A DNA stretch of 62,529 nt. Source: Synergistaceae bacterium (GTDB lineage Bacteria > Synergistota > Synergistia > Synergistales > Aminobacteriaceae). A program made the position numbers and the translations under genes. Below the pieces are notes generated by a model that did not search any database, had not been told where the DNA came from, and was given only the letters and a program-made list of their open reading frames with translations. Shown here piece after piece: positions 1 to 62,529 of this stretch (position 1 is its first letter; each line of letters starts with the position of its first letter). The stretch spans positions 1-62,529 of the forward strand of contig JAFSWW010000086.1 in assembly GCA_017444345.1 (NCBI GenBank), read 5' to 3'.

Positions 1-122
1 ATTACCGTTATATTTCCTGTCATTTCCTGAGATGAAGAGTAAACGCGTTAAAACTATATATCAAGTTCCGACCGGTATTATATTATACATAATGGCCGAG
101 ATAGTAGAGTAATAGCGTGTTT

Positions 123-167
123 TTTCCGCCGCCGACGGGGTGGGCGGGTGGGAGGAGGCGGCGGAAA
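123..167. repeat. GC-rich hairpin with G-quadruplex loop, copy 1
   Basis: An 11-bp perfect stem (123-133 with 157-167) closes a 23-base loop. On the plus strand the loop holds four G-runs separated by single bases (137-140, 142-144, 146-148, 150-152), the textbook layout for a very stable parallel G-quadruplex. It lies just past the end of the minus-strand fucO gene, whose transcript would carry the C-rich strand. The loop shares 19 identical bases with the element at 30481-30515. The minus-strand hairpin is followed by A rather than T, so a simple intrinsic terminator for fucO is not clear. The rest of 1-179 shows no gene. Confidence 0.7.
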
Positions 168-179
168 TAAAATTTTTTG

Positions 180-1329
180 TTACATCATACTGCGATAAAG
201 TGCTTTGATCTCTTCAACGTTTGTGTCTCTAGGATTGCCCGGGCAGCAGGCATCAGCAAACGCGCTGTCACTCAAGAATTGAATATCTGACTCCTTAAGA
301 ATGCCTTTGAGATCCGGAGCGATTCCTACATCTGCAGAAAGTTTTTTCACGGCTTTAATAGTTGCTTGTGCTGCCTCGTCGTCATTCATTGAGTCGATTC
401 CGTCAACTCCCATTGCTTTGCCGATTGCCCTGTAACGCTTCCCTGCGGCCGGTGCATTATATTCGAGTCCATAGGGCAGAATTATTGCACATGCTACACC
501 GTGCGGAGTGTCATATAACGCGCTTAACCCGTGAGCCATGCTGTGAACGATTCCGAGTCCCACGTTTGAGAATCCCATTCCCGCAATATATTGTCCGAGT
601 GCCATTCCCTCGCGTCCTTCAGGTGTACCTTCTACTGCGCCGCGTAAACTATGAGATATTAATTTTATGGCCTCAAGATGGAACATATCACTAATTGCGC
701 AATGTCCTTTTGTGATATAGCCTTCTATTGCGTGAGTAAGTGCGTCCATTCCTGTAGACGCTGTTAATCCCTTGGGCATTGAAGACATCATATCAGGGTC
801 AACTACTGCGATTTCCGGAATGTCGTTCGTGTCGACACATACAAATTTGCGTTTTTTCTCTACGTCGGTGATTACATAATTAATCGTAACTTCTGCGGCT
901 GTTCCTGCTGTAGTAGGCACTGCAATTGTGAATACTGCGTGAGTCTTAGTAGGTGCAACGCCTTCAAGAGATCTTACATCGGCAAATTCAGGATTATTAA
1001 TAATTATTCCGATTGCCTTAGCTGTGTCCATTGATGAGCCCGCCCCCAATTGCTACGATTGAGTCAGCATTTGCCTTCTTGAAAGCTGCGACTCCGTTCT
1101 GAACGTTTTCGATCGTAGGATTGGGCTTAATATCGCTGTAGATTTCATAAGCAATTCCGGCCTTGTCAAGTAAATCAGTAACTTTTTTTGCGACTCCGAA
1201 TTTGATTAAACTAGCGTCAGTGCACACAAAAACTTTCTTTTTTCCGCGCGCTTTGAGTTCAGGAGCGATATTTTCGATTGCACCCTTACCATGATAAGAA
1301 ATAGTGTTTAATACAATACGATCTGCCAT
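180..1329 (-). pseudogene. fucO: Lactaldehyde reductase (FucO-type iron alcohol dehydrogenase), frameshifted
   Basis: This is a group III iron-dependent alcohol dehydrogenase that would reduce lactaldehyde to 1,2-propanediol with NADH. It is read in two overlapping frames. The N-terminal part (1329 to about 1040) breaks right after VAIGGG, and the rest resumes at SSMDTAKAIGII in the next frame. Removing one base near 1038-1045 (a G/C-rich stretch) restores a 382-residue protein, the family's normal length. The join and the stretch PTTAGTAAEVTINYVITD closely match E. coli FucO as I recall it. Metal ligands are visible in GMDALTHAIEG, VHSMAHGL and TPHGVA. It is last in a four-gene minus-strand run after rhaD, which makes lactaldehyde. 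The break may be a real mutation or a base-calling error. Confidence 0.88.
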
Positions 1330-1375
1330 GTAAAAAACTTCTCCCCTTCTGTATAAATATATAATATTGCTGTGA

Positions 1376-2188
1376 TTAAGATAAATAGCCGTCTCGTGGC
1401 TTTACGTTAAATTTTACTGCTAAATCCCGCAAATTTTCATCAGTTATATTATTGACTCTGGGTAAATGGGCAATCTTCAAATAAATTTCTGCTGCCTTCT
1501 CTGCTGTCTCTATTAAGCCAAATGAATCGTCTAAACTTTGACCCGCTGCATAAATTCCATGTTGAGCCCATATAATGAGTCGTGAAGTCTTGAATTTTTC
1601 CGCAGTAGCTTGGCCGATCTCATTAGTTCCACAGAGCATCCACGGGAGAATATTGACTCCATCGGGGAAGATTATAATTGACTCCGTGCACATTTGCCAA
1701 AGAGTCCGCGTAAATTCACGTTCATTTAGTGAATGTACATAAGTCATAGCGAGTAAATTAGTCGGGTGGCAGTGTAAAATCACTCGGTTATTAGGATTTA
1801 TAGCGAGCCTTACAGAATGACTCATCATATGAGCAGGAAATTCGCTCGTAAATTTGCCCCCGTCAGTCAAGCCCCATAAAAGCCGCGCGACTTTGCCATT
1901 ATCTACAATCTTGAATAATCCTAAATTTTCAGCGGGGTTATACTGAGTATTCTTGAAATATTTGCCCGTCCCAGTAACAAGAAAATATTTATTATTCAGA
2001 GTCGGAGCTTCAAAGCCGGTCGGAATCTCTCGAGTAAATTTGTTTACGTCGCAATAATCGCTAATTTCTGACTCAGTCAATAATAATGACAGATTGCCCG
2101 AATTTCTCTCGTCCCATCCGTGATTATACATGTTTGTAAGAGTCCGAGTTATCTCAATTATAAAATTTGCCGTCAAAATATCCTTCAT
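1376..2188 (-). CDS. rhaD: Rhamnulose-1-phosphate aldolase
   Basis: A 270-residue class II aldolase of the RhaD type. The enzyme cleaves L-rhamnulose-1-phosphate into dihydroxyacetone phosphate and L-lactaldehyde. Visible family features are GWDERNSGNLS near residues 24-34, the catalytic glutamate region TSEFPAH (E116), the zinc-binding HCH at 139-141 and a third histidine at about 210 (AQHGIY). Length matches E. coli RhaD (274). It sits 46 bases before fucO, which disposes of lactaldehyde. Isomerase RhaA and kinase RhaB are not in the window. The aminotransferase and glycosyltransferase lie 25-50 bases upstream in the same direction, so one transcript is likely. Confidence 0.93.
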   Translation of the reverse strand: MKDILTANFIIEITRTLTNMYNHGWDERNSGNLSLLLTESEISDYCDVNKFTREIPTGFEAPTLNNKYFLVTGTGKYFKNTQYNPAENLGLFKIVDNGKVARLLWGLTDGGKFTSEFPAHMMSHSVRLAINPNNRVILHCHPTNLLAMTYVHSLNEREFTRTLWQMCTESIIIFPDGVNILPWMLCGTNEIGQATAEKFKTSRLIIWAQHGIYAAGQSLDDSFGLIETAEKAAEIYLKIAHLPRVNNITDENLRDLAVKFNVKPRDGYLS

Positions 2189-2213
2189 GATTATACATGC
2201 TTTCTTATTAATA

Positions 2214-3323
2214 TTAATATTTACAGATTAATATAATATCGCAGATTTTATCTACAATTTTCAAATCTAAGTCTGCATACATCGGAAGAGTTAAGACTCG
2301 GCGGCTTATGTGTAAGGCTGTCGGAGTCTGCATTACGTCAAATTGTCTGTGAAATGCCGTAAAAGTATTAGTCAACGGATAAAAATATTTTCTCGCAAAT
2401 ATATTATTATCAGCGAGTTTATCAAATACTTCTGCCCGGCTTGCACCGAACTGCTTTTCTTCAAAGATTACAGGGAAGTATGCATAATTAGGCTTTACGT
2501 GATTTTGAATCGCATTGAGTCTAATTCCTTCAACATTGCCCAGACGTTCAGAATAACGCTCAAAGACTCGTTTACGTTTAGAGATTTCGCCTTCCAAGTG
2601 CCGCAAATTGCAAAGTCCCATAGCCGCACAAAATTCGTTCATTTTAGCATTTGAACCTACTGCGCTTACTTCTTCAGGGCCGTGAATACCGAAATTTTTG
2701 AGCTCGTATAAAATATTTGCTAGACTCTTATCTTTGAAGCACACTGCTCCGCCCTCAATGCTGTTAAAAACTTTTGTTGCGTGGAAACTGAAACATGACG
2801 CGTCGCCAAAAGTCCCCGTGCTTTTGCCTTTATAGGTCTCCCCGAAAGTGTGAGCAGCGTCGTATATTACTTTGAGTTCGTATTTTTTCGCGAGTCTGTC
2901 AATTTCTTCAACGTTGCAAATATTTCCGTAGACATGGACGGGCATAATTGCGCAGGTTTTATCAGTTATGAGGCGTTCAATTTTTTCAGTGTCGATCGTG
3001 AAGTCATTGCTATTTATATCGCAGAATACAGGGGTGAGTCCATTTCTTATAATTGCATGAGTAGTTGACGCAAAAGTAAATGGAGTAGTTATGACTTCTC
3101 CCTGAAGATTCATAGCCTGTAGAGTTAATTCAAGTGCCATGTGTCCATTTGTGAGGAGTTCTACATTTTCGACACCGAGAAATTTTTGCAGCTCGCATTG
3201 AAATTGTTTGTGTTTATCGCCCATATTTGTCAGCCAGTGTGAGTCAAATATAGATTTTAACTCGTTCATGTATTCGTCAAGTTCGGGAATTGATGAGCGT
3301 GTAACTAAAATTTGTTCTGACAT
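2214..3323 (-). CDS. DegT/DnrJ/EryC1-family sugar aminotransferase
   Basis: A 369-residue PLP-dependent aminotransferase that would put an amino group on a keto-sugar nucleotide, as in surface polysaccharide synthesis. The PLP lysine is K184 in SFHATKVFNS, and the cofactor aspartate/histidine are in IYDAAHTFGE (about 154-160). The opening, with TRSSIPELDEYM and SHWLTNMG, resembles VioA-type dTDP-4-keto-6-deoxyglucose 4-aminotransferases, but I would not fix the substrate from this. The start is supported by a TAGGAG site 9 bases upstream. It follows the glycosyltransferase by 24 bases and precedes rhaD by 25. Co-transcription with a degradative aldolase is unusual. Confidence 0.88.
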   Translation of the reverse strand: MSEQILVTRSSIPELDEYMNELKSIFDSHWLTNMGDKHKQFQCELQKFLGVENVELLTNGHMALELTLQAMNLQGEVITTPFTFASTTHAIIRNGLTPVFCDINSNDFTIDTEKIERLITDKTCAIMPVHVYGNICNVEEIDRLAKKYELKVIYDAAHTFGETYKGKSTGTFGDASCFSFHATKVFNSIEGGAVCFKDKSLANILYELKNFGIHGPEEVSAVGSNAKMNEFCAAMGLCNLRHLEGEISKRKRVFERYSERLGNVEGIRLNAIQNHVKPNYAYFPVIFEEKQFGASRAEVFDKLADNNIFARKYFYPLTNTFTAFHRQFDVMQTPTALHISRRVLTLPMYADLDLKIVDKICDIILICKY

Positions 3324-3347
3324 GATGAGACTCCTATAATTATAAAT

Positions 3348-4343
3348 TTATTTTTTGCCGATTATAACTCTAAAAATTTTTTTAGCAACTCTGTAGGCAG
3401 CATAAAACGGAAAAGCAGCGTAAATAAAGCATGGAATATTTTTCAGATGATAGCAAGGATTGAGATGTGCCTCATTTATGATTGAACGATGAGACTTAAC
3501 GCGGGCTCTTAATTCCCAATACAGTACAAACAAGTATTTATAATAATGCTTTTTCCCGAAATAATGTTCAAGCATTCTATAAATTTCACTTCGCCAGAGT
3601 ATATGATCTGCTTCGAGTTCAAATTTAGGCAATCTTGCCATGCGTGCGCTATATGAATCCCCCTCGTCTCTAATAAATCTATATGTTGTAAATATTTGGC
3701 TGAAATAGTGAACTCTTCCTAAATGAACCAGAATCGCAATAAGCTGCTGATCACCTACATTCCCCCTCAGAGACACATAAAAATTTATTTCGTCAGATGT
3801 CATAAACCGCCAAAAATTTCTATGAACACATGTTGCTAATTGATGTCTGACTCCCATTATATAATTTCTGGGATAATCCCCTTCATTATACATTATGTGC
3901 TTTATTTCTTCGTTTAATCTATTTATCGTTTTCCAATTGCTATAAACGCCTATGCAGTCAGGGTTATTTTCGAGATAATCGACTTGAATCTGCAATTTAT
4001 TCTCGTCAATCCAATAATCATCGCATTCACAATAAGCTATATATTTGCCGGTGAAATATTGAATCATGTTCTGAAAAAATGTTTTGCCGTGAAGTATGCA
4101 GTTACTTTCTTCAATAATTGCCGTGATATTTGGATTCTCTGACGCATAACGCCGTATTATTTCAGCACTTGAGTCCGGTGAAGCATCATCATGAATCAGA
4201 ATATTTACAGGAAAATTTGTTTTCTGCATTAAGACGCTTTTAATGGCCTGATCGATATATTTTTCATGATTGTAGCAGAGCATATAAACTGTTACTGAAG
4301 GCGGGCGTTTATCTCGTTCTATAATTTCAGGAAGCGTAATCAT
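3348..4343 (-). CDS. Family 2 glycosyltransferase
   Basis: A 331-residue GT-A fold transferase. The N-terminal nucleotide-sugar domain starts with SVTVYMLCYNHEKYIDQAIKS; HDDASPDSSAEII and the metal-binding region CECDDYW (about residue 109) are typical of family 2. The C-terminal 150 residues are basic and aromatic, without an obvious membrane domain. It probably adds one sugar to a surface glycan, with unknown donor. It is first in a minus-strand run with the DegT aminotransferase. A good CAGGAGG site precedes the ATG. A six-copy GCAA repeat lies about 85 bases upstream of the start. Confidence 0.85.
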   Translation of the reverse strand: MITLPEIIERDKRPPSVTVYMLCYNHEKYIDQAIKSVLMQKTNFPVNILIHDDASPDSSAEIIRRYASENPNITAIIEESNCILHGKTFFQNMIQYFTGKYIAYCECDDYWIDENKLQIQVDYLENNPDCIGVYSNWKTINRLNEEIKHIMYNEGDYPRNYIMGVRHQLATCVHRNFWRFMTSDEINFYVSLRGNVGDQQLIAILVHLGRVHYFSQIFTTYRFIRDEGDSYSARMARLPKFELEADHILWRSEIYRMLEHYFGKKHYYKYLFVLYWELRARVKSHRSIINEAHLNPCYHLKNIPCFIYAAFPFYAAYRVAKKIFRVIIGKK

Positions 4344-4425
4344 TAATTAATTGCCTCCTGAATCTTAATTAGCAGGAATCGCGAAATATTTAGAGAACTT
4401 ACCGGAAATTTAAGGCAATAGAGTC

Positions 4426-4450
4426 GCAAGCAAGCAAGCAAGCAAGCAAG
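4426..4450. repeat. Tetranucleotide repeat (GCAA)6
   Basis: Six perfect copies of GCAA plus one G in the 269-base divergent space between the glycosyltransferase (minus) and the symporter (plus). Such tracts change length by slippage; here that would alter promoter or leader spacing rather than a reading frame. I see no longer open frame through it that joins either gene. The rest of this intergenic space is AT-rich with no recognised feature. Confidence 0.85.
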
Positions 4451-4612
4451 GCCCGTGAAATTCTTATCACTTGTCAATATCCTTTCTTGATAAATATAAT
4501 TTTACGTAATTATACAATAAAACAGTGTTTATATCTAAAAACTTGCAAGCCCTTTTTTTGTATGATATATTGCAATGAATTTTTCATTATGAGACAAGGA
4601 GTTTTGCATTAT

Positions 4613-6076
4613 ATGAATTTACAAGAAGTCAGCGTGTTTATAATTTATTTGTTATTCATGCTAGCGGTCGGAGTTTATTTCTTTTTCCGCGATAAAAACC
4701 AGTCAGAAAAAGGCTATTTCTTAGGAGATCGGAAAATGGGCGCGTGGGTTGCTGCGTTATCTGCCGGAGCTTCTGACATGAGCGCATGGGTGTTAATGGG
4801 TCTTCCCACGTCAATTTACGCAATGGGACTCGGCCAAGTTTGGATTTCAGTGGGACTCGCTATAGGATATTCTTTAAGCTGGATCTACGAGGCTCCGAGA
4901 CTGCGGGCTTTCTCGATTGCTGCGAATGATTCTATTACAGTCCCTCAATATTTGACTAATAGATTTTTATCAAAGTCTCGTGCATTGCAATTAATTTCGG
5001 CTGTAGTCTTTCTTGTTGCATATACGATTTATGCTGCGTCGAGTATTAAAGCCTGCGGGACATTATTTAACACAGTAACAGGGCTTGACACGACAATTGC
5101 GATGTATTTAGCGGCTGTTATAGTAATAAGCTACACATTTTTAGGCGGCTTCAGTGCTGTATCATGGACGGACTTTTTTCAGGGAATGTTAGTATTAGCG
5201 GCAATGTTAATAGTTCCCATTGTAGCAGCCACTATGTTAGAGTCAGGGGCAGCAAATAAAATCGCTGTAGAGACTCCAAATTACTGGAATATTTTTTCAA
5301 GCTGGCAGGATATAGCCTCCGGACTCGGCTGGGGACTTGGATATTTCGGAATGCCGCATATTATAATTAGATTCATGTCAATTAAATCACAGCATGAGTT
5401 AAGGAAATCGGCAAAAATCGGAATTTCATGGACGTTAATAATATTAATTTTCGCCGGTTTAGTCGGAGTAATAGGCAGAATGTTTATAGGCTTTGACGAG
5501 ACAGTAAATAATAACTCGCTTGTATTTGTCGTAATGACTCGTAGAATTTTCCATGCTGTAGTGTCAGGAGTATTGCTTTCTGCTGTTCTTGCTGCGGCGA
5601 TGAGTACTGCTGACAGTCAATTATTAGCGGCTGCGAGTGCTTTTGCGTCAGATGTATATCGACCTGTAATTCGTAAGGACAAAGCGGGAAGTCGTGAAAT
5701 GCTCTGGGCTGGCCGTATAGTAGTATTATTAATTGCGGTTGCAGCTTTATTTATAGCCTCGAATCCAAATGCGGGCTCAATAATGGCTCTTGTATCAAAT
5801 GCATGGGGAGTTTTCGGAGCAGCTTTCGGGCCTGCAATAATGCTTAGTTTATTCTGGAGAAGATTTACATTTTCAGGTGCGGCAGTCGGAGTCTTTGTCG
5901 GTGCAGTAGTAGATATTTGCTGGTTTAATTACATGTCTCACACTGGAGTTTATGAGATTATACCGGGATTTTTCGCGGGATTGATCGCGGCCGTGATAGT
6001 GTCATTAATTTCTCCTGCGCCTTCAAAGGAAGTAACAGAATTATTTGATAAGGCCGTTGCTATGACGAACGAATAA
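4613..6076 (+). CDS. putP: Sodium/proline-type symporter (SSS family)
   Basis: A 487-residue polytopic membrane protein of the sodium:solute symporter family, importing a small solute, most likely proline, with Na+. The signature SAGASDMSAWVLMGLPTS (third-helix region) is close to that of PutP, as are FLGDRKMG near the N-terminus and SAVLAAAMSTADSQLL in the middle. About 12-13 hydrophobic helices are visible, and length matches PutP (502). The open frame extends upstream to 4487, but AAGGAG at 4596-4601 sits correctly for the ATG at 4613, and that methionine begins the first helix. It is a single gene, closed by the hairpin at 6101-6139. Confidence 0.88.
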   Translation: MNLQEVSVFIIYLLFMLAVGVYFFFRDKNQSEKGYFLGDRKMGAWVAALSAGASDMSAWVLMGLPTSIYAMGLGQVWISVGLAIGYSLSWIYEAPRLRAFSIAANDSITVPQYLTNRFLSKSRALQLISAVVFLVAYTIYAASSIKACGTLFNTVTGLDTTIAMYLAAVIVISYTFLGGFSAVSWTDFFQGMLVLAAMLIVPIVAATMLESGAANKIAVETPNYWNIFSSWQDIASGLGWGLGYFGMPHIIIRFMSIKSQHELRKSAKIGISWTLIILIFAGLVGVIGRMFIGFDETVNNNSLVFVVMTRRIFHAVVSGVLLSAVLAAAMSTADSQLLAAASAFASDVYRPVIRKDKAGSREMLWAGRIVVLLIAVAALFIASNPNAGSIMALVSNAWGVFGAAFGPAIMLSLFWRRFTFSGAAVGVFVGAVVDICWFNYMSHTGVYEIIPGFFAGLIAAVIVSLISPAPSKEVTELFDKAVAMTNE

Positions 6077-6100
6077 AAATTTTTATAGAATTCTCGCATA

Positions 6101-6145
6101 ATAAAACCGGGTTTGTGATTTCCACTTGCCCGGCTTTATTTTATT
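6101..6145. terminator. Bidirectional intrinsic terminator
   Basis: The stem ATAAAACCGGG (6101-6111) pairs with CCCGGCTTTAT (6129-6139), with one mismatch and a 17-base loop, and is followed by a T-rich tail. The minus-strand reading is also T-rich after the stem, so it can serve both the symporter gene and the convergent TRAP operon. Confidence 0.75.
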
Positions 6146-6174
6146 TATTTAATCGCAAATGAATGAATTAATCT

Positions 6175-7254
6175 CTAATCTTCCGGCTTTTCTGCTGGAG
6201 TCTCGGTTTGAGTCGGCTCACTAACAGGGGCGGGATTATTTTTTGCTGCTACTTCTTCGAGACTTTTTTCTAGTACACTTCCGAGTCCGTTCGTAGCGTT
6301 GTCGATTCTCCGATAAAGATCTCTAACTCCCTGCAAAGCAAGTACATCGCTGAAAAATGAATTAGGATACTCTATTATAGTCATGCCGCCTGCTTTGAGT
6401 TTCTCTTTATTGACTTTGTCGATCTGCTCGAGTCTCGGGCGCATTTCCTGTAACGCGTCTGCAACTGCCTTATTTAATACTGCTTTATGCTCGGGCTTGA
6501 GTGCCTGATAAATTTTATCGTTTATGCAAATTTGATTACAGTATAAAATATGATTCGTGCAGGCTAAATATTTCTGTACTTCCTCGAAATGTGCCGACGC
6601 GCAAGTATCAGCCGCATTTTCTTGAGCCTGAATAGTTCCATTTTGAAGCGAGATATATACTTCAGCCCATGCAAGGGGAGTCGGTTCTGCTCCGATTGCC
6701 GTCCAGAAAGTCATATGATTCGCGTTCTCCATTGTACGAATCTGAAGTCCCCTAAAATCTGTAAGAGTCTGCAAATCCCTATTTGAAGTCGTGAGTCTGT
6801 ACGTTGCATTTTGCATGAATCCTAATAAATGCAAACCGGCTTTCTCGTATGCTTTAGAAATTTGCTTGTGAAATTCAGAGTCCCCGTTCAAAACTTTATC
6901 AATCGTATCGCCGTCATATCTAGCGAATACCATAGGCAAATCAAACACGGCCATTTCGGGAATAAATGACACTATAGGAGCCGTCTGACACACTGTGATT
7001 GCGATATAACCCTTTTGAGCCTGACGCAGTAAATCAGCATCTCCTCCGAGCTCGCCGTTTGGGAAGTAGTCAATTACTAAGCCGGAATTTGCTGCTTTTA
7101 CTTTGTCGCGAATTAATTCAGCAAAAACGTTACCAGCCGCGCCCTTCGCCGTAGTATCTGAAGTAATCAGCCATGTCTCATCAAATTCTGACGCAGCAAA
7201 GGCACAAGAACTCATTATAAATATTAATGCTGTCAGGGCAATAAATTTTTTCAT
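6175..7254 (-). CDS. dctP: TRAP transporter substrate-binding protein DctP
   Basis: A 359-residue periplasmic binding protein with a signal peptide (MKKFIALTALIF... cleaved near SCAFA-AS). The DctP fold is recognisable from PNGELGGDADLLRQAQKG, FRGLQIRTMENANH and LQNGTIQAQENA; in characterised members the conserved arginine of the RTM region binds the substrate carboxylate. This supports an organic acid as ligand. The last 25 residues are a Pro/Glu/Thr-rich tail not usual in the family. It is the last gene of the six-gene operon, 21 bases after DctM, with a GGGAG site 9 bases before the ATG. Confidence 0.93.
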   Translation of the reverse strand: MKKFIALTALIFIMSSCAFAASEFDETWLITSDTTAKGAAGNVFAELIRDKVKAANSGLVIDYFPNGELGGDADLLRQAQKGYIAITVCQTAPIVSFIPEMAVFDLPMVFARYDGDTIDKVLNGDSEFHKQISKAYEKAGLHLLGFMQNATYRLTTSNRDLQTLTDFRGLQIRTMENANHMTFWTAIGAEPTPLAWAEVYISLQNGTIQAQENAADTCASAHFEEVQKYLACTNHILYCNQICINDKIYQALKPEHKAVLNKAVADALQEMRPRLEQIDKVNKEKLKAGGMTIIEYPNSFFSDVLALQGVRDLYRRIDNATNGLGSVLEKSLEEVAAKNNPAPVSEPTQTETPAEKPED

Positions 7255-7275
7255 GATATTATCTCCCTTCTTAAA

Positions 7276-8565
7276 TTAACCTACAAGCCACGTGCTTATT
7301 TCAGGAACGTAGACAATAAGCGCGAGTGCCAGCAAGAAAGCAATTATAAACGGGACAGCTTTTTTCGCAACACTCATAGGCTGATCCTGTGAAATATTGC
7401 CGGCTACGAATAAATCAAGCCCGAACGGAGGTGTAGCAAGCCCGATCGATAAGCAGCAGACAAGGACGACTCCAAAATGCACGTCATTAACGCCGAGTGC
7501 CTTTACTGCCGGGAGCAAAACGGGAGCAAGTATAATAATTGCCGGGCCTGTGTCCATAATCATACCGAGAATCAAGAATATAATCGTGCAGATTGTCAAG
7601 ACAGAGAATGAGCTATGGAAGTTAGTAATAATGAATTCCTGAACTGCCGCCGTTGCATGTGTGAGTGATAATACACGCCCGAATGCCGTAGCAAATGCGA
7701 GTACAAATGCAAGTCCCCCGTATGTCTTTACTGAACTAATCAAGAAAGCAGGTAACGCACTGAATTTAATAGTACGTTCAATAAATAAGCACACGATTAT
7801 AGCATAAAAGACTGATACGACGGCCGCTTCTGTAGGAGTAAAGAATCCCGAATATATACCGCCTAAAATTATAATCGGACACATTAAGGCCCAGAAAGAA
7901 TCTTTAAACAATGCCCAGAAACCTTTTGAGCTTATTTCATTGAGTCTGTCTCTGATTTTTGCCTTGTCTTCACCCTTAGTAGCGCAGTAGAAAATAGCAT
8001 AAATCATCAGGAACACGCCGATCAAGATACCCGGAATAACTCCGCCTAAAAATAATTTTCCGGTTGATACGTCAGTTGCGAGTGAATAAAGCACAAAGGG
8101 AATTGACGGGGGAATAATGACTCCGAGACCTCCTGCGACTGCTATTAAACCTGCCGCCCATGTCTTGTCATAGCCTAAATCTACCATGAAGGGGACGCAC
8201 ATAGCTCCGACTGCTGCCGTTGTTGCCGGGCCTGATCCTGAAATAGCGCCGTAAAATAAACACGTCAATACAACTGCGCAAGGGACTCCGCCTGTGATTC
8301 TGCCGACAAAATACGAGAAAAAGTTAAATAATTTCTTGGATATTCCGCCTTCAGCCATTATGACTCCGCCTAAGATAAATAACGGGACTGCTAAAATCGG
8401 AGTCGAGTTCGCACCGCTCAAAGTATTATCAATTATTTGCGGAATTACACCGCCGCGAGCCATTAACAAAATCGGAGCTACTGAACCTAAAATCATACTG
8501 ACTCCGATCGGAATCGATAAAATTATTGCTACAAGAAATATTACAAAGACTAATAATGCTGCCAT
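7276..8565 (-). CDS. dctM: TRAP transporter large permease DctM
   Basis: A 429-residue membrane protein with about 12-13 hydrophobic segments. Family marks are GAISGSGPATTAAVGAMCVP, GVIIPPSIPFVLYSL and the C-terminal GLATPPFGLDLFVAG. It is the Na+-driven transport subunit working with DctP and DctQ in the inner membrane. It starts 3 bases after the dctQ stop, with a GAGGGGGG site upstream. The order Q-M-P is standard for three-part TRAP systems. Confidence 0.95.
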   Translation of the reverse strand: MAALLVFVIFLVAIILSIPIGVSMILGSVAPILLMARGGVIPQIIDNTLSGANSTPILAVPLFILGGVIMAEGGISKKLFNFFSYFVGRITGGVPCAVVLTCLFYGAISGSGPATTAAVGAMCVPFMVDLGYDKTWAAGLIAVAGGLGVIIPPSIPFVLYSLATDVSTGKLFLGGVIPGILIGVFLMIYAIFYCATKGEDKAKIRDRLNEISSKGFWALFKDSFWALMCPIIILGGIYSGFFTPTEAAVVSVFYAIIVCLFIERTIKFSALPAFLISSVKTYGGLAFVLAFATAFGRVLSLTHATAAVQEFIITNFHSSFSVLTICTIIFLILGMIMDTGPAIIILAPVLLPAVKALGVNDVHFGVVLVCCLSIGLATPPFGLDLFVAGNISQDQPMSVAKKAVPFIIAFLLALALIVYVPEISTWLVG

Positions 8566-8568
8566 TGT

Positions 8569-9141
8569 TTATTTGCCCCCCTCTGCTCTGAGTCCTGCTT
8601 CTGCCTCTGCTTTTGCGTCAAGTTGTGTCTGCTCAAGAGTAGTAAGCTCCTTCTCATTGAAATTCTTTAAGTGAATAAAGAACATCTGAATCGCCCTCAA
8701 TGTCGCAATAATGAACCCGAACAGCGCGACCGCATAAAGCCACCACATGGGCCATCCCATTGCGGGGGAAGTCTCGGCCTTTGCACCTTCTAACATTGTA
8801 CCGGCTGCCCAGTTTAAACACTCTATTGAATGATAAGCAAGAAGTGCCATACATAAAGCGACAATTACATCAACGCATAAATTTATAATTTTACGGAGAG
8901 TCTGAGGCAGTAAATCAATAATTACATTGACTCTAAGCATATTTCCTTTACGAATCGTGTAAGCAAGCGAGATAAATACGCTCATAATCCACATAAAACG
9001 CGAAAACTCTTCAGCCCAAGTTAATGACGGTATAAATGGAATCTTACGCACAACAACTTGTAACATCATGACGCACGAAATTAAAATCAAGAAAATGACC
9101 ATTAATGTTTCTTCGAAATGTTCATCGAGCCACTTAATCAA
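8569..9141 (-). CDS. dctQ: TRAP transporter small permease DctQ
   Basis: A 190-residue four-helix membrane protein with the DctQ pattern (LTWAEEFSRFMWIMSVF, YTIRKGNMLRVNVI). Helices lie at roughly 15-35, 45-65, 85-105 and 130-150. The C-terminal 40 residues are charged and Ala/Glu-rich. Start choice: an ATG exists at 9159, but an AAGGAGG site lies inside that extension and is 8 bases before a TTG at 9141, so TTG is the more likely start, giving MIKWLDEHFEE. TTG is a common start in this window. Confidence 0.88.
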   Translation of the reverse strand: MIKWLDEHFEETLMVIFLILISCVMMLQVVVRKIPFIPSLTWAEEFSRFMWIMSVFISLAYTIRKGNMLRVNVIIDLLPQTLRKIINLCVDVIVALCMALLAYHSIECLNWAAGTMLEGAKAETSPAMGWPMWWLYAVALFGFIIATLRAIQMFFIHLKNFNEKELTTLEQTQLDAKAEAEAGLRAEGGK

Positions 9142-9168
9142 TTTTATAACCTCCTTCATAAAATTTTA

Positions 9169-10095
9169 TTATTCAGACTGAGACGCAATTAAATCTTTTG
9201 AACGCCCGGCCCGTAATACATAACTTTCTAGTCCATGCCCTAATAATTCACTGACTTTGCGGGATAATGCCATGACTTTCAAGACATCAACGCCCGTATA
9301 AATTCCCATCTCGTCGAGCATGTTAATTACATCTTCAGTCGGAACATTCCCAGCCGCACCGGGAACAAACGGACAACCGCCGAGTCCTCCGAATGAAGAG
9401 TCAAATCTCGTCATTCCTGCCTGCATTGCTGCGAGAATATTTGCGATTGCTGCTCCCCGTGTATTATGGAAATGCAGCCACCATGAAGCCTCGCTATATT
9501 TTTTCCGTACATGCTCGCATAAATTATAAACTTGATTCGGGACTGCTTGGCCTGACGCGTCAGATAAAGAAATCTCGTTAATTCCCACTTTCAAATATGC
9601 CTCGATAATTGCGTCAACGTCTTCAATGGGAGTTCGTCCTTCCCACGGTGAGGCAAACGGCATAGAGATAGACCCGGAGATTTCTATATTATTTTCTTGA
9701 GCAGCCTTCACACAATCTGCAAAACCTGCGACGCTCTCTTCAGGTGTACGATTTAAATTTTTCAAGTTATGCATACGACTCGCGGACACGTTTAATTTAA
9801 CTTTTTTGCAGCCGCATTCTACAGCACGTTGAACGCCCCTGACATTCGGAATCAATGCCCTGAGCTCTACACCGGGGGGAATTTCTCCGACTCGTTTAAA
9901 TAATTCGTCAGTGTCAGCCATTTGAGGGACTTTCTTAGGGTGCATGAATGAGCCGACTTCAATAACAGGGAATCCAGCATCAATAAAGCCGCGCAAGATT
10001 TCTAATTTCTGATCAGTTGATAAAATAACTTTCTCATTCTGCAGGCCGTCCCTGAGTCCTACTTCGCAAATACTAATTTTTTCGGGTAAGTTCAT
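9169..10095 (-). CDS. Hydroxymethylglutaryl-CoA lyase family protein
   Basis: A 308-residue TIM-barrel C-C lyase of the HMGL-like group. The opening EVGLRDGLQNEK holds the catalytic arginine-aspartate pair; LHFHNTRG supplies metal-binding histidines; GLGGCPFVPGAAGN carries the catalytic cysteine loop. All key residues of HMG-CoA lyase are present. Known family activity splits HMG-CoA to acetoacetate and acetyl-CoA. Next to a TRAP transporter and two sugar-acid-type enzymes, the true substrate may be another 3-hydroxy-3-methyl acyl-CoA. It sits 16 bases after the TIM-barrel isomerase gene and 27 before the dctQ start. Confidence 0.85.
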   Translation of the reverse strand: MNLPEKISICEVGLRDGLQNEKVILSTDQKLEILRGFIDAGFPVIEVGSFMHPKKVPQMADTDELFKRVGEIPPGVELRALIPNVRGVQRAVECGCKKVKLNVSASRMHNLKNLNRTPEESVAGFADCVKAAQENNIEISGSISMPFASPWEGRTPIEDVDAIIEAYLKVGINEISLSDASGQAVPNQVYNLCEHVRKKYSEASWWLHFHNTRGAAIANILAAMQAGMTRFDSSFGGLGGCPFVPGAAGNVPTEDVINMLDEMGIYTGVDVLKVMALSRKVSELLGHGLESYVLRAGRSKDLIASQSE

Positions 10096-10111
10096 TTTTT
10101 GAGCCTTCTAA

Positions 10112-10960
10112 TTAATTAATCCCGTTTTCAGCAAAATATTTCTTTGCCACGTCAAGACACTGTTTAGCATGTCCGGCAACTCCGCGAGCTTTGATTTCCT
10201 TCAGGTTCGGCAATTCGATTGAAAGCGGAATCTCTGGCATTGCTTTTATCATGTCAGCAATTTTTACGTCGCCCTCACCGGGATAAAATCTTGCTTCACG
10301 AGCTGTATAGAGCATTAAATCATCCTTGATATTATCAAGCACGGGATCATTACATTCTGCGCCTTCAGGAGCCGGGCCGTCGCAAAGGTGAATGAAATTA
10401 AAATATTTTCTCGGAGTCCTAGCAAGTTCCGCACCTGTTACGCCTGCTCGTCCTGCGTGAAGAGTGTCTACCATGACGAAAACATTATCACGCCCTAAAT
10501 CGTCAATTAACGTAATATCTTCCTGTAAATTTCTAACGCCTGCCCATGGTAAGAACTCAATATTGAATTTAAGCCCGAACTCTTTGGCCATATCTGCAAC
10601 TTTTCCGGCCGTCTTAGTGTACCAATCTCTATCACGAGTCCAAACGCTGCCGAGTACATCAGTTGCGCCGAGTTTTGCAGCTGCCTCAAATGCGGGTTTG
10701 TATTCGTCAATGTCTAAATCTTTGCGGATTCTTGCGAGCTCGATATCCATTAGGGGCATGTCATATTCTTTTAGTGCTGACTTGATAGCGTCAAAGAGAT
10801 CCGGGTCCTTCTGCGGTAAAAATTCGGGTTCGCCGGGTAAATGCATGGGAATAGTTCTCAAGCTCACAAAATCGTAGCCTGCTTCTTTTGCGATCTTAAT
10901 TTGATCCATGGGATTAGTGCCGGGGATGGTCAAATATGCTAGTGAAAATTTACGTGCCAT
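10112..10960 (-). CDS. Sugar isomerase/epimerase-like TIM barrel protein
   Basis: A 282-residue AP-endonuclease-2/xylose-isomerase-like barrel. A metal tetrad fits at E135 (FNIEF), D165 (MVDTLH), H191 (FIHLCD) and E249 (LSIELP). Families with this fold include hydroxypyruvate isomerase, inosose dehydratase and 3-dehydroshikimate dehydratase. The YdiB-like dehydrogenase immediately upstream makes the last attractive, but that is inference from context. Start supported by GAAGGGAG 11 bases upstream. Second gene of the operon, 67 bases after the dehydrogenase. Confidence 0.8.
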   Translation of the reverse strand: MARKFSLAYLTIPGTNPMDQIKIAKEAGYDFVSLRTIPMHLPGEPEFLPQKDPDLFDAIKSALKEYDMPLMDIELARIRKDLDIDEYKPAFEAAAKLGATDVLGSVWTRDRDWYTKTAGKVADMAKEFGLKFNIEFLPWAGVRNLQEDITLIDDLGRDNVFVMVDTLHAGRAGVTGAELARTPRKYFNFIHLCDGPAPEGAECNDPVLDNIKDDLMLYTAREARFYPGEGDVKIADMIKAMPEIPLSIELPNLKEIKARGVAGHAKQCLDVAKKYFAENGIN

Positions 10961-11027
10961 TATAAAAATTTTCTCCCTTCAGTAAAATATCAGCCGCCCT
11001 GAATTAGCGACGGCATTACACACTTAA

Positions 11028-11909
11028 TTATTTACCTGCTGCCTTCTCTGCTAAAATCGTCATTAAAGTCTCGCGCATTACATCCAACGGAACAGCCTTC
11101 CCGCCCGTCCATAATTGAATCTGACGCAAGCCCTGATAAAGCGACATTCCAAGACCGTTAATAGTTTTGCAGCCTACTTCTTCGGCCTCTTTCAAGAAAC
11201 GTGTTACAGCGGGATTATATGTAGCGTCAAAACAAATGTGTGAAGGCTTTAAATATTTCTTGTCAACACATGTATATTCTTCTTTGCCCTTCATGCCGAG
11301 TCCGGATAAATTTAATATTATGTCAGTCTCGTCAAGTGCTTTAGCGATTCCTGCCTCGTCAGCTGCTCTAACAGGAACACAAACGCCGGGATAAAATTTA
11401 TTAATTTCTTCGCTGAGTGACTCGCATTTTTCCGAACGTGAAGAGATATAAATTTTCTTTGCGCCTTCTTCTGCGAGTTCAAGACACACAGAACGCCCAG
11501 TACCGCCCGCACCGAATGAGAACATGACTTTATCCTTAATTTGGCAGTTATGTTCCTTAATGTCTCGTAATGCTCCGTAGCCGTCAGTGTTATAGCCGAC
11601 AAGTTTTCCTGATTCAGTTTTCACGACTGTATTCGAGCTGCCTATTTTCTTACAAAGCGGGTCAAAATCGTCAAGATACTGCATAACGGCCTCTTTATTC
11701 GGCTTAGTAACTGCACAGCCTAAGAAAGTGGGCATATAACGAATCCCGTCAATAATTTCTTTAAGGTGGGTGCTGTCTGCCTCGCAATAACAATAGACCA
11801 TATTGAAGCCTGCCGCCTGATATGCTGAGTTCTGCATACGTGCTGCAAATGACTGGCTTAACGGCGTACCAATGAGTGCTATTAATCTGCTGTTAATATC
11901 GATCTGCAT
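11028..11909 (-). CDS. Shikimate/quinate dehydrogenase family protein (YdiB-like)
   Basis: A 293-residue NAD(P)-dependent dehydrogenase of the AroE/YdiB family, first gene of the TRAP operon. The N-terminal substrate domain reads IALIGTPLSQSFAARMQN, where AroE has P-I-A-H-S-K-S-P: the first substrate serine is kept but the second is alanine. The catalytic lysine is in VTKPNKE, which resembles YdiB (PNK) more than AroE (PFK/PHK). GYNTDGYG holds the catalytic aspartate, and FGAGGTGRS is the nucleotide-binding loop. Position with a transporter, rather than with chorismate genes, suggests catabolism. A CAGGAG site precedes the ATG. Confidence 0.85.
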   Translation of the reverse strand: MQIDINSRLIALIGTPLSQSFAARMQNSAYQAAGFNMVYCYCEADSTHLKEIIDGIRYMPTFLGCAVTKPNKEAVMQYLDDFDPLCKKIGSSNTVVKTESGKLVGYNTDGYGALRDIKEHNCQIKDKVMFSFGAGGTGRSVCLELAEEGAKKIYISSRSEKCESLSEEINKFYPGVCVPVRAADEAGIAKALDETDIILNLSGLGMKGKEEYTCVDKKYLKPSHICFDATYNPAVTRFLKEAEEVGCKTINGLGMSLYQGLRQIQLWTGGKAVPLDVMRETLMTILAEKAAGK

Positions 11910-12010
11910 TTATTAACGCTCCTGACATATTAAATTTTTTTGAATATTTATGATTCGATATGTTTATTTTATGCGCGAAAAGTTTTATACGCAATGAATA
12001 ATTTTACGGG

Positions 12011-12652
12011 TTATTTTCGTGCAGTATTACAAATGAAAGTTTTATAATCTAAATTTTTTACGTCAATGTAATTAATGCCTGCTGATTTAGCACAAAGCCC
12101 GTCCCTGTCATAACGATCTCCGATATATAAGACTTGATTTTCAGGGAGTCCCAGCAAGTTAATAATATTTCTTAATCCTGAAGAGTCCGGCTTCATACAT
12201 TTAATAATTTCGTCGCAGCTCCAGAATGAATAATCAGGAGTGAAATTTATCGCGCTTATTTTTTCTTTTACTGGATTATCTGAGTAAATAATTATCTTGA
12301 TTCCTGATTCTTGACAAGATTTTAAACTCGCAAGCAAACGTCTACGCCTGAAAAGTTTTATTATTCTAAGCGGCCTCATTATCATCCATAAATTTATTAT
12401 AGACTCGGCTTTATCAGGATTTAAATTATATAATCTTGAAGCTCTATCTATTTGCGAGTGATAAAAATTTTCTGTATTTGCTCCAAAGTGTTTTTCTTGA
12501 AGTCTACGGAATTCCCGCAAAAAAAATAATTCTTTGATTCTTAACGGGAATATAACATAATATATAATCAGCCATAGAGCCATTAAGATTCTCACTGGAA
12601 ATTGATAATATAGAGTTCCGTCAAAATCTGAAATTATTGCGCGATATTTCAT
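12011..12652 (-). CDS. HAD-superfamily phosphatase
   Basis: A 213-residue HAD hydrolase. Motif I is SDFDGTLY (residues 8-15), motif II is the serine of IYSDN, the motif III lysine is in CMKPDSSG and motif IV is IGDRYDRDG. The cap is small, alpha-helical and very hydrophobic near residues 20-40, suggesting membrane contact. The start overlaps the stop of the UbiA gene by four bases (ATGA), so the two are translationally coupled. A likely role is removing the 5-phosphate from the UbiA product; this is inferred from the pairing. Confidence 0.8.
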   Translation of the reverse strand: MKYRAIISDFDGTLYYQFPVRILMALWLIIYYVIFPLRIKELFFLREFRRLQEKHFGANTENFYHSQIDRASRLYNLNPDKAESIINLWMIMRPLRIIKLFRRRRLLASLKSCQESGIKIIIYSDNPVKEKISAINFTPDYSFWSCDEIIKCMKPDSSGLRNIINLLGLPENQVLYIGDRYDRDGLCAKSAGINYIDVKNLDYKTFICNTARK

Positions 12653-13653
12653 TGTAACAAGACTAATTCACGGCTCGTAAATATATTTAATACAGGAATA
12701 TTTACCAGCATTAACACTATAAATAAAGCAATCAAAGCCCCGCAGTAAAGCATGAGACCTTTTTCATGATACAATTTTTCAGGTTTCTGAACAGCTGAAT
12801 CTTTCTCAAACGATAACAGGAAATAATAACAAAATAGTCCAGTCAAAACAGGCATAAATAATATTAACTCTATTCTATATTTTACAAGAAATATTCCCGT
12901 GAAAAACACTGAGCACATCGCATAAAAAAATGAGCTGACTAATAAAGAATTGCTTGTATAATGCCTGAATGATTTTCTATAAAGGCCGGCTAATTTAGGA
13001 TCATCAATCATTCTATATTCTGCAAAACGCTTAATAGCCATTAAGAAAGCTCCACCGAACCAGTAACCGAGAATTAGACTCACGGGCGGCAATGTATAAG
13101 CAGAAATTATGAACCAGCCCGCAATTAGTCTTATAGCATTATTTATTGATTCTGACAGGACATCGAGATAAACGACATCTTTTGTTCGTAAAGGCTTGAC
13201 ATTATAAATTATTCCCATTATCCAGAGCCATATTAAACTAAATAAAAAATTTTTATTCAAGATTGACCCGATAATAAAACCTGCTATGCTTAAGACTGCC
13301 CATAAGAGCCAGACAATTTTAGCATTTATTACACCTGATACTAAGCTGCGATATTTTTTGACGGGATGATATTTATCAAATTCTGCGTCAAGATATTCAT
13401 TTATTGCGTAATTGGCCGAAGCTATGAGAGAAACTGCTATAAATCCATAAATTAATCTAGTCGTGCATTCAGAATCAAATTTTATTTTATTAATAAGTAT
13501 TGCTGCTACTGAACCGGGAACTATAAAAAATTGCTTCACCCAATGATCAAGCCGGAGAATCTTTATATATTTAAAGCATATTGTTCTTTGCTGTTCTTTG
13601 CTGTTCTTTGCTGTTCTTTGCTGTTCTTTGCTGTTCTGATCAGTCAGTATCAT
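12649..13653 (-). CDS. UbiA-family prenyltransferase, decaprenyl-phosphate phosphoribosyltransferase-like
   Basis: A 334-residue integral membrane transferase with about 8-9 helices. The first Asp-rich motif, NEYLDAEFDKYHPVKKYRS, matches the ND..D..D..HP.K..RP pattern of DPPR synthase, which joins phosphoribosyl pyrophosphate to a polyprenyl phosphate. The second motif is YLDVLSESINNAIR. The N-terminus is odd: residues about 6-24 are two copies of NSKEQQRTAK-like sequence encoded by a 10-bp tandem repeat that sits between the start codon and the conserved domain. The ATG at 13653 has a GAGGG site 8 bases upstream, and no good in-frame start follows the repeat, so repeat number controls the frame. 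Confidence 0.82.
   Translation of the reverse strand: MILTDQNSKEQQRTAKNSKEQQRTICFKYIKILRLDHWVKQFFIVPGSVAAILINKIKFDSECTTRLIYGFIAVSLIASANYAINEYLDAEFDKYHPVKKYRSLVSGVINAKIVWLLWAVLSIAGFIIGSILNKNFLFSLIWLWIMGIIYNVKPLRTKDVVYLDVLSESINNAIRLIAGWFIISAYTLPPVSLILGYWFGGAFLMAIKRFAEYRMIDDPKLAGLYRKSFRHYTSNSLLVSSFFYAMCSVFFTGIFLVKYRIELILFMPVLTGLFCYYFLLSFEKDSAVQKPEKLYHEKGLMLYCGALIALFIVLMLVNIPVLNIFTSRELVLLQ
13582..13637. repeat. 10-bp tandem repeat in the 5' end of the UbiA-type gene
   Basis: Four perfect copies of CTGTTCTTTG (13591-13630) plus nearly complete flanking partial copies, 5.6 units in all. The unit length is not a multiple of three, so adding or losing one copy changes the reading frame of the gene. 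No stop codon occurs in any frame of the repeat itself. It starts 14 bases inside the coding region. Confidence 0.92.
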
Positions 13654-13695
13654 TCAGTTCGCCCTCTTGCTTATAAAATTTATCTCATTATATCA

Positions 13696-15120
13696 TTATG
13701 AAGCTCTTAATTTATACACCATTGCTAGAATTTCAGCTACTCCCCTGTAAAGATCTTCGGGGATTTCTTCGCCGATTTCTACATTTTGATATAGTGCCCA
13801 TGCGAGCGGCTTATTTTCTATAACGGGAATTAAATTTGACTCGGCAATTTCTCGGATTCGTTTTGCTAAATAGTCCCCTCCTTTTGCTAAAACTTGAGGC
13901 GCGCCCATTAATTTACGGTCATAAACTAGAGCTACTGCAATATGAGTCGGGTTAGTGATTACAACATCAGCTTTAGGAACATCGGCCATCATTCTTTGTT
14001 TTGCCATTTCGCGCTGCTTCTGCCTGATTTTCTGCTTAACTTGAGGGTCGCCCTCCATTTGCTTGTATTCGTCTTTAATTTCTTTCTTGCTCATTCTGAT
14101 GGATTTCTCGAAGTCCCATTTTTGATAGAAATAATCAGCAAAGGCCATTACTAGCAACATTAAAGCAAGCCTCATAGCAAGTCCCCATAACATGTCCCAG
14201 AAAACAAGGCTCCCGAATAATAAAGGCATCTGCATAGCTTTTGAAGAAGTAGGCAAATAATTTCTTACTGCGCTATAAATCATCACGGCAAATATACTAG
14301 CTTTTAATAAACCTTTCAGCAATTCGACAACTGAACGCAGAGAAATAATTTTTTTCATGCCTGTGAACGGATTCAATCTATCAAATTTAGGCCCGAACGG
14401 CTCACCGGTCATAGCAAAACCGACTTGAGCAATTACAGTACACGTCGAGAATAATACAACGAGTCCGCCCAGTGGCAGCCATGACGCAAAATAATCGATC
14501 ATAGCTTCCCATGATATGAGATACAGCCAGCCGTCCTGCAATAATGCCTTGTCGCCCATGAATCTAACAGAAAAAGTAATTAATCCCGTAAGAGTCCGCC
14601 AAATCAAAGCCCCTAACATAGTCATGCCAAGTAAAGCCGTGATTATTCCTACAGCTGCATTTAAATCTTTACTCATACAGACCCGCCCCTCTTCTCGGAC
14701 TTTCTCGCGCTTTCTCGGTGTAGCTTCTTCTGTGCGTTCTTCAGCGAAAAATTGAAGATTAAATTTTTTTGTGTAAATATTTTCGTGTTTATCCCCGTTC
14801 ATAATTGAGTCGCCCGTGTAGTGTTTATTACTATATTCGTGAGAGTCGCCGCAAATATTCTCGTATTCATGTAAAAAATTTTGTTCAACTTCCCCGCCCG
14901 TAAAAGAGTAGCCGCAAATTTTCTCGTGTTTATTCCCTCCCGTGCAGCAATTATTATTATCACGAAAATTTTTACTCGTATACATGAAAGAATCGCCGCA
15001 AACTTTCTCGCATTCACTTCCGCCCGTTATTCTCCCGCAAACTCTCTCACTTAACCGCGAATAATTTTTTACACAACCGGCCGCCATAGTCTTATAACAC
15101 TTAAAGAAAACTCTATCCAT
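13696..15120 (-). CDS. flhB: Flagellar export switch protein FlhB with odd N-terminal extension
   Basis: A 474-residue open frame. The conserved FlhB part begins near residue 120 with NLQFFAEERTEEATPRKR. It has four membrane helices and the self-cleaving NPTH motif in VVITNPTHIAVAL, which sets export specificity from hook to filament proteins. FlhB is normally about 350-380 residues; the first ~115 here are extra and carry imperfect Cys/Gly repeats (EKVCGDS, EKICGYS, ENICGDS, ENIYTKK). The frame overlaps fliR by 52 bases. None of the possible starts (ATG at 15120, 14985 or 14802) has a clear Shine-Dalgarno site, so the true start may be 14802, giving 368 residues. Confidence 0.85.
   Translation of the reverse strand: MDRVFFKCYKTMAAGCVKNYSRLSERVCGRITGGSECEKVCGDSFMYTSKNFRDNNNCCTGGNKHEKICGYSFTGGEVEQNFLHEYENICGDSHEYSNKHYTGDSIMNGDKHENIYTKKFNLQFFAEERTEEATPRKREKVREEGRVCMSKDLNAAVGIITALLGMTMLGALIWRTLTGLITFSVRFMGDKALLQDGWLYLISWEAMIDYFASWLPLGGLVVLFSTCTVIAQVGFAMTGEPFGPKFDRLNPFTGMKKIISLRSVVELLKGLLKASIFAVMIYSAVRNYLPTSSKAMQMPLLFGSLVFWDMLWGLAMRLALMLLVMAFADYFYQKWDFEKSIRMSKKEIKDEYKQMEGDPQVKQKIRQKQREMAKQRMMADVPKADVVITNPTHIAVALVYDRKLMGAPQVLAKGGDYLAKRIREIAESNLIPVIENKPLAWALYQNVEIGEEIPEDLYRGVAEILAMVYKLRAS
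14773..15040. repeat. Imperfect direct repeats between fliR and the flhB core
   Basis: On the plus strand a core like CGCAAATATTCTCGTATTCA recurs at about 14850-14870, 14914-14933 and 14998-15017, with more decayed copies near 14773 and 15036. Spacing is 64-84 bases, and short GC stretches such as CCGCCCGT lie between copies. The repeats are open in two minus-strand frames: one reads as Cys/Gly repeats fused to FlhB, the other as a 72-codon frame with repeated KFAA. Whether it is translated is unclear. Confidence 0.65.
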
Positions 15121-15863
15121 TTTTCTAACTGGGTGTAAATTAAATCTATAGTCAAAGGCAATACAGCAGCAAGCACCATAAATCCCAGCATGACTTTAAC
15201 GGGCAATCCTACGACAAAAATATTCATTTGCGGAACTGTACGAGCTAGAAAGCCAAGCCCTACATCAGAGACTAATAACGAACAATAAAACGGGAGGACT
15301 ATTCGCAGACTCAATATAAACATTTCTTGAAGCCATGAACCGAACGACAAATCACCTGAAGGAAATAACGAAATTTGACCGGGGGGAACTAATTTTAAAG
15401 TCTCGATTAACGCCTGAATCATCAATAAATGACCGTTCCAGCGAAAATAAAACCATAAGGCCGCTAAAAAATTTAATTGACTCAAAATCGAAACTTGACT
15501 CATTGATGAAGGATCCATTACTTGAGCCATTGAGAAGCCCATTAGAGTCCCCGTCTGTTCTCCGGCAACCTGCAAAGCATATAACGGCAATGCTGAAATA
15601 AAGCCCAGCGCAACACCGATTAATAATTCACGAATAAATACAGCTCCGATAAATATAACGCTGTCAAAATAAATTAACGGGATCGACTCGTCTTTTATGA
15701 CTCCGACTGAACACACAGTAAGCATTACAGCAAATAAATATCTGAAAGGGGTCGGAGCCATTGCCGTCGTGAATATCGGCGAACTGAACACAAGCCCCAC
15801 GAATCTCAAGTGAAGCAGCAAATATACAGCTAATAACTGCGCAGGAAGTTCAAGACCTCTCAC
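15069..15863 (-). CDS. fliR: Flagellar export protein FliR
   Basis: A 264-residue inner-membrane protein of the flagellar type III export gate (FliPQR core). It has six or more long hydrophobic segments; VAGEQTGTLMGFSMAQVMDPSS and the end of the helix bundle match the family. Length is standard. The start overlaps the fliQ stop by four bases (ATGA), showing translational coupling. It is followed by flhB, as in many bacteria. Confidence 0.93.
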   Translation of the reverse strand: MRGLELPAQLLAVYLLLHLRFVGLVFSSPIFTTAMAPTPFRYLFAVMLTVCSVGVIKDESIPLIYFDSVIFIGAVFIRELLIGVALGFISALPLYALQVAGEQTGTLMGFSMAQVMDPSSMSQVSILSQLNFLAALWFYFRWNGHLLMIQALIETLKLVPPGQISLFPSGDLSFGSWLQEMFILSLRIVLPFYCSLLVSDVGLGFLARTVPQMNIFVVGLPVKVMLGFMVLAAVLPLTIDLIYTQLEKWIEFSLSVIRLWRPVV

Positions 15864-16135
15864 TGTATGAATCTTTCAAGCTGCCCTAGAATTTCACGAG
15901 TCATCACTAGCATTCTTTGACTGATAAAGGGCGACAATAACACTATACACAAGAATACTGCTAAAATTTTAGGAATAAATATTAAAGTCTGTTCTTGTAT
16001 TGATGTAGCTGTCTGCAAAATTCCTATTAGTAATCCCACTATCATAGCAGTCAACAAAATCGGCAGAGTTACGGCCATCATTGTCCATATTGCACCGCTC
16101 AGAATATCAAACAAGCTCAAATTTGTAACAGGCAA
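15860..16135 (-). CDS. fliQ: Flagellar export protein FliQ
   Basis: A 91-residue, two-helix membrane protein, FliQ by size, order and motif (LIGILQTATSIQEQTLIFIPK). Part of the FliPQR export gate. The start codon is TTG with an AAAGGAG site 9 bases before it. Confidence 0.92.
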   Translation of the reverse strand: MPVTNLSLFDILSGAIWTMMAVTLPILLTAMIVGLLIGILQTATSIQEQTLIFIPKILAVFLCIVLLSPFISQRMLVMTREILGQLERFIQ

Positions 16136-16157
16136 TTTCTTAACACTCCTTTATTAT

Positions 16158-16967
16158 TTACGGCACATTTGTAAAACTCTTCAAGACGCTCATAACTACG
16201 AGATTCCAGCCGTCAGCCATCACGAATAATAATATTTTAAACGGTAAAGAAATCATCATAGGCGGCAGCATCATCATGCCCATAGCTAATAAAACACTTG
16301 AGACTACCATATCAACGACTAAGAAGGGAATATAAATCACGACTCCCATTTGAAAGGCTGTCTTAAGCTCGCTCAACATAAACGCAGGAATTAATACACG
16401 GGTCGGGACTTGAGATTGATTCGCGGGGCGGGGAGTCTCTGACATTGAGACAATCAAAGATAATTCTTCCTGCCTTGTATATCTAAACATGAAATCACGC
16501 ACGGGAGTTATTGCGCGTTCCCATGCCTGCGAAGAATTTATATTCCCCGACATGTAAGGCGATATTGCATTCTGATATACATTATTCCAAGTCGGATACA
16601 TTGTAAACATAGTGAGAAATAATGCCATTCCCGCAATGACTTGCTGAGGGGGCGACTGTTGAAGACCTATAGCGCGCTGCACAAATCCTAAGACGATTAT
16701 AATTCGCGTGAAACTCGTTACCATTAATAAAATCGCAGGCACGAGGCTTAACACGGTCATTAACGCTAAAACTTGCAAAGTTAAAGCGACATCACGGGGC
16801 GAATCTGCCGGAGTTATCCCGAAATTTATAGTCGGTAAGGGAATATTAGGCGGCATTTGTTGTAATCTCGCCGGAGCAGTTGCAGCTAAAGCACTTCCCG
16901 ATAAAGCAAGAATAATAAATAATGCGAGGAAAATTTTACTGCTCACTAGATTTAAGCCAGTCTTCAT
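16158..16967 (-). CDS. fliP: Flagellar export protein FliP
   Basis: A 269-residue FliP with an N-terminal signal peptide (to about residue 29) and four further helices. Family signatures are TSFTRIIIVLGFVQRAIG, LQQSPPQQVIAGMALFLT and IPFLVVDMVVSSVLLAMGMMM. It is the central subunit of the export gate. The start lies inside the last 32 bases of fliO in another frame. Confidence 0.95.
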   Translation of the reverse strand: MKTGLNLVSSKIFLALFIILALSGSALAATAPARLQQMPPNIPLPTINFGITPADSPRDVALTLQVLALMTVLSLVPAILLMVTSFTRIIIVLGFVQRAIGLQQSPPQQVIAGMALFLTMFTMYPTWNNVYQNAISPYMSGNINSSQAWERAITPVRDFMFRYTRQEELSLIVSMSETPRPANQSQVPTRVLIPAFMLSELKTAFQMGVVIYIPFLVVDMVVSSVLLAMGMMMLPPMMISLPFKILLFVMADGWNLVVMSVLKSFTNVP

Positions 16968-17163
16968 ATTTCCACCTGCCTAATAAACAAGCTCCGCCGG
17001 ATCCTGTTGTGAAAGCTATTACATCGGGGCCGCAATGGACAACTAAAAATATATCCCTGCCAGTCAGACGCAGGGACGAGATTATCTCAACAGCTGATGA
17101 AATTTTTGCGTTTTGATTGTGCTTCCTGTAATACTTCACCAGCAGAAACGCGGCCGCTGACAT
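16936..17163 (-). CDS. fliO: FliO-like flagellar biosynthesis protein, start uncertain
   Basis: A 75-residue frame in the fliO position, just before fliP. It has a hydrophobic start, a basic patch (KYYRKHN) and a small beta-rich domain (VEIISSLRLTGRDIFLVVHCG), as in FliO/FliZ. The predicted membrane helix begins about 10-15 codons upstream of the only ATG. No in-frame ATG, GTG or TTG exists between that ATG and the TGA just before codon AAG near 17270. A start at ATT or another rare codon is possible, or the protein truly begins mid-helix. FliO normally aids FliP assembly. Confidence 0.68.
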   Translation of the reverse strand: MSAAAFLLVKYYRKHNQNAKISSAVEIISSLRLTGRDIFLVVHCGPDVIAFTTGSGGACLLGRWKYEDWLKSSEQ

Positions 17164-17228
17164 AATTATTAATGCACTTACAGCACGGATTATATATGCC
17201 GTTAAATTTACGTCTTGAGCTAAAATTT

Positions 17229-17591
17229 TTAAGACAACACCTTTGTAATGGCCTCGATAACTCTTTCAGGCTGGAAGGGCTTTACGATAAAATCATTTGC
17301 TCCGGCCTGTATTGCTTCGATTACCATTGGCTGCTGTCCCATTGCTGAGACCATTACGATTTTTACGCTGGGATCTAATGCCTTGATTGCTTTTACTGCG
17401 TCGATTCCGTTCATTTCAGGCATTGTAATATCCATTGTGATAATATCGGGCTTATATTTCTGGAAAGCCGCGACTCCTGCTTTGCCGTTCTCAGCCTCTG
17501 CAACGACCTCAAAATCGTTCTTTGTGAGTATATCTTTTAACATCATGCGCATAAAAGCTGCATCATCGACTATTAAAACTTTTTTGCCCAT
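17229..17591 (-). CDS. cheY: CheY chemotaxis response regulator
   Basis: A 120-residue stand-alone receiver domain. The acidic pocket is D9-D10 (IVDDAAFM), the phosphorylation site is D54 (TMDITMPEMNG), the switch serine is in VMVSAMG and the conserved lysine is in FIVKPFQPE. With no output domain, and lying between fliY and fliO, it most likely binds the motor switch FliM/FliY. AAAGGAGAG precedes the ATG. Confidence 0.93.
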   Translation of the reverse strand: MGKKVLIVDDAAFMRMMLKDILTKNDFEVVAEAENGKAGVAAFQKYKPDIITMDITMPEMNGIDAVKAIKALDPSVKIVMVSAMGQQPMVIEAIQAGANDFIVKPFQPERVIEAITKVLS

Positions 17592-17687
17592 TCTAATAAA
17601 ACTCTCCTTTGCAATATAACATTTATATTTATTTAATTAACCGGAAAATTTTTCACTTGCATTATAACACGAAAAATTTAAAATTTT

Positions 17688-18740
17688 TTATGACGCTGCC
17701 CTTGAAGCTCCGCCGGGTATAATATCCGTTATTCTTACGCCGAAATTTTCGTCAATTACAACGACTTCGCCATGTGCTATTAATTTGCCGTTCACGAGAA
17801 TATCTACAGGTTCTCCGGCCATTTTGTCGAGTTCGACTACAGCCCCGGCAGTTAATGCAAGAATTTCCGAGACACTTTTGCGAGCCTTGCCAAGTTCGAC
17901 AGTTACACGCACGGGAATATCAGCAATTAAATCTATAGGACTCGGAGTCCCGCCACCTCCGCCTCCTCCTAAAGGCTGAAATGCTGCAGGTCTAACATCA
18001 ACAGCAGGGCCCGCGTTCTGTCTTCCTCCCATTGATCCCCCACCTCCCATAGGATTATTTGCTGTTTGCTGCGGTTCAGGATTTTTTTTGCCGCTCATTA
18101 CTTCCGCAATGTCTAAAGCCGTATCTAATGGCAGACACGTCCATATATTAAACGGTGTCAGGCCGTCAATCACTACATTAACGGGACTCGCCCAGATTTT
18201 AGCGTCTGCTGGTTCAAGAGAAAACGCCCGCCATTCTGCCTCACCTAGTGCCGAGCTTGTATTTTCCGGCATTAAACGACGACCGCCAAGCAAACCGCTT
18301 AAACTCGTAAATGCAGAGCCTACGACTTGACTCAAACCTTCCTGTGCTGCGTTCCAGTATAAATCGCTAGGATCAGGCAATTGCGAGCCATTCCCGCCCA
18401 TCATTAAATCTGCGAGTGTTAAAGCTCCCTTTTGATCTACAACTAGGGCTAAAGGTTTATCATCAAAGCCCCCGAAAGTATTCGAGAATAAAAACGGGAT
18501 TTCAGAAAATTTTTTAGCAAAATCAATCTGTGTTAAGACTTCTGCTTTACCGACATTTGTTGTAACATTTTTGCCCGCGAGCATGTTTATAACGCTGTTC
18601 TCTGAATTCGCAAAAACATCGGCAACTTTTGCTAACTGCTCTGAATTCTCGCTTGAGAGTTCTTCTACATCGCCTAAATCTCCGCCTCCTCCTGAAAGAA
18701 GCGCGTTTATTTCGTCAGGACTCAATAAATCATCGGGCAT
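17688..18740 (-). CDS. fliY: Flagellar motor switch protein FliY/FliN
   Basis: A 350-residue switch protein. The N-terminal LLSPDEINALLSGG is a CheY-binding-type peptide. The middle (about 50-200) is CheC-like and then Gly/Pro-rich (225-260). The C-terminal 80 residues form a SpoA/FliN domain (IPVRVTVELGKARKSVSEIL, VVELDKMAGEPVDI). It builds the lower C-ring with FliM. The length and layout are those of FliY rather than short FliN. It is directly downstream of fliM by 16 bases. Confidence 0.92.
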   Translation of the reverse strand: MPDDLLSPDEINALLSGGGGDLGDVEELSSENSEQLAKVADVFANSENSVINMLAGKNVTTNVGKAEVLTQIDFAKKFSEIPFLFSNTFGGFDDKPLALVVDQKGALTLADLMMGGNGSQLPDPSDLYWNAAQEGLSQVVGSAFTSLSGLLGGRRLMPENTSSALGEAEWRAFSLEPADAKIWASPVNVVIDGLTPFNIWTCLPLDTALDIAEVMSGKKNPEPQQTANNPMGGGGSMGGRQNAGPAVDVRPAAFQPLGGGGGGGTPSPIDLIADIPVRVTVELGKARKSVSEILALTAGAVVELDKMAGEPVDILVNGKLIAHGEVVVIDENFGVRITDIIPGGASRAAS

Positions 18741-18756
18741 TAATTAATCTCTCCTT

Positions 18757-19770
18757 TCAATTAGAACTAGTTTCTGCAGGAAGTTCCGGCATTTCCTGAG
18801 TCAAAACTTTTGTCAATTCTACGGCCATATGTCCCCTCATAGTTCCGGGCTTGGCCTTGAATCTTATCTGATTGCCGACTCTAACGTCTATATCAGAATC
18901 TTTCAGCTCGTCAAGTCTTATGACATCTCCGGGCTGAAGAGCGTAGACATCACTTAATGACAAAACAGTGTGCCCGAGTTCCATAGCCATCGGCATACGA
19001 ATTTGACGCACGGAATTATTAAGCCAAATTTTCATCTCGTCGTCGGCCTTATGACTCGTTGATGCGTACCACTGCTGTGATGATAATCTGTCCATTATCG
19101 GCTCAATCAAGAAATAGGGGAAGCAAAGACTCACCATTCCTTCAACGTCAGCAACTTTTAATTTCATGATTACGACTAAGACCATATCACTGGGCGAACA
19201 AATTTGCACAAAAAACGGGTTGCTTTCCATGCTTTCAAATCTGAATCGAACGTCAACAACTGTGCTCCAGCTGTCTTCGAGTAATTCAAGAATTCGCATG
19301 ATTACACGTTCTATAACAGTTTTCTCTATGTCAGTGAGTTCTCGGATATTTCCGGAAAAAGTCCCCCGCCCGCCCAGCATTCTATCTATAATAGTGAATA
19401 CTAAAGCCGGGTTAATCTCAATTAACATACTGCCTTCAAACGGGTGCATTTCGATCATGCCTATAACTGTAGGCTGTACCATGTAATTTACAAATTCTTC
19501 ATATGCAAGCTGTTCAACTGAAGCAATCTCGGCATTTACCAGCGAACGAATCAAAGTAGATAATACCGTTGTCATTTGCCGTGCAAAAGATTCATGAATC
19601 ATTTGTATAGCTCGTAATTGATCCTTGCTGAATTTGTCCGGCCGCTTGAAGTCATAAACTTTTAATTTTGCGTATTCTTCGGCCTTGCTTGCTATCTCGC
19701 TGATATCTGCACCGCTAGAAATATTATTTAACAGTGCATCAATAGCTTCTTGTGATAATACATCCGGCAT
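18757..19770 (-). CDS. fliM: Flagellar motor switch protein FliM
   Basis: A 337-residue C-ring protein. It has an N-terminal CheY-binding peptide (LSQEAIDALLNNIS), a central domain with VYDFKRPDKFSKDQLR, the GGRG loop in DRMLGGRGTFSG and a C-terminal SpoA domain (DVYALQPGDVIRLDELKDSD). All are classical. It transmits CheY-P binding to switch rotation. Start 15 bases after the fliL stop. Confidence 0.95.
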   Translation of the reverse strand: MPDVLSQEAIDALLNNISSGADISEIASKAEEYAKLKVYDFKRPDKFSKDQLRAIQMIHESFARQMTTVLSTLIRSLVNAEIASVEQLAYEEFVNYMVQPTVIGMIEMHPFEGSMLIEINPALVFTIIDRMLGGRGTFSGNIRELTDIEKTVIERVIMRILELLEDSWSTVVDVRFRFESMESNPFFVQICSPSDMVLVVIMKLKVADVEGMVSLCFPYFLIEPIMDRLSSQQWYASTSHKADDEMKIWLNNSVRQIRMPMAMELGHTVLSLSDVYALQPGDVIRLDELKDSDIDVRVGNQIRFKAKPGTMRGHMAVELTKVLTQEMPELPAETSSN

Positions 19771-19785
19771 TCATTCACCCCCGTT

Positions 19786-20244
19786 TTACTGCAAAACTAT
19801 GCTCTCAAATAATACATTCACAATAGGAGCTTCCCCGCCGACATCAGGCAGCATTCTATTTAGTGAACGCTTAATATCGCCTGCAAATTGTAACGTGCCT
19901 TCTGCGCTTGTCAAATCGTCATAGACTCTATCTTTGATTAACATAAAAATTTCGTTGCGGATTCTGCTGAGCCAGCCGGGACTCTGAATCATTGCGCTCG
20001 CTCCGTCCTTCTCGACAAGTTCAAGAGAAAGCCCGAAACTTATTACATGACGGCCAGCCCCTGCAAGATTGCTAGTAAATTCTCCGATTGAGACTATTGG
20101 CCCGGGATTCTGAATTACTTTTCCTTGTCCGATCCCGTTGTTGTCGTCCTTAGGTGCCATTGTACGCCCTAAAAGCAAGCCCCCGCCGAAACCTGCTCCG
20201 AACATTACGAGACCGACTACTAAAAATATTATTATGCGCTTCAT
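19786..20244 (-). CDS. fliL: Flagellar basal body protein FliL
   Basis: A 152-residue protein with one N-terminal membrane helix (IIIFLVVGLVMFGAGFGGGLL) and a periplasmic domain. GPIVSIGEFTSNLAG and IRNEIFMLIKDRVYDDLTS fit FliL, a stator-associated protein that supports motor output. It follows the HicB-like gene and precedes fliM. AGGGAGG lies upstream of the ATG. Confidence 0.9.
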   Translation of the reverse strand: MKRIIIFLVVGLVMFGAGFGGGLLLGRTMAPKDDNNGIGQGKVIQNPGPIVSIGEFTSNLAGAGRHVISFGLSLELVEKDGASAMIQSPGWLSRIRNEIFMLIKDRVYDDLTSAEGTLQFAGDIKRSLNRMLPDVGGEAPIVNVLFESIVLQ

Positions 20245-20319
20245 TTATGTTAATTAATCCTCCCTAAAATATTTGCTCAATTCCTGCTTCTTTACAAATA
20301 ACATTAGCTATTTTTACGC

Positions 20320-20562
20320 TTAACTGGCATTTGCGATTGCTATATTTTCAAGCGGAATCGATATAGACTCAACAACTACATTAGACGGAGTCGGAATCTT
20401 TTTCCCTTCGTCAGCATAAGATAAAGCCACTTCACGAGCTGCATCAATGAGCATTTCTCGGCATTCGTCAATAGTTTTGCCGTCTGTTATTATATTAGTC
20501 CACTCTAAAAGCTGACCCATATAGCAGTCATCTAATTTTGTGTAACACGCTGTAAAGTTCAT
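20320..20562 (-). CDS. HicB-like small protein inside the flagellar operon
   Basis: An 80-residue protein with the HicB/UPF0150 pattern: a beta-rich N-terminus, then TDGKTIDECREMLIDAAREV and GKKIPTP. In toxin-antitoxin pairs this fold is the antitoxin, but no HicA toxin is next to it and no extra DNA-binding domain is present. It lies 19 bases after the motB stop with a strong GGAAGGAG site, so it is co-expressed with motor genes. A gap of 75 bases separates it from fliL. Role unknown. Confidence 0.75.
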   Translation of the reverse strand: MNFTACYTKLDDCYMGQLLEWTNIITDGKTIDECREMLIDAAREVALSYADEGKKIPTPSNVVVESISIPLENIAIANAS

Positions 20563-20581
20563 TTATAAATTTTCTCCTTCC

Positions 20582-21310
20582 TTAACGTTTTGGATATTGA
20601 GATAAGAATACTAATTCAACACGGCGATTTAATGCTCTATGCTGGGGGCTGTCATTCGGGACTATGGGCTGAGTCGAACTGTAGCCGACAGCCTGTAATT
20701 TCAACGGATCAAAGCCGCCGAATTTTTCGAGATAACTTGCAACTACAGCAGCACGCATTGCAGAGAGTCCCCAGTTATCGCGGTAAATCCCCCCGTTGAG
20801 AATTCCCGAATCCGTATGACCTTCAACAGCTACAGCAGGGACTCTGTCTCGTGTTAATTCAGAAATTTTATATAATGCACGCTGGCCCTCTGGTCTTAAC
20901 TCTGCACGGCCGGGAGTAAATAAAAATTGATCGCTGATTGAGACTGATACACCGCGCTGATTAATCGAGACTTGAATCTCACGTGTTAAATTTTCGCTGC
21001 GTAAATAAGAATTCAGCGTATATGCTACATGCCTTGTGTCAAGTTCTACTCTTTCACTTGCGCCGGGGCTGACTCCCTGTTCGCCGCTTTTATTAGGATC
21101 TGTGGACTCTTCAGTTGTAACTCCGCCCTTGAGGACTCCGAGCGAACCTCTTAATGATAATAAGGCCTTCTGAAATTTTTGCGAATCCACTGACGACATA
21201 GCAAATAACAATATAAAGAAGCATAATATCAGCGTTACCATGTCGCCGTAAGTTCCCATATAAAAGGGTGCAGATAATCCGGGCTCTTCGGGTTTCTTTT
21301 GACGAGCCAT
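20582..21310 (-). CDS. motB: Flagellar stator protein MotB
   Basis: A 242-residue stator subunit. The single helix carries the proton-path aspartate D23 (GTYGDMVTLILCFF). A plug/linker rich in Ser/Glu follows, then an OmpA-like peptidoglycan-binding domain with AVEGHTDSG and ALNRRVELVF. Starts 3 bases after the motA stop, AGGAGG upstream. Whether H+ or Na+ drives it cannot be told from this. Confidence 0.95.
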   Translation of the reverse strand: MARQKKPEEPGLSAPFYMGTYGDMVTLILCFFILLFAMSSVDSQKFQKALLSLRGSLGVLKGGVTTEESTDPNKSGEQGVSPGASERVELDTRHVAYTLNSYLRSENLTREIQVSINQRGVSVSISDQFLFTPGRAELRPEGQRALYKISELTRDRVPAVAVEGHTDSGILNGGIYRDNWGLSAMRAAVVASYLEKFGGFDPLKLQAVGYSSTQPIVPNDSPQHRALNRRVELVFLSQYPKR

Positions 21311-21313
21311 TTA

Positions 21314-22087
21314 TTAGCCCTCCTCCTGATTGAAGGCTTCTCTCATTGCAGGCGGCAGATAAACTTTTAATTTTTCCTCGACTATACGGGGATTTTCACC
21401 GGCCTGAATCGCTAAAATTCCTTCTACCATAAGTTCCATAGATTTTACTTCTTCGGCACTTCTCGCAGCTAGTTTCTTACTCACAGGAGATCCGAACATG
21501 TTAGCCATCATTGATCCGTACATTGTAGTAATTAATGCGACTGCCATGCCGGGACCGAGCGCGCTGACATCCTGCAAATTTCCTAACATTGCTATGAGTC
21601 CTATTAACGTCCCTATCATTCCGAAAGACGGCGCAAATTCTGTCAAGTTGTCAAAGACTGCTTTGTTTGCCGAGTGCCTGTCTTCAAAATTTCCGATTTC
21701 TGTATCAAGAATAGCTCTCACTAATTCCGGGTCTGTTCCGTCGACTACTAACTGCATGGCTTTCTTCATAAAATCGCTCTCGACTTCCGCAATATCGGCT
21801 TCAAGTGCTAATAAACCTTCACGGCGCGCTTTCTCCGCAAAACTTACTATCATTTGCACCATGCCGACTAAATCCCGCTGCTGAGTAAAGAATACATTTT
21901 TTAAGCACCCTGTTATAGCCTTGAGTCTCGGCCCCGGATTTGAAATTATTGTAGCTCCTATTGCTCCGCCGATTGTGATCATCAATGAAGGAACATCAAA
22001 ATATGCGCCGATATTTCCGCCCGAAGCCATTGATGCAATAACTAATATCCATGTTGCGAGAAATCCTATCAGACTTGTTAAATCCAA
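21314..22087 (-). CDS. motA: Flagellar stator protein MotA
   Basis: A 257-residue four-helix stator subunit. It has an N-terminal hydrophobic pair, a large cytoplasmic loop (residues ~55-150, with RREGLLALEADI) and a C-terminal pair with PSFGMIGTLIGLIAML, whose proline-glycine region is conserved. Start codon is TTG with GAGGTG 8 bases upstream. Partner of MotB. Confidence 0.95.
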   Translation of the reverse strand: MDLTSLIGFLATWILVIASMASGGNIGAYFDVPSLMITIGGAIGATIISNPGPRLKAITGCLKNVFFTQQRDLVGMVQMIVSFAEKARREGLLALEADIAEVESDFMKKAMQLVVDGTDPELVRAILDTEIGNFEDRHSANKAVFDNLTEFAPSFGMIGTLIGLIAMLGNLQDVSALGPGMAVALITTMYGSMMANMFGSPVSKKLAARSAEEVKSMELMVEGILAIQAGENPRIVEEKLKVYLPPAMREAFNQEEG

Positions 22088-22116
22088 AACGTGTTCACCT
22101 CTGTATTAATTTCGCG

Positions 22117-22338
22117 TTATTCCTTTGATTCGTCAGCAGTATTTGCGATTATACATGTATAACCGGCTGCTTTCCTGAACGCTAAAATTTTCTTGTATAC
22201 GTCCTTTACTTTTTCGCGCACGATATATCTATGCCCGTTTAATAGACGCAATACAGTATCAGGCGTTACGTCTATGGTCTCTATCATGTCGGAATTCAAC
22301 AAAAACGCTTCCCCGTTCAGACGATGTACTTCAATCAT
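22117..22338 (-). CDS. flbD: Flagellar protein FlbD
   Basis: A 73-residue FlbD/SwrD family protein (IEVHRLNGEAFLLNSDMIETI, TPDTVLRLLNGHRYIVRE). In other bacteria it lies just before motA and supports motor power. It is first in the visible flagellar operon; the 185-base divergent gap to the GAF gene probably holds promoters for both directions. Confidence 0.92.
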   Translation of the reverse strand: MIEVHRLNGEAFLLNSDMIETIDVTPDTVLRLLNGHRYIVREKVKDVYKKILAFRKAAGYTCIIANTADESKE

Positions 22339-22523
22339 TAATTAACGCCAGCCCCTTCACTTGAATTTATTATATTTATCACGTATAAATACATTATTAA
22401 GTCTCCCGATATATAAGCAAATTTTATTTTATGGGATAATTCATTAATATATTATACGATTTTGAAAGGAAAAAGCGATAAAATAAACAAAGAAAAATTT
22501 TGCCGGAGGTGTGAATTAAATAA

Positions 22524-23909
22524 ATGTCAGAAAATATTAACGAACTGTATAACAAAATAGATTTCTTAGTCAATGGAGGCGCGCTCAAAAGTTTAACAGA
22601 CTTTCTTGACTCTAAATCTATACGCGCAATTATCGTACAGCCTTCAGGAATTAATAAATTAAATGTCTTGGAAGCAGCCGGACTCGTCCCCTCAAGTTTG
22701 ACTCTTGATGATGATATTTCAAAACTTTTTACACATAATGTCGTTAAAGAATCTTTTGAGCTCGATTACTCGGAAGACTCTGACTCTTGGCCTTGTATTG
22801 TCAGAATCAGGGGCGAACACTGGGAGATTTATATAATGCTCAAGGATAAGCCGCAAAATATTAATGAATTTCTTGACGAGCTGAAACCCTACGCAGGATT
22901 ATTGAGACTTTGGCAGATATTTATAAACATTTCAGCCAGTGAGAAAAAATTATCCCGGTTGTCTTATATGATTCTCGCTACAAAAAATACTCTCGCGTCA
23001 ATCTTTGAGCCCATGCCGCTGCAATATTTCGCCTCATTCCTGACTGATGTATTGCAAGAAAGTTTATTCCCGAAATCTATAGCAATTCTCCGAGACGAGG
23101 GGAATTATTTAACTGTCTTTAACGGCAGAGCTGACAATATACCAGAGCGAAAAGGTATTTACTCTTCACAAATTTTGCCGCCGACTCCCGTAATCACAAA
23201 GAATGACTCACCGTTTGAAGTTGTCTTGCCGGTTGCTGAAGGAGAAGTCAGACTCTTTTGTGTTATGAACTGGGACGAATTGCCCGACGAGCAGACTATG
23301 AATTTTTTAGAGTTACTCGGAAATCTCGCAGTAAGAGCTATAGCAATCAATAATTTACGCGTTCAATCACAGCAGGCAGAAGCAAATATCTCAACAGGAG
23401 AATTTACTGTATTATCACTCTCTAACGTGTTAAAAGTTTTGCGCAATTCCGAGAATAAGGGCCGATTCCTTTCTCTGCTCGTTGAAATATTTATAGAACA
23501 ATGCCGCATGCCTAATTGTTTATTAGCAGTCTGGAACAAAGCCCGCAAAGGTTATACACTCTCAGAACGCCGCACGGGACATTTCAGAAGCAACATAGAC
23601 CCGACATTATTGCCGTCAACTGATGGGCCTGTCTCACATGACAAAATAAGCGATGCAGTTTACGATTTGGAAAAAAGTTCAGCGGACTCAATTTTCAGAT
23701 CGTGGGGCTTGGCCGGCTGTCCTTGGAAAGATATTTTAAAGTCGTCATCAATGAAATATATTTTTCCGATTTGTGATGATTCGTCGCTCGTGGGAATTAT
23801 AGCACTGGGAGCAGGTAAAGAAGGCCGGAATGTTTTAGACCGTGCTCAGCTTGCTTCTTTGGAATTAATAGCACAATTTGCCGCCTATGAATTCAGACGA
23901 TTTGATTAA
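22524..23909 (+). CDS. GAF-domain-like protein of unknown role
   Basis: A 461-residue cytoplasmic protein with no membrane segment. Two regions (about 150-280 and 300-460) have the alternating strand/helix pattern of GAF sensors; each ends in a helix such as NFLELLGNLAVRAIAINN or RAQLASLELIAQFAAYEF. No kinase, cyclase or DNA-binding domain is visible, so it may be a regulator that acts through a partner. Its last 23 bases overlap the dxs reading frame, suggesting coupling. A GGAGGTG site precedes the ATG. GAF assignment is from pattern only. Confidence 0.7.
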   Translation: MSENINELYNKIDFLVNGGALKSLTDFLDSKSIRAIIVQPSGINKLNVLEAAGLVPSSLTLDDDISKLFTHNVVKESFELDYSEDSDSWPCIVRIRGEHWEIYIMLKDKPQNINEFLDELKPYAGLLRLWQIFINISASEKKLSRLSYMILATKNTLASIFEPMPLQYFASFLTDVLQESLFPKSIAILRDEGNYLTVFNGRADNIPERKGIYSSQILPPTPVITKNDSPFEVVLPVAEGEVRLFCVMNWDELPDEQTMNFLELLGNLAVRAIAINNLRVQSQQAEANISTGEFTVLSLSNVLKVLRNSENKGRFLSLLVEIFIEQCRMPNCLLAVWNKARKGYTLSERRTGHFRSNIDPTLLPSTDGPVSHDKISDAVYDLEKSSADSIFRSWGLAGCPWKDILKSSSMKYIFPICDDSSLVGIIALGAGKEGRNVLDRAQLASLELIAQFAAYEFRRFD

Positions 23910-25743
23910 TAATAATAATAAATTCTTAAAACCGGGATTCACTCACAAGGATTTATTAAATTTATGCGATAAAGATTTGCCCGTGCTGGCTGAAGAAGTG
24001 CGGGCAGTTATTATTGACACCGTGAAGAAAAACGGCGGTCATTTAGGTTCGTCGCTCGGAGTAGTTGAGCTTACAATTGCTATGCTGCGGAAATTTGACC
24101 CCTTCAATGACAGAATTATATTTGATGTCGGCCATCAGTCTTATCCGTATAAAATTTTGACAGATAGATTTGACCAGTTTCACACATTGAGACTTAAAGA
24201 CGGGATTTCAGGATTCCCCCGACGTAACGAGTCGCCCTGCGATCACTTCAACACAGGACACAGCAGCACATCAATATCTGCCGCACTGGGTTATGCTAAG
24301 GCACGGGACTTATTACAGGAAAAAAGACACGTTATAGCATTCATAGGGGACGCGTCATTAATTAACGGGCTGGCACTGGAAGCACTTAATTACGTTCACG
24401 AGACAAAGACGAAATTAATTATAATACTCAACGATAACAGGCACTCAATCAGCAACAGAGTCGGCGGTTTCTCCACGATTTTAGCTCGTCTATCAGCAAA
24501 TACTACTTATAAACGCATAAAGAACGCAATACGAAAATATACGCCGGTGAGATTCAGCAAAACACTTGAAAAAATTCGCGACCTAATCAAGAAAATAATC
24601 AAGCCTCATAATATTTTTGACGATTTAGACATAAATTACTGGGGGCCGTTTGATGGTCATGACATTAAGAACGCAGAAAGAATCCTAGAACTTGCGAAAA
24701 ATTTTGACAGGCCGGTTTTATTGCATTTCAACACGGTTAAAGGCAAGGGATTCAAGCCCGCAGAAGATGACCCTACGAAATATCACCAAGTTTCGCCGGC
24801 AAACGAAAAGAAAGCCCGCACATGGAGTGAAGCAGCCTCACAGATTGCCGAAGAATTTGCTATAAATGATCCTCGTATAATCTGCTTTACTGCTGCAATG
24901 TCAACCGGAGTAAAACTCGAAAAATTTTCGCGTCAATTTCCTAATAGATTCTGTGATGTAGGAATTGCAGAGAGTCATATGCTCACAATGGCTGCCGGAC
25001 TTGCTGCGGGAGGTATGAGGCCGTGGGTGTTTATTTACTCGACATTTTTACAGCGCGCTATGGATCAATTAATGCACGATATAGCACTGCAAAATTTGCC
25101 AGTTGTCATAATGGTAGATAGGGCCGGACTCTCAGGTTCAGACGGTGATACACATCAGGGATTACTCGATATTTCATGGTGCCGGGCGATTCCTAATCTG
25201 CAAATTTTTACGCCTTGTGATGAGTCTTCACTAAAACAAGCTATGATTATCGCCTCAAAACGTGAAGGGCCGACTCTTATTCGTTATCCTAGAGGACATA
25301 TACCAGCGCAAAATTTGAGTCCTGATTCTGATTCTCCTATTGTGAAAATTTTTGACGGCTCTACCTGGGCATTACTGGGACACGGTGCAAGCGTTCAGAC
25401 AATGATAGAGACTCGGGAACTCGCGAAAATAAAAAATTTTGACCTCCCAGCCGTATATGATATTAGACGAGTCAAGCCGCTTGATATAAAATTACTTGAT
25501 GAGATTCTTGCGCGTTATAAAATTGCCGCAGTCATTGAAGAAAGTTATAAATCAGGCGGACTCGGTGAAGATGTTGCAAGTTATATCGCAGGGAATAAAT
25601 TAGACGTTAAATTATTGCAGTTCGCAGTGCCTGATATTTGCGTGAAACATGCGACTCAATCACAACAAAGGGAGCTATACGGTTTGACAGCCGAAAATAT
25701 TTTGAGTAATTATCGCAGTATTATTAACAAGAATGAAGAGTAA
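23887..25743 (+). CDS. dxs: 1-deoxy-D-xylulose-5-phosphate synthase
   Basis: A 618-residue thiamine-diphosphate enzyme that condenses pyruvate and glyceraldehyde-3-phosphate, the first step of the MEP isoprenoid pathway. Visible marks are NGGHLGSSLGVVELTIAM, the TPP motif GDASLINGLALEALNY with NDNRHSIS, and a C-terminal transketolase part with GIAESHMLTMAAGLA and DGDTHQGLLDIS. DASLINGL replaces the usual D-G-A-L-T-G-G-M, a mild divergence. The ATG at 23887 lies inside the previous gene; a TTG at 23878 is an alternative. Neither has a clear ribosome site. Confidence 0.93.
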   Translation: MNSDDLINNNNKFLKPGFTHKDLLNLCDKDLPVLAEEVRAVIIDTVKKNGGHLGSSLGVVELTIAMLRKFDPFNDRIIFDVGHQSYPYKILTDRFDQFHTLRLKDGISGFPRRNESPCDHFNTGHSSTSISAALGYAKARDLLQEKRHVIAFIGDASLINGLALEALNYVHETKTKLIIILNDNRHSISNRVGGFSTILARLSANTTYKRIKNAIRKYTPVRFSKTLEKIRDLIKKIIKPHNIFDDLDINYWGPFDGHDIKNAERILELAKNFDRPVLLHFNTVKGKGFKPAEDDPTKYHQVSPANEKKARTWSEAASQIAEEFAINDPRIICFTAAMSTGVKLEKFSRQFPNRFCDVGIAESHMLTMAAGLAAGGMRPWVFIYSTFLQRAMDQLMHDIALQNLPVVIMVDRAGLSGSDGDTHQGLLDISWCRAIPNLQIFTPCDESSLKQAMIIASKREGPTLIRYPRGHIPAQNLSPDSDSPIVKIFDGSTWALLGHGASVQTMIETRELAKIKNFDLPAVYDIRRVKPLDIKLLDEILARYKIAAVIEESYKSGGLGEDVASYIAGNKLDVKLLQFAVPDICVKHATQSQQRELYGLTAENILSNYRSIINKNEE

Positions 25744-26533
25744 AGAAAGGCTTGATAAATTACTGCCTGAACTTGGCCTTGTAGAGACGAGGAATAAAGC
25801 TCAGGCATTAATAATGTCAGGAAAAGTCCGGGTAAACGGCCAAATAATAACAAAGTCGGGCGCACTCTTTGAACGTAACGAAAAATTTACGCTTGACGAG
25901 ATCCAAGAATGGGCGAGCAGGGGCGCAAAAAAATTATTACGTGCATTTGAAGTATTTAATCTTGATATAAGTAATAAAATTTGCGTTGATTTTGGAGCGT
26001 CAACAGGGGGATTTACTGATGTAATGCTTTCACGAGGTGCAAAAAAAGTTTATGCCGTTGATGTCGGTCGTGGCCAGTTAATTTGGCGGCTCGCTAGTGA
26101 TTCGCGCGTTGTAGTAATGGATCGGACTAATGCAAGATATTTGACTCGTGAAAATTTTGAGGACTCTATAAAGTTCGCCTCGTGTGATGTCTCGTTTATA
26201 TCGCTTAAATTAATTTTGCCGGTTATTAATGATATTATTGACGATGACGGCCGAGCAGTTATATTAATTAAGCCGCAATTTGAGGCAGGACGCGAGAAAA
26301 TTTCTAAAGGTGTAGTGCGAAATCGTGAAGTTCATGCGGAAGTCTTGAGAAATATTACAAGTTTCATAGAGTCAAATACAAAATTTTTTATTTCAGGGCT
26401 GACTCATTCGCCTATAACCGGGCCCGAAGGTAATATAGAATTTCTTTGTTATCTGACTCGCGCTGAGTCAGATTTTTTTGTGAACGTTGACGCGGTAATT
26501 GACGAGGCTTATAAATTTTTTGAGAGGGTGTAA
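25733..26533 (+). CDS. tlyA: TlyA-type rRNA 2'-O-methyltransferase
   Basis: A 266-residue protein: an N-terminal S4 RNA-binding domain (ERLDKLLPELGLVETRNKAQ, SGKVRVNG) followed by an FtsJ-like Rossmann methyltransferase (CVDFGASTGGFTDVMLSRGA, ILIKPQFEAGREKI). TlyA proteins methylate 16S and/or 23S rRNA ribose and can have haemolysin-like effects. It overlaps dxs by 11 bases; the dxs-tlyA pairing is common in bacteria. Confidence 0.92.
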   Translation: MKSKERLDKLLPELGLVETRNKAQALIMSGKVRVNGQIITKSGALFERNEKFTLDEIQEWASRGAKKLLRAFEVFNLDISNKICVDFGASTGGFTDVMLSRGAKKVYAVDVGRGQLIWRLASDSRVVVMDRTNARYLTRENFEDSIKFASCDVSFISLKLILPVINDIIDDDGRAVILIKPQFEAGREKISKGVVRNREVHAEVLRNITSFIESNTKFFISGLTHSPITGPEGNIEFLCYLTRAESDFFVNVDAVIDEAYKFFERV

Positions 26534-26542
26534 AAATTTTTC

Positions 26543-27145
26543 ATGACAAAATCAACAGAAGATTTCTTGATACTCTGTGCACATGGGAAGCGCAAAGATT
26601 TAGAGAAAGCCATATCACTGGGTGCGAATCCTAACGAAATATTTTATCCGGCTATGGGACTCCGGAAAAACGCGCTTGATATTGCAGTCTCAATGAATAA
26701 TACTGAGGCTGTAGAAGTATTAATACAACACGGAGCTAATCCAAATTTTCAGGATATTAACGGCAGGACGGCTTTAATGTATGCTGTATTAGTGAGTTCT
26801 GAAATGGTAGAAACTTTATTAGATAACGGAGCAGATCCCGATATTCAGGACACTTTAGGGAGGACTCCGCTTATATTGGCAGTCTCAGGGAATGATATAA
26901 CAATGAGAGATTTTATTAAATCATTAATCAGGACCGGAGGAATCAGAGCGCAAGACAGTAATTTATGGCTTCAAATGGCGTTTATTTATTCGGCAGTGTG
27001 CAGAGATTTGCAGGTCGAGTCAGTAAAAATTTTGCTTGAACACGGTGCAAACGCGTCATTATGTGATAAAAGAGGCATGAACGCGAGAAATTATGCAATG
27101 GCTTCAGATGATGACGAAATTTTTATGATGTTAATGGGATATTAA
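26543..27145 (+). CDS. Ankyrin-repeat protein
   Basis: A 200-residue protein made of about five ankyrin repeats. Clear units are NTEAVEVLIQHGANPNFQDI, EMVETLLDNGADPDIQDT and VESVKILLEHGANASLCDK. There is no signal peptide or membrane segment. It would bind a protein partner; the partner cannot be predicted. It sits between tlyA and the polysaccharide exporter on the same strand. Confidence 0.9.
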   Translation: MTKSTEDFLILCAHGKRKDLEKAISLGANPNEIFYPAMGLRKNALDIAVSMNNTEAVEVLIQHGANPNFQDINGRTALMYAVLVSSEMVETLLDNGADPDIQDTLGRTPLILAVSGNDITMRDFIKSLIRTGGIRAQDSNLWLQMAFIYSAVCRDLQVESVKILLEHGANASLCDKRGMNARNYAMASDDDEIFMMLMGY

Positions 27146-27168
27146 TATTTAGGAGGCATTAATTTTTT

Positions 27169-28038
27169 ATGGGAGCAAGAAGTAAACTCAAAAAAATAAT
27201 AATGGGCAGTAATTCGGGCGAATTTGATTTAATAATTGAGCCTAACAAAACAAGTGTAGACTTTTTCAGGGAGCTTATAAAATTTCGTGAACTATTTTTC
27301 TTTCTCGCGTGGCGTGATATTATCGTGCGCTATAAACAAACTATTATCGGAGTTGCATGGAGTCTCATAAAGCCATTTTTAAGCATGATAGTATTCACTG
27401 TTATATTCGGCAAAATCGCGAAACTTCCAAGCGAGGGCGTGCCTTATCCTATTATGGTATTCTCGGCGTTGTTACCATGGCAGTATTTCTCGAATGCAAT
27501 GTCATCAAGTGCGACATCAGTAGCTAGCGCAGGCCACATGGTTGGAAAAATTTATTTTCCGCGTTTAATTCTGCCTACATCTTCAGTGCTTGTATGTGTA
27601 GTAGATTTCTTTATATCATTTGCAATGTTGTGTTTATTAATGCTTGTATATGGCTTCATGCCCTCACCGTATATATTTTTGCTGCCTGTTTTCTTTATAC
27701 CTGCTACAACTACGGCACTTGGAGTCGGTTATTTTCTTGCTTCTCTTAACGTAAAGTATAGAGATTTTACGCATTTAGTGCCATTTATTGTCCAGTTTGG
27801 TTTATATGTTTCTCCGGTCGGTTTCTCAAGTTCAGTTATTCCTGAAAGATGGAGATTGTTATATAGTCTTAATCCTATGGTAGGGGTCATTGACGGTTTC
27901 AGATGGTGCATTCAGGGGACTTCTGTATCAATTTATATGCCTGCGTTTATTATCTCGATAGTAGCATCAACAGCTGTATTTATTTTCGGGCTTAATTTTT
28001 TCAGGAAGACAGAAAGAACTTTTGCGGACTTTATTTAA
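27169..28038 (+). CDS. wzm: Polysaccharide ABC exporter permease (Wzm-like)
   Basis: A 289-residue ABC-2 type membrane protein with six helices. WRDIIVRYKQTIIGVAWSLIKP and ALLPWQYFSNAM are typical of O-antigen/teichoic-acid exporter permeases, as is LNPMVGVIDGFRW near the end. It pairs with the ATPase gene 22 bases downstream to move a lipid-linked glycan across the inner membrane. AGGAGG precedes the start. Confidence 0.92.
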   Translation: MGARSKLKKIIMGSNSGEFDLIIEPNKTSVDFFRELIKFRELFFFLAWRDIIVRYKQTIIGVAWSLIKPFLSMIVFTVIFGKIAKLPSEGVPYPIMVFSALLPWQYFSNAMSSSATSVASAGHMVGKIYFPRLILPTSSVLVCVVDFFISFAMLCLLMLVYGFMPSPYIFLLPVFFIPATTTALGVGYFLASLNVKYRDFTHLVPFIVQFGLYVSPVGFSSSVIPERWRLLYSLNPMVGVIDGFRWCIQGTSVSIYMPAFIISIVASTAVFIFGLNFFRKTERTFADFI

Positions 28039-28060
28039 TTAATCAGGAGGAAAAATTTAC

Positions 28061-29344
28061 ATGCTGGCAATAAAAATTGAAAATTTAGGAAAATGCTATC
28101 AGCTGCGTCATAATTTGAATTGGCGTTTATATGACGTTATGAGCGACGGTTTATCGAGACTCAAGCGCAGAATAATGCATCCATTTATAGAACGTTCCAA
28201 ACCGGCCGGCTCTGAAGATTTCTGGGCATTACGTGATTTATCATTCAATGTTGAACAGGGCGAACGAGTCGCACTAGTGGGACATAACGGCGCAGGAAAG
28301 TCTACAACTCTAAAAATTTTAAGCCGCATAACTAGTCCGACAGAAGGCAGAATCTCTCTAAAAGGCCGCGTATCAAGTTTATTAGAAGTCGGAACAGGTT
28401 TTCACCCCGAATTAACAGGCCGCGAAAATATTTATCTCAATGCGGCAATACTGGGAATGCGGCGAAATGAGATAAAACAAAATTTTGACGCAATAGTCGA
28501 TTTTGCAGGAATTGAAAATTTTTTAGACACGCCTATAAAACGTTACTCAAGCGGGATGTCTGTAAGACTTGCATTTGCTATAGCTGCTCATTTACAGTCA
28601 GAAATATTAATAGTCGATGAAGTTCTCGCAGTCGGTGATATAGACTTTCAAAAAAAATGTCTCGGAAAAATGGACGATATAAGCCATCAGGAAGGCCGGA
28701 CGATTTTATTTGTTAGTCATAATATGGGAGCTGTCTTGCAATTATGTAACAGAATTATTTGTCTCGAAAAAGGCCGCATGGTATTTGACACAACGGACGT
28801 TGTAGAAGGCGCACAGAAATATATGAGTTTCTCAAAATTGACAGAGAGCGACGCAGAATGGCATAACCCCGGCGATTTATACGAGAATGAATATTTTAAG
28901 CCGTTAAGATTCGGATTATATGATTCAGAAGGCAAAATTAACTCGGCTTCAGTCAGGCGCAGTGATGATTTATTTGTCGAGATTGAAGGCATTGTCAAGA
29001 AACCTGACGCGGCACTCGGTGTAGGCTATGCAATGTATAATCAATCAGGAAATTTGCTTTACTGGACATTTCACAGCGATCAAGCTAACAGCGATAAAGA
29101 AATTCCCGTGTTGAACGGCCATGTTTGTTTACGCGCAAGGGTACCGCTCGAATTATTAAATCTAGGCCAGAAATCTTTACAGCTAGCAATCAGAATCTAT
29201 AACGGTGAATGGATAGCTACCCCGGGCAGAAGTCAGCCGCCTACTCTGACATTTTTAATAGAAGGCCCGATTAACGCGTCGCCCTATTGTGTAGTACAGA
29301 GAACGGGAGATTTTGCAGTCAACGGCTCATGGCAAATTAAATAA
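28061..29344 (+). CDS. wzt: Polysaccharide ABC exporter ATPase with glycan-binding domain (Wzt-like)
   Basis: A 427-residue ATPase. Walker A is GHNGAGKST (about 75-83), the signature is YSSGMSVRLAFA, Walker B is ILIVDEVLAVGD and the switch histidine is in FVSHNM. Residues about 265-427 form a beta-rich extension like the Wzt C-terminal carbohydrate-binding domain, which recognises the capped end of a finished polysaccharide. This argues for export of complete polymer rather than Wzx/Wzy assembly. GGAGG lies before the ATG. Confidence 0.93.
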   Translation: MLAIKIENLGKCYQLRHNLNWRLYDVMSDGLSRLKRRIMHPFIERSKPAGSEDFWALRDLSFNVEQGERVALVGHNGAGKSTTLKILSRITSPTEGRISLKGRVSSLLEVGTGFHPELTGRENIYLNAAILGMRRNEIKQNFDAIVDFAGIENFLDTPIKRYSSGMSVRLAFAIAAHLQSEILIVDEVLAVGDIDFQKKCLGKMDDISHQEGRTILFVSHNMGAVLQLCNRIICLEKGRMVFDTTDVVEGAQKYMSFSKLTESDAEWHNPGDLYENEYFKPLRFGLYDSEGKINSASVRRSDDLFVEIEGIVKKPDAALGVGYAMYNQSGNLLYWTFHSDQANSDKEIPVLNGHVCLRARVPLELLNLGQKSLQLAIRIYNGEWIATPGRSQPPTLTFLIEGPINASPYCVVQRTGDFAVNGSWQIK

Positions 29345-29371
29345 TTTATTAATCAGGAGAATATTTTAATC

Positions 29372-30469
29372 ATGAACACAAAGAAGGCACTAATAACAGG
29401 AGTAACAGGACAAGACGGCGCATATTTGACGGCTTATTTGCTGAAAAAGGGCTATGAAGTTCACGGACTCAAACGCAGAAGCTCAATTTTTAACACAGCA
29501 AGAATCGACAATTTTTATAAGGATTTGCACGAAGAAGGACATAAATTTTTCTTGCATTACGGAGATTTGACGGACTCATCGAATTTAATTCGAATTGTGC
29601 AGGATATACAGCCCGATGAGATTTATAATTTAGCGGCTCAGAGTCATGTCAGCGTATCATTTGAGACTCCGGAATATACGGCGGACTCTGACGGACTCGG
29701 ACCTCTTAGAATTCTTGAAGCGATAAGAATATTAGGACTTGAGAATCACACAAAATTTTATCAGGCCTCAACTAGTGAATTATACGGCAAAGTTCAGGAG
29801 ACCCCGCAGAAAGAGACGACACCGTTTTATCCTAGAAGTCCATATGCAGCAGCTAAATTATATGCTTACTGGATCACGGTAAATTATCGCGAGGCTTATA
29901 ACATGTTTGCATGTAACGGGATATTATTTAATCATGAGTCAGAATTACGCGGAGAAACTTTTGTAACTCGCAAAATAACCCGCGCGGCTGCAAGAATTTC
30001 ACTCGGACTGCAGGAAAAAACTTATCTGGGCAATCTTGACGCAAAAAGAGACTGGGGACACTCTGAAGATTACGTTAAAGCAATGTGGATGATTCTACAG
30101 CAGGAAAAACCCGAAGATTTTGTAATTGCTACAGGTGAGACTCATTCAGTGAGGGAATTTGCGACACTTGCATTTGCTGAGGCGGGAATTAATATCGAAT
30201 GGCAGGGCAGCGGCATTAACGAGAAGGGAATTAACACAAAGACAGGGCGCGCAGTTATTGAAGTTGACCCGCGATATTTCAGGCCGACTGAAGTGGATTT
30301 ATTGCTGGGTGATCCGTCAAAAGCTGAAAAAGTTTTAGGATGGAAGCGCAAAGTTTCATTTATTGACCTCGTTAAAAGAATGGTGCGTTATGATCTTGAT
30401 TTATTCAAGAAAGATATATTAATTCGTGACGCCGGCTATAAGGTTCAAAGCGCATTGGAAGAAATATAA
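29372..30469 (+). CDS. gmd: GDP-mannose 4,6-dehydratase
   Basis: A 365-residue short-chain dehydrogenase/reductase. NADP-binding loop [15 protein letters not shown], the catalytic threonine/glutamate region [13 protein letters not shown] and the YxxxK pair in [11 protein letters not shown] are present, with [10 protein letters not shown] and RGETFVTRK typical of Gmd. It makes GDP-4-keto-6-deoxymannose, precursor of GDP-fucose, GDP-rhamnose or GDP-perosamine. Next to wzm-wzt it suggests a 6-deoxyhexose-containing surface polymer. The next enzyme of the route is not in the window. Confidence 0.95.
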
Positions 30470-30480
30470 ATTTTTTGCGT

Positions 30481-30519
30481 GCCGCCGTCTCCCACCCGCC
30501 CACCCCGACGGCGGCTTTT
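30481..30519. terminator. Hairpin terminator with G-quadruplex-forming loop, copy 2
   Basis: A 9-bp perfect stem, GCCGCCGTC (30481-30489) with GACGGCGGC (30507-30515), closes a 17-base loop of four C-runs separated by single bases; the minus strand therefore has a four-run G-quadruplex motif. A TTTT run follows, so it can end gmd transcripts on the plus strand. The convergent AddB-like gene stops at 30521. It belongs to the same family as 123-167. Confidence 0.8.
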
Positions 30520-30520
30520 G

Positions 30521-33436
30521 TTACTCACTGCTAGACTCTGACTCGGATTCGTCATTGTCGTTATTATCACTAAATAATTTCTCACCTTTGAATTCACCTT
30601 TACGGCATAAGCTCTTGACGTGGCAAAATCTGCATAAATCAGAATTATATTCAGGCTCAAATTTACAAGTTTTCAGAATCTCAGCGGCGCACTTCATAGC
30701 GTATTCTCCCTCGTCGACTCGTTCGGAAATATGAGTCTTTATTTTGCCCTCTTTCGTGTATTGAGCGAAAAATTTTGACTCTGACTCCTCAAAGCTGCCC
30801 GCTATTTGCCCGTCATTCAGGCCAAGTATATAGACTCCTGATAGATCGCATTTATATTGTCTCGTGAATAATGCCGCGTAACACGATAATTGCAGGCCGG
30901 TATTAAATTTTTTGCGCTGTTCACTGTTCCAGCTATAAGACTCGATTTTCACGGAAGATTCATAATTTGTGCTCGTGCCTTCTTTGTAGTCAACAATAAA
31001 GGCTATTTCTTGAGAGTCCGGACTCCGCAAAAATTCTATCCTGTCGCATTGTCCTAAAAATTTTACCCCGTCAATCTGTGCTAATAAATGCGCGTCTTCT
31101 TCCAGTAAAATTTTAGTGTGTTCATAGCCCGCGCCGTGAAGTGATTCAAGTATCGCGCTTTGTAATAAGCTCAATCTATCAACTCTGAATTTTACGCCGT
31201 CTAAATGCCTTCTCAACCTGAAATCTTTTATCAATCTTGCGAAATTCTGATAATTTTCACTGACTTGTAATAAATTTTCCCATTCAGATTTTGTGATATT
31301 CAAGAAAATTTGCCCTGATGAGTTCATATTTTCGCGATAACGGAGCCAAACGCACTGCCAGAATTTGTGAATCATATTCCCCCATTCGATGGGCGATACT
31401 ATGTCGGGATTTTGAGCGTATAATTTCGCCTGCCTCTCTTGATACCATAAGAACGGACATAATAATAACTGTTTAATGTCGCTTGCTCCGACTGCATTTG
31501 CTTGAGCGTGTATAACTGGAATCTCGCGTTTAATTTTTCCGTCCGAGTCAATTTCAGGGAATATATAGCCGTCATTATTCAATAAAATATTTATTTTTGC
31601 CGGATTAGCTTTTACTCGATTCCAGTTTGGCAAATCTTCAAGAAATCGCTGCATAAATTGTGATTCTGAAACTGGGCGGCCCTCGTCGTCTAATTCAGGA
31701 CGTGAAATTATCGTAAAATTTTCGCCGGTTTGTATAAGTCGCCTGAATAATGCCTCTTTCTGAATAGCTTTCTCTTGAATGGTCGGCAAATGGGCTTGAT
31801 TCTCGTCAAGTTTTCTGCGTTCTTCAGTGCCTAAGAGGGGCGAACTTGTTATATTAGCTGACCACGTTTTTTGCGTGACTCCTGTCATGATTAACACAGG
31901 AAATGAAGATAAAACGGGCGGCGTTCCTGTAAAGATTCTCACTGAATTAGAAATCTGCAAGGGTGCTCGTGTGTTCGTGTTTCTGCACCATCTCTCAAGA
32001 AAATCAAATGACTCATCGCCTTTGATTCTTGTATCTTGAACGCGTCCTAAATCCGGCATTAATTCGTCGAGTCTCAAAACTTTTTGCGATATTGTCTCGA
32101 TTGCGCTTGCTGTCTGCCGTGTAGTCTCGTCAAGTTCGGGAGTTCCCGCAATTTTCGTTAATCTGTCAAGCCATAAGCCCGGAGTCGTCAAGAAATCCCT
32201 AAATGCGTGCATAATCCCGGCCGGAGTCTGATTTAATTTAAGTGAGCCGCAAAATTTCTTTATTGACTGAATAGCAAGTAAAGCCGTATTAAATGACTCG
32301 CCGATTGATAAAAATTTCTCCCAGTTCTCAAGCCCCGAATAACCCGCCCGATATGCTTTCATGACTGGAAATTTAACGCCCGCAAAACATTCTTGAGTGA
32401 GTAATAATGCGGTCTCATAGGTCGGAAATTGACGAGTGTATAAATGTCTGATTGACGCTAAAATTTTTCCGGGCAATGTCGTATTAATGGGTATTCCCAA
32501 TTGAAAGCTAAGGGGGATTTTATAGCGTTTGAATGCTTGCATAAATAAATCTTCACGGCCTTGATTTATAGTTATGGCAATCGAGTCAAAACCTGAAAAT
32601 TTTTGCGAGTTGAGAATAATTTTATCTTGCTGCCATAATGCAAGAGTCCGGGCTATTACTTCAGGTTCTAAATCGGGTTCAGCGGCGGGGATCTCTATAA
32701 TTTGCCCTGATGATTTTTCCGGAGTGAACGCTATATTAAATTGTGAGTGTGCATCTCTGAAATTTGCTAAATTCGTTTCAGGCTTGAGAATTATAATTTT
32801 TTCGCACCTGTCCTGAAGAGCATATAATAATTCAAGCTGGCCGTGAGTGAAAGAAAGAAAGCCGGTAAAAATTATTATTAAATCCCGTCCCCATGCTTGA
32901 GTCTTTAAAAGCTCGTTATATGCTTCTGTGTAAATTTGCGCGCTGTCAAGTAAATCATAATTATTCAAGTATTCAAGATAGCGGCTGTAAATTTCAGGCA
33001 GTAAAAACTCTGCCGGGTCGCTGCTTTCAGGATTATTAATTAGTTGCGAGGGTCTGACAGCTTCATTTAAGAGTTCGCGAATATCACTCGATAAGATTTC
33101 AATAAATCCCGGTCTCATAATGCCCGGCCATTGTTTAATTTTTTCGCTGCGTTCTGATATGACTTCATTAAAAATATTATTCAGTATTAATAAATGATCG
33201 GGCGGAGATAAAATTCTCTTGCGCTGAATATTCCCGAATGAGCAAATATCGTTATAAATTTCTTCCCATGTCCAAAGAGTCAAATTATTTAATTCCGGCC
33301 TGTAATTCTTATCTTTGCGAGAAGGAATTATGAATCTCAAATTTTTTTGCCGGCCTGGAAAATTTTTTATCTGCGAGTTAATTAATCCCGTTAAATCCGA
33401 AAGTTTATTATATGCAAAAATTTCTGTAGTGTTCAT
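30521..33436 (-). CDS. AddB-like PD-(D/E)XK nuclease protein
   Basis: A 971-residue protein of the AddB/RexB type. The N-terminal two thirds look like an inactivated helicase fold without a clear Walker A lysine. The C-terminal third is a RecB-family nuclease: active-site aspartate and lysine in IVDYKEG, and a Q-x3-Y motif in LQLSCYA. Four cysteines that can hold an iron-sulfur cluster are spread as LLCPFLW, then LCRFCHVKSLCRKG. In known systems AddB works with AddA to process double-strand breaks; no addA gene lies beside it here. The last 15 residues are Asp/Glu/Ser-rich. No strong ribosome site is seen before the ATG. Confidence 0.82.
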   Translation of the reverse strand: MNTTEIFAYNKLSDLTGLINSQIKNFPGRQKNLRFIIPSRKDKNYRPELNNLTLWTWEEIYNDICSFGNIQRKRILSPPDHLLILNNIFNEVISERSEKIKQWPGIMRPGFIEILSSDIRELLNEAVRPSQLINNPESSDPAEFLLPEIYSRYLEYLNNYDLLDSAQIYTEAYNELLKTQAWGRDLIIIFTGFLSFTHGQLELLYALQDRCEKIIILKPETNLANFRDAHSQFNIAFTPEKSSGQIIEIPAAEPDLEPEVIARTLALWQQDKIILNSQKFSGFDSIAITINQGREDLFMQAFKRYKIPLSFQLGIPINTTLPGKILASIRHLYTRQFPTYETALLLTQECFAGVKFPVMKAYRAGYSGLENWEKFLSIGESFNTALLAIQSIKKFCGSLKLNQTPAGIMHAFRDFLTTPGLWLDRLTKIAGTPELDETTRQTASAIETISQKVLRLDELMPDLGRVQDTRIKGDESFDFLERWCRNTNTRAPLQISNSVRIFTGTPPVLSSFPVLIMTGVTQKTWSANITSSPLLGTEERRKLDENQAHLPTIQEKAIQKEALFRRLIQTGENFTIISRPELDDEGRPVSESQFMQRFLEDLPNWNRVKANPAKINILLNNDGYIFPEIDSDGKIKREIPVIHAQANAVGASDIKQLLLCPFLWYQERQAKLYAQNPDIVSPIEWGNMIHKFWQCVWLRYRENMNSSGQIFLNITKSEWENLLQVSENYQNFARLIKDFRLRRHLDGVKFRVDRLSLLQSAILESLHGAGYEHTKILLEEDAHLLAQIDGVKFLGQCDRIEFLRSPDSQEIAFIVDYKEGTSTNYESSVKIESYSWNSEQRKKFNTGLQLSCYAALFTRQYKCDLSGVYILGLNDGQIAGSFEESESKFFAQYTKEGKIKTHISERVDEGEYAMKCAAEILKTCKFEPEYNSDLCRFCHVKSLCRKGEFKGEKLFSDNNDNDESESESSSE

Positions 33437-33461
33437 GATTATATAAAATTTGCAGGACTCG

Positions 33462-33875
33462 TTACAGCCCTGCTTTGATAGTTATTTCTGTGTCGCCTGT
33501 GTTCTCGAACATTTCAACGCCTGAGTCTATATGTCCGAGATATTGACGTGTGAACTTTTCGCCGTTCTGCCTGTATAGAATAACTAGACATTTTTGAGGC
33601 GGCCAATAAATTAAATCTCCGACTTTGTAATTATCAGATACAAGTTTGCTTGCCGGTAAAGCGTCCTTCATGAAATAACACATTTCGCGCGAGTATAAAT
33701 CCTGCATTGTAATTGTCATAGGCAGTCTTGAGAATAATTCACGGCTGGCCGGGTTATCTTCAAGTTTTGCGTTAAGAGTCTTCCCGTTCGCAGTGATAGT
33801 TATATTCATTTCTTGAGCGTAAAGAGTCCCCGACATGGCAAGAAAAATTATCAGCGCACAAATTAAACTCTTCAT
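33462..33875 (-). CDS. Secreted cyclophilin-like domain protein
   Basis: A 137-residue protein with a clear signal peptide (MKSLICALIIFLAMSGTLYA-QE). The mature part, beginning MNITITANGKTLNAKLEDN and ending in an all-beta domain, matches the cyclophilin-like fold family seen in many gut anaerobes (KVGDLIYWPPQKCLVILY). No proline-isomerase activity is established for this family. The ATG abuts the stop of the Cys-tailed protein, so they are coupled. Confidence 0.78.
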   Translation of the reverse strand: MKSLICALIIFLAMSGTLYAQEMNITITANGKTLNAKLEDNPASRELFSRLPMTITMQDLYSREMCYFMKDALPASKLVSDNYKVGDLIYWPPQKCLVILYRQNGEKFTRQYLGHIDSGVEMFENTGDTEITIKAGL

Positions 33876-34154
33876 TTAGCCCCCGCAGCCGCCTGAGCAG
33901 CCCGCACAATTTCCGCCGCAGCTTCCTGATCTCCAAGCAGCTATAACGGGCACGAAAATATTTAATATTTCAGGAACTTGATCGGCTCCAACGTCTGAAG
34001 AGTTAATTGCAAGTGCTTCCATGACTAATTCCGGAGTCTCGTAACCGTCTAAAATAGTTTGTACAATATCGCGTAAATAAATTTCTTTTTCCGGACAAAC
34101 TGGAGTATCTGCCGGAGCTCTTCCCCAGTCAATTTTTGTTTCTGTAGCTGGCAT
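33876..34154 (-). CDS. Small protein with Cys/Gly-rich tail
   Basis: A 92-residue protein of unknown function. The body is acidic with two helices (EIYLRDIVQTILDGYETPELVMEAL and a second near 60-75). The last 15 residues contain five cysteines among glycines (SCGGNCAGCSGG-C-GG), which could bind metal or be modified. An upstream ATG at 34169 is unlikely: its codons contain the GGGAGG ribosome site that serves the ATG at 34154. It lies after icd and is coupled to the secreted cyclophilin-like gene. Confidence 0.7.
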   Translation of the reverse strand: MPATETKIDWGRAPADTPVCPEKEIYLRDIVQTILDGYETPELVMEALAINSSDVGADQVPEILNIFVPVIAAWRSGSCGGNCAGCSGGCGG

Positions 34155-34171
34155 TGTATAACCTCCCATAA

Positions 34172-34207
34172 AATTAACCCGCAGAACCCTGAATGAGTCC
34201 CGCGGGT
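34172..34207 (-). terminator. Stem-loop after icd
   Basis: ACCCGC (34177-34182) pairs with GCGGGT (34202-34207) around a 19-base loop; read on the minus strand it is followed by TAATTTTA. It is a moderate terminator or attenuator between icd and the Cys-tailed gene. Confidence 0.5.
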
Positions 34208-34231
34208 CTTGTTTATTATTATAGCGCGTGA

Positions 34232-35431
34232 TTATAATTTTGCTGCTATTGCCTTGATAAATTCATTAGAGTCAACAACATGAGGCACAACACCCTCACA
34301 GAGTGCTGATAAATCTTTAGTCATGACTCCGCCCTCGATTGTCTCAATAGTGGCCTTCTCAAGTTTATTTGCAAATGCAACAAGCTCATTATTTCCGTCA
34401 AGTTCGCCGCGTTTTCTTAAAGCACCGCTCCACGCAAAAATCGTAGCAACTGGGTTAGTTGATGTCATTTTGCCCTCGTCTCTATAACGGTAATAGTGCT
34501 TTGTAACTGTTCCGTGTGCTGCCTCGTACTCAAAATTGCCGTCCGGAGAAACTAATACGCTTGTCATCATAGCAAGAGACCCGAAAGCAGTAGATACCAT
34601 GTCGCTCATAACGTCGCCGTCATAATTCTTGCAAGCCCAGATAAAGCCGCCTTCTGAACGCATTACACGAGCAACTGCGTCATCTATTAACGTGTAGAAA
34701 TAAGTGATTCCTGCTGCGTCAAATTTCGCTTTATATTCCGTCTCAAAAATTTCTTGGAATAATAATTTGAAAGTTTGATCATATTGCTTTGAGATCGTAT
34801 CTTTTGACGAGAACCAGAGATCTTCTTTTGTTGAGAGTGCGTACTCAAAGCAGCTGCGGGCGAATGATTTTATTGACGTGTCTTTATTGTACATTGCCTG
34901 CAGAACTCCGGGACATTCGTAATCGTAAACGGTCTCTCTGAAAGTTGCGCCGTTCTTGCCCGTGAATAATAATTCAGCTTTGCCCGGTTCGGGGACTCTG
35001 AACTCTGTGCCGCGATAAACGTCGCCGTATGCATGTCTTGCAATAGTAATCGGTTTGTGCCAATTTTTTACGACGGGTTTAATGCACTTAGTTAAAATCG
35101 GCTTCCTGAAAACTGTACCATCAAGGACAGCTCTAATTGTGCCATTTGGACTCTTCCACATTTCGTGGAGATTATATTCTTCGACTCTCTGCTTATTCGG
35201 GGTGATAGTTGCGCATTTGACTCCGACTCTGTATTTCTTGATTGCTTCGGCGGCCTGCCATGTGATTTTGTCGCCCGTCTCGTCTCTTTTCGGCAATCCC
35301 AGATCGTAATACTCCGTGTTTAACTCTACAAACGGTGAAAGCAAATCATCTTTGATAATCTGCCATAAAACGCGGGTCATTTCGTCGCCGTCCATTTCGA
35401 CAATGGGTGTTGCCATCTTGATTTTGCTCAT
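34232..35431 (-). CDS. icd: NADP-dependent isocitrate dehydrogenase, eukaryotic-like dimeric type
   Basis: A 399-residue enzyme that oxidises isocitrate to 2-oxoglutarate. It belongs to the type II group found in mitochondria and some bacteria: VEMDGDEMTRVLW, CATITPNKQRVEEY, WKSPNGTIRAVLDGTVFR and the C-terminal EAAHGTVTKHYYRY are diagnostic. Start is supported by GAAGGGAG. It follows the aconitase-family gene by 99 bases, which supports a shared role in making 2-oxoglutarate and glutamate. Confidence 0.96.
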   Translation of the reverse strand: MSKIKMATPIVEMDGDEMTRVLWQIIKDDLLSPFVELNTEYYDLGLPKRDETGDKITWQAAEAIKKYRVGVKCATITPNKQRVEEYNLHEMWKSPNGTIRAVLDGTVFRKPILTKCIKPVVKNWHKPITIARHAYGDVYRGTEFRVPEPGKAELLFTGKNGATFRETVYDYECPGVLQAMYNKDTSIKSFARSCFEYALSTKEDLWFSSKDTISKQYDQTFKLLFQEIFETEYKAKFDAAGITYFYTLIDDAVARVMRSEGGFIWACKNYDGDVMSDMVSTAFGSLAMMTSVLVSPDGNFEYEAAHGTVTKHYYRYRDEGKMTSTNPVATIFAWSGALRKRGELDGNNELVAFANKLEKATIETIEGGVMTKDLSALCEGVVPHVVDSNEFIKAIAAKL

Positions 35432-35487
35432 AGAATGAATAAATCTCCCTTCATGAAAATAAAAATTTTATAATTTATTCGAGTGAG

Positions 35488-35516
35488 TTCCCCCCGACTC
35501 ATAAAATCAGGGGGAA
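35488..35516 (-). promoter_or_regulatory. Stem-loop between acn and icd
   Basis: TTCCCCC (35488-35494) pairs with GGGGGAA (35510-35516) around a 15-base loop in the 99-base gap between acn and icd. On the minus strand no T-run follows directly, so it is either a weak terminator or an RNA-stabilising or processing hairpin. Confidence 0.5.
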
Positions 35517-35530
35517 TTGCTGCCAAATTT

Positions 35531-37804
35531 TTAGCGCGCCTTGTCCCTGTTGAAATTAATCAAGCAGCCTGCTTTGACTATATCGCGCTCATTTGCTGTC
35601 ATGTCCTGAATATAAAGCTCGGCTTCTTTCACGCGGCCGCCTTTGATAATATATGCCTTAATGCTTGAGAGTTCGTTTTTATCGAGTGCGCTGCGAATTC
35701 CCGGGACATAAACATAATCACCGACTTCAAAATCAGGTTCGCCCTTAAGATGGAACGGAATCATGCCCCAGTTCATACAGTTAGAGCGATAACGTTTTGT
35801 AGCATACTCTTGAGTGATATTTGCGAGTGCTCCGAGAACTCTTTGACATGATGCGGCCTGCTCACGTGCTGAACCGTCGCCCGGTTTATTCGCGTAAATT
35901 GTTGAGCCGATTTCTATAGTCATAGGGTCTGCGTTTTCTTGGCCGGGAATTGCCTTAATAAGCTCGTAGACTTCTTTCAAATCTCCGTGTGCCGGGTTTA
36001 TACCCTTGAGTCTCTCGTACTCAATTTTCTGTACTTCTTTTGCTTTGCCGACATATTGCGGATCTCTGCGTGAGAGTGTGAATTCTGCCAGCCCTAAAGG
36101 AATCGACCTGAACGAAGAAGTTTCGCCCGACGGTATAAGCTCGTCAGTTGTAGTAACTTCATCAAGAATCTTAGAGACAACCCGCAATAAAATATTTTCT
36201 GCGAGTGCTTCCTGCTCCGGCCAGTCTTTAATATTCGGTCCGAATCTAATCGGCGACTCAAGATTTGCCTTACCGAATCCCCAGTAGACTCGCGATTTAT
36301 AGGCCTTGTCGTCATAGTGATATGCGGGAATATCGCCCCAGCAGTCAAGATCTTCTGCGCTTGTGAGTTTGCCTCCGTTTGCTGCAGTTGCTGCGATTGA
36401 ACGTGCATCCATGAGTGCCACCGCTGACATTTGACCGTTGCCCGGCTTTGATCCTTCTCTGTTAGGGAAGTTACGAGTCGTGTGTCTGATTGAGAATGCA
36501 TTATTTGCCGGAGTATCGCCAGCCCCGAAACACGGCCCGCAAAATGCCGTCCTGATTACTGCGCCCGCGTCCATTAAGTCAGCTAAGAATCCTTTACGGT
36601 CTAAATCAATAAATACCGGTTGACTTGACGGATATACGCTCAAATAAAACTCATCAAAGCCGCATGACTTGCCCTTGAGTGCGTGTGCTGCCTCGACAAC
36701 GTTTGTATAATTTCCGCCTGCACAGCCTCCGATTACTCCCTGCTGTACCATTAATTTGCCGTCGCTCGTGATTTTGTCCATAAGCGTGAAGGTTGCCCGG
36801 CCTCCTGCTACTTTTTCGGCTCTCTTCTCAGTGTCAGCAAGAATATCTTTCATATTTGCGTAAAAATCTGAAATCGTATAAGCATTTGACGGATGGAACG
36901 GGAGCGCGATCATCGGCTTAATTGTCGATAAATCAATTTCAACGCAGCCGTCATAATATGCAACGTCGGCAGGATTCAATTCGCGATAATCAATTTCTCG
37001 GCCGTGTTCTGCTAAATATGCCTTAGTGTCTGAGTCAGTTCTCCATACTGAAGACAAGCAAGTAGTCTCAGTTGTCATTACGTCGACTCCATTTCTATAA
37101 TCCGTAGTCATTGTAGAGACACCGGGCCCGACAAATTCCATGACTTTATTTTTGACGTAACCTTTTTCGAAAACTGCTTTAACGATTGCAAGTGCTATAT
37201 CATGAGGTCCGACATATGGAGCTGGTTTGCCGGTTAAATAAATCGCAACGATTCCGGGATAAGCTACATCATATGTGTCCTGTAAAAGCTGCTTAACGAG
37301 TTCGCCGCCGCCCTCTCCGATTGCCATAGTTCCTAATGCGCCGTATCTAGTGTGAGAGTCTGAGCCTAGAATCATTTTGCCGCAGCCCGCAAACATTTCA
37401 CGCATAAACTGATGGATTACTGCAATATGCGGAGGGACATAGATTCCGCCGTATTTTTTCGCCGCACTGAGTCCGAAATAATGATCATCATCGTTAATAG
37501 TTCCGCCCACTGCACATAAAGAATTATGGCAATTCGTCATTACATACGGGAGCGGAAATTTTTTCATTCCTGAGGCTCTAGCAGTCTGAATTATGCCTAC
37601 AAACGTAATATCATGTGAGGCCATAGAGTCAAATTTAATGCGCAAGTGATCCATGTCATTCGAAGTATTATGCGACTTCATGATTCCATAAGCGATAGTG
37701 CCCTTTTTAGCGTCTGCCTTGTTATATTTTCCGTCGGCTTGGCTTTCAGGGACTATCTGATTTCCATTGATGAGATAAATTCCTTCATCGTAGAGTTTAA
37801 TCAT
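35531..37804 (-). CDS. acn: Aconitate hydratase family protein
   Basis: A 757-residue hydratase with the iron-sulfur ligands of aconitase in [11 protein letters not shown] and [11 protein letters not shown], plus [20 protein letters not shown] and the swivelling C-terminal domain ([13 protein letters not shown]). It is closer to the roughly 750-residue hydratase group of anaerobes than to AcnA (about 890), so the substrate is not certain from family alone. The icd gene directly downstream makes aconitase the best reading. A strong GAGGGGG ribosome site is present. Confidence 0.85.
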
Positions 37805-37865
37805 TGTGATAATATACCCCCTCGAATAAAATTTTTTTGTGAATATTTAGAATTTGTTAAGAATG

Positions 37866-37871
37866 ATTATA
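37866..37871 (-). promoter_or_regulatory. Likely -10 box upstream of acn
   Basis: On the minus strand the sequence TGATATAAT forms an extended -10 element about 60 bases before the acn start. No strong -35 is seen. Confidence 0.45.
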
Positions 37872-37922
37872 TCAGCAAAACGAAAATAAATGCTACGTGT
37901 AATTGTTGAAATTTTTAGCTAT

Positions 37923-39434
37923 TTATTTCAGCACTGACTCAACAAATTTATCAAATGCCGCGAGTCCTTCAGGTGTACGCTTATAAACTCCGCTGTCAGT
38001 CAAAACCTGTGCGAAAACATGCCCGACTTCATTACGCAGCATATTTCTTATTTCTGACTCGCCAGTCAAGCCCTGATATTTACTGCGCAAAAATTTATAC
38101 CATTTTCCGTGTAATTCAAGCTCGGACGGCAAATTTTCTTTATTTGAGAGCCATGACTCACAAATTTTCTCAAGCGAATTCTTTAATCTTGCAGGTAACA
38201 CAGCGAGTCCCATGACTTCAATCAAGCCGATATTTTCTTTCTTAATGTGATGGACTTCTGCATGAGGGTGAAAGATTCCCAGCGGGTGTTCATTACTCGT
38301 GCGATTATTGCGCAGAACTAAATCAATCTGATAATTATTATTTAGCATTCTAGCAATCGGAGTTATTGTATTATGTGCCTCACCGTCAGAATAAGCAAGA
38401 ATATCAACGCTTGAGTCATTCCATTCACGCCACGCCGATAAAATTTTGTCGGATAAATTTATGAGTTTTTCAGGATCTTGAGACTCGAGTCTTATTGCTG
38501 ACATGGGCCACTTGATTCGCCCTGCTTTGACTCCTGAATATGAATCAGGTAATTTATACTCGTGTTCAATCTCGGCATTATTCATAGCAAAAATATACCG
38601 CCCGCCCTGATAATGATCATGCGACAAGATTGAGCCTCCCACTATGGGCAGATCTGCATTTGAGCCGACAAAATAATGCGGAAATTTCTCAACAAATGCC
38701 AGCAAATTCTCAAAAGTTTCGCGATTTATCAACATGGGAACGTGTTTCTCGTCAAGCACTATGCAGTGTTCATTATAATAACTATACGGCGAATACTGGA
38801 AATACCAATCACGCGAGCCGAGTTTTACAGGAATAAGCCTTATATTTTGCCGCGCCGGGTGTCCGTGATGACCGTAAAAGCCTTCATTTTCTCGGCATAA
38901 TAAACACTTAGGATAGCCCGATGATTTTATAGCCCGTGCCTTTGCTATATCGCGGGGATCTTTTTCTGGTTTTGACATGTTGATTGTTATATCTAGTTCG
39001 CCGTAATCTGTTAAAGTTTTCCAGCAAATATTTTTAGCTGTTCGTTCTGAGCGTATATAATTCGAGTTTATGCCGAGTTTATAAAAATAGTCAGTTGCTT
39101 TAACAGGGGACAATTTATATAACGAGTCAAATTTTGCTATAACATCAGACGGACGGGGAGTCAAGACTCCCATTAATTTTGTGTCAAGTAAATCACGCTC
39201 TGTCTCTGTATTCTCGATTAAATTATTATCTGCTGCCCAGTCTAAAATTTTCGCTAAAATCGAGTCCGGTGATGTCTTATCAGCTAATTCACTTGATAAA
39301 TTTTTCTCGAACTCAAACGAATTCAGGCCAAGCACCCCGATTAAAGAATTAGCAGCCCAGACTCTATCTTCAGGTGAGATTAATTCATGATGTAAAGCAA
39401 AGCTAATTAAATTATTCAGCTCGTGATTAATCAT
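37923..39434 (-). CDS. galT: UDP-glucose-hexose-1-phosphate uridylyltransferase, class II
   Basis: A 503-residue GalT of the longer class II type found mainly in Firmicutes and relatives. Typical stretches are GYPKCLLCRENEGFYGHHGHPA, SILSHDHYQGGRY and FHPHAEVHHIKKENIGLIEVMG. It swaps UMP between UDP-glucose and galactose-1-phosphate in the Leloir pathway. No galK or galE lies beside it. GGAAGGAG precedes the ATG. It is 7 bases from the upstream secreted protein gene. Confidence 0.93.
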   Translation of the reverse strand: MINHELNNLISFALHHELISPEDRVWAANSLIGVLGLNSFEFEKNLSSELADKTSPDSILAKILDWAADNNLIENTETERDLLDTKLMGVLTPRPSDVIAKFDSLYKLSPVKATDYFYKLGINSNYIRSERTAKNICWKTLTDYGELDITINMSKPEKDPRDIAKARAIKSSGYPKCLLCRENEGFYGHHGHPARQNIRLIPVKLGSRDWYFQYSPYSYYNEHCIVLDEKHVPMLINRETFENLLAFVEKFPHYFVGSNADLPIVGGSILSHDHYQGGRYIFAMNNAEIEHEYKLPDSYSGVKAGRIKWPMSAIRLESQDPEKLINLSDKILSAWREWNDSSVDILAYSDGEAHNTITPIARMLNNNYQIDLVLRNNRTSNEHPLGIFHPHAEVHHIKKENIGLIEVMGLAVLPARLKNSLEKICESWLSNKENLPSELELHGKWYKFLRSKYQGLTGESEIRNMLRNEVGHVFAQVLTDSGVYKRTPEGLAAFDKFVESVLK

Positions 39435-39441
39435 TAATAAA

Positions 39442-40107
39442 TTACTCCTTCCATGAAAATTTTAGAGACAAAATCGCCCATGTGTCTTTATTTGCGAACT
39501 TGTAGGGCTTTGCAGTCGCTGTAAAAGCTGCCGGCCTGATTGATGGGTTGTCAGAGTGATAAATTTCGCCGGTCATTGTTATAATTTTGCTCTGTCTTGA
39601 TACTTTCTGAACTTCAGCATATAAAAGTGTGTCGCTCTGAAAAGTTGCCGGGTTGAAGTGATAATTTTTGCCGTCAAAATGAGCTTGTTCTGGTTCGTCC
39701 GCTGGGTCGCCGTCGTCTGCTCCTTCAGGTAAAACGCCTAATATACTCGCATGTTTCACGGGTAAATCAAAAAATTTTTTGACTGACTCAGCTACAAATT
39801 TCGAGTCTATTATTTTCGGGCCGTATTCACATTTTTTGTCAGGACAATTTTTTATGCGTGTCTTGCTGTTGTTTATGATATTATGAGCGATCCCGAAAAA
39901 TATTAATCCCTCATTCTCTGAAGGACTCCCTAAATGAGTAATGCCTTCATTTCCGCCGCGCTGTACGTCGAAATCGTAAAAATTTGCTTCCGTGAAGTTG
40001 CTGATAAATGTACTCATGCGCTTGAGTTCGTTGTTTTCTTTACTGGCTCCCATAGTGAAGAGTAAAATTATTACAAGAATTATGCTTATAAAAAATTTGC
40101 GTCTCAT
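39442..40107 (-). CDS. Secreted or membrane-anchored protein, unknown family
   Basis: A 221-residue protein with an N-terminal signal or anchor (MRRKFFISIILVIILLFTMG). I do not recognise the mature domain. It has one close cysteine pair (KNCPDKKCEYG, about 85-95) and ends in a beta-rich stretch (DTWAILSLKFSW). A good AGGAGG site precedes the ATG. It is placed before galT in the same direction with only 7 bases between them, with no clear functional link. Confidence 0.65.
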   Translation of the reverse strand: MRRKFFISIILVIILLFTMGASKENNELKRMSTFISNFTEANFYDFDVQRGGNEGITHLGSPSENEGLIFFGIAHNIINNSKTRIKNCPDKKCEYGPKIIDSKFVAESVKKFFDLPVKHASILGVLPEGADDGDPADEPEQAHFDGKNYHFNPATFQSDTLLYAEVQKVSRQSKIITMTGEIYHSDNPSIRPAAFTATAKPYKFANKDTWAILSLKFSWKE

Positions 40108-40529
40108 CGTGATTCCTCCTGAAAAATTTATTAATATTTTCTAAGAATTATAGCAACATAGATATATTTATTTAGTGTAGAATACATGAAAATATTTTAG
40201 TGATTCAGCCGCAAAAATTATGCAGAAATTGAAGTATTTTACTAATACATTTACTAATACAAAAATATTAATTTTTCACAGTTATATCAAGAACTAACAG
40301 AGCTAAAAAATTTCGTTATATGCATAAAAAAGTTTTATAATTTCACGCAAAAAATTTCGCAATTATTTCGAATGAATCACGTCAAAAAATTTTCACGAAT
40401 CAACGGGACTTGCTATAAAAAATTTCTCGTAAATCTTCACGAACTCACGCAAAAAATTTTTCGCAATATATTCAAATCACTATGATATTATTTACGCAAT
40501 AAAATTTATAAACGAGGGCAGCAATTTTT
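40108..40529. other. AT-rich intergenic region with direct repeats
   Basis: A 422-base divergent gap with no gene. It holds two imperfect direct copies of a ~36-base element, CACGCAAAAAATTTCGCAAT... at 40344-40380 and 40446-40480, and related shorter pieces (CACGTCAAAAAATTTTCACG) between them. AAAATTTT-type palindromes are dense, so curved DNA is likely. The GAGGG site for the PAS-dynamin gene is at its right end. Likely holds promoters for both flanking genes, but I cannot place them securely. Confidence 0.6.
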
Positions 40530-42767
40530 ATGCAAAATCTTTCTGAATGGGTAAACGAAAATTTTATAAATTCCTATCATTCGCCGGACTTGACTGTAAT
40601 ATTTCCGTCGAGAGAGATATATTTTTCTCCTGAACTCATGCAAGTTATGCGGCTTAATAATAATACTTGCCCGAAAACTTTAGATCAATGGCTCGAACTT
40701 TGCCACCCTCAAGATCACGCTAAGATCTCAAAATTTGAGAAATTTATTAACGGCCATGAAAATTTTTTATCGCTCACAAGAAAATTATACTGCGGGGACG
40801 GTTTTTATCGTGATTTCAGATTAGACGCGTTTATTCAGAGAGATTCAAATTATAGACCTGTAAAATTATTCGGGCGTGAGACTCTTGCGTTAAGTGCTTG
40901 GCTTGAGAACTCTTCAGAGGGGGATAAGATTCAATGCATTGACGATAACGGCAGAGTCAGGATTCTTGAATCAGTCAGAATTCAGGGAGTCATGACTCTA
41001 AATGATATTAGCGCAATTGAAGATTTAGAACAGGAAAATATGAGGCTCAGGCGGGAAATTCAGCGGCGAATCTTTTCGAGGAGTCCGTCTTTATTGCAGC
41101 TTTCAAGCATGGGAGCAAATGAGACTCTTTTACGGGCTGAACTCGAAGAAAATATTAATGCTGCTCTTAATGTCTTAACGGGTAACAGTCAATTAATTGC
41201 GCTCAGGCGTTCACTAAATGAGACAAATTTAACGATCGGGATAACTGGACTCACAAGCAGCGGGAAGTCTACTTTTATGAATGCTTTACTAGGCGAAAAA
41301 TTAATCCCTGAACAGACAAGGGCAACGACAAATATTCCCATTATATGCCGGGAAGGAGAAGTCAGGAGCGCAAAAATTTTTTATCAGGACGGCAGAGTCG
41401 AAAATATACAAAGCTCAAAATTAACTCCGTCTTACATGCGAAATATAGCGAGCGAAAATTTTAATCCTTCAAACCGTGCAGGTATAGCAAGAATCGAAAT
41501 AATTATGCCGGGAGCTTTAATTCCTGAAGGGCTGTGCTTTATTGATACTCCGGGATTTGACGCTCTTGCAAGTTCAGGAGGGGCAGCACTTAGAAATATT
41601 TTGCCGGAATTGGACATTATTATTTACGTTACTCCCATAAGATCAAGACTCAAGGCTTCAGACTATGAATTTTTGCGGAATATTATGAGTTTGAATCACG
41701 AAATTATATTTATATTATCGCAAATAGATTTAGAACGCCCAGACTCAGAGGCCGGACGAATAATAAAATCTGCTCATGATAAAATTATTGCTGATATTAA
41801 AGCGATTCAGTCAGACATGAAAAATTTTGCGGGTATTAATTGCGATGTCGTACCAGTCTCGGCAAAAATTGCGCTTGAAAAATTTTACGATAAACGCTCC
41901 CCCGAATGGCTCGACTCAAATATTGAAGGAGTTGTAAATTATCTCGCTCCATTAAGAAAGAATGCTTTTTCACGAGCCCTATTTTTACGCACTGAACGGA
42001 CTCAGAAAATTATAAACTTTGCACTTGAGAATAATAATTTAACAGGGTCATCAAAATGGAGATTGCAAGACATAAGCGAGAACTTGCAAAAAATTTTATT
42101 ATCACGCAAAAATTTACCCGAAATCACACAAATTTATTCGATCAGCGAGGGAGCATTTACAGACAATAAGCCCGTGAGTCTGCTTAACTCGCTAATAACT
42201 TCAATGCGTGAACGTGAATTCAGAGAAAAATTTTTCTCGCTTAAAGCAATAAAATATAAGAAATCTCATAAAATTATTTTACTCGGAGCAGATAGAGATC
42301 AAAGCCTGAAACTTTTTGCACGTCTAGCACATAATTTAATATATGAAAATTTGCCGGAGGGTGAAATCTCTTCAAGTGAGTGGCTTTATTCAGGTCATAA
42401 TCCACCGTTTGAGAGTATTTTACTGCCTTCTATAGGAGTCAACGAAAATATTTTAATTGCACCGTCTAATTCAAGAATGAAATTTATTCCTGACTGGCAC
42501 AAAATTTTCCGCGAATATGTACCAGTTATAAGCATTGATTTAGCTCGGCTTGATTCGGGATTATCAGATTTAGCGTATTCGCCTTATATAACGGGTCTTG
42601 CTTTGTCAAAATGGGTGCTAGTTTTCGGGAATGCCGGACTCTTTGATACGCGTCAAACTGATTTAATTTCAGAAGTCCCCGAACGAGTTAATGAATTTGT
42701 CGAGCTTAACGGCTTAAAGAGTCCTGACTGGTTCATATTCGAGAATTATAAAATTTTCCAGATTTAA
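40530..42767 (+). CDS. Dynamin-like GTPase with N-terminal PAS-like domain
   Basis: A 745-residue protein. Residues ~20-120 resemble a PAS_3 sensor (EIYFSPELMQVM, LCHPQDHAKI, DGFYRDFRLDAF, VKLFGRETLA). A short coiled coil (about 160-180) follows. The GTPase domain has P-loop GLTSSGKST (240-248), switch region TRATTNIP, G3 DTPGFDAL and G4-like SQIDLER. Helical regions follow, and the last 150 residues form a second, degenerate alpha/beta domain. There is no membrane helix. Bacterial dynamin-like proteins remodel or guard membranes; a PAS sensor on one is unusual. Stands alone between divergent and convergent genes. Confidence 0.82.
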   Translation: MQNLSEWVNENFINSYHSPDLTVIFPSREIYFSPELMQVMRLNNNTCPKTLDQWLELCHPQDHAKISKFEKFINGHENFLSLTRKLYCGDGFYRDFRLDAFIQRDSNYRPVKLFGRETLALSAWLENSSEGDKIQCIDDNGRVRILESVRIQGVMTLNDISAIEDLEQENMRLRREIQRRIFSRSPSLLQLSSMGANETLLRAELEENINAALNVLTGNSQLIALRRSLNETNLTIGITGLTSSGKSTFMNALLGEKLIPEQTRATTNIPIICREGEVRSAKIFYQDGRVENIQSSKLTPSYMRNIASENFNPSNRAGIARIEIIMPGALIPEGLCFIDTPGFDALASSGGAALRNILPELDIIIYVTPIRSRLKASDYEFLRNIMSLNHEIIFILSQIDLERPDSEAGRIIKSAHDKIIADIKAIQSDMKNFAGINCDVVPVSAKIALEKFYDKRSPEWLDSNIEGVVNYLAPLRKNAFSRALFLRTERTQKIINFALENNNLTGSSKWRLQDISENLQKILLSRKNLPEITQIYSISEGAFTDNKPVSLLNSLITSMREREFREKFFSLKAIKYKKSHKIILLGADRDQSLKLFARLAHNLIYENLPEGEISSSEWLYSGHNPPFESILLPSIGVNENILIAPSNSRMKFIPDWHKIFREYVPVISIDLARLDSGLSDLAYSPYITGLALSKWVLVFGNAGLFDTRQTDLISEVPERVNEFVELNGLKSPDWFIFENYKIFQI

Positions 42768-42777
42768 TATTAATTAT

Positions 42778-43536
42778 TTAATGAGTCGCGATAAAATTAT
42801 CAATTAATTTTCTTGCGATGCTGGCTTTATCGGGAATGTTCATTTTATTAATTTCGTCGCAAGTGTAAAAGCCTGCTGACTCAATTTCTGAGCCGTCGGG
42901 GTGTAATTTGCCTGATTTATATTCAGCAGTGAATCCCAGCATTAAAGAATTCGGAAACGGCCAAGTCTGTGAGCCAAAATATTTTATATTGCATACTTCA
43001 ATCCCGACTTCTTCGCGAATCTCACGCATTACTGTATTCTCAAGGGACTCGCCGGGCTCAACAAATCCCGCAATTATGCTAACTCTATCACTTGGCCACG
43101 CTTTATTATGAGCTAGCAATAATTTATTCTCACATTCAACAGCTACTATTACGGCCGGAGATTGAGGCGCATAGAAGACTCTTTTACATGACGGGCAGAC
43201 TCGTCCGAAATCGTTATTACTGGGCATTAATTTATCTCCGCAGAATGAGCAGATTTTTACGTTCCTGTACCAGTTCGCAAATTCCCACGCACCTGAAGCA
43301 CGAGTAAAAGCCTCTAAGCCTCCTAAATGATATAATTCACGAAGATTTATAAATTTTTCGTTGTCAAATAAATTTATCGAGTCAACGTCAAGCCACTTAG
43401 TTAAAACTTGCCAGCAATCCGGAAATTTTCGCGAGTCGTTCACAATCTCAACGCCCGAATGTGAATTTATATAATCATTATCAAAGTCGTAATTATTGCC
43501 GTTCACTAAAATTTTTTCTCTGTTAAATACTAACAT
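42778..43536 (-). CDS. nudC: NAD+ diphosphatase / NADH pyrophosphatase
   Basis: A 252-residue Nudix hydrolase. The four-cysteine zinc ribbon CSFCGDKLM...CPSCKRVF lies at about 97-120, the Nudix box is GFVEPGESLENTVMREIREE followed by VGIEV, and the NADH-specific SQ-x-WPFP-x-S motif is present as SQTWPFPNS. It splits NAD(H) to NMN(H) and AMP and can remove NAD caps from RNA. AAGGAG precedes the ATG. Confidence 0.93.
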   Translation of the reverse strand: MLVFNREKILVNGNNYDFDNDYINSHSGVEIVNDSRKFPDCWQVLTKWLDVDSINLFDNEKFINLRELYHLGGLEAFTRASGAWEFANWYRNVKICSFCGDKLMPSNNDFGRVCPSCKRVFYAPQSPAVIVAVECENKLLLAHNKAWPSDRVSIIAGFVEPGESLENTVMREIREEVGIEVCNIKYFGSQTWPFPNSLMLGFTAEYKSGKLHPDGSEIESAGFYTCDEINKMNIPDKASIARKLIDNFIATH

Positions 43537-43927
43537 GATTTATAGCTCCTTTTGTGCTAGTTATAGCATAATATACAACAAATTTATATATTGCGTGATT
43601 CTTAACGAGTCGCCCGTATTCATTAAATTAGTTGCTCGTAATATCGAGTAATCCCCGTCCGCCTAAAAAATTTATTCCCAGCTAATAACTTTTACAGCTG
43701 CACATTGATTTAATTAGTCGCTCGTTATGTTGCGTAATTCCTGCCCACTCAACAAAATTTTATTCCCAACTAATAACCGTTATCGCAAAATAATAAATTT
43801 AATGAGTCCCCGCCGCCTACCTGATTCCTCCCACCCGCCCGCCCGATAACGAGATTCCCCCGCACATGAAAAAATATTATGCGTTCTTGCTATAATAAAT
43901 AAAATTTTTCTGTCAGGTGATGAGTAA
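43537..43927. other. Intergenic region with direct repeats and a third G-quadruplex element
   Basis: A 391-base gap without a gene. Two imperfect ~65-base direct copies lie at 43627-43688 and 43712-43778 (each starts ATTAGT-GCTCGT and ends TTTATTCCCA-CTAATAAC). Downstream, four C-runs with one-base spacers (43830-43844) give a minus-strand G-quadruplex motif matching the loops at 30490 and 137. An 8-bp inverted repeat, CGTTATCG (43778-43785) and CGATAACG (43844-43851), closes a 58-base loop around it. Confidence 0.65.
43889..43896 (+). promoter_or_regulatory. Extended -10 promoter before the YedF-like gene
   Basis: GCTATAAT preceded by T (TGCTATAAT) is an extended -10 box 32 bases upstream of the ATG at 43928. 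The -35 region is poor. Confidence 0.5.
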
Positions 43928-44641
43928 ATGCAAACGTTAAATACTTCCGGTAAATCGGGCTTAGAAGCTGTAGAAATTGTGAAGGCTGCTATAAATGAGA
44001 ATGCAAACGAGAACGAGCTGAAAATTTTAATTGACGGCCCCGCTCAATCTGATAAACTCATGAGATTTTTAGAGAATGAAGGCGACTTTAACAGCGTAAC
44101 TCTTGAAGACGATGAGGGAACTCTATATATTATTGCGTCAGGCCGGCAAATAGAGCAGCAAGAAAACGAATCCGGAAAAATTTTACTGGCTCCCATTGAA
44201 GCGAGTCAAGAATTACAAGAATTACCAGCTCCGGAAATTCACGAATCACAAGAAATACAACCCGTGCAGGAATTAACACAGCAAAAAAATATAAGTCTCA
44301 CAAAAAATGTAGTGATTCAGGACTCACTAGCGATAATTTTATCGTATGAAAACAAGAAATATAGAGCTGCTTTTATGCAGAAATTTATTCACGCCCTGAC
44401 TCAAGCAAAAATTAAGCCTTCAATCATTGCATTACTCGATAACGCCGTAAATTTAGCTGTCTATAACTCTAAAACTTGTAAAGACCTGAAAATTTTAGAA
44501 TCAAGCGGCGTAAACGTGTTAATCTCTGACTCTTGCGCTGATAGACTCGGAGTTAGTGAGGCACTCGGTGCGGGCTTATTAACTGACATGAGCGAAATTC
44601 TTGAGAAAATTTTTTCATGCGAGAAATTATTAAGTCTATAG
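43928..44641 (+). CDS. YedF-like protein (degenerate TusA domain plus DsrE-like domain)
   Basis: A 237-residue protein with two parts. Residues 1-75 follow the TusA fold (LNTSGKSGLEAVEIVKAAI) but lack the Cys-Pro motif normally at this point. Residues ~90-127 are a Gln/Glu/Pro-rich linker. Residues ~130-237 match the DsrE-like half of YedF proteins (FMQKFIHALTQAKIKPSIIALL, LESSGVNVLISDSCADRLGV, ALGAGLLTDMSEILEKI). YedF is associated with selenium metabolism in other anaerobes; no other selenium gene is visible here. It is 15 bases before the nucleoside phosphorylase gene. Confidence 0.72.
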   Translation: MQTLNTSGKSGLEAVEIVKAAINENANENELKILIDGPAQSDKLMRFLENEGDFNSVTLEDDEGTLYIIASGRQIEQQENESGKILLAPIEASQELQELPAPEIHESQEIQPVQELTQQKNISLTKNVVIQDSLAIILSYENKKYRAAFMQKFIHALTQAKIKPSIIALLDNAVNLAVYNSKTCKDLKILESSGVNVLISDSCADRLGVSEALGAGLLTDMSEILEKIFSCEKLLSL

Positions 44642-44656
44642 GAGGGGGATTTTTTC

Positions 44657-45556
44657 ATGGAAATATTTTTATTGCTAATTGCGTTAATATTTATCTCGTC
44701 AAAATGCTTTGCTTCTCAAAACTGGGAATCAAGCGCAGATAATCCCGTAATGTCTGATAATCTTCAATATCATATACACTGTAAAGACGGCGATATAAAT
44801 AAATATGTCTTACTGCCCGGAGATCCTGCACGAACTGATTTAATAGCTCAAGAATGGGACGAGTCAAAATTTATAGCTAATAACCGCGAATATAAAACTT
44901 TCAGCGGCAAAATCTCAAATATTCCCGTGAGTACCTGCTCAACTGGTATAGGCGGCTCATCTGCTGCAATTGCCATTGAAGAACTTGCTAACTTGGGCGC
45001 GAATACTTTTATACGTATAGGGACATGCGGGGCGATTAATCCTGAAATTAACTGCGGGGATATTATAATCTGTTCGGGAGCTGTCAGACATGACGGAACA
45101 AGCACAAATTATGTCGAGTCTTCTTATCCGGCAATGGCTCATCATGAAATTATTTTAGCTTTAATCGAGGCATGTGAGAGGCTCGGCAAAAAATATCATG
45201 TCGGAATTTCTTGTTCTACTGCGTCATTTCACGCGGGGCAGGCTCGGCCGGGATTCAAAAATTTTTCGCAGTCATTTCACCGTGAAAGAATAAAAGATTT
45301 ACAGGATTCACGGGTCTTAAATTTTGAGATGGAAGCGGCTACTATTTTTACACTTGCTAATTTATACGGACTAAGGGCGGGGGCGGTCTTTGCTGTAGTT
45401 GCTGACAGGAATAAAAATAAGTTCGTTTATTCAGGCATTGAAGACAGTATTATAATTGCAAATGAAGCTGTAAAAATTTTAGCAGACTGGGATAATTTAA
45501 AAGGTGAACGCAAATATTTTTATCCCGGACTGTTAGTAAATCAGGAGGCTAAATAA
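44657..45556 (+). CDS. Uridine phosphorylase-like nucleoside phosphorylase with signal-like N-terminus
   Basis: A 299-residue protein. Residues ~45-290 match Udp: LLPGDPARTDLIA (phosphate-binding), CSTGIGGSSAAIAIEELA, FIRIGTCGAINPEI and the ribose-binding NFEMEAATIFTLA. Before this, MEIFLLLIALIFISSKCFAS resembles a signal peptide, though it lacks the usual positive n-region. A strong GGAGGGGG site at about 44641-44648 supports this long start; a cytosolic start at M32 (44750) has no ribosome site. If exported, it would cleave nucleosides outside the cytoplasm. It is followed directly by hpt. Confidence 0.85.
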   Translation: MEIFLLLIALIFISSKCFASQNWESSADNPVMSDNLQYHIHCKDGDINKYVLLPGDPARTDLIAQEWDESKFIANNREYKTFSGKISNIPVSTCSTGIGGSSAAIAIEELANLGANTFIRIGTCGAINPEINCGDIIICSGAVRHDGTSTNYVESSYPAMAHHEIILALIEACERLGKKYHVGISCSTASFHAGQARPGFKNFSQSFHRERIKDLQDSRVLNFEMEAATIFTLANLYGLRAGAVFAVVADRNKNKFVYSGIEDSIIIANEAVKILADWDNLKGERKYFYPGLLVNQEAK

Positions 45557-46093
45557 ATGGCATATAAACTCGGTAATGTATTAATTTCGCGCGAAAAAAT
45601 TTCAGGACGAATTAAGGAACTCGCCGAACAGATCGCAAAAGATTATGAGAAAGATAACAGCGTAGTTTTTGTAGGAATTCTCACGGGAGCAGCAATATTT
45701 TTAACGGACTTAATGCGAGAAATGCCCGAAAATATGGACGTTAGAATGGATTTCATGTCCGTTGCATCATATGGAGACAGCACAACAAGCTCCGGAGTTG
45801 TTAGAATCTATCACGATTTAAAGAAAAGTATCGAGGGCAAAAATGTTATAGTCGTTGAAGATATTATTGACACGGGATTAACTTTATCGCATTTACTTGA
45901 CATTCTCAGGGCTAGAAATCCTAAGAGCTTGAAAGTTTGTGTGTTACTCGATAAATACGAACGCCGTAAAACTGAAGTAAAAGTCGATTACTGCGGATTC
46001 ACGATTCCCGATGAGTTTGTTGTCGGTTATGGACTCGATTATGCTAGCAAGTGGCGGCACCTGAAGGACATTAAAAGCGTAGTAGATGAATAA
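45557..46093 (+). CDS. hpt: Hypoxanthine phosphoribosyltransferase
   Basis: A 178-residue purine salvage enzyme that joins hypoxanthine or guanine to PRPP. The PRPP loop is VVEDIIDTGLTLSHLL (about 100-115), VGILTGAAIFLTDLMRE is the second loop, and the base-binding end has FVVGYGLDYASKWRHL. It starts right at the end of the phosphorylase gene, AGGAGG upstream, so nucleoside cleavage and base salvage are co-expressed. Confidence 0.96.
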   Translation: MAYKLGNVLISREKISGRIKELAEQIAKDYEKDNSVVFVGILTGAAIFLTDLMREMPENMDVRMDFMSVASYGDSTTSSGVVRIYHDLKKSIEGKNVIVVEDIIDTGLTLSHLLDILRARNPKSLKVCVLLDKYERRKTEVKVDYCGFTIPDEFVVGYGLDYASKWRHLKDIKSVVDE

Positions 46094-46200
46094 TTATAAA
46101 GCGGTCTTCTTGAGAGATTAATTTTTCAGTGAGACTGCAAATTTTATTAATACAAGTTAAATTTATTTGTTAAACATTCAAGCCCGTTAAATTAAATTAA

Positions 46201-46230
46201 TTGACAACGTGATAATCACAAAGTTATAAT
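46201..46230 (+). promoter_or_regulatory. Sigma-70 promoter of tRNA-Ser
   Basis: A consensus TTGACA (46201-46206) and a consensus TATAAT (46225-46230) are 18 bases apart, about 40 bases before the tRNA. It is the best promoter in the window. Confidence 0.8.
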
Positions 46231-46269
46231 AAATCCCGTCAATCATTTCTTCTTATGCATTATTGATGT

Positions 46270-46359
46270 GGAGACGTGGCCGAGTGGTCGAAGGCGGTTG
46301 ACTCGAAATCAACTGAGCGGCTTGCCGTTCCTAGAGTTCGAATCTCTACGTCTCCGCCA
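46270..46359 (+). tRNA. tRNA-Ser (anticodon CGA)
   Basis: A complete class II tRNA with CCA encoded (46357-46359). The acceptor stem GGAGACG (46270-46276) pairs with CGTCTCC (46349-46355). The anticodon stem GTTGA/TCAAC holds the loop CTCGAAA with anticodon CGA at 46304-46306, reading UCG. A long variable arm (about 46314-46330) is as expected for serine, and the T-loop GTTCGAATC is intact. Confidence 0.97.
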
Positions 46360-46400
46360 TTTTTTTATTATATTTATGAAAGCAGGTTAATCAGAACGTC

Positions 46401-47597
46401 ATGAAAATTCTTGTAATCAATTGCGGCAGTTCGTCACTCAAGTATCAACTATTTGACATGGAAAATGAGTCAGTCTCGGCAAAAGGTCTTGTCGATAGAA
46501 TAGCAATAGACGGCTCTAATATCACTCACAGGAAAACAGGAGCAGACCCCTTCAAAATCGAGACTCCCATCAAAGATCATAAAGCAGCAATGAATCTCGT
46601 ACTTGAGGCATTACTTGATAAAGATCACGGCGTTCTTAAATCTCTTGATGAAATTTCTGCGGCTGGTCATCGTATAGTTTCCGGCGGTGATTACTTCAAA
46701 GAGGCAGTACTCGTTAATGCTGAAGTCATGGACGCATTGAAAAAATGTATTCCCCTCGCGCCTTTACATAATCCCGGCCATATAATGGGAATTGAAGCGA
46801 TTCAGCACGCCCTCCCGAAATTGCCGAATGTCGTAGTGTTCGATACAGCTTTTCACCAGACTATGCCCGATTATGCTTATATGTATGGCTTGCCCTATGA
46901 ATTTTACGAGACTCACAGAGTCAGACGCTACGGAGCACACGGAACGAGTCATCATTTTGTCGCGCTTAGGACGGCTGAAATTCTCGGCAAAGATCTGAAA
47001 GATTTAAAAATGGTAACTTGTCATTTAGGTAATGGGAGCTCAATTAGTGCCGTCAAAAATGGGAAGTGTATAGATACTTCAATGGGATTAACGCCCCTTG
47101 CTGGAGTCTTAATGGGAACTAGAACCGGCGACATGGATCCCGCTTGTGTGCCTTTCGTTCAGAACATCACGAAATATTCAGCCGACGAAATGAATAATTT
47201 CATGAACAAGAAGAGCGGATTATTAGGAATTTCCGGAGTCAGCAGTGATTTACGTGACGTGGAAGACGCAGCAAATAAAGGCAATGAGCGCGCAAAACTT
47301 GCTATAAACATGCTCGAATACGGCATAAAGAAATATATCGGAGCTTATACGGTCGCTATGGAAGGTCTTGACGTGTTAGTTTTTACGGCAGGTATAGGCG
47401 AGAACAGCGCGGCAACTCGTGAGGCAGTCTGCAAAGGTCTTGAATTCATGGGCGTAAAAATTGACCCCGCAAAAAATAATATCCGCGGAAAAGAGGCTAT
47501 CGTAAGCACTGATGACTCAAAAGTTAAAGTCTTAGTCGTTCCTACAAATGAAGAATTAATGATAGCACGCGAAACAAAGAGAGTAGCTTTTGAATAA
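46401..47597 (+). CDS. ackA: Acetate kinase
   Basis: A 398-residue ASKHA kinase that makes ATP and acetate from acetyl phosphate, the usual fermentative energy step. VINCGSSSLKYQLFD at the N-terminus, GHRIVSGG, VVFDTAFHQTMP, RYGAHGTSHHFV and VFTAGIGENSAATRE are all family signatures. The pta gene is not in the window. The yceD gene overlaps its end. Confidence 0.97.
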   Translation: MKILVINCGSSSLKYQLFDMENESVSAKGLVDRIAIDGSNITHRKTGADPFKIETPIKDHKAAMNLVLEALLDKDHGVLKSLDEISAAGHRIVSGGDYFKEAVLVNAEVMDALKKCIPLAPLHNPGHIMGIEAIQHALPKLPNVVVFDTAFHQTMPDYAYMYGLPYEFYETHRVRRYGAHGTSHHFVALRTAEILGKDLKDLKMVTCHLGNGSSISAVKNGKCIDTSMGLTPLAGVLMGTRTGDMDPACVPFVQNITKYSADEMNNFMNKKSGLLGISGVSSDLRDVEDAANKGNERAKLAINMLEYGIKKYIGAYTVAMEGLDVLVFTAGIGENSAATREAVCKGLEFMGVKIDPAKNNIRGKEAIVSTDDSKVKVLVVPTNEELMIARETKRVAFE

Positions 47598-48150
47598 ATT
47601 ATTTAGTGATTCACAGAAAGCAATAATAAATCTTCCTGCAAGAAATGATAACGAGACAGAAAATAATTTCTCGTTTGACTTTCCTGCGGGGAGTCTTGAT
47701 ATTTCGAGACAGGAATTTATATTCCCGTCGGGCTTGCATGTTGACTCGTGCGTTAAATGGCTTGAGGAGTCTTTATTGCTCGTAAAAATTGCTGTTTCCT
47801 GCGAGATTCAATCAGAGTGCGCCCGCTGTCTTAAACCTGTTAATCTTGAAATATCCGGCGATTTAATGTATCTTTATTATTCGCATGGTAATACGGCCTT
47901 CGATGAGTTCGGCGATTCTTATGATGAATATATGCCCGTTGAAGTAGAATATTTTGCGCGGGTTCTTGATATAATGCCGCAGATTAGAGAGAGCGTTTAT
48001 ACATTGCTTCCGACTAAGATTTTATGTAAAGAAGACTGCGCGGGGTTGTGTCCTGAATGCGGAGCGGATTTGAATCTAGGCAAATGTTCATGTGTAAAGC
48101 AAATTGCAGATCCAAGGCTCGAATCATTGCGAAATTTTGTCATTGAATGA
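47590..48150 (+). CDS. YceD/DUF177 family protein
   Basis: A 186-residue protein of the YceD (DUF177) family, often encoded just before rpmF and implicated in 23S rRNA accumulation. It has the conserved CARCLKPV motif and a C-terminal cysteine cluster (LCKEDCAGLCPECGADLNLG). The start is TTG at 47590, overlapping the last 8 bases of ackA. The downstream rpmF supports the call. Confidence 0.88.
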   Translation: MNKLFSDSQKAIINLPARNDNETENNFSFDFPAGSLDISRQEFIFPSGLHVDSCVKWLEESLLLVKIAVSCEIQSECARCLKPVNLEISGDLMYLYYSHGNTAFDEFGDSYDEYMPVEVEYFARVLDIMPQIRESVYTLLPTKILCKEDCAGLCPECGADLNLGKCSCVKQIADPRLESLRNFVIE

Positions 48151-48197
48151 GTATAATATAATATAGTAAGTGAAATTTTATAGGGGGATTTATTAAC

Positions 48198-48398
48198 ATG
48201 GCAACACCCAAAAGGAAAACATCTCATGCCCGAACATCCCAGAGAAAAGCAAACTGGCTCGGAGCATTGAGCGCACCAGTAACAATTAATTGTCCTCATT
48301 GCGGTGAGGTAACGCTAGCACATCATGCCTGCCCTTCATGCGGTTATTATCGCGGCCGCCAAGTAGTGAAGGTTAAGACAGAAGCAGCAGCAAGTTAA
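48198..48398 (+). CDS. rpmF: Ribosomal protein L32
   Basis: A 66-residue L32. The N-terminus ATPKRKTSHARTSQRKANW is classical, and the zinc-binding cysteines are in NCPHCGEV and HACPSCGYY. Part of the large subunit. A possible -10 (TATAAT at 48152-48157) lies in the gap after yceD. The gene ends at the terminator 48439-48476. Confidence 0.97.
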   Translation: MATPKRKTSHARTSQRKANWLGALSAPVTINCPHCGEVTLAHHACPSCGYYRGRQVVKVKTEAAAS

Positions 48399-48438
48399 TT
48401 AGTTATAAGTCAGGAGAATACGAAAATTTTAGAAATAG

Positions 48439-48476
48439 GCCGGAGGTGTGTATAAATGCATGTCTCCGGCTTTATT
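48439..48476 (+). terminator. Intrinsic terminator after rpmF
   Basis: GCCGGAG (48439-48445) pairs with CTCCGGC (48464-48470) around an 18-base loop, followed by TTTATT. The stem lies over an in-frame ATG at 48456 that would extend htpG, which argues against that start. Confidence 0.75.
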
Positions 48477-48491
48477 AAGAGGGATAATATA

Positions 48492-50354
48492 ATGAACGAA
48501 GAAAAATTTTATTTCCAGTCAGAGACAGCCGGCTTGCTAAAGATGATGATTAACTCTGTTTACTCGAACAGGGATATATTTTTGCGCGAGTTAATATCAA
48601 ATGCCTCTGATGCTTTAGACAAAAGACGTATAGAATGCTTGAAGAATTCAGAACTAGCCGAGAATGAGAAGCCGGAAATAATAATAGACTCTGACAAGGA
48701 CAAGAAAATTTTATCAGTCAGCGATAACGGAATAGGCATGTCAAAAGATGATTTGATTCAATTTTTGGGGACTCTTGCGAAATCAGGCACCCGGGAATTT
48801 CTTCAGTCAGTAGAGAGCGAGAAGGCAAAGCAGGAATTAATCGGGCAGTTCGGAGTCGGCTTTTACTCGGTATTCATGGCCACTGAAAAAGTAGAAGTAA
48901 TTTCGCGTAAACTCGGCAGCAATGAGACCTATAAATTTATGTCGGACGGCGGCGGATCTTATACGATTTCACAGGAAGAACAGCGCAAGGAATGCGGCAC
49001 AACTGTAATACTTCACTTGAAAGAGTCTGACCCAGAGTCAAAAAATTATGCCGATGAGTGGACTATACGCGGAATTATCGAGAAATATTCGGATTTTATT
49101 GCTTGGCCGATATTGTATAAAGATAAAATTATTAACTCGCAGAAAGCAATTTGGCAGCGTCCTGAAAGCGAAATTACAGAAGACGAGTATAAAGAATTCT
49201 ACAAGCATTTGACTCACGACTGGCAGGACCCGTTAATGCACATAAAGATAAACGCGGAAGGATCTACAAATTTCAAGGGATTATTATTTGTGCCGTCAAT
49301 AGCTCCGTATGATTTATTCATGAATCCCAAGTCCGGCGGCATAAGTTTATATATTAATCGAGTCTTTATCATGAATGACTGTAAAGATTTAATACCGGCC
49401 TATTTACGCTTTATTCGCGGAGTAATTGACTCTGAAGACTTGCCCCTGAATATTTCACGAGAGATTTTGCAGGAAGAGCCTATTATTAAAGTAATCAGAC
49501 GCAGCACTCAACGGAAAATTTTTAACGAGTTCAAAAAATTATTGGACTCAGACCGCGAAAAATTTATAAAACTTTGGACGATATTCGGCAAAATTATGAA
49601 AGAGGGCATTATTCAAGACAGGGAACACGCGAAAAATATTTTTGACATTGCCCTGTTCAGGACGACTAATAATGACGAGTGGACGACTATTTCAGAGTAT
49701 GAGTCGCGCATGAAAGACGGCCAAGCGGGAATTTATTGTCTTGCTGGGAGTGATAATTTAGCAGCCTTGAAAGCCTCACCGAAATTAGAGCCGTATTTAA
49801 GCAAGGGCTATGAAGTTCTCTTAATGACGGATCCCGTTGACGAGGTTATTTTGCAGGACGCTAATTTTATAATGCCCGCCGAGTCAGTGAAATTATTAAA
49901 TATCGCGCTCGATTCCGTGAGTCCCCTGACTGAAGACGAAAAGAAAGCCAATGACGAAAAAATAAAATCTCTTGAGTCAGAATTTGCACCGTTAAAGAAA
50001 ATCGCGCTTGAATTATTCCCGGATAAACTTGAGGACGTTCGGCCATCTTTGAGTCTCACAAATTCGCCGGCAGTATTAATAAATTCACCGAACGGTCTTT
50101 CTATACAATTTGAGAATTTATTACGTTCAGCAGGCCAGACTCCTCCGATTCAGAAAAGAATATTAGAATTAAACCCGAATCACCCGCTGATAAAAAATTT
50201 ACTCGCAATTAGCAGCGATAATAAACGAGTCTCGGATATGCTGAAAATTTTATATGATAATTCTTTGATTCTTGAGGGAGTTCAACCGGATAATCCAGCA
50301 GATTATATTAAACAAGTCGAAAACTTGATGACACTCGCGACTGATAAGAGATAA
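48492..50354 (+). CDS. htpG: Chaperone HtpG (Hsp90)
   Basis: A 620-residue Hsp90. The N-terminal ATPase domain begins FYFQSETAGLLKMMINSVYS, with LRELISNASDALDK, DNGIGMSKDDL and GQFGVGFYSVFM. Middle and C-terminal domains are complete (LYINRVFIMNDCKDLIPAYL; LPLNISREILQ). Length matches E. coli HtpG (624). The ATG at 48492 has an AGAGGG site; the longer frame from 48456 would start inside the rpmF terminator. Confidence 0.96.
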   Translation: MNEEKFYFQSETAGLLKMMINSVYSNRDIFLRELISNASDALDKRRIECLKNSELAENEKPEIIIDSDKDKKILSVSDNGIGMSKDDLIQFLGTLAKSGTREFLQSVESEKAKQELIGQFGVGFYSVFMATEKVEVISRKLGSNETYKFMSDGGGSYTISQEEQRKECGTTVILHLKESDPESKNYADEWTIRGIIEKYSDFIAWPILYKDKIINSQKAIWQRPESEITEDEYKEFYKHLTHDWQDPLMHIKINAEGSTNFKGLLFVPSIAPYDLFMNPKSGGISLYINRVFIMNDCKDLIPAYLRFIRGVIDSEDLPLNISREILQEEPIIKVIRRSTQRKIFNEFKKLLDSDREKFIKLWTIFGKIMKEGIIQDREHAKNIFDIALFRTTNNDEWTTISEYESRMKDGQAGIYCLAGSDNLAALKASPKLEPYLSKGYEVLLMTDPVDEVILQDANFIMPAESVKLLNIALDSVSPLTEDEKKANDEKIKSLESEFAPLKKIALELFPDKLEDVRPSLSLTNSPAVLINSPNGLSIQFENLLRSAGQTPPIQKRILELNPNHPLIKNLLAISSDNKRVSDMLKILYDNSLILEGVQPDNPADYIKQVENLMTLATDKR

Positions 50355-50367
50355 GACGGGGGACTAA

Positions 50368-51456
50368 ATGCCATTCTTAAAAGTTTTGCCAGAAAAAGAA
50401 GAAGAGCCAGTAAAATTTATAGAAGTCTCGCCAGTTTATGAGCCTGTTATTGACTCTGTGCAAGAAAACGAGACTATAACGCAGCCGAACGAGTCAGACT
50501 CAACACAAGACACCCCGCCCGCGCCTGTTGATGATATTGATATTATTGACGAGACTATAACGCAGCCCGCCACCGAGCCGACTCAAGAATCGCCAGTAAC
50601 TGAGCCAGAGTCGATAACACCGCAGGAAAAATCACCGGACGACTCAGAACGGCCGGAAGAATCGCCCGCACCCGTTGACGATATTATTGACGAGAAAGCA
50701 CAAGAGACGACTCAAGACACCCTGCCCGAGTCCGAGCCAACGCCCGCACCCGTTAACGAGCAGACAGAACAGGAAGAAGCCGCCCCCGTTGCGTCCACGC
50801 CGCCCGAACAGACGAACGAGTCAGAGCCAACACAAGACACCCCGCCCGCGCCTGTTGATAATATTGATATTATTGACGAGACAGCCGCCGAGCCGATAAC
50901 ACCGCCGGAAGAGTCGCCAGAGCCAGCGCAAGACGATACACACGCACCCGTTGACGAGCCAGTAAACGAGCCGACAACGTTGCCCGATGAGCCAACACCA
51001 GCACCCGGACCCATTGAGCCCAATATTAAATATACCGGTGGAGACATAAAATATGATGTTACTTCAGGGAAGCGTTATGTTGATTTAGTATCGACTAAGA
51101 CGGATTTTGACAGAATGCTTGACGAACTCGCAGCAATCAGCAAAGATATTATCGAACATGAGGCCGAGAGATTCGCGAAAAAATACACCGGAAAATTTCA
51201 GGGCGGTTTTGACAAGGCTGAGGCAGACGCAAAAAAATATGATGCATTCTTAGGCGGTTATATCACAAATGCTGCTATGCTGCTTTATGATCGCGGACAT
51301 CGTGAAGTCGCTATATCAAAACTTGAAGAGACCCGCAAAGTTCTTGAAGCCCGCAAAAGACTCGAGGACGAGACAGCCGCAATTAAGACCCGTGTAGAAG
51401 AAGAGGACGCAGTTGTAGATTTGTCTGATATTCTAGGCTTATTCGGGGACGGTTAA
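50368..51456 (+). CDS. Pro/Glu/Thr-rich repeat protein, unknown
   Basis: A 362-residue acidic protein without a signal peptide. Residues ~25-225 are low-complexity, with near-copies of TQDTPPAPVDDIDIIDET and shorter APVDD/APVNE units, so this half is disordered. Residues ~228-350 form a separate helical region (ISKDIIEHEAERFAKKY, HREVAISKLEETRKVLEARK) that may be a coiled-coil bundle. The function is not recognisable. It lies 13 bases after htpG with a GGGGG ribosome site, so it is probably co-expressed. Antisense frames through the repeats are shadows. Confidence 0.75.
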   Translation: MPFLKVLPEKEEEPVKFIEVSPVYEPVIDSVQENETITQPNESDSTQDTPPAPVDDIDIIDETITQPATEPTQESPVTEPESITPQEKSPDDSERPEESPAPVDDIIDEKAQETTQDTLPESEPTPAPVNEQTEQEEAAPVASTPPEQTNESEPTQDTPPAPVDNIDIIDETAAEPITPPEESPEPAQDDTHAPVDEPVNEPTTLPDEPTPAPGPIEPNIKYTGGDIKYDVTSGKRYVDLVSTKTDFDRMLDELAAISKDIIEHEAERFAKKYTGKFQGGFDKAEADAKKYDAFLGGYITNAAMLLYDRGHREVAISKLEETRKVLEARKRLEDETAAIKTRVEEEDAVVDLSDILGLFGDG

Positions 51457-51464
51457 AAAATTTA

Positions 51465-51510
51465 TTCCCCCTCTGTGAATGAGCTGATTATTTGCAGGGG
51501 GATTTATTTA
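51465..51510. terminator. Bidirectional terminator
   Basis: CCCCCT (51467-51472) pairs with AGGGGG (51496-51501). T-rich sequence follows on the plus strand, and AT-rich sequence follows on the other. It separates the repeat protein from the convergent amidohydrolase gene. Confidence 0.65.
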
Positions 51511-52361
51511 TTTTTGCGTGATAGTAAATTCATGGCATTTAAATATTTTATTTGCGCTATATCATTAATATCAAGTTTTGAATCATTAAACTTTTTCTCA
51601 TATCTTGACGAATCCAGAATCGGATAATCACTCCCCATTAAGAATTTATGTATAACTCCGGCTGCTTTTATCGCGTCAAAAATTTTAGCGTCATATAAAT
51701 ACGGCATCGCTGCAATGTCATAATAAGTATTTCGCAAAATTTTCCTAACTTCAGGCATTAACTCATAAATCCACAACCCGCCCCCGAAATGTGCAAAAAT
51801 TGTCGTTATATCGGGATTATTTGCGCAGAATTTGAAAGCGTCCCGAGTGCTCGTTTTGCCCTTGCCCGCGTATTCATGCCCTACAGGTTCGGCCAAGTGC
51901 CATAATAATAAAAAATTTGCTGCCCTGACTGCATTTGTTAATCGTGAAGTCTCGTTATTATCTGAAATATTTATATTTTGTCCGTCCGGGAATAATTCGC
52001 CCGCTCCTATTAAGCCTGAATCAGCACAGCGCATTATTTCACGTTCTAAATTTTTATCGCACGGAGGCACAACACAGAATCCAGTTAATTTATCAGGAAA
52101 TTTTTTAACGCAGTCAATTATATAGTCATTGCAGATTTTACACAGTCCCATATCACGAAAAGCAAACCCGAATATAATAGCATGTGTGATATTATCTCGC
52201 GTCATTCTTGATAATAAATCTTCAAGAGTCGCCCATTTATGCACGCTATTATGAGTCAGCGCGTCAAAATATGATTCATGCTCTGAAATTTTCTCGCAGT
52301 CTTTAATAATTTCCGGCGGGTAAATATGAACGTGAAAATCTATAATTTTATTATTTATCAT
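51504..52361 (-). CDS. Amidohydrolase (amidohydrolase_2 family)
   Basis: A 285-residue metal-dependent TIM-barrel hydrolase or decarboxylase. IDFHVHIYP (first metal histidines, residues 7-15), LLLWHLAEP, TIFAHFGGG and the final aspartate in LMGSDYPI are all present. Members of this family act on lactones, aromatic acids or related compounds; the substrate here is unknown. Single gene with a CAGGAG site. The 159-base gap upstream holds a repeated TCATGATACAAAAATTTT (near 52439 and 52522) and nothing else I recognise. Confidence 0.85.
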   Translation of the reverse strand: MINNKIIDFHVHIYPPEIIKDCEKISEHESYFDALTHNSVHKWATLEDLLSRMTRDNITHAIIFGFAFRDMGLCKICNDYIIDCVKKFPDKLTGFCVVPPCDKNLEREIMRCADSGLIGAGELFPDGQNINISDNNETSRLTNAVRAANFLLLWHLAEPVGHEYAGKGKTSTRDAFKFCANNPDITTIFAHFGGGLWIYELMPEVRKILRNTYYDIAAMPYLYDAKIFDAIKAAGVIHKFLMGSDYPILDSSRYEKKFNDSKLDINDIAQIKYLNAMNLLSRKNK

Positions 52362-52520
52362 AATATAAAAATTTTCTCCTGTTGTGCTGTTATGTAATAA
52401 ATAATATTTTACACAAAATTTTTTATAAACGATTCTTTATCATGATACAAAAATTTTATCCCCGTTTTGCTTGCTGTAAATATTAAATTTTTTAGTGCCC
52501 TTTATTGCAAGAATATATAA

Positions 52521-53177
52521 TCATGATACAAAAATTTTCGCGATTAACTTATAAAATCTCCCATTAGCTTTTAAAGGTTTTGCGGGCATACTCATTACTA
52601 AATAGGCGTGAGGGATTATCAAATTTTTTGCGTCATTATAATTATTATTATCATAATCAGGATCTGTGATTCTAATTTGCGTATAATAATCGCCGTTGTA
52701 ATCAAAACTTGCGCGCGGCTTTATCTCGTTATAAAATTTTCGTTCGTGATAGATTCTCAAGTTCTCGACTTCTATAAATATCAACGAGTAATTTAATTTA
52801 TATTCGTGAATCTCTTCAAGTGTTAAATACTCTCGCAAATTCCCGAATATATAATCATGAAATTCAGGCGGGTGAATCTTTATAATTTCGCTTAAATCCA
52901 TTTCTCCGAGTTTCAGCCAAGCGTCATATTTAATCATAAAGTCCTCGCTGTGATTTTGCCGTGAATGTCCTATTTTGCGAGCTATTGAAATTTTTGCGGT
53001 GTCTAAGATTTTGCAAGTTCCCGGCGAATTTATGAATATTAGCTGAAAGTCTGATAATGGCTGCCCGTCTTCAAATGACACAAACCTGACCCAGCGGCCA
53101 GAATATAAATCAATACCGGCAACGCAGAACTTCCCGAACATGTTAGATTTTGCCATAATAACCGCGTCAATTTTCAT
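52521..53177 (-). CDS. Dual-OB-domain-like protein
   Basis: A 218-residue beta-rich protein. The opening (IDAVIMAKSNMFGKFCVAGID, then GRWVRFVSFEDGQPLSDF) resembles the dual OB-containing domain family often found beside DUF488 genes; OB folds bind nucleic acids. The second half has another OB-like stretch (NYSLIFIEVENLRIYHER). No catalytic motif is seen. It is the second gene of a pair, 8 bases after the DUF488 stop, with no strong ribosome site. The assignment is by recall and context. Confidence 0.6.
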   Translation of the reverse strand: MKIDAVIMAKSNMFGKFCVAGIDLYSGRWVRFVSFEDGQPLSDFQLIFINSPGTCKILDTAKISIARKIGHSRQNHSEDFMIKYDAWLKLGEMDLSEIIKIHPPEFHDYIFGNLREYLTLEEIHEYKLNYSLIFIEVENLRIYHERKFYNEIKPRASFDYNGDYYTQIRITDPDYDNNNYNDAKNLIIPHAYLVMSMPAKPLKANGRFYKLIAKIFVS

Positions 53178-53185
53178 GTTTTATA

Positions 53186-53629
53186 TTATATATGAGTGAG
53201 TATAACATCAGGAAGTGCTTTATATATCATTTCAGCAAATAATCTCCTGTGGCATTTATCAGGCTTAGGTTCTGCACATAATAAACAAACTGTCTCATAC
53301 AACGAGTCAAAACGTGAAATAAAATTTTTTATCGCGTCTCTTTCTTGCATTAAACTTGTATATTTCTGCTCGTATTCATGCCAAGTAATTTTTTTGCGCT
53401 TATAACTTGATAGTATTTCTTTAGTCGGCGCATATTCAGGGCAATGTTCATATTGACAGCCGCAAATTGTTTCAAGAAAATATTTTAGATCGTTTTTCTT
53501 TGAGAATCCCGCGAGCTGATTATTATTATTCAGTCTTATGTCAATTAATAATTTAATACGATAATATTTAATTCTCGTAAAAAATTGTTCGGCTGATTTT
53601 TTCGTGAATCCTATAGTGTATAGAAACAT
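53186..53629 (-). CDS. DUF488 family protein
   Basis: A 147-residue DUF488 protein. The N-terminal strand is LYTIGFTKKSAEQFF, LLIDIRLN follows, and the conserved cysteine/histidine cluster is LLCAEPKPDKCHRRL near residue 120. The family is thought to act on nucleic acids but has no firmly proven reaction. It is first in a two-gene unit with the dual-OB-like gene. Confidence 0.85.
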   Translation of the reverse strand: MFLYTIGFTKKSAEQFFTRIKYYRIKLLIDIRLNNNNQLAGFSKKNDLKYFLETICGCQYEHCPEYAPTKEILSSYKRKKITWHEYEQKYTSLMQERDAIKNFISRFDSLYETVCLLCAEPKPDKCHRRLFAEMIYKALPDVILTHI

Positions 53630-53801
53630 GCGCTAATAATTCTCACTCATTCAAATAAAATTTTATTCCCGTAAATTCTAATATAATGAATTCAAAATCT
53701 CAAATTAAATGATTATTTGTGAAAAATTTGCGATTATTATAGAATTAACAGACAAAAATTTATTCAGATTTTAATTTATAACAGGGAGGATATAATATAA
53801 A

Positions 53802-55067
53802 ATGTTCAAGAAATTTGCAGTGCTTTTATTAGTGCTTATTATGTTTGGATCTGTCTGTTACGCTGAAGAAGCAGACACCCCCGACGAACCCGAAGAATTA
53901 CAGACTCAGACTCAATCAGCTGACACTGACTCCGACAATTTAGCAGAACGAGAAAACGCCCTAGCTCAGAAAGAGTCAGAACTCGCTGATTTATCGGCCT
54001 CATTATCTGACAGGGAGCAGGCAATCTCTAATCAAGAAAAAGATTTGGCCGCAAAGAGTTCTACTATCACAGCAAAGTTGCGCGAGATCTCCGGGACTTC
54101 TGCTATATTAATCGGACGTGAGACTCAAGTAAACGAGCGCGAAAAAAGTTTAATGGCACGTGAAGCAGCTTTGGCACGGCGGGAAATGGTATTCGCTCAA
54201 GAAAGCCAGAAATTTACGGACTCTTCAGCAGCCCTGACAAAAAGAGAGTCAGAACTAGCCGACCGAGAAAAAGCCCTCGCAGAACGTGAAGCAGAATTAA
54301 ACGCAAAAATTTCAGCCAAAGAAGCCGCCGACAAACTCACAGCCCGCGAAGAAGAATTAACAAAGCGGGAAACTGAACTTGCAAACCGTGAAGCAGCCGA
54401 GAGAAGACTCGCCGAACTTGAAGCAAAATTAACGGATCGCGAAAACGAATTAAATTCACGTGAGGAGTCATTAACAGCGCGCGAGAATTCAGCCAGTGAA
54501 CAGGCTCAAAAATTAACGGCTCAGAGTGAGGCAATAGCAAAGACTGAATCAGAAATCGCTAAACGTGAGCAGGAACTATCAGCAAGAGAGTCAGACTTGG
54601 CCGCGAAAACTCAAAAACTTGCGCAGGACAGTGAAAATTTTGCAGCTCGCGAGTCAGCTCTCACAGAAAAAGAGAATCAGACAACAGTAAAAGCCGCAGA
54701 ACTCGCCGAACTTGAGACTCTCATTAAAGAATTACCGGCATTTAACCCGAATCACTCAACTGAAGCGTCAGTAATATTAACTTACTCAATACCAGCCGAG
54801 AAACGCCGCGAATTAATAGCCATGCAGAGAGCAGCCTACGCAAAATATAACGCGAAAAGAATCACTAACGCGCTTGAAGACTACACAAAGGCCGTAGAAG
54901 CAGCACCCGAAGCAAATTATCTCGCAGCATACTGGGCAGGTTTATGCGCTGAAAGATTACGCAATAGACATGATGAGGCTTTGAAATGGGCAAATAAAGC
55001 ACTTGAGATTAACCCGGATTACAAGCCCGCTCAAGATCTCAAAGCAAGACTCGAACGCAGAAGATAA
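53802..55067 (+). CDS. Secreted coiled-coil protein with C-terminal TPR
   Basis: A 421-residue protein. The signal peptide is MFKKFAVLLLVLIMFGSVCYA. Residues ~45-300 are one long coiled coil of irregular heptads, built on repeats such as REKALAEREAELNAK and DRENELNSREESL. Residues ~330-420 hold about two TPR-like helical pairs (NALEDYTKAVEAAPEANYLA, EALKWANKALEINPDYKPA). It probably works in the periplasm as a spacer or scaffold. GGGAGG precedes the ATG. The 172-base gap upstream shows no other gene. Confidence 0.82.
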   Translation: MFKKFAVLLLVLIMFGSVCYAEEADTPDEPEELQTQTQSADTDSDNLAERENALAQKESELADLSASLSDREQAISNQEKDLAAKSSTITAKLREISGTSAILIGRETQVNEREKSLMAREAALARREMVFAQESQKFTDSSAALTKRESELADREKALAEREAELNAKISAKEAADKLTAREEELTKRETELANREAAERRLAELEAKLTDRENELNSREESLTARENSASEQAQKLTAQSEAIAKTESEIAKREQELSARESDLAAKTQKLAQDSENFAARESALTEKENQTTVKAAELAELETLIKELPAFNPNHSTEASVILTYSIPAEKRRELIAMQRAAYAKYNAKRITNALEDYTKAVEAAPEANYLAAYWAGLCAERLRNRHDEALKWANKALEINPDYKPAQDLKARLERRR

Positions 55068-55086
55068 TAAAATTTTTTCGTGAACG

Positions 55087-55116
55087 TCCCTCCGTATATG
55101 GCGGGGGGAATATTTT
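55087..55116 (+). terminator. Terminator after the coiled-coil gene
   Basis: CCCTCCG (55088-55094) pairs with CGGGGGG (55102-55108) with one G-T pair and a 7-base loop, followed by AATATTTTTA. Confidence 0.6.
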
Positions 55117-55139
55117 TATAGAAAGGTGTAATTTCTTAG

Positions 55140-56267
55140 TTGGAAGATTTATATAAAATTTTGGAAGTCGATCGCAGTGCCTCACAAGATGATATAAAGA
55201 AGGCCTATCACAAACTAGTAAAGTTATATCATCCTGATTTGCACCCCGGCGATAAGGACAATGAAGAGAAATTCAAGAAAATTAACGCGGCTTATACCGT
55301 TTTGAGCGATCCCGAAAAGCGAGCACGTTATGACCAGTTCGGGACAACTAATCCAAATGCTGACCCGTTCAGCGGCATGGGAGGATTCGGCGGTGTTGAT
55401 TTTGGTGATTTCTTTGACTTATTCAGCGGAGGATTCGGGGGCTTTCACTCTAGGCAGTCTTATAATCCAAATGCAGCAAGACGCGGCAATAATATAGAGA
55501 TGCTTGTTAGAGTCAGTTTGCTTGAAGCCTTCACGGGAATAAAGCGAAATATTGACGTAATGAAATCTGAAACTTGCCCGAAATGTAACGGATCAGGAGC
55601 TAAACCAGGAACTAAGCCCGAAACTTGCAAAAAATGTAACGGACGCGGCCAAGTACAGCAGACTCAAAGAAGTTTTCTCGGCTCATTTACTACGATTACA
55701 ACATGCCCGGATTGTCATGGAACAGGCAAAATTATTCGTGATAAGTGCGATGAGTGCGGCGGCTCCGGTCGTGTACGCAGGAAAAAGACTCTTGAAGTCA
55801 AGATTCCCGCAGGTGTTGAGCGAAATATGCGGCTCAGAATCCCCGACGCTGGCGAGGCAGGAATTAACGGCGGTGAAGCTGGCGATTTATATTTGATTAT
55901 TGATGTAGAATTAGACCCGAAATTTGAGAGACAAGGCGCAGATTTACACACAAGTTTAGTGCTTACATATCCGCAGGCAGTCTTAGGCACTGAAGCGACA
56001 ATAAAGACTCTTGACGGTAAGGACGCAAAAATTTCCGTACCAGCAGGCACAAATCACGGTCAAGTTCTCAAAATCAAAGGCAAGGGAATGCCCAAGATTA
56101 ACACGCAGAATTTCGGGGATCTATACGCTCATGTATTTATTGACGTTCCCAGCAAATTAACTGATAAGCAGCGGGAGTTAATAAAATCTCTTGCTGATGA
56201 AATGCAGACTCCGGTCGGTAATGGAGAAAAAGGTTTCTTTGACAAATTCAAAGATTTATTCAAGTAA
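55140..56267 (+). CDS. dnaJ: DnaJ-type co-chaperone
   Basis: A 375-residue type I DnaJ. The J domain has the HPD motif (LYHPDLHPGD), then a Gly/Phe-rich linker (FSGMGGFGGVDFGDFFDLF), four zinc-binding repeats CPKCNGSG, CKKCNGRG, CPDCHGTG and CDECGGSG, and the C-terminal peptide-binding domain. It stimulates DnaK. The start is TTG with GAAAGGTG upstream. No dnaK or grpE is adjacent. Confidence 0.95.
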   Translation: MEDLYKILEVDRSASQDDIKKAYHKLVKLYHPDLHPGDKDNEEKFKKINAAYTVLSDPEKRARYDQFGTTNPNADPFSGMGGFGGVDFGDFFDLFSGGFGGFHSRQSYNPNAARRGNNIEMLVRVSLLEAFTGIKRNIDVMKSETCPKCNGSGAKPGTKPETCKKCNGRGQVQQTQRSFLGSFTTITTCPDCHGTGKIIRDKCDECGGSGRVRRKKTLEVKIPAGVERNMRLRIPDAGEAGINGGEAGDLYLIIDVELDPKFERQGADLHTSLVLTYPQAVLGTEATIKTLDGKDAKISVPAGTNHGQVLKIKGKGMPKINTQNFGDLYAHVFIDVPSKLTDKQRELIKSLADEMQTPVGNGEKGFFDKFKDLFK

Positions 56268-56304
56268 TATTTTATAGTTTATAGTAAAGGAGAAAATTTT
56301 TAGC

Positions 56305-57117
56305 ATGATAATTGATATTAGCGATTTAGGCTCGATAATTTCAGGAATAGGCAGCGCATTTGTCGTAATATTTATATTGTTGATCGTGCTTTCTATGGCC
56401 GTCCGTGTAGTTCCTGAATATAGAAGGCTCGTTTTATTCCGTCTTGGCCGTCTCGTTGGCAGCAGGGGGCCGGGCATCGTCTTTATTATGCCGATTCTTG
56501 ACAAGGCTATTAGCGTGGACTTGAGAATATTGACTCTTGATGTTCCCGTTCAGGAAGTAATCACTAAAGATAATGTCGCTATTAAAGTCAATGCAGTAGT
56601 ATATTTTAGAGTTCTTGAACCCGCAAAATCAGTCGTTGAAGTAGAAAATTATATCGTCGCAACGAGTCAATTAGCACAGACTACTTTAAGATCCGTTGTA
56701 GGCTCTGTAGAACTCGACGAAGTATTATCATCAAGAGAAAAAATTAATCAGGAATTACAAAAAATTATCGACGAACGCACAGACCCATGGGGCATTAAAG
56801 TAAGTGCCGTAGAAGTCAAAGAGTTAGAATTACCTGAGGGAATGAAACGCGCAATGGCACGGCAAGCCGAAGCAGAACGGGAACGCCGAGCAAAAATTAT
56901 CGCAGCAGAAGGAGAATTACAGGCCGCCGAGAAACTTTCACAAGCTGCCCATCAAATGGAGTCATCGCCTATAACTTTGCAGTTAAGATATTTGCAGACT
57001 ATTCGCGAGATTTCAGGAGAAAGAAACACTACTACATTCTTCCCGATCCCTGTAGATTTAGTGAAGCCCTTTATTGACAGATTAACAAGTCCGAGTCAAA
57101 GTCAGGAGAATAAATAA
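56305..57117 (+). CDS. SPFH/stomatin-like membrane protein (slipin)
   Basis: A 270-residue protein with one N-terminal hydrophobic segment (about 12-32) and an SPFH domain ([57 protein letters not shown]). A coiled-coil stretch follows ([21 protein letters not shown]). Such proteins form membrane microdomain scaffolds. It lacks an adjacent NfeD partner. It ends in a one-base overlap with alaS. Confidence 0.9.
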
Positions 57118-59753
57118 TGAAATATAGATCTGCTAAAGAATTGCGCGAATTATTTATTAAATTCTGGGAAGAGAAAGGCTCTAAGCATTTGCCTAGTTTC
57201 TCGCTCGTGCCTGAAGATCCCTCGTTATTATTCACAATTGCGGGAATGGTACCGTTAAAGCCCTATTATTTAGGAATTAAGCAGCCCGAATATCCACGAG
57301 TCGTAACGAGTCAAAAATGTGTACGCACTAATGATATAGAAAACGTAGGACGAACTGCGAGGCATCACACTTTTTTTGAAATGTTAGGCAATTTCTCATG
57401 GGGGAGTTATTTCAAGCATGAGGCCATAACTTGGGCGTGGGAATTCTTGACGGAACGAATCGGGCTAAATCCTGATAGATTATATGCTACGATTTATAAA
57501 GATGATGACGAGGCTTTTAATGTCTGGCACAAAGTAGTCGGACTCCCTGAAAACAAAATTTTTAGATTCGGACAAGAAGATAATTACTGGTTCATGGGCG
57601 ACACTGGCCCCTGCGGACCCTGCAGCGAAATTTATTACGATCGCGGCGAAAAATATTCATGCGGTAAGGCAACTTGCGGAGTCGGCTGTGATTGTGATAG
57701 ATATATGGAAATTTGGAATCTCGTCTTTACCCAGTTTGACCGTCAAAAAGATGGGAGCTTGCCCTTACTGCCTCACAAAAATATTGATACGGGAATGGGA
57801 CTCGAGCGTCTTGCTTCAGTTGTTCAGGAAGTTGACACGGATTATGAGACAGATTTATTTACTCCGCTGATTAATTACACTTGCAAACGAGCAGGCATTA
57901 AATACGGCGACAACGAATTTAACGACATGGCCGCGCGTGTAATTTCTGATCATGTAAGAAGTGTTGCGTTTATGCTTGCTGACGGTGTACTGCCTTCAAA
58001 TGACGGGCCGGGCTATGTTTTGCGGAGACTCTTGCGTCGTGCTGTGAGATTCGGAAAATTATTAAATTTTGACGGGCTATTTATTTGTGAGTACTTGCCG
58101 ATTTTAATAGAAATTATGGGCGATCCCTATAAAGAATTAATCACGCAGCGACCAGTAATCGAGCAGATTATTAATCTTGAAGAAGAGAAATTTAATAAAA
58201 CTTTGAGGCAGGGCACAGAATTATTTGACTCTGTTATTGCAGGCTTAAAGGCTCAAGCTCAAAACGAGATACCCGGACAAGTTATATTTACTCTTTATGA
58301 CACTTACGGATTCCCCCCTGAATTAACGCGAGAAATGGCAGGCGAACAGGGATTCACACTCGATGAAGAAGGCTTTAAATCAGCCATGAACGAGCAGAGA
58401 GAACGCGCAAGGGCATCAAGCAAACAGAAAAAAAGTGCGTTATCAGGCGACATTTACACGGAAATAGAGAACGAGTCAGGAGCTACAATTTTTACGGGCT
58501 ATGAAAGAGTTTCAGACACTGCGAAAATTTTAGCGTTAATTACTCCTGAAGGACGAGTCGACAGCGTGAAATCTCCCGGAGAATTTGAAATCGTCTTAGA
58601 TACGACTCCATTTTATGCGGAACGGGGCGGAGAAGTCGGCGATACTGGCGAAATCAAAACGGGGTCAAGCACTCTGAAAGTTTTAAACACTGTGCCGCAC
58701 GGGAAAATTATAGTTCATTCTGTTAGACTCGAGTCAGAAGGCAAAATTAATTCAGGCGATGAGGCTTTATGCTTTGTCGATGATAAAAGAAGGCAGGCAA
58801 TCAGACGCAATCACACGGCGACTCATTTACTTCATGAGGCTTTAGCGCAGGTTCTCGGCCGTCATGTCAGGCAGGCGGGTTCACTCGTAAATGATTATTT
58901 CTTGAGATTTGATTTTACTCATCATTCGCCAGTTACTGAAGCTGAAATTATCGAGACCGAGAAAATTATCAATCAGCAAATTTTGAATAATATCGAGCTT
59001 GATATTTCCGAACACACAAAAGAAGAGGCTCAATCACTCGGAGCAAAGGCACTCTTTGAGGAAAAATACGGCGATATAGTAAGAATCGTAAATGTTCCGG
59101 GATTCTCTATGGAATTATGCGGGGGCTTGCATGTCAAACGCACCGGCGATATAGGGAGCTTCAAAATTTTACGTGAAGAAAGTATAGGCTCAGGAACGAG
59201 ACGAATTTTAGCGGCAACCGGAATGAATGTATTAGCACTCATGCAAAAATTATTTGCTTTGAGAAATTCATTAACGGCTTTATTATCAACTGATGAAGAT
59301 AATCTAAACGAGAAGGCGCGCGCACTTGTTGACGATTTAAAGACTATGAGGAGTCAGATTCAGGCCGCAAAATTACGTGAATTGCTTGACAACTCCGAAA
59401 AATTTTTAGAACGTGAAGAGATCAACGGGATATTATTGCAAATCGGGCGATTCCCTGATATTCAAGCGAACATGTTACGAGACATAGGCGACAAGGCACG
59501 TGCAAGACCTGAAGCAAATATAGTGATTCTTGCGTCAATTAACACACAAGATAATTCTTGCCAAATTGTAGCAATGGCCAACGATGAGGCAGTTAATAAA
59601 GGCATAAACGCGGGCGAACTCGTAAAAGAGGCTTGTATAATTCTAGGCGGTAAGGGCGGGGGAAGAAAGAATCTCGCTCAAGGGGGCGGCAAAGAAGGCT
59701 CAAAACTTGAGGCGGCTTTAAAGCGTGTTCGTGAAATAATTGCTAATAAATAA
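57117..59753 (+). CDS. alaS: Alanyl-tRNA synthetase
   Basis: An 878-residue class II synthetase charging tRNA-Ala. The catalytic domain is present (MVPLKPYYLGIKQPEYPRVV; DTGPCGPCSEIYYD). The editing domain has the zinc-binding HTATHLLHEAL and CGGLHV. A C-terminal C-Ala domain has GGKGGGRKNLAQGGG. Full length. An extra cysteine cluster (SCGKATCGVGCDCDRY) lies in the catalytic domain and may hold zinc. It is coupled to the SPFH gene and upstream of ruvX, a common neighbour. Confidence 0.97.
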   Translation: MKYRSAKELRELFIKFWEEKGSKHLPSFSLVPEDPSLLFTIAGMVPLKPYYLGIKQPEYPRVVTSQKCVRTNDIENVGRTARHHTFFEMLGNFSWGSYFKHEAITWAWEFLTERIGLNPDRLYATIYKDDDEAFNVWHKVVGLPENKIFRFGQEDNYWFMGDTGPCGPCSEIYYDRGEKYSCGKATCGVGCDCDRYMEIWNLVFTQFDRQKDGSLPLLPHKNIDTGMGLERLASVVQEVDTDYETDLFTPLINYTCKRAGIKYGDNEFNDMAARVISDHVRSVAFMLADGVLPSNDGPGYVLRRLLRRAVRFGKLLNFDGLFICEYLPILIEIMGDPYKELITQRPVIEQIINLEEEKFNKTLRQGTELFDSVIAGLKAQAQNEIPGQVIFTLYDTYGFPPELTREMAGEQGFTLDEEGFKSAMNEQRERARASSKQKKSALSGDIYTEIENESGATIFTGYERVSDTAKILALITPEGRVDSVKSPGEFEIVLDTTPFYAERGGEVGDTGEIKTGSSTLKVLNTVPHGKIIVHSVRLESEGKINSGDEALCFVDDKRRQAIRRNHTATHLLHEALAQVLGRHVRQAGSLVNDYFLRFDFTHHSPVTEAEIIETEKIINQQILNNIELDISEHTKEEAQSLGAKALFEEKYGDIVRIVNVPGFSMELCGGLHVKRTGDIGSFKILREESIGSGTRRILAATGMNVLALMQKLFALRNSLTALLSTDEDNLNEKARALVDDLKTMRSQIQAAKLRELLDNSEKFLEREEINGILLQIGRFPDIQANMLRDIGDKARARPEANIVILASINTQDNSCQIVAMANDEAVNKGINAGELVKEACIILGGKGGGRKNLAQGGGKEGSKLEAALKRVREIIANK

Positions 59754-59786
59754 TTAAATTAAATTTAAATAAGGAGATTTGCATTT

Positions 59787-59843
59787 ATGCAGCATGGCAT
59801 AATAATAAAGATTGCTTCAGGCCGGGAGGTCTGGAGCAAGTAA
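59787..59843 (+). CDS. Candidate 18-codon leader peptide
   Basis: A short frame, MQHGIIIKIASGREVWSK then stop, has its own strong AAGGAG site (59771-59776) with 10-base spacing. It lies in the 154-base gap between alaS and the RNHCP gene. Its 3' half covers one arm of the hairpin at 59824-59860. This arrangement suggests a regulatory leader rather than a functional peptide. Confidence 0.5.
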   Translation: MQHGIIIKIASGREVWSK

Positions 59844-59899
59844 GGATTTCAGCACCTCCCAAGAGAATAAGAGAATAAAATTTTAATCTTTTAGGAGGT
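59824..59899 (+). promoter_or_regulatory. Candidate translational attenuator with alternative hairpins
   Basis: GGGAGGT (59824-59830) can pair with ACCTCCC (59854-59860). The same ACCTCC can instead pair with GGAGGT (59894-59899), which is the ribosome site of the RNHCP gene. The first arm lies within the leader peptide's codons, so translating ribosomes would open the first hairpin and let the second form. Confidence 0.5.
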
Positions 59900-59907
59900 C
59901 TAATAAA

Positions 59908-60318
59908 TTGAACAGAGTAAACAAGAGGCATTCTCTTGAAAAAGGATATTACAAGACTCACCCGTGCAATGAGGGCTTTACGTGTAAATTTTGCGGTTGG
60001 AAAGTTAATCCGCCTTTATTCGGTGAAAATCATCGCAATCACTGTAATAACTGCCTCACAAGTCTTCATTTGGATAATGAGCCGGGGGACCGCGAGTCAG
60101 ATTGCGGGGGCATTATGGAACCTATAGGCGTGTGGGTCAGGAAAAACGGAGAATGGGCAATAATTCACCGTTGTAAAATTTGCGGACATTTGAGCGTCAA
60201 TCACGTTGCGCCCGATGATAACCCCGTAAAATTAATCTCTATTGCAATGAAACCTATCGCCTGCCCTCCGTTCCCAGTTGAAAGAATGCAGGAATTTGAG
60301 GAGATTTTGAAAATTTGA
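59908..60318 (+). CDS. RNHCP-domain zinc-ribbon protein
   Basis: A 136-residue protein with the RNHCP motif (HRNHCNNCLTSLHLD) and two cysteine ribbons, FTCKFCGWKV near residue 24 and HRCKICGHLSVNHV near residue 90. The function of the family is unknown; zinc binding is very likely. The start is TTG at 59908, 8 bases after an excellent AGGAGGTC. Its stop overlaps the ruvX start (TTGA). Confidence 0.85.
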   Translation: MNRVNKRHSLEKGYYKTHPCNEGFTCKFCGWKVNPPLFGENHRNHCNNCLTSLHLDNEPGDRESDCGGIMEPIGVWVRKNGEWAIIHRCKICGHLSVNHVAPDDNPVKLISIAMKPIACPPFPVERMQEFEEILKI

Positions 60319-60722
60319 GCAGAGTTTTAGCACTTGACATCGGGACAGTTAGAATCGGTGCGGCAATTTCTGATCCTTCACGAATAATCGCGCAGGGACT
60401 CGGAGTCTGGCAAATTGATACGTGGCGTGAAGAGTTTGACTCGTGCATTAAAAAATTTGATCCTGCTGTAATAGTTCTCGGACTCCCAGTAAGAACCGAC
60501 GGCAAAAAAAGCGACGCAGCAGAAAGAGTCATAAATATTTTAGACTCGCTAAAATCTGAATATCCCGATATAATTTTTACGACATGGGACGAGAGATTTA
60601 CGACTGTTATAGCACAAAAAATGTTAATCGAGGCCGATATTTCACGAAAACAGCGGCGCAAAACTGTAGACAAAGTTGCTGCGGTGTTGATTCTTGAAAG
60701 CTGGCTCGAAGCTAATAAATAA
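60315..60722 (+). CDS. ruvX: RuvX/YqgF Holliday-junction resolvase-like nuclease
   Basis: A 135-residue RNase H-fold protein. ALDIGTVRIGAAISD carries the first catalytic aspartate, VLGLPVRTDG is the second signature, and WDERFTTVIA carries the later acidic residues. It functions in rRNA 16S end processing and possibly recombination. The start is TTG, overlapping the RNHCP stop codon. The alaS-ruvX order is widely conserved. Confidence 0.92.
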   Translation: MSRVLALDIGTVRIGAAISDPSRIIAQGLGVWQIDTWREEFDSCIKKFDPAVIVLGLPVRTDGKKSDAAERVINILDSLKSEYPDIIFTTWDERFTTVIAQKMLIEADISRKQRRKTVDKVAAVLILESWLEANK

Positions 60723-60728
60723 TTTAAT

Positions 60729-60756
60729 GTCCCCTTGACAACGAGGGGGCTTTTTT
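60729..60756 (+). terminator. Intrinsic terminator after ruvX
   Basis: GTCCCCT (60729-60735) pairs with AGGGGGC (60744-60750), followed by six T. It ends the dnaJ-to-ruvX run. The ATP-grasp ribosome site begins directly after it. Confidence 0.85.
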
Positions 60757-60771
60757 AGGAGGGCTAATAAC

Positions 60772-62043
60772 TTGAAAAAATTAATGATACTCGGAGGATC
60801 GCGCTATATTATTCCGGTTATAGAGACGGCCAAGAAACTGGGTTTATACGTGATTACATGCGACTATTTGCCTAATAATGACGCTCATAAATATTCAGAT
60901 GAATACTGCAATGTCAGTGTCATAGATAAGGACGCTGTTCTCAAGGCAGCAGCTGAACGGAAAATTGACGGCATAATTTCTTTTGCTTGTGATCCCGGAG
61001 TTGTCGCAGCCGCATATACTGCCGAAAAAATGAGTCTCCCCTTTCAAGGTTCATACGAGTCAGTGCGAATCTTGCAGGATAAGGGACTATTTAGAAAATT
61101 TCTAGCTGATAACGGATTTAATACTCCTAAAGCAAAAAGATATACACGCTCGGAAATTGACTCAGTCAAGAATGATTTAAATTATTTTCGCTGGCCCGTG
61201 ATTGTCAAGCCGGTTGATTCAGCAGGAAGCAAGGGAGTTACACGCGTTGATTCCCCTGAAGGACTCGATGCTGCTATAAATAAAGCTATATCGGGCTCAT
61301 TATGCGGAGCTTTTATTATTGAGGAATTCCTGACGTTTAACGGCTATCATTCAAGTTCAGATCCTTTCACAGTGGACGGCGAACTAAAATTTATGACTTT
61401 TTCCGATCAGTTATTTGACAAGGGCGCGGATAATCCATATACACCATCAGGAATCAAATGGCCGTCAACTATGGCAATGCGTCATCAGGAAACTTTGACT
61501 CATGAGATACAGCGATTAATGAATTTACTTGACATGAAAACAGGAATATATAATATTGAAACTTGTGTGAGTTCAGACGATAAGCCTTATATAATGGAAG
61601 TATCACCGAGGGGCGGAGGCTGCAAAATAGCCGAAATTGAAAAATTGGCATATGGTGTTGACCTCATAGAGAACGAAATTCGCAGTGCTGTAGGAATGCC
61701 CTTAATAAATATGACTCCTCATGAAATTATAGGAAGTTGGAGCGAAATGGTATTACATATTAACGTCGAACAGCCGGAAATTTTTAGACGCATGACTATA
61801 GACCCGGAAATTATGAAAAAATATGTAGTACTTCTCGATTTATGGGCTAAAGACGGCGACACAATAAAGCCCTTCACGGGTGCAAATTCGACAATGGGAA
61901 TCGTTTTTCTTAAAGCAGACTCAAGATCTGAACTCGATAATGTACTCTCACGCGTAAATGAATGGCTAAAAGTTGAATTCTTATGTAATAATACGTATGG
62001 GGGGGGGGGTATTAGGCCTCTTCACTTATGGTGCGGTGAGTAA
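60772..62043 (+). CDS. ATP-grasp enzyme, carbamoyl-phosphate-synthase-like
   Basis: A 423-residue ATP-grasp ligase. It has an N-terminal Rossmann-like part (LMILGGSRYIIPVIETAKKLG), an ATP-binding domain with the loop VKPVDSAGSKGVTRV, and the metal-binding glutamate/asparagine area YIMEVSPRGGGCKIAEIE. Substrates of this group are carboxylates joined to amines in natural product or cell-surface synthesis; none can be named. The start is TTG with AGGAGGG upstream. An 11-G tract at 61999-62009 lies near the 3' end, so the last ~15 residues depend on tract length. Confidence 0.83.
   Translation: MKKLMILGGSRYIIPVIETAKKLGLYVITCDYLPNNDAHKYSDEYCNVSVIDKDAVLKAAAERKIDGIISFACDPGVVAAAYTAEKMSLPFQGSYESVRILQDKGLFRKFLADNGFNTPKAKRYTRSEIDSVKNDLNYFRWPVIVKPVDSAGSKGVTRVDSPEGLDAAINKAISGSLCGAFIIEEFLTFNGYHSSSDPFTVDGELKFMTFSDQLFDKGADNPYTPSGIKWPSTMAMRHQETLTHEIQRLMNLLDMKTGIYNIETCVSSDDKPYIMEVSPRGGGCKIAEIEKLAYGVDLIENEIRSAVGMPLINMTPHEIIGSWSEMVLHINVEQPEIFRRMTIDPEIMKKYVVLLDLWAKDGDTIKPFTGANSTMGIVFLKADSRSELDNVLSRVNEWLKVEFLCNNTYGGGGIRPLHLWCGE
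61999..62009 (+). repeat. Poly-G tract (11 G)
   Basis: Eleven consecutive G in the 3' part of the ATP-grasp gene, coding for Gly-Gly-Gly-Gly. Homopolymers of this length slip readily. In the current frame the protein ends 11 residues later; in another frame it would continue about 50 residues further. Confidence 0.85.
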
Positions 62044-62105
62044 TGAAAATTTTTCGAGGCCGCTGTGTCGAACTTGTGATTATGCAGCCTTGTTTATTTC
62101 TCGTC

Positions 62106-62529
62106 TTAGAGTTCGCGTGTCATGTAAAGACTCTCACCTGATTCTGACTCTGACTCGAGTATAAATTTTTCTGACTCATAAAATTTAATTGCCCCGCCGT
62201 TATTTTTCCTGACTTCAAGCCTGACACGTTTCATGTCTGAATATCTCATGTCATCAAAGCATTCACGAATTAATTTACTGCCGAGTCCCTGCCGCCTGAA
62301 ATTTTCGTGTATCACTATCAGGGTTATATATCCCGTCTTATTCTCTATATTATTCGCGTAGTAAGCAGCGAATCCCGTACATTCACCTTCTAAATATTGA
62401 CACAAGACTCGTGCGTGCTGTGAAAGTTTCTCGGAGTATGAGTCTATATCTTTAACTCTTTGTTCTAAATCAGGGAAGTATTTAATAAATTGAATGAGTA
62501 TATTTTTTACTTGTGAGGATTCATTAACA
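62106..62529 (-). CDS. GNAT-family N-acetyltransferase, partial
   Basis: The C-terminal part of an acetyltransferase; the frame stays open past the window's right edge, so the start is missing. The acetyl-CoA loop is RRQGLGSKLI, with GYITLIVIHENF before it and KRVRLEVRKNNGGAIKFYES after it, the usual GNAT core. At least 140 residues are in the window. The TTG at 62405 that could serve as a start is internal. Substrate unknown. Convergent with the ATP-grasp gene. Confidence 0.88.
   Translation of the reverse strand, partial: VNESSQVKNILIQFIKYFPDLEQRVKDIDSYSEKLSQHARVLCQYLEGECTGFAAYYANNIENKTGYITLIVIHENFRRQGLGSKLIRECFDDMRYSDMKRVRLEVRKNNGGAIKFYESEKFILESESESGESLYMTREL

Follow-up and report, generated by a model that had tools for sequence, protein, structure and literature searches.

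Phase variation by simple sequence repeats has been described for pathogens and also for some commensals (PMC11868660, PMC2651432). Three-component pentofuranose systems combine a polyprenyl phosphoribofuranose synthase (PPPRS) with a HAD phosphatase, a flippase and a GT-C transferase (Kelly et al. 2024, PMC11127046); for Citrobacter ORF15 the residues N, D, D, D, R and E were shown to be important, and phase variation is not mentioned in that paper. In M. abscessus, ubiA varies in patients under selection, by point mutation and not by repeats (PMC11980365); this case tells no more than that variation at this step can be of advantage. In a literature search, phase variation was not reported for any polyprenyl-phosphate phosphoribosyltransferase, in line with the original prediction, whose author knew of none for this enzyme class, nor for Synergistaceae; both results are weak evidence, as the search covered few subscription journals and no preprints.

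Here we describe a gene of this class from a Synergistaceae bacterium, found in a window of 62,529 nucleotides (the whole stretch of DNA analysed), which has a tandem repeat array inside its coding start. The source genome is G000, and the G-numbered genomes are from the same ruminant-gut Synergistaceae genus (n=43). The features are collected in Table 1.

Table 1. Features of the window, arrays of the orthologous genes, and array sites elsewhere in G000 and in G017
Feature	Location	Strand	Array or state	Basis
10-bp tandem array, 5.6 copies of AGAACAGCAA (coding strand); proposed frame switch	13582..13637	-		TRF and sequence
ATG and 16-nt leader ATGATACTGACTGATC	13638..13653	-		sequence comparison
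Ribosome-binding region CAAGAGGGCGAACTGA preceding the ATG	13654..13669	-		sequence
UbiA-fold polyprenyl-phosphate phosphoribosyltransferase (PPPRS/DPPR-synthase-like), 334 aa in ON frame	12649..13653	-		Pfam PF01040, motifs, PDB 8j8j
HAD phosphatase, predicted phosphoribose 5'-phosphatase	12011..12652	-		Pfam PF00702, junction sequences of five species
flhB, upstream neighbour, 42 bp before the proposed switch gene	13696..15120	-		Pfam PF01312
G000 array			10 bp x5.6, ON	
G017 array	two contigs end inside (13.7 and 11.8 copies)		G000's 10-mer, at least 13.7 copies	
G044 array			11 bp x11.3, OFF	
G024 array			7 bp x7, OFF	
G052 array			7 bp x6.3, OFF	
Arrays at 5' ends of surface-glycan genes	L051, L055, L087, L092, L095, L097, L188, L200, L228, L233, L235 (G000 contigs)			
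Module sites	L228:15028-15086, L235:1127-1190, L078:8019-8080, L211:5485-5571 and 6673-6780, L248:82-148			
Module sites, continued	L071:9903-9961, L072:3577-3628, L219:1-70, L087:18593-18650			
Contig-end arrays	L071:9933-9961, L072:3607-3628, L092:1-25, L095:9497-9518, L210:14027-14099, L219:1-30; G017 C42, C84 starts			

The Pfam UbiA domain covers residues 49-291 of the protein (E=2.8e-22), among NCBIfam models those of decaprenyl-phosphate phosphoribosyltransferases match best (the top one is PRK12324; scores are below the cut-offs), and the closest solved structure by sequence is Rv3806c / UbiA (E=1.5e-16). The protein contains the motifs NEYLDAEFDKYHPVKKYR and KRFAE, and with them the N-D-x-x-D-x-x-x-D and R-x-x-E residues of a PPPRS (NEYLDAEFD, RFAE) on a UbiA fold nearest to DPPR synthase. 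All 32 surveyed sequences share the catalytic loop NEYLDAEFD..HP.K..R and KRFAE, and all 32 have E instead of D (a conservative change) at the second motif residue. The assignment of a polyprenyl-phosphate phosphoribosyltransferase with a HAD phosphatase, made in the original prediction, is thus borne out by Pfam, NCBIfam, 8j8j and the motif survey.

The HAD phosphatase gene is also found next to the UbiA gene in G044, G024, G052 and L101. Its ATG overlaps the UbiA stop (ATGA) in G000, G024 and G052, no ribosome site of its own is evident in the junction sequences, and it is predicted to be translationally coupled to the UbiA gene. The flhB context is common to G000, G017 and G044; in G024, G052 and G004 the gene is beside a different permease-like gene. 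A flagellar role suggested by the flhB neighbourhood was rejected, because the gene sits elsewhere in G024 and G052, and a PHROGs search gave no match, hence no sign of a phage gene. The flhB ORF itself could begin 106 codons further upstream (window 14802-15120), overlapping fliR; this extension is Cys-rich and repetitive (CGDSF/HEYENICGDS motifs), and the real flhB start is likely the Met at 14802. The window has another array, GCAA x6.2 (4426-4450), between two divergent genes, 83 bp before a minus-strand gene (3348-4343) and upstream of a sodium:solute symporter; since this array is intergenic, any effect would be on transcription.

TRF reports the array before the UbiA domain as TGTTCTTTGC x5.6, with 100% identical copies. 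This confirms the 5.6-copy decamer originally noticed between a start with a ribosome site and the UbiA domain; the interval first given, 13582-13653, holds for array plus leader, whereas the array proper ends at 13637. The ATG at 13653 is the only start 5' of the array in any frame, it is directly preceded by AAGAGGGCG, and CAAGAGGGCGAACTGA-ATG offers a usable ribosome site. The array starts 16 nt past the A of this ATG, and the leader between them has the same letters in the sister species G017. Because the coding-strand unit has no T, it contains neither a stop nor an ATG, GTG or TTG start in any frame, in agreement with the original description of a non-triplet unit free of stops. Past the array the in-frame codons are ATA TGC TTT AAA TAT ATA AAG ATT CTC CGG CTT GAT CAT TGG GTG, i.e. 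there is no start in frame until the GTG within the conserved RLDHW-V-K motif, which is not preceded by a ribosome site. The upstream ATG and the body share one frame in G000 (the ON state). Arrays of at least 3 copies and 20 bp (units 4-12) were found 0 times in 10 simulated first-order Markov sequences of 1.69 Mb each with the dinucleotide make-up of G000; within G000 the tandem decamer is unique to the UbiA gene, and among the 43 genus genomes it occurs in one other, at the orthologous gene. As in known contingency loci, we find a perfect non-triplet repeat, beyond chance, inside a coding start.

We hold it highly likely that this array acts on translation as a slipped-strand contingency switch, which very probably lets single cells turn the gene on and off by losing or gaining repeats. 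Ribosomes would initiate at ATG 13653, translate 16 nt and then the array, and the enzyme body would be in frame only at 2.6, 5.6, 8.6, ... copies. If one 10-bp unit is lost or gained in replication, translation would meet a stop within ~16 nt of the array; in this OFF state the polyprenyl-phosphate phosphoribosyltransferase would be gone and the HAD phosphatase would be lowered by the lost coupling, with perhaps some residual translation from the in-domain GTG. The reverse change, or two more in the same sense, would give the ON state again. The predicted ON product is undecaprenyl-phosphate-ribofuranose, the putative donor for a GT-C (GT87-like) transferase that would add pentofuranose to a surface glycan; OFF cells would be without that side sugar. 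Five parts of this scheme we infer: that switching occurs within a population, that HAD is affected through coupling, which lipid is made, which glycan accepts the sugar, and what selects for the switch (phage or host immunity).

Among the 43 genus genomes an intact ortholog was found in five and a decayed one in G004, and the gene is absent from most. All five intact orthologs (100%) have an array at the same place at the N-terminus, with unit lengths of 10, 10, 11, 7 and 7 bp, none of which is a multiple of three. Since the genomic context differs among orthologs, the array travels with the gene and not with the place. Copy number of the decamer differs between the sister species G000 and G017, which also show a 4-bp difference directly behind the array; the latter fits a gene whose frame may drift freely and be reset by the array. 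Three of the four fully assembled orthologs are OFF: in G044, G024 and G052 the body is open (~305 codons without a stop) and its frame has no start codon (the enzyme frame of G044 runs 934 nt past the array), while a start with the upstream context lies in another frame, whose ORF stops 8-20 nt past the array. According to frame modelling, one unit more or less turns each of them ON (a 900-nt flank was used, so only the ON/OFF state is meaningful and ORF lengths are not). The comparisons of repeat counts and frame states proposed with the original prediction therefore support phase variation as the sequence-level reading of this locus. One genome per species was compared, ON and OFF alleles are known from different species, and all sequences are draft MAGs, so that the copy numbers might be compressed; another strain was sought in viral_contigs with the array flank, and no match was obtained.

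The decayed UbiA copy of G004 (L045, G004:C28, ~15787-16327) has internal deletions and no array, and its context is the same as in G024 and G052; its decay would mean that the system is lost in some species. Together with the richness of the genome in arrays and the absence of the gene from most of the genus, this copy favours another explanation, namely that the original start was lost and the OFF alleles are now pseudogenes at an early stage of decay, with arrays as by-products of a repeat-prone genome. The bodies are full-length and open in all five orthologs, however, and dN/dS is ~0.1 between G000 and G017 and 0.08-0.09 in the remaining pairs for which it could be computed (dS is saturated in most pairs). 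Most homologs outside the genus start with M-K-K/N-Y, three codons before a conserved Tyr, and no array was found in the best 78 homologs from other bacteria; none of the five array-bearing orthologs has this start, yet each of them keeps a start before the array. The arrays of the genome are, moreover, not placed at random but at the 5' ends of a particular, biased set of genes (see below), and we regard the pseudogene explanation as very unlikely. The five array-bearing orthologs form one clade (99/98 support) among 32 homologs, so that one gain followed by changes of the unit is the simplest history.

23 frame-shifting arrays with units of 5, 7 or 10 bp (mostly heptamers; simulated expectation 0) were found in G000 by a census that covered 1.69 of 2.33 Mb (73%). 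Position and Pfam matches were the basis for linking arrays to genes, and some arrays precede the gene's own start. The assignable ones lie at the 5' end, or shortly before it, of GT2, GT8, Acyl_transf_3, MBOAT, sulfatase, FrhB-type, DUF6492, radical SAM and DUF268 genes; this gene set is the usual content of surface-glycan loci. That the UbiA gene is one of a larger group of glycan genes with repeats had escaped the original prediction. A phasome of >20 loci is predicted for G000, in which L055 and the sulfatase L097 are ON and, apparently, FrhB L051 and GT2 L087 are OFF. The heptamer GAGTCAG array is found in ten genus genomes (G000 included). 12 of the 23 arrays are directly behind a TTGACA-N17..19-TATAAT-like site, as compared with ~1% of random positions, and 10 of the 13 exact TTGACA-N18-TATAAT sites in the readable genome abut a heptamer array or a 2-copy remnant. 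The module that recurs at the sites in Table 1 is [AAGGAGG]-TTGACA-N18-TATAAT set against a heptamer array; its hexamers look like a sigma-70 promoter, and a near-constant start codon in its spacer suggests a translated leader. Arrays are also strongly over-represented at contig ends (six of the 23 in G000), as would be expected if they exceed the assembler k-mer, are shared between loci or are of mixed length in the population.

These modules bear on an explanation that we consider improbable to the same degree as pseudogene decay: the UbiA array could tune leader length, mRNA structure or promoter spacing, with translation from a non-canonical codon or from the in-domain GTG past the array. 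Several heptamer arrays do abut a TTGACA-N18-TATAAT site, and some are followed by a gene that has its own start; no such promoter-like site, however, is found before the UbiA array. In none of the five orthologs is there an in-frame ATG, GTG or TTG between array and conserved body, as the original prediction had it for the source gene, and a start at the GTG would delete the conserved YIKILRLDHW stretch. Less probable again is that the array is an ordinary coding tail, i.e. a repetitive, flexible N-terminus with no switching role and neutral length differences. The unit does read through all frames as an NSKEQQRTAK-type peptide, and G000 is in frame; the OFF alleles, with their intact and selected bodies, largely refute this explanation, the peptide is wholly different between species and not needed by outside homologs, and none of the five unit lengths is divisible by three. 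That the array is an artefact of assembly in metagenome binning, conceivable for draft MAGs with arrays enriched at contig ends, can practically be dismissed, as 56 nt is well inside a short read and different projects and species (goat RGIG3196, red deer mag_106) have different units at the same place.

A slipped-strand switch, in contrast, explains the non-triplet units, the conserved position, the lost downstream start and the intact OFF alleles, as well as the purifying selection, the differing copy numbers and the membership in a repertoire. A broader proposal, to which we give an even chance, is that this rumen genus keeps a multi-locus glycan phasome made of heptamers behind the ribosome-site/TTGACA-N18-TATAAT module and of a donor-synthase frame switch kept over several speciations, with the unit exchanged (7, 10 or 11 bp).

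The product of the UbiA gene is likely polyprenyl-phosphate-ribofuranose for glycan side chains, made by a candidate three-component system as in PMC11127046, judging from family and context. A search of G000 (96% complete) for an ALO-domain (DprE1-type) protein, PF04030, gave no match, with a positive Corynebacterium control; ribose rather than arabinose is expected for this reason, and the arabinose pathway (mycobacterial arabinofuranose type) was rejected. A GT87-type multi-TM transferase follows UbiA/HAD in G024, G052 and a Selenomonadaceae relative; in G000 a GT87 gene is elsewhere in the genome (C79). GT87 and UbiA genes co-occur within the genus (4/5 vs 5/38, p=0.0046, uncorrected for relatedness), and a close homolog of the GT87-like neighbour of G044 is absent from G000 and G017. 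G052 has six GT87 genes (C80, C45, C54, C94, C34, C6), which suggests several acceptors for one lipid-linked pentose donor.

Switching of a donor synthase alters every glycan that uses the donor, unlike switching of a transferase; if our reading is true, the OFF state would remove every ribofuranose decoration together, irrespective of which transferases the cell has. In practice, annotation pipelines will label OFF alleles as N-terminally truncated, and assemblies break at array loci. The mechanism is already known; the target enzyme and the phylum appear to be new, G000 being an uncultured ruminant commensal with >20 such arrays.

Like the contingency loci of Haemophilus influenzae (LPS genes), the locus has perfect non-triplet repeats between start codon and body, ON and OFF states set by frame, a surface-glycan role for the genes and several loci per genome. 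H. influenzae has mainly tetranucleotides (PMC2651432), and the units here are 7, 10 and 11 bp; in addition, the organism is an uncultured Synergistaceae commensal, the target is a lipid-linked sugar-donor synthase, unit sequence and length vary between orthologs while position is kept, and the switching is predicted. With the systems of PMC11127046 it shares a UbiA-fold PPPRS with NxxxDxxxD and RxxE motifs, an adjacent HAD phosphatase and, in G024, G052 and Selenomonadaceae, a multi-TM GT-C-like gene further downstream as a candidate partner, but the HAD is a separate coupled gene and not fused, the transferase is GT87-like and not GT136, and the second motif residue is E and not D across the subfamily. 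Mycobacterial Rv3806c (PDB 8j8j), nearest to the window enzyme among solved structures, feeds arabinan via DprE1/DprE2, and no ALO-domain protein was found in G000. The Salmonella gtr operons are similar in that a post-polymerisation side-chain modification with a lipid-linked donor and a GT-C transferase is switched; their GtrB-type donor synthase is unrelated to UbiA, and their switch is DNA methylation (Dam/OxyR), where here it would be repeats (PMC2909390, PMC3688519).
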